Of a stretch of DNA of 44,173 nt, positions 1 to 44,173 are shown in pieces. Source of the stretch: Planctomycetota bacterium. Its GTDB lineage: Bacteria; Planctomycetota; Planctomycetia; Pirellulales; UBA1268. The notes under the pieces were generated by a model. The model searched no databases and had not been told where the DNA came from. It saw only the letters and a program-made list of their open reading frames with translations. Location: the NCBI GenBank assembly GCA_027592945.1, contig JAQCJP010000003.1:1-44173 (forward strand), given 5' to 3'. The position numbers were made by a program, and so were the translations under genes. Position 1 is the stretch's first letter, and each line of letters opens with the position of its first letter.

Positions 1-156
1 ACTCGCCGCGATGGCCGGCGGCACCACGCGACCCCGCCGGAAAAGCTGACCAGCGTGAACGGGACGCCGATTCAGGCCGTGGTTGATCGTGGCCATGTGA
101 TCGTGGCCATGAAGGCTAGTTCGGTGGAACGAAGCAGCACCAACCACACCCAGTGA
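1..156 (+). CDS. C-terminal fragment of an upstream protein (partial, unknown function)
   Basis: Frame 1 is open from the window edge to TGA at 154-156 (TRRDGRRHHATPPEKLTSVNGTPIQAVVDRGHVIVAMKASSVERSSTNHTQ*). It ends just before the convergent HD-GYP gene. No start codon visible in the window. Confidence 0.4.
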   Translation, partial: TRRDGRRHHATPPEKLTSVNGTPIQAVVDRGHVIVAMKASSVERSSTNHTQ

Positions 157-160
157 GCCT

Positions 161-1324
161 TTATCGCCCGTTCCGCTCCATGATCTGGTCGATCGCCTCC
201 TGGCTGGCCGCCAGGACCTCGACACACTCCGGATCGACCTTGCCGGCGGATGCCAGCCCGCAGAGATGCTCGAGCGCCGCCGCGGCCGTCCATGCCCGCT
301 TGTAGTCACGCTGGCTCGTGAGGGCGTCGAAGATGTCGGCCACCGTCACGATCCGGGCCTCGAGCGGGATCGCCGTGCCGCGGAGCCCGCTCGGGTAGCC
401 GCTGCCGTCGAGGAGCTCATGGTGGGCGGCCACGATGTTCCGCAGCACCTCGATGCCTGCCATCTGCTCCAGGCGGAAATGCCGGATCAGCTTCTCGACG
501 AGGTCGACGCCGAGCTCCACGTGGGTCGCCATCACGGTCCGTTCCTGCCGAGTGAGCGACTGCGGCTTGTGGAGAATCCCCTCGGGGATTCCGAGTTTGC
601 CGATGTCGTGCAACGGCGCAAACAAAAAGACCTGCTCCACGAACTCGTCGCTCAGGTCGTGGCGGGCCGTCAGCTGGCGGGCGATCAGTCGCGCGTAGCG
701 GGCCATCCGCTCGAGGTGCCCGGCCGAGTCGGAGTCGTGCAGCCGGGCAAACTCCCGGGCCACCCGCACCGAGCCGACTAACGCCCGCATGGCCGTCAGC
801 TGATGGCAGATCAGCATCCGGAGGAGGTTGACGTAGACCGCCAGCCGGTCGATGACCGCCTCACTAAAGACCGCCGGCTGGCGGGAGTCCATGAACAGGA
901 AGCCCTGGAGCTGATCACCGTCGAAGAGCGGCACGGTGTAGGACGAGCGGAAGCCCGCCTCGATGATGCGCCTGGAGTGGACGCTGCCGCCTGATGTCTG
1001 GGCCGGGATGTCGTCGAGCACCCTGCTGCTGCGGGTTGCCGCAAGCTCGCTGAGGCTGCGGCTGCCGCTCAGGGAAAACTCGTATCCCTGCAGCGGCGTG
1101 CCCGCCCGCGAACTGTCGACATAGGTCTTGAGGAGATCGGTGTCGGGGTCGTAGAGCACGCAGGCGATCTGGTCGACCTCGGGCACGACGCCGACGATCT
1201 GCTGATGGAGGCCGGCCAACCGCTCGCTCATCGTGACAGCCGGCTCGAGATCGAGCGACTGCAGCCGAGGCGGTTCTGGTCGTGGGGATGGCGTGGTCAT
1301 CAGCCGGTCGCTGCGGGTGGTCAT
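161..1324 (-). CDS. GAF-like + HD-GYP domain protein (putative c-di-GMP phosphodiesterase)
   Basis: HDIGKLGIPEGILHKP and HHELLDGSGYPSGLRG match HD-GYP motifs. The N-terminal part is GAF-like. Start reassigned from 1609 to ATG at 1324 (MTTRSDRLMTTPSPRP), which overlaps the upstream gene's TGA (ATGA). Confidence 0.9.
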   Translation of the reverse strand: MTTRSDRLMTTPSPRPEPPRLQSLDLEPAVTMSERLAGLHQQIVGVVPEVDQIACVLYDPDTDLLKTYVDSSRAGTPLQGYEFSLSGSRSLSELAATRSSRVLDDIPAQTSGGSVHSRRIIEAGFRSSYTVPLFDGDQLQGFLFMDSRQPAVFSEAVIDRLAVYVNLLRMLICHQLTAMRALVGSVRVAREFARLHDSDSAGHLERMARYARLIARQLTARHDLSDEFVEQVFLFAPLHDIGKLGIPEGILHKPQSLTRQERTVMATHVELGVDLVEKLIRHFRLEQMAGIEVLRNIVAAHHELLDGSGYPSGLRGTAIPLEARIVTVADIFDALTSQRDYKRAWTAAAALEHLCGLASAGKVDPECVEVLAASQEAIDQIMERNGR

Positions 1325-2271
1325 GGGTCGGGCTGTTCTGGCAGGGCCGCGCAGGCGACGCGATTCCGTCCGGTCCGCTTGGCGGCATAGAGCCCGCGAT
1401 CGGCCAGATCCACGAGGCTGGCCGCTGAAGCGACGGCCTCGGGTGTCGCGGCGGCGGCGCCGGCCGAGATGGTCACGCCGCCGCCGGCTTCGGAGCAGCC
1501 GCAGGGGAGACGAGCGGTGCGGACGGCCGCCACGATCCGCTCCGCGGTGGCCACCGCTTCGTCGAGGTTCGCATCGGGCAAGACGGCCAGAAACTCCTCG
1601 CCGCCCCAACGCCCCAGCACCACCCCGGAACCCTCGCAGGCCTCCCGGATCGCGGCAGCGACCGCCACCAGACAGGCATCGCCGGCGAGGTGGCCGGAGG
1701 CGTCATTGAGCGCTTTGAAATGGTCGATGTCGGCCATCACGACGGCGAGCGATCCTCCCGTCTGCCGGCATCTCGTCCATTCCGCTTCGAGCACCGCATT
1801 GAGTTGCCGGCGGTTGACGAGGCCGGTGAGCGGGTCGGTCTCGGCCAGCGACCGAAGATCGCGGGTGGCCGCCGCGTCGCGGGAGTGCTTGGTGACCGCC
1901 AGGTCAATGGCGACCTTGAGATCACGGGCCCGAAACGGCTTGATCAGGTATCCAAAAGGGGAGACATCCAAGGCCCGGGCGAGGGTCGACTCGTCGGAGT
2001 GAGCCGTGAGAAAGACGATCGCCGTGTCGTGCCGGCTGCAGATCACCCGGGCCGTTTCGATTCCGTCGCCTCCGTTGGCTAACCTGACATCCATCAGCAC
2101 CAGGGCCGGCCGCTCCTGCACCGCCATCTCGACGGCATCATCGGCCGTATCGACCACGCCGCAGATCTCATACCCGAGCCCGGTCAGTTCGTTCGAGAGA
2201 TCGAGCGCGGTGACCGCCTCATCCTCGACAATCAGTACCCGAGGGCCCCGTTCGCTGTTGCTCGCCATCAT
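1321..2271 (-). CDS. Response regulator receiver + GGDEF diguanylate cyclase
   Basis: N-terminal REC domain (RVLIVEDEAVTALDLSNEL, LVLMDVRL, FLTAHSDES, YLIKPF). C-terminal RWGGEEFLAVLP with DPLTGLVNRR. Confidence 0.93.
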   Translation of the reverse strand: MMASNSERGPRVLIVEDEAVTALDLSNELTGLGYEICGVVDTADDAVEMAVQERPALVLMDVRLANGGDGIETARVICSRHDTAIVFLTAHSDESTLARALDVSPFGYLIKPFRARDLKVAIDLAVTKHSRDAAATRDLRSLAETDPLTGLVNRRQLNAVLEAEWTRCRQTGGSLAVVMADIDHFKALNDASGHLAGDACLVAVAAAIREACEGSGVVLGRWGGEEFLAVLPDANLDEAVATAERIVAAVRTARLPCGCSEAGGGVTISAGAAAATPEAVASAASLVDLADRGLYAAKRTGRNRVACAALPEQPDP

Positions 2272-4259
2272 TCACTCCACCGGATCAGGACACCGTTGAT
2301 TCCATCTCGGGCGGCGACCGTTGCCGCGCCCCGAATCTGCCGGGTCAGCGAATCAATCAACTGCAGGCCGGTGCCGCGGCTGCCGCCGCTGGCCGGGCCG
2401 GGCCCGTCGTCCCCCACGAACAACTCGCAGGCATCGCCGCGGCGATGCAGGTGGGCCACGATCTGGCCCCGCTGGCGGGTCCTGAGGCCGTGCTTGAGGC
2501 CGTTGAGCACGAGCTCAGAGGCGATCAGCGAAAGGGGCACGGCATGATCGACCGAGACATGGAGCGGCTCGGCGGTGAGTGTGATGGCGACGTCGCAGCC
2601 GTCGGGCTTGTTGGAAGAAACCGTCAGCGAAAGCATCTCGCGGAGGAAGTCGGCAAAGTCGATGGCGGCGTAGTTGCCCGTCGAGTAGAGCCGATCGTGG
2701 ATCAGCGACATCGCCCGGATCCGTTCCCGGCACTCGAGAAACACCGCCCGGGGCCGGTCACCCTCGAGCTTGCCGGCCTGGATGCTCAGCAGGCTGGAAA
2801 TGACCTGCATGTTGTTCTTGATCCGGTGATGGACCTCCTTGAGCAGCGTCTCGGACTGAAAAAGTAGCCGCTGCTGCTCCTCGAACCGCTTGCGTTCGGC
2901 GATGTCGCGGAGGAACGCACAGGAGCCGGCCCCCGTGCTCGAGGGCACCGTCCAGGCGACCAGTTCGGCCGGGAAGGAGGAGCCGTCGGGCCGGGTCACG
3001 AGCACCTCCCGGGGGCCGGTATCGCTGGCCATTCCATGGGTGACATCGAGCAGCCCGACGGGCTTGCCGTCAGGCCATGTCAGGTGGAGCACGTCGTCGA
3101 CGGGCCGACCGATGGCCTCGGCCCGCGAGACTCCCAGGGAGGCTTCGGCTCGTCGATTCCATTCCTTCACGGTTCCGTCCGGCCCGACCTCGATGAAGCA
3201 GTCCGCAGCAGTCTCCAAGATGGACCGGAGCCGGTTTTCTTTTTCGGCCAGGGTGGCCGCTGAGGCCTGCTTCTCGGCCTCGAGGCGGGTCGCCTGGATG
3301 AGCGAGGCCGTTGAGGAGGCCAGCGGCGTGACAAGGTCGACGAGGTCTTGGGAGTAGCCGGATTCCCTATTGGCCAGACCGATCAGACCGACCATCTTGC
3401 CACCGTAGAAGCAGGGCAGCCCGAGAAACGAATGCATCGGAGGATGGCCCGGCGGCAGCCCACCTCGGCGGGAATCGGTCGCGGCCTGATTGGCGATGAC
3501 CGGCTCGTTGGTCGTCAGGGCGGCCCCGAAGAGCGTCTTGAGGTTGCGGAACTCGAAGCCGGTCAGCCGATTGGCCTCGTACAGGGCCCGGGTTTCCGGG
3601 TTCCAGGCGATGTTGGTGATCGCATGCGTCTTCAGGTAGGGCGTGCCGGCTTCGTCCTGCAGCACCTCGCCGATGAAGCCATATTCGCTGTCGGTGAAGC
3701 CGAGTATCCGATTCAGGAGGTCGGCAAAGAGCTGCTGCGATGCCACACCGGCAATGAACCGCTCCTGACTGGTGCGGACGATGTAGGCCATCTCCGCTGT
3801 CGCCTGCTCCTTGGACAACTGCTTGAAGTAGGCGGAGCGATCGCGAGCCACGCCGAGGTAGCCGACGGCCGTTCCGGCCTCGTCTCGCAGCCTCGAGACC
3901 GTCAGCAACACCGGAATCCGGCTGCCGTCCTTGCGAATGTAGGTCCAGGCCTCGGTGTGGGCCGCCTGATCCTGGAGCGGTCGCACAAAGGTGGCAAAGC
4001 CCGAGATCGGCTCGCCGTAGTGGCTGCTGAGACGGGCCGCCCGAGAGGCCACCTCGTCGGCGTCGTGAAAGGCCATTGGCGTGGCGACCCCGACCATTTC
4101 CGACTCGCTGTAGCCGAGCAAATCCTCAGCGGCCGGATTGAAGGCGGTGATCGTGCCCGTCGGCGAGGTCGCAATGATCGCCACCCCGGCATGGGCGATG
4201 ATCGCCTGGCTGATTTCAGCCGGGGTAGCCGTGGGGTCAGCCGGCGGGACAGTCATCAT
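2268..4259 (-). CDS. PAS-GAF-PAS sensor histidine kinase, HisKA_2/HWE-like
   Basis: N-terminal PAS (IIATSPTGTITAFNPAAEDLLGYSESEMVG), central GAF-like region, second PAS (ILETAADCFIEVGPDGTVKEWNRRAEASLG), kinase core LLKEVHHRIKNNMQVISSLLSIQAG and ATP-binding GDDGPGP. ATGA overlap with the downstream REC-GGDEF gene. Confidence 0.92.
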   Translation of the reverse strand: MMTVPPADPTATPAEISQAIIAHAGVAIIATSPTGTITAFNPAAEDLLGYSESEMVGVATPMAFHDADEVASRAARLSSHYGEPISGFATFVRPLQDQAAHTEAWTYIRKDGSRIPVLLTVSRLRDEAGTAVGYLGVARDRSAYFKQLSKEQATAEMAYIVRTSQERFIAGVASQQLFADLLNRILGFTDSEYGFIGEVLQDEAGTPYLKTHAITNIAWNPETRALYEANRLTGFEFRNLKTLFGAALTTNEPVIANQAATDSRRGGLPPGHPPMHSFLGLPCFYGGKMVGLIGLANRESGYSQDLVDLVTPLASSTASLIQATRLEAEKQASAATLAEKENRLRSILETAADCFIEVGPDGTVKEWNRRAEASLGVSRAEAIGRPVDDVLHLTWPDGKPVGLLDVTHGMASDTGPREVLVTRPDGSSFPAELVAWTVPSSTGAGSCAFLRDIAERKRFEEQQRLLFQSETLLKEVHHRIKNNMQVISSLLSIQAGKLEGDRPRAVFLECRERIRAMSLIHDRLYSTGNYAAIDFADFLREMLSLTVSSNKPDGCDVAITLTAEPLHVSVDHAVPLSLIASELVLNGLKHGLRTRQRGQIVAHLHRRGDACELFVGDDGPGPASGGSRGTGLQLIDSLTRQIRGAATVAARDGINGVLIRWSE

Positions 4260-4274
4260 TGCCTGGCGGCCTTG

Positions 4275-4676
4275 TCAGGGCGACTGGAGAGGATCTCCTG
4301 CGATCGCCGCAGCCTCATCACCGGCAGGCGATGCAAGCCGATCCTGCCAGTGGCGATACGCCATGTCCAGCAACTCCCATTTCACCGCCGGGTCAGCGTT
4401 GCGAAAGGCGATCCCAAGCGTCCAGCCCAGGGGTGTTTTCTGCCGCTGCACGACCTCCCCCACGATGATTCCCGTCGGAGCCCCGGGAGGCGTGGCAAAG
4501 TGAATCTCAACCATCTCGGTGGGCTTGCCGAGGTCGTCACCAGTCTCCAAGGAGCAACCCTGGCGGGAGACATCCCGGATTGTCCCGGCAGCCGGTTCCA
4601 TCACGATTTCGTGGAGTCGGAAGGCACATCGGAGGCCGAGCGGATAGCGAATACTGCGGCGGTCGTCGGCGTTCAT
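4275..4676 (-). CDS. PilZ-like domain protein (putative c-di-GMP effector)
   Basis: RRSIRYPLGLRCAFRLHE...GTIRDVSRQGCSLETGDDL...GIIVGEVVQRQ...GWTLGIAFRN fits the PilZ layout (RxxxRxP...D-S-x-G-x-x). It lies 15 bp upstream of the histidine kinase on the same strand. Confidence 0.72.
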   Translation of the reverse strand: MNADDRRSIRYPLGLRCAFRLHEIVMEPAAGTIRDVSRQGCSLETGDDLGKPTEMVEIHFATPPGAPTGIIVGEVVQRQKTPLGWTLGIAFRNADPAVKWELLDMAYRHWQDRLASPAGDEAAAIAGDPLQSP

Positions 4677-4935
4677 GTCGATGTCCTCCCTGCCAGGCTG
4701 CCGAAGGAATACAGCCTATCTGTCATCGAATACTACGCAGGCCCCGGTCGCGAGGTCGTGCGATATCAGATCCACCCGCTTCAAGGCAGCCATCGGGCAG
4801 GGGACAGTTTCGGTGAGTGGAGCCCTGGCCCCCGCACGACCGTCCGTCATAATGGGTGGCGGATTCGGCACGGCATCGGCCGCCCCGCGGCGGTTTCCTG
4901 AACGAGAACCCACTCCGGCTCGCCCCACCCCATTT

Positions 4936-6000
4936 ATGCTCAACCCGCCCGGCGGTTCACCCCGCATCGATGACGTCCGGATCAGGAACCTCCGGCCGCT
5001 GCTGCCGCCGGCGATCCTCCACGAGGAGATGCCGGCCGGCGACGAAGTCGCCCGCCGGATCAGCCGGCATCGCGAGGACGTGCAGGCGATCCTGCAAGGA
5101 GCTGATCCCCGGCTGCTGGTGGTGGTGGGGCCCTGCTCGATCCACGACGTCAATGCTGCCCGGGAGTATGCCGCTCGCCTCGCGCCGCTGGCTGCCGAGT
5201 TTGCTGACCGGCTGAAAGTGGTCATGCGGGTCTACTTCGAGAAGCCCCGCACGACCGTCGGCTGGAAGGGGCTGATCAACGATCCGGGCCTCGACGGCAG
5301 CTTCCAGATCAACAACGGTCTGCGGGCGGCTCGCGGGCTGCTGGCCGACATCGCCGGCCTCGATCTGGCCGCCGGCTGCGAGTTTCTCGACACGATCACG
5401 CCCCAGTTCATCGCCGATCTTGTCAGCTGGGGGGCGATCGGCGCCCGTACCACCGAGAGCCAGGTGCACCGGGAACTGGCCAGCGGCCTCTCCTGCCCGG
5501 TCGGCTTCAAGAACAGCACCGATGGCCGCGTTGGCATCGCGATTGACGCGATCCGGGCCGCCGCGATCGGTCACCACTTTCTGTCGGTCACCAAGCAGGG
5601 CCTGGTCGCCATCGTCGAGACGACCGGCAACCCCGACTGCCATTTGATCCTGCGGGGCTCCGACCGGGGCCGCAACGACGACCCCGAGTCGGTGGCAGCC
5701 GCGGCGGCCGCCCTCCGAGATGCGGGGGTTTGCGAGCGGCTGATGGTCGATTGCTCCCACGGCAACAGCGGCAAGGATCACCGTCGCCAGCAGGATGTCG
5801 TTGCGAGCATCACGTCGCAGCGGGCAGCGGGCGGCTCACCGATCGTCGGGGCCATGATCGAGAGCCACCTGGTCGCGGGGCGGCAGGACTGCCGCGATCC
5901 GGCCGGCCTCGCCTACGGCCAGTCGATCACCGACGCCTGCGTCGGCTGGGAGGACACGGTAGAACTGCTCCACCGACTGGCCGAGCCGTCCTTCCGCTGA
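4936..6000 (+). CDS. aroG: 3-deoxy-7-phosphoheptulonate (DAHP) synthase, class I AroFGH type
   Basis: [59 protein letters not shown] and [14 protein letters not shown] are characteristic. Start set at ATG 4936 ([16 protein letters not shown]). Confidence 0.95.
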
Positions 6001-6058
6001 CCGGCTGCGGCAGGCCGGCCAGGCAGCACGCCGAGCCCTGAGGTTCCGAAAGATCGCC

Positions 6059-7012
6059 ATGACCGCCGCCCTGAGATCCCGTTCGTTCGCCAGGAATCAC
6101 CGTTCGCCTCGGGTCGGCTTCACCCTTGTCGAGCTGCTGGTGGTGATCGCGATCATCGCTACGCTGATCGGCCTCCTCCTGCCTGCCGTCCAGAGCGTCC
6201 GGGAGGCGGCCCGGCGGAGTGCCTGCAGCAACAATCTCCGCCAAATCGGCCTGGCGATCGCCGACCACGAGGTGGTTCGAAAAATCTTTCCCACGGGTCG
6301 GACCGTGCGGGATCCCTTCGGCTACTCCTGGTCGTTTCGGCTGTTGCCGCATCTTGAAGGGGGGTCGATCTTCGACAGTTATGTCGCCGAGGTGCCAGTC
6401 TGGGACGAGCGGAATGCCACCGCGATGCGCACCCCTGTGGCGACCTACTTCTGCCCGGGTCGCCGGGCTCCGGCGGCCGATCGCAACTTTGACAACAACG
6501 ACCAGCCGCCGGTGGTGCTTGGCCAGGCGGCCGGTGGAGACTACGCCGCCAATGCCGGCACCTACTTCAACTACGCTCCTCCCGAGGGCGGCGGCAGCGA
6601 CCCGCGGCTGGCCGGGCCGATCCACACCCTTTCGCGGGTGCGGGCCGCTCAGGTGAGCGACGGCCTGAGCAAGACCTTCGCCGTGGGCGAGCGGCACCTT
6701 CCGCCAGTCGATCCCTCCTGGCCGCCGGCCATGGTGCATCACCGGCAGGGCGATACCGCCTTCTTTGCGGCCGACACGCCGGCCACCCAGTTTCGCGACA
6801 CCTACCGCGGGCTTGCCTCTGCGCCGGACGATCGCAACACGCGGAAGTTTGGGAGCATGCACCCGGGCGTCGTGAGTTTCGTCTTTCTTGACGCCCACGT
6901 GCAGGCGATCTCGATCGACACCGATCTGAACGTGCTCCGCTGGTACAGTGCGATTGGCGACGGCAACGACCCCACTGCCCCGGGCGACGGCACCGACGAC
7001 GGGGGGAGTTGA
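6059..7012 (+). CDS. DUF1559 domain protein with type IV/type II prepilin-like N-terminus
   Basis: [48 protein letters not shown] is the classic planctomycete DUF1559/pseudopilin leader; C-terminal [18 protein letters not shown]. Confidence 0.95.
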
Positions 7013-7854
7013 ATCGCCCGGCTCGGAGGCACGCCCCGAAGGCGTTGCCCGCCCGGCAGCCCTGCCGGAGGATCACCACGATTTCCATCGACCTCGCCTT
7101 CAGCGACACTGGCTCCGGCCGTCCGCTGGTCATCCTGCACGGCCTCTTTGGCTCGAAGCGGAACTGGGCCGGTATCGCCCATCGGCTGGCAGCGGTCCGT
7201 CGGGTGGTGGTGCCCGATCTGCGGAATCACGGGGAGAGCCCCTGGGATCCGCGACACGACTACCCGGCCATGGCCGACGACGTGGCCGACCTGATCGCGC
7301 GGCGGATCGGGCCGCCGGCCGACGTGATCGGCCACAGCATGGGGGGCAAGGCGGCGATGACCCTCGCCCTCACCAGGCCGGAACTCGTCCGGCGGCTAAT
7401 CGTGGTCGACATCGCGCCGGCTCCCTCCACGGGCACGCCCGTTGAGTATGTCCGGGCGCTCAAGGCGGTGCCGCTGGGCGAGTACAGCCAGCGGCTCGAC
7501 GTCAAGGAGGCGTTGGCGACGGCGATCCCCGATCCGGCCGTGCGGGGCTTTCTGACGCTCAATCTCACCTCCGGACCAGACGGCTTTGCCTGGACGGTGA
7601 ATCTCGACGCCCTGGAGTCCAACTTTGAGGCGATCCTCGGCTTCCCCGAGGTGCCCGCCGGCTGGCGGTTCACGGGGCCGACCCTCTTCCTGACGGGCGG
7701 CCGCTCACCATATGTCCAGCCGGAGCACAGGCCCGAGATCGAGCGGCTCTTTCCGGCAGCGACATTCGAGGTGATCGCGGACGCCGGCCACTGGGTGCAC
7801 GCCGACGCGGCCGACGCGTTCGTGGCCGCCTGCGAGCGTTTTCTCGGCTACTGA
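7009..7854 (+). CDS. Alpha/beta fold hydrolase (YbfF-like esterase)
   Basis: [38 protein letters not shown] nucleophile elbow and [10 protein letters not shown]. The TTG start at 7009 is uncertain. Confidence 0.88.
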
Positions 7855-8053
7855 GCAGTTTTGGCCCCGTTGGGCTGTGTTCCAGGAAGGGCCGTGCGGG
7901 GCAAATCGCCGCCGACTGCCCGTCGCGGCCAAACAAAAATCTAACTCGCTACGTATCAAATTCTCTTGCAGGATGATTGGACAGCCTCCCTACGATTTCA
8001 TCGATTCGAGGGTTGCCACACGCCACCGACTACCAGGGCCAAGGAGGGACGTC

Positions 8054-8338
8054 ATGCGACGTGAAGAGTTGCTTTCGCTCTGTGACCGGTTTGCCAGCCG
8101 CCGCCGGCAGTTGCTCGTCGGCCGACTGAGTGTTGAATTGATCGATCCGGTGGGCGATCCCGTGCCGGAGATTCTCCGGAGTTTTCGCGAGGCGGAAATC
8201 TCCGAAAGCGAGAAGAACGCCCTGCTTTCAATGGTCTGCGACGAGGACGAGCCGGGCTTCTGCGACGATGAGGTCTGCATCACAGATCCCTACGCCGACG
8301 AACTGGCCGTCGCCTGCGACGACGACGACCTCCCCTGA
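8054..8338 (+). CDS. Small acidic hypothetical protein (94 aa)
   Basis: ATG at 8054 preceded by a strong ribosome-binding site (AAGGAGG at 8041). Sequence MRREELLSLCDRFASRRRQLLV...CDEDEPGFCDDEVC...CDDDDLP. Confidence 0.65.
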   Translation: MRREELLSLCDRFASRRRQLLVGRLSVELIDPVGDPVPEILRSFREAEISESEKNALLSMVCDEDEPGFCDDEVCITDPYADELAVACDDDDLP

Positions 8339-8382
8339 GCAGCCCCACCTCTCGCGAGCCCGGATTCCGCGCGTCCTCGAGT

Positions 8383-8433
8383 TGGAAAAGGGTACAGGCA
8401 CCTCGCTTCGCTCGGAGCCAGTCCCCTTTTCCA
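8383..8433. repeat. REP-like imperfect inverted repeat
   Basis: TGGAAAAGGGTACAGGCACC-TCGCTTCGCTCG-GAGCCAGTCCCCTTTTCCA: outer arms are complementary with few mismatches around a central TCGCTTCGCTCG. Confidence 0.7.
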
Positions 8434-8455
8434 TAGGCCTCCCGGCCTCACCCGG

Positions 8456-11302
8456 TCAATCAACAAACTCGAACTCGGCCGTGGCCAAAACCGCCTGGGC
8501 AAGCCGCTCCCGCGGTCCGAAGCCGGCGGTCGCCGCGGCGTTCTCTTCGGTCCCGTGGCGTTCATGCTCGGCGTCGAGCCAGGCGACCGCCAGCGAGTGT
8601 TCCGACTCGCTGGGGTCCCGGCTGAGGGCAGTCCGCCAGAGCCCGCGGACAAACGCCGGTTCATCGTTGGCCGCCGCTTCCGACACCCGGGCCGCCAGCC
8701 GGCGAGCAGCCTCCACCACCAGCGGCGCGTTGAGGGCGGCCAGGGCTTGTTGGGGGATGGTTGTCCGCACGCGACGGTGCACCGCCGTGTCGGGGTTGGC
8801 GATGTCGAAGGTCCGCATGATGCCTGGCACCTCCTGGCGATCTAGCCTGGCGTAGAGCGAGCGGGTCGTCATCTGCTCGATCGCCAGCGGGTCGATCCCG
8901 GGCCCGCCGGCTTGCTGCTGCTCGAGCGCCCCCGCCGCGGCACAGAGCGCGTCACGCCAGGACTCCCAGCCGAGCCGCCGCCGATTGGCTCGGGCGAAAA
9001 GCCGATTGTCGGGGTCGGCGGCAGTCAGTTCAGGCCGCAGCGTGCTGGCCTGCCGCCAGGCCCGGCTGGTGACGATCTCCCGATGCAGCCAGCGAAGACT
9101 CCAGCCTCCCTCCTCGACGAAGCGGGAGGCAAGGTCGTCGAGCAGCTCCGGATGGCTCGCTGGGTCTCCGCGGAGGCCGAGGTCATCCGGCGTCGCCACC
9201 AGCCCGCGGCCAAAGTGATGGGTCCAGACCCAGTTGACGATGACGCGAGCCGTGAGCGGATTGGTCGGCGCGACGATGGCCCGGGCGAGTTCCAGCCGGC
9301 CGCTGGCATCGTGATCGACCGGCCTGCCGCCAAGCACCGCCGGCAGCCGCCGGGGCACCACCTCGCCCGGCCGGTCGGCGTTGCCCCGCACCAGGATCGG
9401 GCTGTCGTGCGGACTGGCATCGCGAAGCACCATCGCCCGCGGTGGCCCGCCTGGGGCCTCCGCCTGGTGTCGGGTGATCGCCCGCTTCCGCTTGCGGTGC
9501 TCCGTCCGCTCTTCCCGACGGGCCACCCGCATTGCCTCCTCGGGCAACACCACCAGCGGCTGGCCGGGCTTCAGGAAGGCTCGCTGGATGGCCCGCAGGG
9601 AGGCGGCGTCGGCGGGCTGGGTATCGGTTTCCTCCATGTCAGCGGCCCGCTGAATTAGGCGGGCGTAGACTTCGGCCAGCTGTCGCGGGCCGGTCGGCCG
9701 GGCGGCAAGCAGTTCGGCGCGAACCGCCGCGTTGACACCCGCGCCGGCAGCTCCCTCCCAGTCGGCCAGTCGGCTGGCGACGGCTGTTGCAAAGGCCTCG
9801 TCGGGAAGGCTTCGTACCTCCACCCAGAGCCCGCTGATCGGGTCGACCGGCGAACTACCATCGAGCTTGCGGGTCAGCCGATCGACGAGAAGCTGCTCGA
9901 TCACATAGCCGTCGTCGAGCCGGGGCGGCCGGCCATCGGGCCGGGGCAGCGGCCGGGACGTTTCCATCAGATAGTCGGCGGCATGGGCGATCGCCTCCCG
10001 ACTGGCCCGCTCGTGGACAGCCCGCTCGTGATCAGCGAGCCGCTGCTCGAGCTTTGCCATCTTCCGCGCGAAGGCCTCGGCCTCGGAGCCGGGCGGCGGC
10101 TCACCAATCACGGGCAACTCCTCGGGGACGACGCAGCTGGCGAAGATGCCATGCAGGGCGTAGTAGTCGGCCATCGTGATCGGCTCGTACTTGTGGTCGT
10201 GGCAGCGACTGCAGGCCACGGTCAGCCCCATCAGTCCGCGGGTGACCAGATCGATTCGGTCGTCGATGATGTCATGCTGGTTGCCGAGGAAGGTGCGGCC
10301 CACCGTCAGGAAGCCGAGCGCCGCAAGATCGGCGGGCGGTACCGCCGGCTCGACGAGGTCGGCGGCCAGCTGGAGCGTGACAAACTGATCGTAGGGAACG
10401 TCATCGTGCAGGGCCTGCACGACCCAGTCGCGGTAGGTCCAGGCAAAGGGATACCCGCTGGCCTGGCCATCAAGGGCGTAGCCCATCGTGTCGGCGTAGC
10501 GGGCCAGGTCGAGCCACATCCGGGCCCAGTGCTCGGCGTGTTCGCGGGAGGCGAGGAGCGTCTCGACGAGCTCGCGATAGGCGGCTTCGGAAGGGTCGCG
10601 GCAGAAGGCATCGGCCACCTCGGCCGACGGCGGCACGCCGGTGAGGTCAAAAGAGAGCCGGCGGACCAGCTGCCGGGGCGGGGCCTCGGGCGATGGCACG
10701 AGCCCCGCCGCTGCGATCTTCTCAGCCAGGAAGCGATCGCTGGCGTGGTGGGCCCAGGCTTCCCGGATACCCGCAGGAAACGACCCCGGCACCGCTGGCG
10801 GCTCGTGGCGGACGGGCGGCTGGAAGGCCCAATGGCCAGCCAGGGCCTCCCGGAGCCGAGCCTCCATGTCGGGCGGTCCGACCGCCGAGCCCAGCGGATC
10901 ATCCGCCGCGCCGCTGCCGGTTCCCGTCCAGGGCATTCCCTCGGCCACCCACCGCTCGAGCACCGTCACCTCGGCAGGCTCAAGCGGCTCGTCGGGCGGC
11001 ATCTGCAGGTCGCCGGTGCGGCGAACCGCCGCGATCAGCAGGCTTTGGTCGCTCTCCCCAGCAACCGCGGCAGGCCCCGACTGGCCCCCGGCGATCACGT
11101 TGGGCCGGCTGTCGAGCCGCAGCCCCGCCTCAGACATGGTCGCCCCGTGGCAGTCCTGGCACTTCTCCACCAAGAGCGGCCGAACCCGGTTTTCGAAGAA
11201 GGCCTCATGCTCGGGGGCGGCCGCGACGGGCCCGGCCGGGCTACAGAGCGCAGCGGCGGCTACCAACGGGTGAGCCCATCGGAAGCGTGGTTGCATGCTC
11301 AT
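8456..11302 (-). CDS. PSCyt1 (planctomycete cytochrome c) + DUF1549 + DUF1553 protein
   Basis: Signal peptide, FFENRVRPLLVEKCQDCHGATMSEAGLRLDSR (CxxCH), LVRRLSFDLTGVPPS, ARYADTMGY, CSRCHDHKYEPI, NPLTARVIVNWVWTHHFGRGLV, and C-terminal FDIANPDTAVHRRVRTTIPQQALAALNAP. Start reassigned to ATG at 11302. Confidence 0.94.
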   Translation of the reverse strand: MSMQPRFRWAHPLVAAAALCSPAGPVAAAPEHEAFFENRVRPLLVEKCQDCHGATMSEAGLRLDSRPNVIAGGQSGPAAVAGESDQSLLIAAVRRTGDLQMPPDEPLEPAEVTVLERWVAEGMPWTGTGSGAADDPLGSAVGPPDMEARLREALAGHWAFQPPVRHEPPAVPGSFPAGIREAWAHHASDRFLAEKIAAAGLVPSPEAPPRQLVRRLSFDLTGVPPSAEVADAFCRDPSEAAYRELVETLLASREHAEHWARMWLDLARYADTMGYALDGQASGYPFAWTYRDWVVQALHDDVPYDQFVTLQLAADLVEPAVPPADLAALGFLTVGRTFLGNQHDIIDDRIDLVTRGLMGLTVACSRCHDHKYEPITMADYYALHGIFASCVVPEELPVIGEPPPGSEAEAFARKMAKLEQRLADHERAVHERASREAIAHAADYLMETSRPLPRPDGRPPRLDDGYVIEQLLVDRLTRKLDGSSPVDPISGLWVEVRSLPDEAFATAVASRLADWEGAAGAGVNAAVRAELLAARPTGPRQLAEVYARLIQRAADMEETDTQPADAASLRAIQRAFLKPGQPLVVLPEEAMRVARREERTEHRKRKRAITRHQAEAPGGPPRAMVLRDASPHDSPILVRGNADRPGEVVPRRLPAVLGGRPVDHDASGRLELARAIVAPTNPLTARVIVNWVWTHHFGRGLVATPDDLGLRGDPASHPELLDDLASRFVEEGGWSLRWLHREIVTSRAWRQASTLRPELTAADPDNRLFARANRRRLGWESWRDALCAAAGALEQQQAGGPGIDPLAIEQMTTRSLYARLDRQEVPGIMRTFDIANPDTAVHRRVRTTIPQQALAALNAPLVVEAARRLAARVSEAAANDEPAFVRGLWRTALSRDPSESEHSLAVAWLDAEHERHGTEENAAATAGFGPRERLAQAVLATAEFEFVD

Positions 11303-11472
11303 TGAAAGACCGTCGGCTTCCCGCCGACTCACATGAGGGGGCTTCGTTGGGTGCTGCCGATTTTACTCGCTGCCGACGCGGGGCTCTCGGCCGGGGGGTT
11401 TTTATGGCGAGGGGACGGGAAGGGGCACGCGGGGGAGCCGGGTCGTATGCTTGGGTTCGTGAGGGCTCCCGA

Positions 11473-12897
11473 ATGATCCACCGATCCGCGTTCTTCACGC
11501 CCGCGGTCTCCCGCCGCCAGGTGCTCGTGCAATCGGGCCTTGGGGTCGGCTGGCTCGGGGCCGCGAGCCTGTTTGCCGATGAGGTCCGCGAGGGTTCCGC
11601 AGCCACGCTCGCGCCGCGGCCGCCCCACTTTCAGCCGCGGGCCAAGGCGGTGATCCACATCTTCGCCAATGGTGGTCCGAGCCATATTGATACGTTCGAT
11701 CCCAAGCCGGCCCTTACGCGATACGCCGGGCGGGAGATTCCCAATGCCCTCACGACCGAGCGGCGGACCGGGGCCGCCTTCCCGTCGCCCTTCGCCTTCC
11801 GGCGGAACGGCGAGAGCGGCCTCGAGGTAAGCGAACTGTTTCCCGCGGTGGCCCGTCATGCCGACCGGCTCTGCGTGATCCGCGGGATGCACGCTGATGT
11901 GCCCAACCACGAGCCCTCGCTGATGCTGATGAACTGCGGCGATGGCCGGCTCGTGCGACCGGCGGCGGGGGCCTGGGTGACCTATGGGCTGGGCACGGAA
12001 AACCAGAACCTGCCCGGCTTCGTGGCGATGTGCCCGGGAGGGTATCCAATCAAGGGTACTGAGAACTGGCGAAGCGCCTTCCTGCCCGGTGCGTTCCAGG
12101 CTACCTACATCGACACGGAGAAGCGACAGGCCGAGGAGTTGGTGGAATACGTCCGTCATCCATTGCTCGATCGCGATACCCAGCGGCGGCAGTTCGACCT
12201 GACCACCAGCCTCGATCGCAGTCACCTGGCCGCCCGCCAACAAGACCCGCTCCTGGAAGCGCGGCTGGCGTCCCTGGAACTCGCCTGGCGAATGCAGGCC
12301 GAGGCGGCCGAGGCCTTCGACATCTCCCGGGAGCCGCGGCACGTGCTGGCGCGATACGGCGGCAACGTTCAGGGGCGACAGTTGCTGATCGCCCGACGGC
12401 TGGTGGAGCGGGGCGTGCGATACGTGCAGATCTGGCACGGCAAGGGGCAGCCCTGGGACAGTCACGAACACATCGAGAAGAACCACCGTCGCCTGGCCCG
12501 GGAGAGCGACCAGGCGATCGCCGCCCTCCTCGACGACCTCGTCGGCCTGGGGCTGCTCGAGAGCACGCTCGTCCTCTGGGGCGGGGAGTTTGGCCGGACG
12601 CCGACCGTCGAACTTCCAAACGACGCCGGGGTCAAGGTGGCCAGCGGCCGCGACCACAACCACCACGGCTTCACCGTCTGGCTGGCTGGTGGCGGCGTCA
12701 AAGGAGGACACGTGCATGGGGCCACCGATGAGTGTGGCTTCAAGGCAGTCGAGGGCCGTGTGCATGTTCATGACCTGCAGGCGACGATGCTCCACCTTCT
12801 CGGCCTTGACCACAAGCGGCTCACCTATCGCCACAGCGGCCGCGACTTCCGGCTGACCGACGTCCACGGACGGGTGGTCCACGAGATCGTCAGCTGA
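11473..12897 (+). CDS. DUF1501 (sulfatase-like) protein
   Basis: SRRQVLVQSGLGVGWLGAASLF leader, KAVIHIFANGGPSHIDTFDPKP, WGGEFGRTPTVELPNDAGVKVASGRDHNHHGFTVWLAGGGVKGG. Divergent partner of the DUF1553 gene. Start reassigned to ATG at 11473. Confidence 0.94.
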   Translation: MIHRSAFFTPAVSRRQVLVQSGLGVGWLGAASLFADEVREGSAATLAPRPPHFQPRAKAVIHIFANGGPSHIDTFDPKPALTRYAGREIPNALTTERRTGAAFPSPFAFRRNGESGLEVSELFPAVARHADRLCVIRGMHADVPNHEPSLMLMNCGDGRLVRPAAGAWVTYGLGTENQNLPGFVAMCPGGYPIKGTENWRSAFLPGAFQATYIDTEKRQAEELVEYVRHPLLDRDTQRRQFDLTTSLDRSHLAARQQDPLLEARLASLELAWRMQAEAAEAFDISREPRHVLARYGGNVQGRQLLIARRLVERGVRYVQIWHGKGQPWDSHEHIEKNHRRLARESDQAIAALLDDLVGLGLLESTLVLWGGEFGRTPTVELPNDAGVKVASGRDHNHHGFTVWLAGGGVKGGHVHGATDECGFKAVEGRVHVHDLQATMLHLLGLDHKRLTYRHSGRDFRLTDVHGRVVHEIVS

Positions 12898-12907
12898 CGA
12901 CGCTTGA

Positions 12908-14347
12908 TCAGGCGGCCCGGGCCACCTGGTCGGCCGCATCACCGGGAACCGGCAGCCGCACGACACGGGCGGTCGCCTCGCCGGACGACCGCAACTCGTC
13001 CAGCAGGCTCACCACAAACCAGGGGGTGAGCAGGGTGGTCGTCAGCGGTGCTAGCCACACCCCGCGGACGCCCGGAGCGAGCCTTCGGCCGAGCTCGTAA
13101 CTCCCGATGATGGCAATCGCGGCCAGCCAACCGCCGGCCACCACCACCCGGCGGGGAGGCCGGGCCGTTGCGGCCGCCGCCATCACCATCACGAGGGCCG
13201 GCACGATGCAGGCGTAGGTATTGTTCTCCGTGCGTGGCGACAAGAGCAGCAGCAGGGTGATGGTCAGCGTGAAGACGTGGAGCGTTGCCGACCCGGGATC
13301 GAGCCGCCGGAGGGCTTCCCGGCAGCCGAGCACGACGGCCAGGCTGGCGGCCAGTTGCACGGCGAGGCGAACCGGAGCCGGGACGGGATGCCCGGAGACG
13401 TTGAAGATGCCGAACAACGTGGCCCAGGCCTCCTGCCCCTGCATCTGCTGCGAAATCCGAAGCACCTCGAGAAAGCCCGCATTCTGCCGGTGCGCCCAGT
13501 CGGTATCAGTGATCAGGAAGGGCAGCCCGACCAGCAGCAGGCAGCCGGCTGCCAGGGGTGGGATCAGCCGCGGCCGCAGCAGGGCGAGCACCGCCACCAC
13601 CGGCAGCGCCAGAGGCTTCATGAGGATCGCCGCGGTGGCCGCGGCAGCGGCGATGCCATGACGCCGGGCCACGGTGGCGGCGATGGCCGCCACCAGAAAG
13701 GCCAGCATCGGCAGCGTGGCCTGGCCGTTCCGGGCGGCTGGAAAGGCGAGGATCACGCCCATGCCGCTCATGGCCAGAAAGCACGGGCTCCCGACACGTC
13801 GCTCGATCAGTCGGCCAGAGAACCAGAGGGCCAGGGCGAATGCGCCGATCGTGAAGACACGCCAGGCGATCTCGACGGCCGGGCCCGGCGTTGCCGCCAT
13901 CGGCACGAACAGCAGGCCGGAGATCGGCAGGTAGATGAAGCCGCTGCCGGCGCCGTTGTACATGTCTTCGCCGTGCAGCCAGCCATGCCCGCCCACGGCG
14001 TAGGCGCGGGTGACCGACTTCTGGTTGCCCGCCAGTTCGAGGCCGGCGGCCACGACGATCAGCAGGCCCCAGAGCGTCCAGCCGATGAGCTGGTCGTAAC
14101 GCTGCCACCAGGGTGCGACCGCTTTTGGTCGCAGCGCGAGAATCTCCCCGGCCGCCGCTGCGGGTTCGGCCGCACTGCCCAGGGCATGGTTGGAGATGCC
14201 GATCACAGGCTGTTCCAGATGAGAGATGCCGGTTTCATCGTCCACCAAGGAGGGGGATGCCGGCGATGGCACGGTCGGGGCACAAGGTTGCCCCAGATCG
14301 GCCAGGTCACGGCAAGCTGGGAAGGATGCGGGTAGAGTGCTGGGCAT
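12908..14347 (-). CDS. GT87 (DUF2029)-type polytopic membrane glycosyltransferase
   Basis: Many hydrophobic segments with GEDMYNGAGSGFIYLPISGLLFVPMA and LLLLLSPRTENNTYACIVPALV. Start reassigned to ATG at 14347. Confidence 0.82.
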   Translation of the reverse strand: MPSTLPASFPACRDLADLGQPCAPTVPSPASPSLVDDETGISHLEQPVIGISNHALGSAAEPAAAAGEILALRPKAVAPWWQRYDQLIGWTLWGLLIVVAAGLELAGNQKSVTRAYAVGGHGWLHGEDMYNGAGSGFIYLPISGLLFVPMAATPGPAVEIAWRVFTIGAFALALWFSGRLIERRVGSPCFLAMSGMGVILAFPAARNGQATLPMLAFLVAAIAATVARRHGIAAAAATAAILMKPLALPVVAVLALLRPRLIPPLAAGCLLLVGLPFLITDTDWAHRQNAGFLEVLRISQQMQGQEAWATLFGIFNVSGHPVPAPVRLAVQLAASLAVVLGCREALRRLDPGSATLHVFTLTITLLLLLSPRTENNTYACIVPALVMVMAAAATARPPRRVVVAGGWLAAIAIIGSYELGRRLAPGVRGVWLAPLTTTLLTPWFVVSLLDELRSSGEATARVVRLPVPGDAADQVARAA

Positions 14348-14583
14348 GGCACCTCCTGTTCGTCTGCCGCTTCCGCGCCGAGGCCGTGGGAGCCGCCCGC
14401 AGCGGCTGGTGCTGCTCATCGCCGCGGTGGTCTCGGCGGTGGCTGTGGGCAGACGATCATCCGCTGCCGCCTCGCCGTGGCGGGCGGCCCATCCACGCAA
14501 CGGAGGCGAACGAGCAGACTGACGGCGGCCCCGGCGGGTCCCACTTCCCCGCCTGGGCTGCGGTGGTTTACTGTCAGGGTCGT

Positions 14584-15846
14584 ATGAAGCATCCCCGCGA
14601 CATCGTCATTACCGGCCTCGGGGTCGTCAGCCCGATCGGGATCGGCTCCGAACCCTTCTGGGAGGCGCTCGCCGCCGGCCAGAGCGGGATTCGGCCGGTC
14701 GATCTCTTCGACGCCAGTTCCTTGCGGGTCAGGTTCGGCGGCCAGATCACCGGTTTCGACCCCAAGCAGTACGTGCGGCCGCGGAAGAGCCTCAAGGTCA
14801 TGAGTCGCGAAATCCAGCTCGGCTTCGCGGCGGCCGATCTGGCGATGGCCGAGGCGGGGATCGCCGCCGGCAGCGTCGATCCGGAACGGTTCGGCGTCGT
14901 GTTCGGCAGCGACATGATCTACGCCGACCTGGAGGATCTCGAGCAGACCTACCGCCGCTCCTCGCGCGACGGCCAGTTCGACTTCCTGCTCTGGTCGGAG
15001 GCGATCCACGAGGAACTCCATCCGCTCTGGCTGCTCAAGCATCTCCCCAACATGGCCGCCTCCCACATCGCCATCGCCCACGACGCCCGTGGCCCCAACA
15101 ACTCGATCGTGCTCGGCGATGTCTCGGGGCTGCTGGCCATCGCCGAGGCGGCCAGCGTCATCGGCCGCGGCTGGGCCGACGTGATGCTCGCCGGCGGCAC
15201 CGGCTGCCGACTCCATCCGACGGCCCTGGTGGCTCGGGGCGATGCGCTCCTCTCCCACCGAGCCGATGACTTCCGGGCAGCCTGCCGGCCCTTCGATCGC
15301 GACCGGGACGGACTGGTCAACGGCGAGGGCGCGGGAACGCTCGTGCTGGAGGCCCGCGAACATGCCGAGCGGCGGGGTGCGAGGATTCGCGGGGAACTGC
15401 TGGCCACCGCCGCTCGCTGCGAACCGGGAGCCCATCACCGGGGCCTGACCGGCAGCTCGGTGCGGCAGGCGATTCAGGCGGCCTGCCAGGCCGCCGGGCT
15501 CGACGCCAAGAGCGTGGGGCACGTCAACGCCCACGGTGTCAGCACCGTCGAGATGGATCGGGTCGAGGCAAAGGCGATCGCCGCCGAACTCGGCGACGTG
15601 CCTGTGACCGCTCCCAAGAGTAGCTTCGGGCACCTCGGGGCCGGCGGCGGGACCGTGGAGCTGGCCGCCAGCCTGCTGGGACTCGAGCGGGGCCTGGTGC
15701 CTGCGACGCTCAACTACGAGAATCCTGACCCCGAGTGCCCCGTCAACGTGGTCCATGGCGAGCCGCTGGCCGGCCGCCCCGCGACGGTGGTGAAAGTCAA
15801 CCTCTCCACGACTGGTCAGGCAGTGGCGGTCGTGGTGAAGACCTGA
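14584..15846 (+). CDS. Beta-ketoacyl-ACP synthase-like protein lacking the catalytic Cys
   Basis: DIVITGLGVVSPIGIGSEPFWEAL, DVMLAGGTGC, FDRDRDGLVNGEGAGTLVLE, VNAHGVST and KSSFGHLGAGGG are KS motifs. The nucleophile region reads NSIVLGDVSGLLAI (Asp where Cys is expected). Confidence 0.9.
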   Translation: MKHPRDIVITGLGVVSPIGIGSEPFWEALAAGQSGIRPVDLFDASSLRVRFGGQITGFDPKQYVRPRKSLKVMSREIQLGFAAADLAMAEAGIAAGSVDPERFGVVFGSDMIYADLEDLEQTYRRSSRDGQFDFLLWSEAIHEELHPLWLLKHLPNMAASHIAIAHDARGPNNSIVLGDVSGLLAIAEAASVIGRGWADVMLAGGTGCRLHPTALVARGDALLSHRADDFRAACRPFDRDRDGLVNGEGAGTLVLEAREHAERRGARIRGELLATAARCEPGAHHRGLTGSSVRQAIQAACQAAGLDAKSVGHVNAHGVSTVEMDRVEAKAIAAELGDVPVTAPKSSFGHLGAGGGTVELAASLLGLERGLVPATLNYENPDPECPVNVVHGEPLAGRPATVVKVNLSTTGQAVAVVVKT

Positions 15847-15860
15847 GGCAGGCGGCGGCC

Positions 15861-17282
15861 CTACCAGCTCCCGTAGAAGCCAAAGGAGACACCGTTGTAG
15901 AAGGTCTGGCCGCCAACATCGATCGCGTTGTTGTCGCGGTTGTCCAGGTTGAACTGCCGCGTGGCGGTCGCCATGCCGGCAACCCAGAGGAAGTCGTAGC
16001 CGATCTGGAGCGAGAAGTTGGGGTTGATCTGCCAGCCGGCAAAGATGGTCAGGTCGCCGATGAAGCCGGCACCGGTTCGGGTCGCTTCGTCGCTGAAGCT
16101 GTAGGGGCCCTGCTGGCCGACGGGCTGTCCGGTGTTATTGATGCCGAGGGCCGATTGGGAGGTGCTTGCAAAGCTGAGGGCGGGCGCGGCCCGGCCTCGC
16201 AGGCCCCAGTAGTAGAACTCATTTTGACTGATGAGTTCGCTGCCGAGGTTGAGGCCCAACAGCCAGTTGGCGGCGCTGATATCGTAGCGGCCGCTGAAAT
16301 CACTCGTCGGGACACCCGGCCGGTCGCTGGTCAGCGAGAAGTCTTCGTTCACGTTGGCCAGCCGCACACCGAGAATCAGTGACGGCAGCCAGCCCCGTTC
16401 GGCGTGCCGGGTCCACTCCCCGTTCGGTCCCATGATCAACTGGTCGCGGCCCAGCCGGCGGCGGAGCTTGTAGTTCCATTCCCAGCTGTTGAAGTCGGAG
16501 TTGAAGGTGGTCTCGTAGCGGCCGGCGGCATTGAAGCCGGGAGCGCCGTAGAACAGCGGGGTCCAGAGCGTGTTGCCCCCGACACCGTTCCAGCCGTCGA
16601 CATCCTCGTAGCTCATGCCGCCGTAGTAGATGAACTCGATGGAGCGATCCCGGTCGAGGTAGTCGCGGCCGAGTGACTTGCCGATCGTCGCCCGGGCACC
16701 AGGGGCGACGTTGAAGGGCTGAGCGAAGGTGGTATAGGTGACAGTGCCGGTGACGATGTCGGCCGCGATCAGCGTCCGATTGTTGCGGCTGCGATCTATC
16801 CAGAGGCTCTCACCTCCGACATACCAGCCCCCGCTCCAAAACCAGCGTCCCGAGGAGGCCTCGAAGGGCATCTCGTCGAGGGCCCCGTCGTCGATCAGCA
16901 TCCCGTCGAAGGCGGAAACATCCATCAGGGCGGGGCCTTGGACAACCGCGTCGTCCATGTCGAGGGCCGCGGGGGCGGGCAAGGGCTCGGCGAGTGTCGG
17001 TTCCAGGGCCATCCCGGCGGCGGTCTCGGCAGCCGCGGGGAGATCGGGATCGAGCACGAGGGTCTCGGTGTAGGCCACTGGCTCGAGGGGTTCCTCGGAC
17101 GACTCGGTGGCGACGGCGGCCGGTTCCGGCGCGATGTGGGCGGCAGGCTCGGCCAGTTCGTCGGCCCGTGCCGCCGGGCAGGCGGTGAGGGCCAGAAGGG
17201 TGACGAGCGTCCGCAGGATCCAGGTCTTGAGTGAGGCGGTCACTGTCGGAGCATCCCAGGAGGTCGAGGAGACGCCGGGCAA
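15861..17282 (-). CDS. BBP7-type outer-membrane beta-barrel protein
   Basis: Signal peptide, acidic/proline-rich N-terminal segment, then WFWSGGWYVGGESLWIDRSRNN and aromatic beta-rich repeats ending in NLDNRDNNAIDVGGQTFYNGVSFGFYGSW with a terminal aromatic residue. Confidence 0.8.
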   Translation of the reverse strand: MPGVSSTSWDAPTVTASLKTWILRTLVTLLALTACPAARADELAEPAAHIAPEPAAVATESSEEPLEPVAYTETLVLDPDLPAAAETAAGMALEPTLAEPLPAPAALDMDDAVVQGPALMDVSAFDGMLIDDGALDEMPFEASSGRWFWSGGWYVGGESLWIDRSRNNRTLIAADIVTGTVTYTTFAQPFNVAPGARATIGKSLGRDYLDRDRSIEFIYYGGMSYEDVDGWNGVGGNTLWTPLFYGAPGFNAAGRYETTFNSDFNSWEWNYKLRRRLGRDQLIMGPNGEWTRHAERGWLPSLILGVRLANVNEDFSLTSDRPGVPTSDFSGRYDISAANWLLGLNLGSELISQNEFYYWGLRGRAAPALSFASTSQSALGINNTGQPVGQQGPYSFSDEATRTGAGFIGDLTIFAGWQINPNFSLQIGYDFLWVAGMATATRQFNLDNRDNNAIDVGGQTFYNGVSFGFYGSW

Positions 17283-17580
17283 TCCCGCGGCGCCGGCAAT
17301 GTCATCGTCATCGGCACGACCGTTTCCCCAGGAATTTTCGGCAGGATCGACGTGACTTGCCCCAGGCCCCCCAGCTTCTCAGGTCGGGGCGGCAGGGCGG
17401 CGGACCCGGCATCGTTGGAAAACGCCTCACAATCGACCGCCGGACGCTCGGGCTGCAGGCGAGAAGGGAGATTGATCGATCTCCGAGTAGCCGCGGTGGT
17501 CTGCAACCGTCGGCCAATGACCGGCTGGCTCGGACACGACGAGATGGAGCGGCCGGGGGATCACCGCCCCGGGCGAGACG

Positions 17581-17850
17581 ATGGGCATCAATCGAAATCA
17601 TCTGATCCTGGGCGGACTGCTGCTGTTCTTCCTGGGCGTCCAGTTCCGCGTGGTCGAATCCTTCACGCTCAGCGAGCGTTCAAGCAGCTTCGTGGCCACG
17701 CGTCTCGGGGCAGGCCCGACGGCGCAGCTCGCCTCCTGGCAGGCCCCGCCGCTTCGCAAGGTCGTCGAACCGCCCCGCTGGCTAGGGCTGGCGCTGATGA
17801 GCGTCGGAGCGGTCCTGACAATCAAGAGTCTTTCGACGAAGGGGGGGTGA
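17581..17850 (+). CDS. Small two-TM membrane protein (89 aa), unknown function
   Basis: MGINRNHLILGGLLLFFLGVQFRVVESFTLSERSSSF...PPRWLGLALMSVGAVLTIKSL; two hydrophobic segments, ATG start. Confidence 0.65.
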   Translation: MGINRNHLILGGLLLFFLGVQFRVVESFTLSERSSSFVATRLGAGPTAQLASWQAPPLRKVVEPPRWLGLALMSVGAVLTIKSLSTKGG

Positions 17851-18313
17851 CCGGGCCGCCGGCCCCGTCTGCCTCATCCTCGTCGACAATCTCAATCTGA
17901 GTCGGGCTCTCGACCACGATCTGGGCCTTGCCCGCGTGTTCCTCGATTACGCCACGGACGCGGACCTTCAGTTCGAGGTATTCCAGTGCCGGGTTCTCGA
18001 TGCCCTCAGCGGCAAACCGGGCCAGCCCGGCGCGAAAGATCACCGCCGTGAAGTTGCTGCTCTCCCGGTGATCGCGCAGGGAGTTGAGGAAGCAGATTCC
18101 CTTGTCGTCGAGCTTCCGGCCGGCCTTGACAGTGAACTCGACGATGCACTCCTCGCCGATGTGCTCGATGGCCGCCGCGGCCGAAATAACCTCGGCTGCC
18201 CCAGCCTCTGACGGGCCAGCATCGGTGACTGCCGCGTCGTCACCGCGACCGGTCGCACATGCGATCGTGAGACTGAGGGTGCAGGCCATCAGCAGCAGGC
18301 GAGCAGGCGGCAT
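17822..18313 (-). CDS. Exported hypothetical protein, possible OB-fold
   Basis: MPPARLLLMACTLSLTIACATG signal/lipobox-like start, then a beta-rich region VEFTVKAGRKLDDKGICFLNSL...FTAVIFRAGL...LELKVRVRGVIEEHAGKAQIVVESPTQIEIVD. Start chosen at ATG 18313. Confidence 0.7.
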   Translation of the reverse strand: MPPARLLLMACTLSLTIACATGRGDDAAVTDAGPSEAGAAEVISAAAAIEHIGEECIVEFTVKAGRKLDDKGICFLNSLRDHRESSNFTAVIFRAGLARFAAEGIENPALEYLELKVRVRGVIEEHAGKAQIVVESPTQIEIVDEDEADGAGGPVTPPSSKDS

Positions 18314-18399
18314 GGGATCCTCCACAGGGGGCGGGGGGCACGTGTCGAGAGGATACCGCACGGCCGGAACCGAGGCGAACGGCCGCCCCCGGCCCGCCT

Positions 18400-19134
18400 T
18401 CAGGCGGCCGTCACGCCGTGACTCTCGCCGAAGTAGTACTTCTTCGCGTCGGGATGGTTGAGCACCTCCTCGGCGCTGCCGTGGCAGAGGACCTTGCCTG
18501 CCCGGATGACGTAACTGCGATCGGTGATCGCCAGCGTCTCCCGCTCCCGGTGGTCGGTGATTAGGATCGAGATCCCGTCATCGCGGAGGCCCTGGATGAT
18601 CTTCTGGATCGAGTGGATCGTGACCGGGTCGATACCGGTGAAGGGTTCGTCGAGGAGGATGATCCGCGGCTCGGTGACCAGGCAGCGGGCGATCTCGAGC
18701 CGCCGCTTCTCACCACCAGAAATGTAGTGCGACTTCGACTTGCGGATCCGGGCGATGTCGAACTGTTCGAGAAGTTCCTCGCACCGCCGCCGCCGTTCCT
18801 TGGGCGGCATGCCGATCAGTTCCATGATGGCCAGGAGGTTCTGCTCCACGGTGAGCTTGCGAAACACGCTCTGCTCCTGTGCCAGGTAGCCCATCCCACC
18901 GTCCCGGGCCCGTTTGTACATCGGCCAGTTCGTCACCTCGGCGTCATCGAGGAGCACTCGGCCCGAGTCGGGGATCACCATCCCGCATGTCATCCGGAAA
19001 CTCGTCGTCTTGCCGGCACCGTTGGGCCCCAGGAGGCCCACGATCTCGCCGGGATCGACATGGAAATCGACCCCGTCGACCACCCGGCGGCGACCGTAGA
19101 CCTTGACGAGCCCTTCGACGGACAGGAGCGACAT
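18400..19134 (-). CDS. lptB: LPS export ABC transporter ATP-binding protein LptB
   Basis: GLLGPNGAGKTTSFRMTCGMVIPDSGRVLLDDAEVTNWPMYKRARDGGMGYLAQEQSVFRKLTVEQN, YISGGEKRRLEIAR, ILLDEPFTGIDP. Start at MSLLSVEGLVKVYG (19134); 19161 also possible. Confidence 0.94.
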   Translation of the reverse strand: MSLLSVEGLVKVYGRRRVVDGVDFHVDPGEIVGLLGPNGAGKTTSFRMTCGMVIPDSGRVLLDDAEVTNWPMYKRARDGGMGYLAQEQSVFRKLTVEQNLLAIMELIGMPPKERRRRCEELLEQFDIARIRKSKSHYISGGEKRRLEIARCLVTEPRIILLDEPFTGIDPVTIHSIQKIIQGLRDDGISILITDHRERETLAITDRSYVIRAGKVLCHGSAEEVLNHPDAKKYYFGESHGVTAA

Positions 19135-19171
19135 CCCTGCGATCCCTGGGGAAGCCGGCATGCCGGCTGAC

Positions 19172-20854
19172 TCACCTCACAAACCGCATCCTGGCGAAGT
19201 TTGGCAGGCAGGGCAATCGCAGTTCCCAGCCGCAGCGTTGGGCGACCCGCACATTCCAGGCGGTGGGCACGGCGTGGGGCCAGAAGACCATCAACGCCCG
19301 GCCCACCAGGAGCCGCCGGTCGACGTGATGCAGGGGCTCCTCGGGGGTGCCCCAGGCCCGGCTGTCCTTGCTGGCCGAGGAGTTGTCGCCCAGCATGAAG
19401 AACTGGTCCTCTTCAAGCGGGTAGGAGACAACCGGTTCCTCGGCTTCACGGCCCACCAGCGCTCGCTGGCTGCCGCTGCTGACGTAGTAGAGATCACGGA
19501 GTACCCGCAGGTCCGCGACGGTGACGTCAGCCCCCTCGGCCGTCACGCCGGCGGGAGCCAGGTCGTCGGGGTCGGTGTCGCCCGGCCGGCCCGAACCGAC
19601 AACCGGCCGTGAACTGCTTGCCAATCGGATCTCCCGCCGCCACGTGGTCGGCGTGGCGGTCGTGATTCGGCGGCCATCGACGAACAGGGAGAGTTCATCG
19701 TCGACGTTGGCAAACAGAATCTCCCAGCGGCCCCGCCCTTTGATGCCGCAGTCGGCCGTCGCAGCGGCGGCCCCGCCCGTCAGCGTGGCGATGCCCGTGG
19801 CCAGATCAAACCGACAGGTGTGCCGCTGCCCCGCCTCCACCAGATCGAACTCGACAAAGCCGGCCTCGCTGCGGCTCTCCAGTTCGCATTCCACCGCCAG
19901 ATCACCCACCCAGTGGGCTCCGTCGACCATCGCGCCCAGCTCGTCATCGTCATGGAGCGAGAGATACTCCGGCGCCTGGTTGTAGGGCTGATAGTCACCC
20001 ACCAGAATCGGCACGGCCTCGGGCAGCGGGCTGTCGGGTCCGTCCCAGCCGTCAGGCACGAAATGCCGCCAGCGGAGCATGGCCGGGTCGGTGTTGGCCG
20101 CCACCGAGAAGGATCGGCCGGAGTCGGCGGTCGTCCAGCGGGGCTGTTCGCCCTCCGCCGACCAGTCCCGCCAGGCCAGCGGCCAGCCGGCATCGACCAA
20201 CGCCTCGGCGACGTGCCGGCTGTCGTGAACGCACTGCAGCATGGCCCGCAGTTTGGCCGGCGGCTTGCGGGCGATGCCAGGCGCTTCGTCTCCACGGCTC
20301 GTCCAAATGTCACCTCCGGCGATCGAGACCGTCTCTTCGGGCAGTCCGATCAGCCGCTTGATGTAGTTGACCCGGGCATCCTCCGGATATTTGAAGACGA
20401 CCACATCCCACCGGCTCGGCTCGACAAAGTCGTAGGCAAACTTCTCGACGATGATCCGATCACCCGTGAAAGGTGGGTAGGCGTGACGGTAGCGGCCGGT
20501 GGCATCGGTTAGCCGGGCGATGCTCCCGCAGTTGGGGCAGCGGGCCTGGTTGACAAAGAAGTTGGGATTGAGCTGGCAGGAGGCCTCGTTCAGCTCCTTG
20601 CTGGAGCCGACCCGGAAGGCCGCCTCGCAGGATTCACAGACGACGTCGCGGTGCCGGCCCATCAGGGTCGGGGCCATCGAGCCGGTCGGGATCACGAAGG
20701 CCTCGGCCTCGAATGATCGAAACAGCAGGGCCAGCACGAACGCCACCACGATTGATTCGATCGTTTCCCGCCCACCGCTGAGCGGGTTTTGCACGATGTC
20801 GCCCTTTCCGGGCGGAGCAGCGGGGTGCTGAGGCGGCATGCTGGTCTCGTTCAC
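19172..20854 (-). CDS. lepB: Signal peptidase I with extra inserted domains
   Basis: FVIPTGSMAPTLMG (Ser), DVVVFKYPEDARVNYIKRLIGLPEETVSI (Lys) and FFMLGDNSSASKDSRAWG. Large inserts are present between the motifs. Confidence 0.92.
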   Translation of the reverse strand: MNETSMPPQHPAAPPGKGDIVQNPLSGGRETIESIVVAFVLALLFRSFEAEAFVIPTGSMAPTLMGRHRDVVCESCEAAFRVGSSKELNEASCQLNPNFFVNQARCPNCGSIARLTDATGRYRHAYPPFTGDRIIVEKFAYDFVEPSRWDVVVFKYPEDARVNYIKRLIGLPEETVSIAGGDIWTSRGDEAPGIARKPPAKLRAMLQCVHDSRHVAEALVDAGWPLAWRDWSAEGEQPRWTTADSGRSFSVAANTDPAMLRWRHFVPDGWDGPDSPLPEAVPILVGDYQPYNQAPEYLSLHDDDELGAMVDGAHWVGDLAVECELESRSEAGFVEFDLVEAGQRHTCRFDLATGIATLTGGAAAATADCGIKGRGRWEILFANVDDELSLFVDGRRITTATPTTWRREIRLASSSRPVVGSGRPGDTDPDDLAPAGVTAEGADVTVADLRVLRDLYYVSSGSQRALVGREAEEPVVSYPLEEDQFFMLGDNSSASKDSRAWGTPEEPLHHVDRRLLVGRALMVFWPHAVPTAWNVRVAQRCGWELRLPCLPNFARMRFVR

Positions 20855-21447
20855 TTGAGGGCAATGGTGGTCATGCCATTTTGGGGCAGCATCCCGCCGA
20901 CCGCCAGGCTCAGCGTGCTGGCGGCGTTGTACTTCGCTGGCAGCGGCTTGCGGTCGTTGCCCGTGCCGCTGATCTCCACGCGGTAGAGCCCGCAGTTGAC
21001 GCCGGGAAACTCACCGCCGGGAATTGTGGGGCTTCCCACGCCCGAGGCGTCGGTGGTGGCCACGGCCTCCTTGATCGTCCCGCCCATGCTGGCGTCGGGC
21101 ACGAGTTTCACCTCGACGCCCTCGAGGGGCCGGCCCAGGTGCGTCACCTGCACGGCGACGCTGGTGATGGCGACCTTTGATTCCCGGATCTCTTCCAGCC
21201 AGGCCGCGAGTTCGTCCCGAGAGACCTGCCCGTCGCCGTTGCCGTCCATCCCGCCCCGGCCGCCGGCGATGGCGGCGAGTTTCTCGAGGCCCCCGCTGCT
21301 GGCAACCGCGTCGGCGATCGCCGCCGGGTCGATCGCCGGGGCCGGAATCCGAGCCGGACGGGAGGAGCCGCAGCCGACTGCCGCGGCGAACAGAATCGCT
21401 CCGCCGACGCTGCAGGACAGAGCGAGAAGCCAGCGAGCCGAAACCAC
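20851..21447 (-). CDS. Lipoprotein with EF-hand-like motif and Ig/CNA-B-like C-terminus
   Basis: Hydrophobic leader ending AAVGCGSS (lipobox), DGNGDGQVSRDELAAWL EF-hand-like loop, VQVTHLGRPLEGVEVKLVPD. GTG start at 21447 inferred; ATGA overlap with lepB. Confidence 0.72.
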   Translation of the reverse strand: MVSARWLLALSCSVGGAILFAAAVGCGSSRPARIPAPAIDPAAIADAVASSGGLEKLAAIAGGRGGMDGNGDGQVSRDELAAWLEEIRESKVAITSVAVQVTHLGRPLEGVEVKLVPDASMGGTIKEAVATTDASGVGSPTIPGGEFPGVNCGLYRVEISGTGNDRKPLPAKYNAASTLSLAVGGMLPQNGMTTIALK

Positions 21448-21644
21448 GAGAGAGCCTCCGGAGCGATTGCGTCGAAACCCCGAGACACGACGCTGGCGAT
21501 TGCCCGCCGGCGCCGCCCCACCGGGCCTGGAGTTTATGCTCCCCGGTGGGCGGTACTCAAACGGCTCGCCTCGGGCCTGCTGCACGCGACCCCGGCCCCG
21601 GGGGCACGCTGTCGCCAAGCCGTCTCGCCGCCCACCGCGGTGCC

Positions 21645-22259
21645 TCATTCGGCCAGCAGACGGTCCACCGTCGCTGCGACGTCGTCGTAGGTGAAGGGGC
21701 GGTCGAGTTCTCGGGCGGCGAAGTCGTCGTCGTAGCGGATCGCCAGGGTGCCGTCGGGCTTCCAGATGAAGATGGCCGGCACGCTCACGATCTCGAGCTT
21801 CTCGGAGAGGCTGTCGGCGTCCTCCGTGGCCAGCATGTTCACCACATCACCTGCCCCAACCCGCTCGAGAAAGCCCTTGACCGGGCCGACGAGATCATCC
21901 ACCGCTCCAATCCCGTCGTAGTCGAAGCAGAGCGACAGGCATTGCACCCGATCCGGGTGGGCGGCCGCCAGTTCAACAAGCCCCGGAAACTCTTTGACGC
22001 AGGGAGGGCAGGAGGTGCTCCAGCAGTCGAGTACCACCACCTTGCCGCGGTGGCGGGCCACCTCCTCCATCAGCCCGTTGTGGTCAACCAGGTGAAGGGC
22101 AATCGTCACCGAGGGGTCGGCTGCTGGGCGGTCGGCCGCGGCCGGCGGGGCATCGGCTGGACGGGGCGAGCCGCAACCTGTGAGGATCACGACCGTCGCC
22201 ACGAGTGCCGTGGCCTGTCTCCAGCGGTCTGAGCCTGCGATGCCGTCGTTCGAGCACAT
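21645..22259 (-). CDS. TlpA-like thioredoxin-fold lipoprotein
   Basis: LTGCGSP lipobox; GKVVVLDCWSTSCPPCVKEFPGLVELAA (CPPC) and VSVPAIFIWKPDGTLAIRY. Confidence 0.88.
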   Translation of the reverse strand: MCSNDGIAGSDRWRQATALVATVVILTGCGSPRPADAPPAAADRPAADPSVTIALHLVDHNGLMEEVARHRGKVVVLDCWSTSCPPCVKEFPGLVELAAAHPDRVQCLSLCFDYDGIGAVDDLVGPVKGFLERVGAGDVVNMLATEDADSLSEKLEIVSVPAIFIWKPDGTLAIRYDDDFAARELDRPFTYDDVAATVDRLLAE

Positions 22260-22758
22260 TCGTCACAAGCCTCCGGAGGTCCTGCCTGCCGGCCGCGAGC
22301 TGGTCGTGGCCTGCCCGCCGATGAGGAGCCAGGTCAATCTATCCCACATCGTACGAACCTGTGGTTGTTTCGGCATTCGGCGGGTCATCTTCTGCGGCGC
22401 GGCCAGGATCCGGGAGCGGATCGCCCGGAACGGCAGTGAGGCGGTGGCGATCGAGATCCATCGCAGCCTGCCGCCGGTGCTCGACCGGCTGCGGAGCGAG
22501 GGCTACGAGCTGGTCGGGCTCGAGCAGGCGACCGGGTCGGAATCGTTGCCCGCCTTCCGCTTCGCCGCCCGTACGGCGCTGATCGTCGGCAACGAGCGGA
22601 CGGGCCTCCTCCCTGAGGAACTTGCCAGGCTCGACAGGGTGGCGGAGATTCCGATGGCCGGCATGCCCCACAGTCTCAACGCGGCGACCGCCACAGCAGT
22701 GGCCGTTTACGAATACTGCCGACAGTGGCCGGGTGGCGGCAGCGAGGACACGCAGTGA
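22240..22758 (+). CDS. TrmH/SpoU-family RNA methyltransferase (SPOUT)
   Basis: NLSHIVRTCGCFGIRRVIFCG, ALIVGNERTGLLPEEL, IPMAGMPHSLNAATATAVAVYEY. Confidence 0.9.
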   Translation: MPSFEHIRHKPPEVLPAGRELVVACPPMRSQVNLSHIVRTCGCFGIRRVIFCGAARIRERIARNGSEAVAIEIHRSLPPVLDRLRSEGYELVGLEQATGSESLPAFRFAARTALIVGNERTGLLPEELARLDRVAEIPMAGMPHSLNAATATAVAVYEYCRQWPGGGSEDTQ

Positions 22759-23705
22759 CCCTTGTAATCGGCACCGACGAGGCGGGCTACGGCCCCAACC
22801 TGGGGCCGCTGGTGGTCGCTGCGACGGCCTGGCGGCTCGAGGCCGGGCCGGCGGCCGTGGAACACCGCTTGGCCCGGGCGTTGGAGGAGGCCGGGCGGCT
22901 CGCACCGGGCGGCCGACTGTGGGGTGATTCCAAAGCGATCTACCGCGGCGGCAGGGGCCTCGAAGGGCTCGAGCGAGGTGTGCTTGTCGCGCTCGCTGTG
23001 GCCGGTCAGGGCCAGCCTGCCATCTGGCGGGATCTGATCGCAGGACTGACGGCCGACGGGCCGGAGCCGACAGCAGCACCGCCGGAACAGCGCTGCCTCG
23101 ATGACCTCTCGTTGCCGTGGCATCAGGCGGCAGGAGCCTGTCTGAAACTGGCCGCAGCCGTCGATTCCCGGCTGGCGGCCGCGGGCGTCAGCCTCGAGGC
23201 GGTCCGGTGCCGGCTGGTGCAGCCGGCCGAGTTCAATCGGCTGCTCGACGAGGGGCTCAACAAGAGCGACATCCTCTCGCGGATCACCCTCGAACTCGCG
23301 GCCCGGCTGGATGGCCGTGCCCACAACGAACCGGTGGTGATCTGGTGCGACCGTCACGGGGGTCGCCGCCGGTACGCGGCCCAGGTAACGCGGGCCTTCG
23401 ACACGCCGCTTGTGCAGCCGCTTGAAGAAACCCCCCGTTGCAGCCGTTATGCCTGCGGGCCGCGCCGCACGATCGAGTTCTCCGTGGCCGGTGAGTCACG
23501 GCTTCCCATTGCGGTGGCCAGCATGACTGCCAAATACCTCCGCGAACTGTCGATGCAGGCCTTCAACAGCCACTGGGGAAGCAGGCAGACCGGCTTGAAA
23601 CCGACGGCGGGCTATCCCGTCGATGCGGTCCGCTGGCGGAAGGAGGGGGCTGCCGCCGTCGAGTCGGCTGGCACGTCCTGGGATGCCGTCTGGCGACGGG
23701 CTTGA
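22755..23705 (+). CDS. RNase HII-like (RNase H fold) protein, divergent
   Basis: VIGTDEAGYGPNLGPLVVAATAW resembles RNase HII/HIII motif I, LWGDSKAIY resembles the DSK motif, VVIWCDRHGGRRRY, and VASMTAKYLRELSMQAFN resembles the S-x-x-AK-x-x-RD-x-x-M region. GTG start at 22755 overlaps the TrmH stop. Confidence 0.72.
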   Translation: MTLVIGTDEAGYGPNLGPLVVAATAWRLEAGPAAVEHRLARALEEAGRLAPGGRLWGDSKAIYRGGRGLEGLERGVLVALAVAGQGQPAIWRDLIAGLTADGPEPTAAPPEQRCLDDLSLPWHQAAGACLKLAAAVDSRLAAAGVSLEAVRCRLVQPAEFNRLLDEGLNKSDILSRITLELAARLDGRAHNEPVVIWCDRHGGRRRYAAQVTRAFDTPLVQPLEETPRCSRYACGPRRTIEFSVAGESRLPIAVASMTAKYLRELSMQAFNSHWGSRQTGLKPTAGYPVDAVRWRKEGAAAVESAGTSWDAVWRRA

Positions 23706-23747
23706 GGGCCGCTTGCGACAGGCCGGCCTGCCAACCAGAATCCTGGG

Positions 23748-24248
23748 ATGGCCATCCTCACCACCCGGCTCTACGTCGTCAGACACGCACCTGCCGAAGA
23801 TGCCGGGCCGGGCATCAGTGATTGTGATCGGCAGTTGACCGAGAAGGGCCGGCGGCGGTTTGCCCGAATGGTGCAGCGGCTGGTGGAACGTGGTCTGGAA
23901 ATTGACCTGGTGGCGACGAGCCCGCTTGTTCGTTGCCGCCAGACGGCGGACCTGCTGGCCGACTCGCTCCCGGGCCAGCCCCGGGTTGCCGTGGTCGATC
24001 GGCTCGCGCCCGGGGCTGACTGGGAGGCGGTGGTGGCCTGGACGGTGCAGCAGGATGCTCCGCGGGTCGCCTGGGTCGGCCATGCCCCTTGTGTGGGAAG
24101 GCTGGTGGCCATGTCGATCGGCGACGGGTCGGCGGCGGTTCGGATGCAGAAGGGCGCCGTCGCCGCGATCGCCCTGGACGACGGGCCCGGCCAGCCCGGC
24201 GAACTGCTTTGGCTTGTCTCTCCCGATTTGCTCGGCCGGCGGCACTGA
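23748..24248 (+). CDS. sixA: Phosphohistidine phosphatase SixA-like (histidine phosphatase superfamily)
   Basis: RLYVVRHAPAED (RHG-type motif), LTEKGRRRFARM, LVATSPLVRCRQTADLLAD, VAWVGHAP. Confidence 0.88.
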   Translation: MAILTTRLYVVRHAPAEDAGPGISDCDRQLTEKGRRRFARMVQRLVERGLEIDLVATSPLVRCRQTADLLADSLPGQPRVAVVDRLAPGADWEAVVAWTVQQDAPRVAWVGHAPCVGRLVAMSIGDGSAAVRMQKGAVAAIALDDGPGQPGELLWLVSPDLLGRRH

Positions 24249-24439
24249 TCGGCCCAAGAAACGCCCGCCCGGCGGAAGCCTCAGGGTGGTTTCCCCCGAT
24301 TCGCCAGCGGCCTATCATAAGAGGCCGTGGTGAGAGCGAATGTCTGGCGAGGCTTGTGCGTTCTTGCAGGCACCGTGAGGGCGGTTCGCTCTGCCCGCAT
24401 CCGATCACGAACACCCAGAGTATTGAAGGAGGCGTCGCC

Positions 24440-26008
24440 ATGTCGTGCCGCTTGCATGGTCTCACTCGATTTTTCACGGCAGGGGCACGATCGCTCGCAG
24501 CGATTGGTCTCCTGGTGGCCGGCTGCAGTCCCGAGGCCGGTCCTCCTCGGGAGGAAGTCGTCGAGATCGAGGAGATCGAGATCGCTCCGGCAGAGCCTTC
24601 TGAGCCTGAAACGCCGGCGGTCACCGGCGGCGAGGAGGCCCGTCAGGAGATCGACGAGGAAAAGGCCGCCGCCGACAAGGTAATCGACGAGGCCGCCGAG
24701 TCCGGTGCGTCAGAGCCAGAAATGAAGCAAGAGCCGGCGGAGCCGGCTGAGCCGGCAGGGGAGCCGGAGCCGGAGCCGGCTGAGCCCGCCGCCGAGCCCG
24801 CAGAAAGCCCAGAGCCGGAGATCGACCAAGAGGAGCCGGCGGAGGCTGTCGCGACCGACCCTGAACGCTTCATGCTTGGAGACCCTTCCCTCACGGCCGG
24901 CGTCCCCGGCTCGGGCCCGATCACGCTCGAGGAGATTGATGCCTGGCTGGCTGATCCCCGCAATCACGCGGTGCTGATCCCAGAGTTGCCGCTGGGGTTG
25001 TCGCAGGGAGCCGGCCAGATCCAGGGTCTCGAGGCCAACCCGCTGACGCGGGCCAAAGTCGAGCTTGGCCGCCAACTCTACTTCGACACTCGGCTGTCAG
25101 CGGATTCGACGGTCTCCTGTGCCAGCTGCCATGATCCGTCGATGGGCTACAGCGCCCGCACCAGGACGGGCGTCGGCATTGATGGCCAAGAGGGCGGGCG
25201 GAACTCGCCGGTTTCCTTCAACCGGATCCTCTCGGGAAAGCAGTTCTGGGACGGCCGGGTCGATTCGCTGGAGGCCCAGGCTGTCGGCCCCATTGCGAAC
25301 CCGATCGAGATGGGCTTCACGCACGAGGGTGTCGTCAAGCGGCTGGCCGGAATCCCGGCGTACGCCCGGCAGTTCGACCGGATCTTCGGAGAGCTGACGA
25401 TCGATCGTGTTGGCGAGGCAATCGCGGCCTTCGAGCGGGTGATCGTCACGCAGCCCTCGCCCTACGACTACTACGAGCAGCTCCTCCCCTTCACCCGCAT
25501 GGATGAGGAAGACATCGCTGATGACGAGGAGTTGGCGGAGCTCTATGCCGCCGCCAAGGAAGCCGCCGCCGCCCATCCGATGAGCGACTCGGCCAAGCGG
25601 GGCCGGGATCTCTTTTTCGGCAAGGCCAACTGCACCGCCTGCCACGTCGGCGCCAACCTGGCCGACGAGAAGTATCACAATCTCGGCGTCGGGATGGCCG
25701 CCGAGGAGCCCGATCTGGGCCGGTTCGTCGTCACCGGTGATGAAAAGGACAAGGGAGCCTTCAAGACCCCGACCGTCCGCAACGTCGCCCTGACGGCACC
25801 CTACATGCACGACGGCTCGCAGGCGACCCTCGAGGAAGTGGTGGAGTGGTACGACAAGGGCGGCCACCCCAATCCCTTTTTGAGCGACAAGATCAAGCCG
25901 CTCAACCTGACCGACCAGGAGCAGGCTGACCTGGTGGAGTTCATGCGGGCCTGCACCAGCCCGACGCCACCGGTGGAGACGGGGCGGTTGCCCGCCGCGG
26001 CCCTGTGA
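24440..26008 (+). CDS. Di-haem cytochrome c peroxidase-like lipoprotein
   Basis: LVAGCSPEAG lipobox, long E/P/A-rich linker, CASCHDPSMGYS and CTACHVGANLADEKYHNLGVG, FKTPTVRNVALTAPYMHDGSQATLEEVVEWYDKGG. Start reassigned to ATG at 24440 after GGAGG. Confidence 0.93.
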   Translation: MSCRLHGLTRFFTAGARSLAAIGLLVAGCSPEAGPPREEVVEIEEIEIAPAEPSEPETPAVTGGEEARQEIDEEKAAADKVIDEAAESGASEPEMKQEPAEPAEPAGEPEPEPAEPAAEPAESPEPEIDQEEPAEAVATDPERFMLGDPSLTAGVPGSGPITLEEIDAWLADPRNHAVLIPELPLGLSQGAGQIQGLEANPLTRAKVELGRQLYFDTRLSADSTVSCASCHDPSMGYSARTRTGVGIDGQEGGRNSPVSFNRILSGKQFWDGRVDSLEAQAVGPIANPIEMGFTHEGVVKRLAGIPAYARQFDRIFGELTIDRVGEAIAAFERVIVTQPSPYDYYEQLLPFTRMDEEDIADDEELAELYAAAKEAAAAHPMSDSAKRGRDLFFGKANCTACHVGANLADEKYHNLGVGMAAEEPDLGRFVVTGDEKDKGAFKTPTVRNVALTAPYMHDGSQATLEEVVEWYDKGGHPNPFLSDKIKPLNLTDQEQADLVEFMRACTSPTPPVETGRLPAAAL

Positions 26009-27054
26009 GCGAACGCAGTTTGTTGCCCCTGGCCGAGGCCCGCCGGCCGCTCTATGCCGGTGTTGATCTCGGCGGCACCAACATCAAGGCGGCCCTCGTT
26101 GACGACGAGGGCCGCCTGATCGTCTTCCACACCGAGAAGACCCACGTCGACCGCGGGCCTGAGGACGCCGCCGCTCGGATGGGGCAGAGCGTCCACGCCC
26201 TCGCTCACCAGGCCGGCATCGCCACGGCCGACATCACCGCTGTCGGGCTGGGGTCTCCAGGGCCGCTCGACCTTCCGGCGGGCACGATCGTGCGGGCAGG
26301 CAATCTCGTCGGCTGGGACAACTTCCCGCTCCGCGACCGCGTCTCGGCCCACTGCGGACTGCCGGTGACCTTCGCCAACGACGCCAACGCGGCCGCCTAC
26401 GGAGAGTTTTGGGTTGGTTCCGGCCGCGACTACGACTCGCTGATCCTGCTTACGCTCGGCACCGGCGTGGGCGGCGGGATCATCATCGGTGACTTGAACA
26501 TCGAGGGCGCTCACAGCCACGGCTCGGAGTGCGGCCACATGGTGGTCGATCCTGCCGAGACCGCCCGGATGTGTCCCTGCGGCCAGCCGGGGCACCTGGA
26601 GGCCTATTGCAGCGCCAAGTCGATCGTGGCCAGGGCCGAGGAGGCGGTTGCCGGCGGGGCAACCGGCTCCCTGGCCGCGGCAGTGAGGGGCGGTGAAAAA
26701 CTCACCCCGATCCTGATCGGCCGGGAGGCGGAAAACGGTGATCCGCTGGCGACCGAACTTGTCATGGAGACGGCCCGCTGGCTGGGCATCGGGATCGTAT
26801 CACTTGTCCACGCCATCGATCCCGAGGCGGTGATGATCGGCGGGGCGATGACCTTCGGCGGTGCGCGGACACCGCTGGGAAGAGCCTTCCTGGAGCGGAT
26901 GCACCAGGAGTTTCGGCAGCGGACGTTCCCATCGCTGGCGGACAAGACGGCGATCGGCTTCGCAAGCCTCGGGGGCGACGCCGGGTCCATCGGGGCCGCC
27001 GGGTTGGCCCGGCTGGCGACGCGGCAGGGCAGGAATCCCGCGTCCGCCCGCTAG
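26005..27054 (+). CDS. ROK-family sugar kinase (glucokinase-like)
   Basis: YAGVDLGGTNIKAALVDDEG, GSPGPLDLPAGTI, FANDANAAAYGEFW, GTGVGGGIII, CPCGQPGHLEAYCS. GTG start overlaps the upstream TGA. Confidence 0.92.
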   Translation: MSERSLLPLAEARRPLYAGVDLGGTNIKAALVDDEGRLIVFHTEKTHVDRGPEDAAARMGQSVHALAHQAGIATADITAVGLGSPGPLDLPAGTIVRAGNLVGWDNFPLRDRVSAHCGLPVTFANDANAAAYGEFWVGSGRDYDSLILLTLGTGVGGGIIIGDLNIEGAHSHGSECGHMVVDPAETARMCPCGQPGHLEAYCSAKSIVARAEEAVAGGATGSLAAAVRGGEKLTPILIGREAENGDPLATELVMETARWLGIGIVSLVHAIDPEAVMIGGAMTFGGARTPLGRAFLERMHQEFRQRTFPSLADKTAIGFASLGGDAGSIGAAGLARLATRQGRNPASAR

Positions 27055-27064
27055 AATCTCTGCC

Positions 27065-28876
27065 ATGCCAATCGACTGCCACCACATCCGCAACTTCTCG
27101 ATCATCGCCCACATCGACCACGGCAAGAGCACGCTGGCGGACCGCCTGCTCGAGTCGACCGGTACGGTCGACAAGCGGCAGCTCAAGACCCAGATGCTCG
27201 ACGACATGGAACTCGAGCGGCAGCGGGGGATCACGATCAAGGCCCGGGCGGTGCGGATGGAATATCGCCACGAGGGCGAGACCTACGAACTCAACCTGAT
27301 CGACACTCCCGGCCACGTCGACTTCCACTACGAGGTCTCCCGGAGCCTGGCCTGTTGCGAAGGAGCCCTGTTGCTGGTCGATGCTTTTCAGGGGGTCGAG
27401 GCCCAGACGGTTGCCAACACCTATGCCGCCATGGAGCAGGACCTCACGATCGTGCCGGTGATCAACAAAGTTGATCTCGTGCATGCCCGGGTCGACGAGG
27501 TGCTCCTCGAAATGGAGCAGAGCCTGGCGGCCGACCCCGACGAGGTGATCAAGGTCAGCGCCAAGACGGGGGTCGGCATCCCCGAGTTGCTCGCGGCGAT
27601 CGTGAAGCGGATTCCGCCGCCGCAGGGCGACCCGGAGGCGACCCTCCGGGCAATGATTTTCGACAGTCATTACGACTCGTACCGGGGCGCCATCACCTAC
27701 GTGCGGCTGCTCGACGGCACGATCCGCAAGGGCCAGAAGATTCGCTTTCTCAGGCAGGGCACGACCCACGAGGTGCTCGAGCTGGGGCAGTTCGTGCCGC
27801 AGCGACGGCCCTGCGAGACACTGTCAGCGGGCCAGGTGGGCTATCTCGTCTGCAACATCAAGGACGTCAAGGATGTCCATATCGGCGACACGGTAACGGT
27901 CCCGGGGAACGAGGCGGCTCCCCCGCTGCCCGGCTATAAGCCGCCCCAGCGAATGGTCTACTGCGGCCTCTATCCCAGCGATGGTGAGAACTTCGAGGAA
28001 CTCCGGGACGCCCTGGAAAAGTTGGCCATCAACGATCCCTCCTTCGAATACTCACCGGAGAGCAGCGAGGCACTCGGCTTTGGGTTCCGGTGCGGATTCC
28101 TCGGCCTTCTCCACATGGAGATCATCCAGCAGCGGCTGGAGCAGGAGGCCGATCTCGATCTGGTTCAGACCGCTCCTAACGTCACCTACCAGATCCTCAA
28201 GAAGACCGGCGAGACGATCGAGATCACCAATCCTCAGGATGTTCCCGAGACCGGTCAGATCGAGGAGTTTCGCCAGCCGATCGTGCGGACCAACTTTCTG
28301 GTGCCCGTGGAGTTCATCGGGCCGGTGATGCAACTCTGCACCGATCGGCGGGGCGTCTACCTGAAGACGGAATACCTCTCGCCGACCCGCGCGATGCTCA
28401 CCTTCGACCTTCCGCTGGCGGAGGTGATCTACGACCTCCACGACAAGCTCAAAAGCGTGACCCGCGGCTACGGCACCATGGACTACGAGCTGGTCGGCTA
28501 TTTTCTGGCCGATCTCGTCCGGCTCGACATCCTGGTGGGCGGCAAGAAGGTCGACGCCCTCTCGATCATTTGTGATCGCCGCGACTCCGACCGGCGGGGT
28601 CGGGCAATCGTCAAGAAGCTCCGTGGTGAGATCGATCGGCACATGTTCGAGGTCGCCCTCCAGGCGGCGATCGGCACCAAGGTGATCGCCCGCGAGACGA
28701 TCTCGGCTCTCCGCAAGAATGTGACAGCCAAGTGCTACGGCGGCGACATCTCCCGCAAGAAGAAGCTCTGGGCGAAGCAGAAGGAAGGCAAGAAGCGAAT
28801 GAAGAGCGTCGGCAGCGTCGACATCCCGCAGAAGGCCTTCATGGCGGTGCTCGACACCGGAACCGAGCGGCAGTAG
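27065..28876 (+). CDS. lepA: Elongation factor 4 (LepA)
   Basis: IRNFSIIAHIDHGKSTLADRLLE, MELERQRGITIKA, LIDTPGHVDFHYEVSRSLA; C-terminal KKLWAKQKEGKKRMKSVGSVDIPQKAFMAVL. ATG at 27065. Confidence 0.98.
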   Translation: MPIDCHHIRNFSIIAHIDHGKSTLADRLLESTGTVDKRQLKTQMLDDMELERQRGITIKARAVRMEYRHEGETYELNLIDTPGHVDFHYEVSRSLACCEGALLLVDAFQGVEAQTVANTYAAMEQDLTIVPVINKVDLVHARVDEVLLEMEQSLAADPDEVIKVSAKTGVGIPELLAAIVKRIPPPQGDPEATLRAMIFDSHYDSYRGAITYVRLLDGTIRKGQKIRFLRQGTTHEVLELGQFVPQRRPCETLSAGQVGYLVCNIKDVKDVHIGDTVTVPGNEAAPPLPGYKPPQRMVYCGLYPSDGENFEELRDALEKLAINDPSFEYSPESSEALGFGFRCGFLGLLHMEIIQQRLEQEADLDLVQTAPNVTYQILKKTGETIEITNPQDVPETGQIEEFRQPIVRTNFLVPVEFIGPVMQLCTDRRGVYLKTEYLSPTRAMLTFDLPLAEVIYDLHDKLKSVTRGYGTMDYELVGYFLADLVRLDILVGGKKVDALSIICDRRDSDRRGRAIVKKLRGEIDRHMFEVALQAAIGTKVIARETISALRKNVTAKCYGGDISRKKKLWAKQKEGKKRMKSVGSVDIPQKAFMAVLDTGTERQ

Positions 28877-28879
28877 GGC

Positions 28880-29048
28880 GGGTTCTCCTCACTCGCGGCT
28901 CGGGGTGGGCCCGTGCCATCTCGCCGGACGCTCGCTGCGGGCATCCATGCCCTCCGCTCGCTCGTGGGAAACCGAGCTTCGCCATCCTGGCTACGCTTCG
29001 GTTTCCCAACGCCGGCTCGACTGGCACGGGCTCACCCCTCGCGAACCC
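28880..29048. repeat. Nested inverted-repeat (REP/MITE-like) element
   Basis: Outer arms GGGGTGGGCCCGTGCCA (28902-28918) and TGGCACGGGCTCACCCC (29022-29038), one mismatch. Inner arms TGGGAAACCGA (28965-28975) and TCGGTTTCCCA (28998-29008), perfect. Additional hairpin GGGCATCCATGCCC near 28940. Confidence 0.8.
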
Positions 29049-29079
29049 TTGGTTCCGTTTCCGGCGGTCCCGTGATCCC

Positions 29080-29793
29080 TCACCGCCGCCAGAGCAACTC
29101 GGCGTCGGGGCCTGCCGGCGTCGCCAGGACATGCCAGCCGGCTCGACGGGCGGCGGTGATGTCGAGCTGGGGGTCGTCGCCGACGAGGATGAGCTCCTCA
29201 GGGCCGAGGCCAAGCCGCTGCTCGACCGCCCGGAAAAACTCCGCCGCCGGCTTCCGCCAGCCGAGTTCCGACGAGGCGAAGACATGGTCGGCCAACGTCA
29301 GCGGCTCGACCACCTTGGCGATGGACAGAAGCCGCTCGTCGAAGTTGCTGGCCAGGGCGACCGGCAGGCCAGCCGCCCGAGCCGCGAGCAGTAACTGCCG
29401 GCCGGCGGGCACCGCCCGCCAGGACGTCGGTTTGCCGAAGTGGTCCCAGAGATCGGCAAAGATCGCCTCGCTGGACGGGGCGTCATCAAAGACGTCGGCG
29501 ACGATCTGCCGCCAGCGATCAGCCTCCCTGGCTCTGCTGGTGGCAAAGGCGGGCCGGGCCGAGGCGTCCTCCAGTTCCTGCCTGCGCCAAGCGATCCGAA
29601 AGCGTTCCTCGATCACGGCCGGATCGAGCCGGATGCCATGGCGGCAGCCGGCCTCGGAGTAGGCCAGGGCCACCGATGGGGCAGGTTCCGCGAGCGTGTG
29701 GACGACGTCAAACACCACCGCCCGCACGCCCGGAGGCGGAAACGGGAGGCTGCCAGGACGATCAGCAGCTGCCGTGGAGAGAGCGACGCTCAT
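29080..29793 (-). CDS. HAD-superfamily hydrolase
   Basis: VRAVVFDVVHTLAEP (DxxxT motif I region), ALASNFDERL, ELGWRKPAAEFFRAVEQRLGLGPEELILVGDDPQLDITAARRAGW. Confidence 0.9.
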   Translation of the reverse strand: MSVALSTAAADRPGSLPFPPPGVRAVVFDVVHTLAEPAPSVALAYSEAGCRHGIRLDPAVIEERFRIAWRRQELEDASARPAFATSRAREADRWRQIVADVFDDAPSSEAIFADLWDHFGKPTSWRAVPAGRQLLLAARAAGLPVALASNFDERLLSIAKVVEPLTLADHVFASSELGWRKPAAEFFRAVEQRLGLGPEELILVGDDPQLDITAARRAGWHVLATPAGPDAELLWRR

Positions 29794-29839
29794 GCAGGCA
29801 GCATAGGCCGCTCGCTTCTTGCGGGGATGGGCGAGCCGC

Positions 29840-31915
29840 TCACTGCCGGGGGATCAGCCCCAAATCCAGGCCGAACACGAACATCATCAGCGACAGGATC
29901 AGGGCCAGTCCCAGGTAGGACAGGATCCCCACGACATGCTCGCTTGGCGGCTTGCCACGGATCAGCTCATAGAGCAGAAACACCATGTGGCCCCCGTCAA
30001 GGACGGGAATCGGCAGGAAGTTCACGACGGCCAGATTCGCCGAGAGCATGGTGAGAAACAGCAGCAGCCGGCCGAAGCCCTCCTCGGCCGACTTGCCCGC
30101 CTGCTTGGCGATCTCGATCGGGCCGCCCAGCAGTCGCGGGCTGATGCGGTTCTCCCAGAGTTTGCCCAGGAAACTCGCCACGAGGGTGAGGTCCTCCCAG
30201 GCCTTCCGGCCGCCTCGTCGGAAAGCGTCGGCGAGCGATGCCGCCTGCACCTTCTCGAAGACCGGCTCGAAGACAAGTCCGCGATCGACGACGAACTGCT
30301 CGGTCGCGGCGACCGGTTCCACCTCGACCTGCCGAGGCTCACCGGCCGCGGGCTCGACTTCCAGCCGAAGCCGGGTGCCTTCCGGCAGTCGCTGGAGCAC
30401 GGCCATGGCGGCCGGCCAGTTGGGCTCCTCCGCAGAAAGCGGGATGCCTTCGCCCACCTCGGTCTCGCCGGGCACCAGGAACGTGACCCGGGTCAGCCGG
30501 TCGCCCGGCATGATGCCCGCCATGCCGCCCGGGCCGTCCGGGGTCACCTCGGCGACGACCGCCGAGACGGGGATGGCCAGTCCGAGCGATGCGATAGAGA
30601 CCGGACAGCCGCGGCCGGTCGTCTCGTCGTCTCGCCAGGTGACCTGGCGAGGCGTGATGCTGACTTGACGGTCGCCCCCGTCCGCGGCGCTCAGCGTGAG
30701 CGTGACCGACTCACCGGCACGTTTTGCGATCCGGTCGTCCAGCGTGAGTGGGTCGCCGAGGGGCTCTCCGGCGACCAGCGTGATGGTTTCACCCGGTTCG
30801 ATGCCGGCTGCTTCAGCAGGAGAGCCGGCTTGCACTGCCGCGACCGGCCCGGCCGTCATGACCAGGCCGGTCTCGAGCCGCCGCTGGGACGGAAGCACGA
30901 CCGACAGCCGCTCCGGGTCACCGTCGCCCGCCTGGCGATCGACGCCGAGGGTGACCGATTCGGCCTGGTTGAGGGCAAGGACCGCCAAGAGTTCGGCGTA
31001 GGTGCCAACTTCCTCACCGTTGACGGTCTGGATCGTGTCGTTGGGCTCGAGGGCCGGCTCGGCCTCGCCGGCCGCACCGGGCAGACCCCGGCCGAAGTCT
31101 TCAGGCAGGCGGAGCGAGAAAGGGCTCGTCACGCCGATCGTGGGCGCGCCGAGGTCGGTGTCGGGCTTGAGCAGAACCGTGCGGGTCGTCTCATCGGCAG
31201 GCCGGTGGACCACGAACTCGATGCCCTCATCCACGTCACCGACGGTGACGCCGTGCCGCAGATCGTTGAAGATCGGATTCTCCCGATCACCGATCCTGAT
31301 GATCTCGTCACCGGTCCGGAGGCCGGCCTTCCAGGCGGCGCCACCGGTGCGAACACTCGAAATCGTGCAGGTCAGTTCCTTCACGCCCAGGCCGTAGGCC
31401 AGTGAGGCCATCAGGACGGCGAAGATCACGTTCATGATCACGCCGGCCGAGATGATCGCCATCCGCTTGGGCACGTTCTGGGCCGGATAGCTGCGGGGAT
31501 CCCAGGCCGGGTGGACGTCGGCAGTCGGTTCCGGCGGGAGATCGCCGGCGGTGAGCGGATGGCCCGGCCCGGCTGCCCGGGCCCGCTGGGCTTCCGCGGC
31601 GGCCGCCGCCGGGTTGTCATCCTGGCCAAGCATTTTGACGTAGCCGCCCAGGGGGAGGATGCCGATGCCGTATTCCGTCTCACCCCAGGTGAAGGAGAGG
31701 AGTTTCAGGCCGCCCACGTCGAAGCCCAGGAAAAACTTCTCGCACTTCACGCCGCAGGCCTTCGCCACAAGAAAATGACCCAACTCGTGGACGAAAATCA
31801 CGAACCCGAGGCCGCCGGCCACCTGCAGAATCACGCCCCAACTCGCCGGCTGGAGAATCCATTCCAGCCAGGTTGCCGCCCCGAGCAGCCCGCCGCCTGT
31901 CAGACACACGCCCAC
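29840..31915 (-). CDS. rseP: Site-2 metalloprotease RseP with several PDZ-like segments
   Basis: GFVIFVHELGHFLVAKACGVKCEKFFLGFD (HExxH), MLSANLAVVNFLPIPVLDGGHMVFLLYE, multiple PDZ-like stretches. GTG start preceded by GGAGG. Confidence 0.94.
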   Translation of the reverse strand: MGVCLTGGGLLGAATWLEWILQPASWGVILQVAGGLGFVIFVHELGHFLVAKACGVKCEKFFLGFDVGGLKLLSFTWGETEYGIGILPLGGYVKMLGQDDNPAAAAAEAQRARAAGPGHPLTAGDLPPEPTADVHPAWDPRSYPAQNVPKRMAIISAGVIMNVIFAVLMASLAYGLGVKELTCTISSVRTGGAAWKAGLRTGDEIIRIGDRENPIFNDLRHGVTVGDVDEGIEFVVHRPADETTRTVLLKPDTDLGAPTIGVTSPFSLRLPEDFGRGLPGAAGEAEPALEPNDTIQTVNGEEVGTYAELLAVLALNQAESVTLGVDRQAGDGDPERLSVVLPSQRRLETGLVMTAGPVAAVQAGSPAEAAGIEPGETITLVAGEPLGDPLTLDDRIAKRAGESVTLTLSAADGGDRQVSITPRQVTWRDDETTGRGCPVSIASLGLAIPVSAVVAEVTPDGPGGMAGIMPGDRLTRVTFLVPGETEVGEGIPLSAEEPNWPAAMAVLQRLPEGTRLRLEVEPAAGEPRQVEVEPVAATEQFVVDRGLVFEPVFEKVQAASLADAFRRGGRKAWEDLTLVASFLGKLWENRISPRLLGGPIEIAKQAGKSAEEGFGRLLLFLTMLSANLAVVNFLPIPVLDGGHMVFLLYELIRGKPPSEHVVGILSYLGLALILSLMMFVFGLDLGLIPRQ

Positions 31916-33120
31916 TTGCCAACCTCCTGTCTGGCCCAGGCGTCGAGACGCGAGATGTCCTCGAGCGTGGGATTGTCTTGAAAGGGATGCTCGTCGAGCA
32001 CCCGGCTGCAGAGTTCTGCGATGTCGGTGAACCGGATGGCACCGTCGAGAAATCCGCGAACTGCCTCCTCGTTGGCCGCGTTGAGCACCGCTCCTGCGGT
32101 ACCGCCCCGGGCCGCTGCCTCATGTCCCAGCCGAACCGCCGGAAACCGCTCCAGGTCGGGTGGCTCGAAGTCGAGCTGAAGGGCAGCTGCGAAGTCGAGT
32201 CGCCGAGCCGGGCCGGAGATTCGATCGGGGAACAGGAGAGCGTACTGGATCGGAAGCCGCATGTCGGGGGGGCCCAGTTGGGCCATCACGGCACCGTCCA
32301 CAAACTCAACCAGCGAATGCACGATGGACTGGGGATGCACCACGACGGCGAGTTTTTCCGCCGGCAGCCCGAACAGCCACCTCGCTTCGATGAGTTCAAG
32401 CGCCTTGTTCATCATCGTGGCCGAGTCGATGGTGATCTTCGGGCCCATCGACCAGGTGGGATGGCAGAGGGCTTCAGCGGGAGTCGCCTCGGCGAGAGAC
32501 TCACGAGAACGGGTTCGAAACGGACCGCCGCTGGCGGTCAGCACGAGCCGCTCGACTTCATGGGGCTGGCCGCAGGCAAGAGCCTGATGAATGGCGGAGT
32601 GTTCGCTGTCGACGGGAATGATGCTTGCACCGGTCGCTGCAGCTCGTTGCATGACCAGCGGACCGGCCATCACGAGCGTCTCCTTGTTGGCCAGGGCGAT
32701 GGTCTTGCCGGCCTCGATGGCAGCCCAGGTGCTCCTCAGCCCGGCAGCCCCGACGATCGCCGAGACGACCCGGTCAATCGAGGGGTCGGCCACGAGTTCG
32801 TCGAGGGCGTCCGGACCCGCGGCCAGCCTCGTTCCCTCCGGGAGCGCCGTCGTGTCGATTTCGGCTGCGGCCTGCCGGTCGGTCACAACCACCCAGCGAG
32901 GCCTTGTCGCCCGGGCCTGCTCGAGGAGTTTTGCAGTGCTGGAATGAGCGGCCAGCAGCCAGGCCCGGAGGCGACCGCCCGAGTGGGCGATGACGTCCAG
33001 CGTGCTCTGGCCGATGCTGCCGGTCGAACCGAGCACGGCCACCCGCAGAGCGGTCTCGCCACGGCCAGCCAAGCCCTGGGGGAGAGCTTCGGCTGTGTGA
33101 TCGCGGTAGGAGGGGGGCAT
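31900..33120 (-). CDS. dxr: 1-deoxy-D-xylulose 5-phosphate reductoisomerase
   Basis: VAVLGSTGSIGQSTLDVIA, IALANKETLVMAGPLV, IIPVDSEHSAIHQAL, LTASGGPFR, HPTWSMGPKITIDSATMMNKALELIEARWLF. Confidence 0.97.
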   Translation of the reverse strand: MPPSYRDHTAEALPQGLAGRGETALRVAVLGSTGSIGQSTLDVIAHSGGRLRAWLLAAHSSTAKLLEQARATRPRWVVVTDRQAAAEIDTTALPEGTRLAAGPDALDELVADPSIDRVVSAIVGAAGLRSTWAAIEAGKTIALANKETLVMAGPLVMQRAAATGASIIPVDSEHSAIHQALACGQPHEVERLVLTASGGPFRTRSRESLAEATPAEALCHPTWSMGPKITIDSATMMNKALELIEARWLFGLPAEKLAVVVHPQSIVHSLVEFVDGAVMAQLGPPDMRLPIQYALLFPDRISGPARRLDFAAALQLDFEPPDLERFPAVRLGHEAAARGGTAGAVLNAANEEAVRGFLDGAIRFTDIAELCSRVLDEHPFQDNPTLEDISRLDAWARQEVGKWACV

Positions 33121-33319
33121 GAAACGACAGCGGGGGGATCCGGGCGAACATACCAGTTTAAAAATCCCGGGCCGGAAGTTCCAACGGCCAAAACTGCCGG
33201 AATCGCGGCCTGTTCCAGCCGCGAAACAGTCTCAGGCCTGTTTGTCTGCCGATTTTTCCCGGCGTAGGATGCGAAAGTGATGGTCAGGAGCCCCCTGACG
33301 GCAGTCCCCTGGAAAGGTT

Positions 33320-35410
33320 ATGAGCAGCAAACGCGACACGCCCAAGCGGCCCACCGATAGGAAGCCCTCCCTGGGCGGTAACCTCCTCTGGTCGCTGCTG
33401 GCAGCCGGGGTGGCAGGCCTCTTTGCCATCAGCCTCATTGGCTCAGCCAGCGAGTTGAAGGTTTCCTACAGCGACCTGCAGCGGCTGATCCGGGCCGCGA
33501 CGGCCGTCGGCGAGGATCGCTTCATTACCATCTCCGCCGAAGACGGTGGGGGAGCTGGCCTCTACGGCGACCTCCACGACGTCGTGATCGGCGGCTACGA
33601 GGTGGCCGGCAAGATCCGCCAACTCCCCGATGGCAGCACGGCTGCCGAGGCGGCCGAGAGTCAGCCTCCGCTGCCGGGCGAGGCCGGGACGGCCGGAATG
33701 GTTCGTCGGTTTACCACCGCGAAGTTGCCAACGGAAAACTCCGAATCAGACCTGATGGGACTTCTCGAGGAGCATGGCGTTGCCTTCCGCTACGAGGATC
33801 CGCCGAGCCCCTGGCGGAACTGGATGCCGATGCTCCTGCTGACCGGTCTCTTTGGGGTGCTCTTTTTCCTGATGATCCGACGGCTCGGCGGGGCGGGCAG
33901 TCCGATGGCCTTCGGCCGCTCGCGGGGCAAGATGTATGCCCAGGAAGATCTGGGGATCACCTTCGACGACGTGGCGGGCATCGAGGAGGCGGTCGAGGAA
34001 CTCCGCGAGGTGGTCGAGTTTTTGCGGAGTCCGGAGAAGTATCAGGTACTTGGGGGCCACATCCCCAAAGGGGTGCTCTTGGTCGGTCCGCCCGGCACCG
34101 GCAAGACGCTCCTGGCCAAGGCGATCGCCGGCGAGGCGGGCGTGCCCTTCTTCGGCCTCTCCGGCAGCGACTTTGTGGAGATGTTCGTGGGTGTCGGAGC
34201 GGCCCGCGTCCGCGACATGTTTCAGCAGGCTGCCGCCAAGGCTCCCTGCATCATCTTCATCGACGAACTCGACGCCCTCGGCAAGACCCGCGGCTCGAGC
34301 GTGGTCGGCGGCCACGACGAGCGGGAGCAGACGCTCAACGCCCTGCTCGTGGAAATGGATGGCTTTGGCAGCAACTCCGGAGTGATCGTGCTGGCCGCCA
34401 CCAACCGTCCCGAGACCCTGGATCCAGCGCTCCTGCGGCCGGGCCGGTTTGACAGGCATGTCTTGGTCGATCGCCCCGATGTGCGAGGCCGGGAGGAGAT
34501 CCTTCGGGTGCATGTGGCCAACGTCAAACTCGATCCGGAAGTCGATATCGGCCAGATCGCCCGGATCACATCGGGGTTCGTCGGGGCCGACCTGGCCAAT
34601 CTCGTCAACGAGGCCGCCCTGCTGGCGGCCCGCAACGACAAGGAATCGGTCGGGATGGAGGAGTTCAACGAGGGCGTGGAGCGGGTCACCGCCGGCCTGG
34701 AGAAGAAGCGACGGGTGATCCACGAGGACGAAAAGAAGCGTGTCGCCTACCACGAGGCGGCCCACGCCCTGGTCGCCCTTTCCCTGCCCAACACGGACCC
34801 GGTGCACAAGGTCTCCATCATCCCCCGCGGGCTGGCGGCACTCGGCTACACGATGCAGCGGCCCGAAGACGATCGCTACCTGCTGACGCAGACCGAACTC
34901 GAGAGCCGCATCCAGGTGCTCTTGGCCGGCACGATCGCCGAGGAGATGGTTTACGCCGATGTCTCGACCGGGGCCCAGAATGACCTCGAGCGAGCCAGCG
35001 AGATCGCCCGGGCCATGGTGATGGACTACGGCATGAGCCGGCTGGGCCGGGTCGCCTACCGCGAAAGCCCGCGGTCTCCCTTCCTGGCGACCGGCGGGGC
35101 TGATCTGCCCGCGTCGCGGACCCACAGCGAGGAGACGGCCCGCGAGATCGACGAAGAGGTGCGGCGGATCGTCGATACCTCGATCGAGGCGGTACGGCAG
35201 ATTCTGGCATCGCGGCGGGCCGCCCTCGAGACGGTGACCAGCCGGCTGATGGAGGCCGAGGTGATCGATGGCGAGGAACTGCGGGCCCTCGTCGAGGCTT
35301 CCACCGGGACCCCCCAGCTCGTGCCGGGCACGGCGACTGACCGGCGGCCGGCTCGCCCGCAGCCGAAAGGCGAGCAGCCGGGGGCTGCCGCCGGCGGGGC
35401 CGACTCCTGA
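33320..35410 (+). CDS. ftsH: ATP-dependent zinc metalloprotease FtsH
   Basis: [45 protein letters not shown], Walker [16 protein letters not shown] region [22 protein letters not shown], HExxH motif YHEAAHALV. Confidence 0.97.
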
Positions 35411-35557
35411 TCCGGCACGATCGCTACGACTGGCAGGGTTGCGGTTGCCGGTGCAGATTTTTGCCCCGCGTGACGAATACAACGACAGCGGTGCGGCGTC
35501 AGGGTGCCGCCGTTTCCAGCTGTCTCATGGCTGCCGGCAGCGACCGGCAGGTGGTCG

Positions 35558-35806
35558 ATGTGGAAGAGTGTGTTTCTTGCCTGCGGCATCTTTGCCTGCA
35601 TTCTGGGCGTTGAGTTGCTTGTCATCGATTCGGCCGTGCTCGTCCCGCTGAGCGGTCGGGGTGAGGCCTCGACGTTCCGGGCCCCTGACTGGGCGCCTTG
35701 GACGCTCCTCTCCGTGGGAGCCGCGACAATCCTCCATTTCTGCCAACTGCCTCGCTTCGGGTCGTCAGCGCATCGCTCGCACGTGCATCAAATGCAGTCC
35801 CATTAA
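35558..35806 (+). CDS. Small two-TM membrane protein (82 aa), unknown function
   Basis: MWKSVFLACGIFACILGVELLVIDSAVLVPL...APDWAPWTLLSVGAATILHF; two hydrophobic segments; ATG at 35558. Confidence 0.6.
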   Translation: MWKSVFLACGIFACILGVELLVIDSAVLVPLSGRGEASTFRAPDWAPWTLLSVGAATILHFCQLPRFGSSAHRSHVHQMQSH

Positions 35807-35929
35807 GGTCTGGGGGCCACGGCTCCGGCCGTCGGCAAGGCCTGATCGGTTGCAGGACGCCGCGGGATGCGGTTCTTCTTGAGAGGGAATCTTGATTGAA
35901 GGCGGCAGCAAGGACTGCCCGCCAGCGGC

Positions 35930-36370
35930 TTGAGTCGGGTCGCCCCGGCAAAGAAGACCACACCCGTGCCCGCCATCCTCACCACCACCCGGCCTGACCG
36001 CGACACCGTGCTCTACGACGGCCAGTGCCGCTTCTGCCGGGGCCAGATTGCGGTCTTGCGGCGGTTCGACCTTACCGGCCGGCTGCTCTTTCGCTCGCTC
36101 CACGACCCGGCGGTATCCCGGGATTTTCCGGAACTTTCAGCCGACGACCTGATGCGGGAGATGTATGTGGTCGACCGGCAGGGCCGGGCCCGGCCTGGGG
36201 CGGAGGCGGTCCGCTATCTCTCCCGGCGACTGCCCTTGCTCTGGCCGCTGGCCGTGCCGCTGCATGTGCCGGGCAGCCTGCCGGTCTGGAAGTGGCTTTA
36301 CCGGCTGGTGGCCCGAAATCGCTACCGCTTGGCCGGCCGCTGCAACGAAGGAACCTGCCACCTGCACTAA
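35930..36370 (+). CDS. DUF393 / DCC-family thiol-disulfide oxidoreductase-like protein
   Basis: TVLYDGQCRFCRGQIAVLRRFDLTGRLLFRSLHD with a YDGxCxxC motif. Start (TTG 35930 or GTG near 35966) uncertain. Confidence 0.85.
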   Translation: MSRVAPAKKTTPVPAILTTTRPDRDTVLYDGQCRFCRGQIAVLRRFDLTGRLLFRSLHDPAVSRDFPELSADDLMREMYVVDRQGRARPGAEAVRYLSRRLPLLWPLAVPLHVPGSLPVWKWLYRLVARNRYRLAGRCNEGTCHLH

Positions 36371-36379
36371 GCAGGAAAC

Positions 36380-37438
36380 TCAGGCGTCGCCAGCGTCGGT
36401 CGACTTGTCCTCAAGTTCCTTGAGGAGCCGGGTCATCGTGTTGGCGTGAACGCCAAGCAGTTTCGCGGCTTTGGCCTTGTGACCTCGGGTGACATCGAGC
36501 GCCTCGCGGATTGCCCGCTCCCGAAGTTTGGCAAGATCGAGGCAGGGGAGCCGACCGGAGCCAGCAACCCGAGCCGTCGACTTGAGGGGGAGCTTCGGCT
36601 CTTCCTGGAGCACGTAGGCCTGCTCGATGCAGTGCTCCAACTGACGGACGTTGCCGGGCCACTCGAAGCTGCAGAACTCCGCGAGCTGCTCTTCGGTTGG
36701 CTCCCAGGTCGGTAGGTGATAGCGATCGGCAAATCGTTGGGCGAAGAACTCGATAAAGGAGGGGATGTCTTCGGGCCGCTCACGGAGCGGCGGAACCTCC
36801 AACTCGATCATGTTGAGGCGATAGTAGAGGTCTTCTCGGAAGGCGCCCTTCTCAACCTCCTGCTCCAGGTCGCGATTGGTCGCCGCCACGACCTGCACGT
36901 CAATCGGCACGGGCTCAGAAGAACCGACCGGCATAACCTCTCGCTGCTGCAAGACACGCAGGAGTTTCGGCTGCAACTCCGGGGGCATCTCACCGATTTC
37001 ATCGAGGAAGACCACGCCCCCTTCCGCGGCTCGGAAGATGCCGAGCGAGCGACCTGCGGCACCGGTGAACGCCCCCTTCTCATGTCCAAACAGTTGGCTT
37101 TCCGCCAGCGACGGCGTGAGCGCCGCGCAGTTGACCGGCACAAACGCCTTGTTGCGACGCGGTCCGCTGCGATGCAGCAATCGCGCCCAGAGTTCTTTGC
37201 CGGTGCCCGTCTCGCCGCTGACGAGCACGGTGCATTCCACCTCGGCAGCGCGTTCAATCGACTTGGCGATCCGCCGCATCCGCGGATTCGAGCCGAGCAC
37301 CCAGTTGGTGCCAAACATCGGTTCGGCAACGCAGGTCGAGGTGGCCACATCTTCGACGATGGCCGGATCGAGAGAGCCACCACGCGGATTCCGCGAGGCG
37401 GCATCAGCTGCACGGAAACTCATTGGGCGGATCGACAT
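36380..37438 (-). CDS. Sigma-54-dependent transcriptional activator (AAA+ and Fis-type HTH, no receiver domain)
   Basis: VLVSGETGTGKELWARLLH, FGHEKGAFTGAAGRSLGIFRAAEGGVVFLDEIGEM, ATNRDLEQEVEKGAFREDLYYRLNMIELEVPPLRERPEDI, C-terminal HTH KAKAAKLLGVHANTMTRLLKEL. Confidence 0.95.
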   Translation of the reverse strand: MSIRPMSFRAADAASRNPRGGSLDPAIVEDVATSTCVAEPMFGTNWVLGSNPRMRRIAKSIERAAEVECTVLVSGETGTGKELWARLLHRSGPRRNKAFVPVNCAALTPSLAESQLFGHEKGAFTGAAGRSLGIFRAAEGGVVFLDEIGEMPPELQPKLLRVLQQREVMPVGSSEPVPIDVQVVAATNRDLEQEVEKGAFREDLYYRLNMIELEVPPLRERPEDIPSFIEFFAQRFADRYHLPTWEPTEEQLAEFCSFEWPGNVRQLEHCIEQAYVLQEEPKLPLKSTARVAGSGRLPCLDLAKLRERAIREALDVTRGHKAKAAKLLGVHANTMTRLLKELEDKSTDAGDA

Positions 37439-37618
37439 GCAGCGGAACCTTTCGCTCTGGAGCGGTCAGTCGTCAGACCAACCCCCGATTTCTCCTTGCC
37501 CTACGCTCCCCAGTATCTCCGGCCCGGGGCCGGGATGCAACAGGCCGGGATCGATTTTCAGCCTTTTTCGAGCCGTCAGAAAACCGCTGGCCCGCGAGGA
37601 AAAACCCGATTTACCCGG

Positions 37619-38362
37619 TCAATCCGCCGGAACCCCCTCCCGGGAGGTAGCCTCCGCCCGGAAAAACATCAAATGTTGCCAGGGGAGGCGGTCGAACTCG
37701 CGAGCCAGTTGAAAACCTGCCGGCTCGAGTTCGGCACGCACCTGGGCCTTGGTCATCTTGTGAAGCGGCTTGATCGGCACGGCCGGATCCTCGCCACGGA
37801 ACTCCGCGAGCACCAGCCGCCCCTTCTCGGCCAGGCTCTCCCGAATCCGGGCGAGCATCTGCTCAGGGTGGGAGAACTCGTGGTAGACGTCGACGCACAG
37901 CACCATGTCAACCTCACCTGCCGGAAGCCGAGGGTCGACGATGGTCCCCAGGATCGGCCGGATGTTGGTCAGCCCGGCGGCAGCCGCTCGACGGGCGAGC
38001 ATGCGGAGCATCTCCGGCTGGATGTCGACGGCATAGACGAGGCCCTCAGGACCCACCTGGCGAGCCAACTGAAGGGTGTAGAAGCCGTTGCCGCTGCCGA
38101 GGTCGCAGACCCGCTGGCCCTGCTTGATCTCGAGGGCCTCGAGCAGCAGGCGGCAGTCTTCTTCCCGCTGGCGGCTTTCCCGCACCAGCCAGGGGGCACC
38201 GGTGTAGTGCATCGTCTGGGCGATCTCCCGACCATGGAAGCGGGTCGCTGCTGGCGGGATCACCACCGAGCGATCGATCTCCATGTCAATCGGCAGCGGG
38301 GGGGCCGCTGCCACCGGGAGCACCGCGACCAAAGCGAGAAGGGGGGCGAGGGATCGTCTCAT
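37619..38362 (-). CDS. Class I SAM-dependent methyltransferase with predicted signal peptide
   Basis: RVCDLGSGNGFYTLQLARQV (motif I), VYAVDIQPEML, VDMVLCVDVYHEFSHPEQML. N-terminus MRRSLAPLLALVAVLPVAAAPPLP from ATG at 38362. Confidence 0.87.
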   Translation of the reverse strand: MRRSLAPLLALVAVLPVAAAPPLPIDMEIDRSVVIPPAATRFHGREIAQTMHYTGAPWLVRESRQREEDCRLLLEALEIKQGQRVCDLGSGNGFYTLQLARQVGPEGLVYAVDIQPEMLRMLARRAAAAGLTNIRPILGTIVDPRLPAGEVDMVLCVDVYHEFSHPEQMLARIRESLAEKGRLVLAEFRGEDPAVPIKPLHKMTKAQVRAELEPAGFQLAREFDRLPWQHLMFFRAEATSREGVPAD

Positions 38363-38405
38363 CCCCGCGAGTATACGTCGGCCGACTGATCGGGCGGCCC
38401 CGACC

Positions 38406-39326
38406 TCAGGCAGCCGCCTCGAGGCCGGCCTCGCCGGCGGCATCGCAGAGGCTGGCGATCGTGATGCCGGCCCGCGTGGCAACTTCGGCCAGCCGTTCTC
38501 GATCGACCAGGATCGTGCGACCGGCCTCGATCGCCAGCACCCGTGCGCCGGCAGCCCGCAGCGACTCGAGCGTGCCGACCCCGATCGTCGGCATGTCGAA
38601 GCGAAGATCCTGCCGAGGCTTGGCGACCTTGACCGCCGTCATGCCGCCGGCCGGGCAGAGCCGGCCGGCCCGGCGGATGCATTCGTCGGTGCCTTCGATC
38701 GCTTCCAGCGCCAGGGGTGCCCGGTTCTTGACCACGACGGTCTGGCCGATGTCGAGGCGGCCCAGCTCCTTGGCCAGTCGCCATCCGAAGGCGACATCGG
38801 CCAGCTGCCGCGGCGAGAGCGGCCGACCCGCCAGCACGCCCTCCTCGGCCAGCAACTCCGGCGCAAAGTCGGTCGCCGGGCAGATCGCCACGCCGCGGCC
38901 GTCGAAGGCATGGGCGATTGCTCCCAGCAGCGAGTCATCGCGGTTATCGCGGCGGCGGCTGATGAAGTGGGGCCAGAAGGTCCGCAGGCCGGTCCAGTCG
39001 GGAAGGTGCCGCAGCCAGGCGTAGCGGGAAAAGAGGGTCTTCTTGTGGATCTTGCCGGCCATCGTGGCCCGGCGGACGCCGTGCCGCCGAAAAAAATCGA
39101 CCGCTCGGCCGATCTCCGCCACGCCCACCTCGCCCGACACGTCGGCCAAGGAGTCGAGCGACTGATCGGCGTGGTCGCGGATGGCGAGGATCGCGGTGCG
39201 GCCGCCGTGACGGCGGATCGCTTCGGCCACCGCGACTGGAAAGCGTCCCCACCCGGCAAGAATGCCGATCGTCTCGCCATCGAGGCCGGCGGGGGCGTGC
39301 TCGCGTCGGAGATCCATGGGCGGCAT
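38406..39326 (-). CDS. lpxI: UDP-2,3-diacylglucosamine diphosphatase LpxI (DUF1009 family)
   Basis: IGILAGWGRFPVAVAEAIRRHG, RRATMAGKIHKKTLFS, ADVAFGWRLAKELGRLDIGQTVVVKNRAPLALEAIEGTDECIRRAG, KVAKPRQDLRFDMPTIGVGTLESL. Confidence 0.93.
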   Translation of the reverse strand: MPPMDLRREHAPAGLDGETIGILAGWGRFPVAVAEAIRRHGGRTAILAIRDHADQSLDSLADVSGEVGVAEIGRAVDFFRRHGVRRATMAGKIHKKTLFSRYAWLRHLPDWTGLRTFWPHFISRRRDNRDDSLLGAIAHAFDGRGVAICPATDFAPELLAEEGVLAGRPLSPRQLADVAFGWRLAKELGRLDIGQTVVVKNRAPLALEAIEGTDECIRRAGRLCPAGGMTAVKVAKPRQDLRFDMPTIGVGTLESLRAAGARVLAIEAGRTILVDRERLAEVATRAGITIASLCDAAGEAGLEAAA

Positions 39327-39331
39327 TGCTG

Positions 39332-40393
39332 TCAGGCGGCGTCGGCAGTCGTGCCGGGTCCGGCGGTGGCTCGCTCGACGGCCTCAACCCGGGCGGCGAG
39401 TGCCTTGAGATCCTTCCGCATCTCGGGAAGCTTCGAGATCGTGGCCAGTTGGAGCTTGCGGTCTCGAAGGTCGACGGCCGGCTCACCGAGCACCGTTTTG
39501 CCCGCGGCGATGTCGCACGAGACTCCGGAGCGGGCCCCCAGGACCGCCTTGTCGCCGATGTGGACATGATCCCGGACACCCACCTGACCGGCCATCACCA
39601 CCCAGTCGCCGGTGGAGGTGCTACCGGCCACGCCCACCTGCGAGCAGATCATGTTGTGGCAACCGAGCCGGCAGTTGTGGGCGATCATGACCAGGTTGTC
39701 GATCTTCGTTCCCGCACCGATCATCGTCGGGCCGTAGGTGCCCCGGTCGATGGTGCTGCCCGCCCCCACCTCGACATCGTCGGCCAGTTCGACCCAGCCG
39801 AGTTGTGCCGAGAGCTGATAGCGGCCGTCGGCCACCTTGTAGCCGAAGCCATGGGCCCCCAGGACGGCGTTTGCGTGAATCGTGCACCGCTGGCCGACCA
39901 CGGTGTTTTCGTAGAGCACCGCGTTGGGATAGATGGTGGTGCCCGCAGCAATCCGGCAGCCGGCCAGCAGCCGGACACCGGAATGAATCGTGACGCCGGG
40001 GCCGATCTCGCAGTCAGGGCCGACCGTAGCCAGCGGGTGGATTTCGACGTCGGCAGCGATCCTGGCCGAGGGATCGACGACAGCCTGCGGACTCACGCCT
40101 CCGCGGCGGGCTTCCCGGGCGGGGCGGAACCGGAGGATCATCGCCGCGAAGGCGGCATGGACGTCGGGCACCTCGATCGTCGGAAGGTGCAGCGGTCCCG
40201 AGCCCACCGGCACAATGGCGGCGGTGGCGGCGGTCTTGGCCAGGAGGTGGAGTTTCTCCGTGGCGTCGACGAGCGTGATGTCCCCCGGTGACGCTGTTTC
40301 AAGCGTGGCGGCTCCGGTGATCGGCAGCGCGGCCCCGCTTCCGACCAGGCCGCCGCCGACGAGTGTCGCGAGATCCTCGAGCGTGATCGACAT
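39332..40393 (-). CDS. lpxD: UDP-3-O-acylglucosamine N-acyltransferase LpxD
   Basis: Left-handed beta-helix hexapeptide repeats (IHPLATVGPDCEIGPGVTIHSGVRLLAGCRIAAGTTIYPNAV), NAVLGAHGFGYK, IDRGTYGPTMIGAGTKIDNLVMIAHNCRLG. Confidence 0.95.
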   Translation of the reverse strand: MSITLEDLATLVGGGLVGSGAALPITGAATLETASPGDITLVDATEKLHLLAKTAATAAIVPVGSGPLHLPTIEVPDVHAAFAAMILRFRPAREARRGGVSPQAVVDPSARIAADVEIHPLATVGPDCEIGPGVTIHSGVRLLAGCRIAAGTTIYPNAVLYENTVVGQRCTIHANAVLGAHGFGYKVADGRYQLSAQLGWVELADDVEVGAGSTIDRGTYGPTMIGAGTKIDNLVMIAHNCRLGCHNMICSQVGVAGSTSTGDWVVMAGQVGVRDHVHIGDKAVLGARSGVSCDIAAGKTVLGEPAVDLRDRKLQLATISKLPEMRKDLKALAARVEAVERATAGPGTTADAA

Positions 40394-40546
40394 GGCAAGG
40401 CCTCCCTGGGAGTCGCCGGCGGTTCCGGCGGGGCGGGGAGAATAGGGAGGCCCTCAGGGCGGGACAAGGTGAAATCACCGTCGGTTTTCGCGGCCACCCC
40501 ACCGCTCATCGCACGCCTGAGCGGTCCTCCAGCCGGCGTCCTGCTG

Positions 40547-41299
40547 TCAGCCCGAGCGGGTCTTGAGATCAGCCAGGCCGCCGTCGACACCGAGAACCTG
40601 TCCGGTGATCCAGTCCTGGGCCGGGTCGAGCAGGAAAGCGATTGCCCGGGCGACGTCCTCTGGTTCCCCGAGCCTGCCGAGCGGATGCATGGCGATTGAC
40701 GCCTTCTCAGCCAGTTCACTGGCGACCAGTCCGGCGGTCAGCGGGGTGCGGACGAGGCCGGGGGCGACGGCGTTAAACCGGATCTTCTGGCGGGCGTAGG
40801 TGGCGGCCGCGGAAAGCACGAGGCCAATGATCCCGGCCTTTGCCGCGGCGATCGCCTCATGGTTGGCCAGCCCGATTCGGGCGGCCGCACTCGAAACGAG
40901 CACGACGGAGCCCCCGCCTGCCTTGAGCAGCCGGCCGGCCGCCCGCACGCAGCCAAAGGCGGCGGTCAAATTGGCCGCAAGCGTCGCCTGCCACTCGGCG
41001 GTGGTAGTCAGATGGGCCGGCTTGAGCAGGAGCGATCCGGCGCAGCAGGAGATTCCCGTCAGGCCGCCGAGCTGCTCGGCGGCGGCGTCGGCGCAGGCAT
41101 CGATCGCATCAGGATCGGCAGCATCGACCGCCGCCCAACGTCCGTCCAGTTCGCCGGCAGTCGCCTCGAGTTTCGCGGCATCACGACCCGCCAGAAAGAC
41201 CCGCCCGCCGCCGGCGACGATGCTCCGGGCCACGGCCGAGCCGATGCCGCCGGCCCCACCGATGATGAAGACCCGCTGCGGGGCGGCTGCGGTCATCAA
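40547..41299 (-). CDS. Short-chain dehydrogenase/reductase (SDR)
   Basis: RVFIIGGAGGIGSAVARSIVAGGGRVFLAGRD, CCAGSL, SVVLVSSAAARIG, C-terminal PEDVARAIAFLLDPAQDWITGQVLGVDGG. Confidence 0.93.
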   Translation of the reverse strand: MMTAAAPQRVFIIGGAGGIGSAVARSIVAGGGRVFLAGRDAAKLEATAGELDGRWAAVDAADPDAIDACADAAAEQLGGLTGISCCAGSLLLKPAHLTTTAEWQATLAANLTAAFGCVRAAGRLLKAGGGSVVLVSSAAARIGLANHEAIAAAKAGIIGLVLSAAATYARQKIRFNAVAPGLVRTPLTAGLVASELAEKASIAMHPLGRLGEPEDVARAIAFLLDPAQDWITGQVLGVDGGLADLKTRSG

Positions 41300-42303
41300 A
41301 GCCAGTTACCCACGGTCTGCTCGAGCTTCGCGTCCGCAGCGAGGCTGCGGAGCTTTTCCATCGCCCGTCCCTGAATCTGCCGAATCCGCTCCTTGCAGAC
41401 GCCCATCTGGCTGCCGAGTTCGCGGAAGGTTCGGGGCGGCTTGCCATCGAAGCCAAACCTGGCCACGACGATCCGCCGTTCCCGGGGCTCGAGTTCACCG
41501 AGAAATCCGGTGAACAACTCCTTGAGTGTCGCGATCTGCTCGCTCGAGCAGTAGTCGTGCTCCGGTTCCTGCTCGGGCCGATCCTTGAGCGCCTCGTCGT
41601 CGGCGATAAACCGCTTGCGAAACTGCCGGCCCCGTTGGGAGAGCCGATAGAAGTGACGCTGGATGGCGTAGGTGGCATACGTGCTGAACCGATTGCCGAG
41701 GGCGAAGTTGAACTTTTCGACCGCCCGCATCAGCGCCAGATTGCCCTCACTGACCAGCTCATCAAACGACCACGTGGGGTCGACGAACTTCTTCGCGATC
41801 GAGACAACCAGCCGAAGGTTGGAGGTGATCAGGATCGCCTTGACGGTTTCCGCCTCTGCGAGAAAGCCCTCGACAAGTTCGATCTGTCGCAGCGAGGCGC
41901 GGCGCCGGTCGTAGCGGCCCCGGGTTGTGGCAGCCTTGAACTTCAGCCAGTTCATCCGCCGGAAATAAAACTGCTCTTCCTCTTTCGTCAGGAGCCGGTT
42001 CTGGTAGAGGCTGGCGATGTAGGGAGTCATCCCGGAGCTGCTCGACGGAGCCGCACCGGACCGTTCCAGCGGAACCGCAGCCTCGGCAGGAGGCATCGTC
42101 GCCAGCCGCTCCGCGTTGCTCTTGAGAAACTCCCGGCACGGGATGTAGTCGATCTCTCGGGAGAAGAGCGCGGCTCGCCGAGACCGCACCTCGGCGAGTC
42201 GCTTTTGCCGGGCAGCCTCGCTGCGGCGAGCGGATGACGAACCCCGCTTCCCGTCAGACTTCTGTTTCGATGCAGCCTTGCGAGGCTTGGCGATGGCGAT
42301 CAT
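41296..42303 (-). CDS. Sigma-70-family RNA polymerase sigma factor
   Basis: SNLRLVVSIAKKFVDPTWSFDELVSEGNLALMRAVEKFNFALGNRFSTYATYAIQRHFYR (region 2) and ELEPRERRIVVARFGFDGKPPRTFRELGSQMGVCKERIRQIQGRAMEKLR (region 4). ATGA overlap with the SDR. Confidence 0.95.
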   Translation of the reverse strand: MIAIAKPRKAASKQKSDGKRGSSSARRSEAARQKRLAEVRSRRAALFSREIDYIPCREFLKSNAERLATMPPAEAAVPLERSGAAPSSSSGMTPYIASLYQNRLLTKEEEQFYFRRMNWLKFKAATTRGRYDRRRASLRQIELVEGFLAEAETVKAILITSNLRLVVSIAKKFVDPTWSFDELVSEGNLALMRAVEKFNFALGNRFSTYATYAIQRHFYRLSQRGRQFRKRFIADDEALKDRPEQEPEHDYCSSEQIATLKELFTGFLGELEPRERRIVVARFGFDGKPPRTFRELGSQMGVCKERIRQIQGRAMEKLRSLAADAKLEQTVGNWL

Positions 42304-42414
42304 GCAGAATCCTTGCGGTTTTCATGGAGGCGTGTCTCCTGAGAGAACCGCAGGCCGGCGGTCCGGCTAACCGCTCGAAGCGGATTTCCGGACCCGCCAA
42401 TTTTTTCGCATGTT

Positions 42415-43242
42415 TCAGCCCCCTGCCACCGAGCAACCGCGACGGCGGAGCCGCGACAGGGGCACGACGGCCGCCGCCGCCAGGGCAGCCAGGGCGAGCG
42501 TGGAAGGCTCGGGGACAACCTGGAAGGTGTAGACGGCCGAGCCGCTCACCTGGGTCGCCCCGTTGAGGCCAGCGGCCTGGATGCCGACCTGGTAGAGGCC
42601 CGGCTCGGTGAAGAAGAGCGTCCGGTGAATGTGGCCGTCGGCCGGCACGGAGAAGGAGTCGCCCGTGAAGGTGGTGTCGCCATCCTGGAGCACCCAGAGC
42701 TGGGTCGAGCCGTCGTAGATCGCCATCGTGCCGCCGGCTGGCGCGGTGAAGGACGTCGGCGTGAAGGTGACGTTGCCGAAGTTCTCGCCGGCAAAGCCCT
42801 CCTCGGTGGCCCAGCCGAGGAAGGGGGTATCGTAGTGGTCGGCGTCGGCACCAGTGGGCGAGAGGACCCAGAGCGGACTGCCGACCGGCACGCCCAGAGC
42901 GTCGTATTGGGAGCCCGTGAAGTCGTAGCCCGTGGCCAGGCCGGTCCAGAAGCCCGTGGGGTTGTCGATCCGGCCCAGGTCGGCCGTCTGCGGGATGCGG
43001 ATCGTGACATCGGCCGGCTCGAAGGGCTGGCCGTCGGGATCGGTGACCACGACCCCGTCGATCGTCGCCCCCTGCTCGGCGTGGACCTCCATCTCGAAGG
43101 CCGTGGGATCGAGCGGGTCGTAGGCAACGCCAATGTCGCCGTGGCCCGCCGACCAGACTTCTCCGCGGGCGGTTGAGATGGGCAGAACTGCCAGTGCGGC
43201 CGGCACAAGCAGGGCTGGAAGCATCAGGCGACGGATCGTCAT
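42415..43242 (-). CDS. PEP-CTERM protein resembling the choice-of-anchor-M / surface-anchored domain family
   Basis: C-terminal VVPEPSTLALAALAAAAVVPLSRLRRRG (PEP-CTERM). Body motifs GHGDIGVAYD, SPLWVLSPTG, PFLGWATEEG, DGHIHRTLFFTEPGLYQVGIQAAG. Start ATG 43242 preceded by GGAGAA. Confidence 0.85.
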   Translation of the reverse strand: MTIRRLMLPALLVPAALAVLPISTARGEVWSAGHGDIGVAYDPLDPTAFEMEVHAEQGATIDGVVVTDPDGQPFEPADVTIRIPQTADLGRIDNPTGFWTGLATGYDFTGSQYDALGVPVGSPLWVLSPTGADADHYDTPFLGWATEEGFAGENFGNVTFTPTSFTAPAGGTMAIYDGSTQLWVLQDGDTTFTGDSFSVPADGHIHRTLFFTEPGLYQVGIQAAGLNGATQVSGSAVYTFQVVPEPSTLALAALAAAAVVPLSRLRRRGCSVAGG

Positions 43243-43281
43243 AGCGGTTTTCTCCATGCAAGAAGGAAAGGTCGCGAATGT

Positions 43282-43300
43282 GCAAATGCAACACATTTGC
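43282..43300. promoter_or_regulatory. Inverted repeat GCAAATG-CAACA-CATTTGC upstream of the PEP-CTERM gene
   Basis: Perfect 7-bp arms around a 5-nt spacer, about 40 bp upstream of ATG 43242 on the minus strand. Confidence 0.5.
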
Positions 43301-43324
43301 GTATTCTGGCGGCCCCCTCGAGAA

Positions 43325-43343
43325 TTTGCAATAGTATTGCAAA
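43325..43343. promoter_or_regulatory. Palindrome TTTGCAATA-G-TATTGCAAA, putative Fur-family (for example Zur-like) operator
   Basis: Perfect 9-bp arms around a single central base, containing a TGCAATA-N-TATTGCA 7-1-7 core, about 85 bp upstream of ATG 43242 on the minus strand. Confidence 0.6.
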
Positions 43344-43369
43344 AAAGAGGGTCGCTCTTCGGCCTGCCG

Positions 43370-44080
43370 TCAGGCAGCCCTTTTTCGTGACCGCCGGACG
43401 ACACGCCAGAGTCCGCCGGCTGCCGCGATTCCCATCAGCCCAAGCGTCGAGGGCTCCGGCACCGGGGCGAAGGCGACGTCGACCATTGCCTGGACACCCG
43501 CGGGCACGTTGCTGGCGAAGCCCTGCTCGAAGGTGACCAGAAAGGGCTCCGAGGTGGTGAAGCCCGTGCTGCCTGCACCTGGTCCGAGCGTCAGAACGAC
43601 TCCGTAGAGGCCGGTCGTCGCCCCGTCCGGCAGCGAATAGTCGATGTGTTCGTGGAAGGCGCCGGTGCTGGGCACCGAGGTGATCACAAAGCCCGGCGCG
43701 CCGGCGGTGTCGCTGCCGGTGATCGTCGCCGAACGGACGCCCTGGTAGTCGAGGGTCATCGCGGCCGGAGGGGGAGCCAGCGCAAAGCCGTCCCAGTAGA
43801 GAAGCTGCTTGGCGAAATCGACTCGGATCGTGGCCCCTGCAGGGAAGGTGCCCGCCAGGCTGTCAAAGCCGGGGCTTTCAGTGGTGTAGGGCGTGGCCAG
43901 CGGCATGAGTCCCTCGTCGAAGACCCGCCCGGCATACTCGCCGGACCAGGTGCCCCCGCTCGTCGCGATCGGCCCGTCGGCCGTCGGTACGGTCAGCAGG
44001 ATGTCTCCCTGATGCTGGGCCGCCGCCGGGATCGCCGGGACGAGCAGGCACGACAGGATGACGAAGGGAAGGCACCGCAT
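43370..44080 (-). CDS. PEP-CTERM sorting domain protein
   Basis: C-terminal PVPEPSTLGLMGIAAAGGLWRVVRRSRKRAA; N-terminal signal peptide MRCLPFVILSCLLVPAIPAAAQ from ATG 44080. Confidence 0.87.
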   Translation of the reverse strand: MRCLPFVILSCLLVPAIPAAAQHQGDILLTVPTADGPIATSGGTWSGEYAGRVFDEGLMPLATPYTTESPGFDSLAGTFPAGATIRVDFAKQLLYWDGFALAPPPAAMTLDYQGVRSATITGSDTAGAPGFVITSVPSTGAFHEHIDYSLPDGATTGLYGVVLTLGPGAGSTGFTTSEPFLVTFEQGFASNVPAGVQAMVDVAFAPVPEPSTLGLMGIAAAGGLWRVVRRSRKRAA

Positions 44081-44110
44081 GGGATCACCTCGCAACACGT
44101 AAAACACGAT

Positions 44111-44173
44111 TCACTGGGCGGGCTTGGCAAACTCGAAACCCGTTTCGACCCACTCCCCGATCTGCGACTCGGG
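44111..44173 (-). CDS. C-terminal fragment of a further minus-strand gene (partial)
   Basis: Minus-strand frame reads ...PESQIGEWVETGFEFAKPAQ* with the stop at 44111-44113, open to the window edge, co-directional with the PEP-CTERM genes. Confidence 0.4.
   Translation of the reverse strand, partial: PESQIGEWVETGFEFAKPAQ

Follow-up and report, generated by a model that had tools for sequence, protein, structure and literature searches.

The gene examined here occupies 22755..23705 on the plus strand of a 44,173-nucleotide stretch of DNA (the window) and encodes a type-2 RNase H of 316 residues, the window's member of what we refer to as the GYGP family. The open reading frame is real and intact. 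It starts at a GTG codon that shares four bases (GTGA, in the context ...acgcaGTGAcc...) with the stop of an upstream TrmH-like gene, whose TGA lies at 22756-22758. Another in-frame GTG, at 22725, would lengthen the protein by 10 residues, but the starts of homologues correspond to 22755 or to a position near it. The upstream gene, at 22240..22758 (+), encodes a SpoU/TrmH-family methyltransferase (PF00588, E = 1.2e-25). About 40 bases 3' of the GYGP gene is the start of a SixA phosphohistidine phosphatase gene at 23748..24248 (+), which scores over the cut-off of TIGR00249 (E = 9.6e-25). An earlier reading of the window from its letters (the sequence-only reading) had described an RNase HII-like protein of about 316 residues with a DEAGYGP signature at this place, a GTG start overlapping the TrmH stop, and TrmH and SixA genes as neighbours, and all of these points were borne out.

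The same reading proposed that the TrmH, RNase H and SixA genes form a functional unit. When the flanks of the gene in 29 relatives, 1.5 kb per side where the contig allowed, were searched by tblastn, neither the TrmH nor the SixA gene of the window was found to adjoin the GYGP gene in any of them (0/29). The proposed TrmH/RNase H/SixA operon was rejected on this result; the linkage is local to the window, and both neighbours are placed outside the system. Other genes beside the GYGP gene recur only among close relatives. A mobile origin of the gene was also rejected, as plasmid and phage collections yielded no tblastn match. By eye, an MnmE-like gene (tRNA modification GTPase), another RNA-modification neighbour, was seen upstream in five relatives (L005, L009, L019, L020 and L026). 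Elsewhere in the window, a signal peptidase I-like open reading frame of 560 residues at 19172-20854 (-) has a large insert between its catalytic regions and is far longer than usual signal peptidases.

The GYGP protein matched the Pfam RNase_HII model (PF01351) with E = 4e-9 and 37.1 bits, over the cut-off of 25.8, and all 30 of the aligned relatives matched the same model (E <= 0.1). Given these matches, the resemblance to RNase HII is not due to chance. The NCBIfam equivalog models for RNase HII gave only 12-25 bits (maximum 25.5) against cut-offs of 123-273, and those for RNase HIII likewise scored far under their cut-offs, indicating a superfamily member that is no ordinary RNase HII. An AlphaFold model, for which the input was a 30-sequence alignment, had a pLDDT of 91.9 and a pTM of 0.92. 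With Foldseek, 28 PDB matches were obtained at E <= 1e-3, all of them RNase HII, H2A or HIII (best E 4.8e-9; TM up to 0.71 by target length), and the best 33 PDB structure matches of the model belonged to these enzymes without exception. A profile search of PDB sequences found RNase H3 (4py5, 3.4e-8), archaeal HII and human H2A. By Pfam score and model, then, the protein is a member of the type-2 RNase H superfamily with a predicted RNase H2 fold, as the sequence-only reading had anticipated.

Residues 4-23 of the GYGP protein, VIGTDEAGYGPNLGPLVVAA, include the DEAGYGP motif (residues 8-14; 22776..22796, +), which both hmmscan and hmmsearch aligned with RNase HII. The motif supplies the putative catalytic residues D8 and E9, and its G11-Y12-G13 replaces the GRG bulge with which RNase HII senses the 2'-OH. 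In 49 relatives, D8, E9, G11 and G13 do not vary. Residue 12 is Tyr in 44, Leu in 4 and Phe in 1, and is never Arg or Lys; GYG, GLG or GFG thus stands where RNase HII has GRG in 49/49. The DSK at residues 58-60 (22926..22934, +), kept in all 49, is that of RNase HII, with K60 the equivalent of K47 of the T. maritima enzyme. The predicted third catalytic carboxylate, D199, aligned with the third Asp of HII and HIII, opens the segment D199-R-H-G-G-R-R-R-Y207 (23349..23375, +), which carries the signature D[KR][HQL]GGRxxY. D199 is found in 48 of the 49 relatives, the other having Gly, and R204 and Y207 in every one. The fourth carboxylate is assigned by alignment to E247 (23493..23495, +), a position that is Glu or Asp in 49/49 and Asp in 22 of them. 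As matched by alignment, the predicted active site (D8, E9, D199, E/D247 and DSK58-60) is complete.

Two further motifs lie toward the C-terminus. The first, S256...K260..R263-E264 (S-x-x-x-K-x-x-R-E, residues 256-264; 23520..23546, +), is by joint alignment the counterpart of AASIlAKvtRD in RNase HII, which includes K138 and R141 of the T. maritima enzyme, residues whose roles come from a solved structure (PMC3025331). K260 and R263, aligned on AK-x-x-R, are invariant in the 49 relatives, and DSK and the later K-x-x-R motif occur in the order reported earlier. The second is T284-A-G-Y287-P-V-D290 (T-x-G-Y-P-x-D; 23604..23624, +), a putative junction-sensing motif. It falls on the GYPSD motif of HII, Y287 being equated with Y163 of T. 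maritima RNase HII both by hhalign with HII and by the joint alignment, and T284, G286, Y287 and D290 are identical in 49/49 relatives. This motif, which the sequence-only reading had passed over, is the best evidence for a probable function of the RNase HII type. The joint alignment and the model also place a helical insert at about residues 61-125 (22935..23129, +), so that some 60 extra residues separate DSK from the next RNase HII helix. Its modelled helices span 70-82, 91-98 and 110-117, and the insert is missing from HII and HIII. An extra beta hairpin is modelled at residues 220-243 (23412..23483, +), before the fourth carboxylate, with strands at 220-225, 229-234 and 238-243; HII and HIII are gapped there in the joint alignment.

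The sequence-only reading took the Arg of GRG to be the junction reader and its change to Tyr as pointing to a new substrate. Previous work on the T. maritima RNase H2 complex does not favour this view. There, the main-chain amides of residues G21, R22 and G23 contact the 2'-OH, as does the Y163 hydroxyl (PMC3025331). The side chain of R22 sits in the minor groove, and most activities are unaffected in R22A, which loses a little on single ribonucleotides (PMC3025331). With the ribose recognised by main-chain amides and the Tyr, and R22A nearly neutral, Arg to Tyr alone predicts no new substrate; nor, with both glycines and the C-terminal Tyr invariant in the family, is the Arg change by itself a sign of one. 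The family, in which Tyr, Leu or Phe replaces the Arg while the two glycines and the C-terminal Tyr stay, offers a natural experiment on what the GRG/Tyr junction sensor requires. The string DEAGYGP was not found in the literature searched.

In an unrooted tree of 57 sequences, the GYGP family, RNase HII and RNase HIII formed clades with supports of 100/99, 97/86 and 99/98, respectively, each being one side of a branch. The HII clade does not include the GYGP family, which is set apart by a long branch. Of the suggestion that this is a separate RNase H-fold family with altered substrate choice, the separateness holds, with its own clade and complete acidic site, and the step from the Tyr to a new substrate is not supported. 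Compared with RNase HII/H2A (PF01351; M. jannaschii 1eke, T. kodakaraensis 1io2, T. maritima 3o3f), the GYGP protein shares the fold, the DE..D..D/E site, DSK, AK-x-x-R, the Tyr of GYPxD and the genomic slot, but differs in having G-[YLF]-G for GRG, a fourth carboxylate that is often Glu, the D[KR][HQL]GGRxxY signature, the insert after DSK, the hairpin, a length of 316 residues and a clade of its own. The family was not filed as RNase HII because it has no GRG motif, scores under the equivalog cut-offs and lies outside the HII clade. We regard it as a separate, phylum-wide type-2 RNase H lineage, most likely doing the job of RNase HII.

Of 296 genomes from the phylum (apparently Planctomycetota), 270 carry the GYGP family, as do 153 of the 156 good ones (>=90% complete, <=5% contaminated), which makes it a core gene there. 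Nearly all full-length PF01351 matches in the phylum were judged to be HII or HIII by sequence reading. Taking most of them as canonical HII was rejected on that reading, which gave RNase HIII in about 80 of the 296 genomes and canonical RNase HII in only 9. None of these 9 shares HII with the GYGP gene (Fisher 7e-11), a p value that ignores relatedness and an exclusivity that concerns 9 genomes of few lineages, some of them incomplete. All 9 also lacked the family by a more sensitive profile, whose only matches there were to the N-terminal 30 residues encoded by the HII genes. In a LepA tree, built without G147, the HII carriers are scattered, and well-supported branches force at least two separate placements, so the HII pattern is not one clade's accident. 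Many of the genomes are incomplete, and neither the GYGP gene nor HII was found in 17/296 genomes, whose completeness, where shown, is 59-90%. Single-contig genomes of the same class (e.g., G294, G241 and G182) have the GYGP gene and no other RNase HII. The window's own genome has RNase HI and the GYGP gene only. The sequence-only reading had raised the possibility of a sole and ordinary rnhB: the gene is indeed the sole type-2 RNase H of its genome, where no ordinary rnhB was found, but its sequence is not ordinary.

RNase HI and HIII are largely mutually exclusive in the 296 genomes (6e-27), an avoidance reported in 2007 (PMC1950709). The GYGP family occurs independently of each (p 0.83 and 0.49). 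Because it co-occurs freely with HI and HIII and never with HII, the family sits in the HII slot, and its pattern is that expected of an RNase HII substitute. RNase HII is, to our knowledge, close to universal. In an earlier survey, the one planctomycete included fell in none of the HII-containing groups and was scored as having HI only (PMC1950709). A phylum-wide gene that has all the predicted catalytic and junction-reading parts and is absent where canonical RNase HII occurs would explain that gap.

We consider it probable that the GYGP protein is an active two-metal-ion type-2 RNase H endonuclease and the phylum's working replacement for RNase HII. The metals would be held by D8, E9, D199 and E247, and the scissile phosphate by K60 of DSK, as K47 binds it in T. 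maritima RNase HII (PMC3025331). Main-chain amides of the G11-x-G13 bulge would sense the 2'-OH of the ribose, and the RNA-DNA junction would be distorted by Y287. In ribonucleotide excision repair, the enzyme would then introduce a nick 5' to each single misincorporated ribonucleotide; it would also clear primer remnants, long hybrids being left to RNase HI or HIII. In the literature searched, no paper linked planctomycetes with ribonucleotide excision repair. Since the DSK loop of RNase HII enters the major groove (PMC3025331), the helical insert beside it is probably near the substrate, where it probably strengthens the hold on the substrate or offers a site for a partner.

A more radical reading, which we hold only tentatively and think rather unlikely, is that the family is a third type-2 RNase H class beside HII and HIII, with substrate-recognition chemistry of its own and altered specificity, that replaced HII throughout the phylum; an aromatic or aliphatic residue would then lie in the minor groove and the insert at the major groove. 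Distinctly less likely is an activity like that of RNase HIII, cutting RNA stretches in hybrids (primers, R-loops) and ignoring single ribonucleotides. The GYGP protein shares with RNase HIII (TIGR00716; 4py5, 2d0a) the fold, a DEDE-type site in which the fourth carboxylate is often Glu, and the spacing from that carboxylate to K/R; an FN...NK motif near 160-170 aligns with the YN...NLN of HIII, and the best PDB profile match is RNase H3 4py5. However, the protein has neither the N-terminal substrate-binding domain of HIII (its core starts at residue 2) nor the GKGD motif, and it has the invariant GYPxD Tyr, a junction reader missing in HIII (PMC3025331). It moreover coexists with HIII in 76 genomes, shows the co-occurrence with HI and HIII that HII shows, and excludes HII. 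Slightly less probable still is that the protein acts as a nuclease on some other substrate, for instance structured RNA or tRNA. Although the Tyr, Leu or Phe at residue 12, the insert of about 60 residues and the TrmH-family neighbour in the window could be taken that way, the ribose is not read by the Arg side chain (PMC3025331), neither the junction Tyr nor DSK varies, no TrmH gene was found next to the gene in relatives and, without the GYGP gene, the HII slot would be empty. That the protein has lost catalysis and persists as a relic or a binding protein, as the Gly at 199 in one relative might hint, is very improbable given that all four acidic positions are kept phylum-wide in sequences 31-38% identical to that of the window protein.

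Some minor observations concern the other PF01351 proteins of the phylum. Its rare canonical HII genes (L033-L038, L039, L074 and L105) mostly have the archaeal/eukaryotic C-terminal GSGYPSDPKT and are not of the E. coli type; one of them, L039 (genome G027), has GKG in place of GRG. A fourth small group in the 57-sequence tree formed its own clade. It is a further divergent PF01351 paralogue, with DETGTGEL/I for DEAGRGP and IDDYG at the third Asp, represented by L121 (G087) and L122 (G047), with weak matches in G068, G105 and G136. All belong to family f45, and the paralogue was found together with the GYGP gene.
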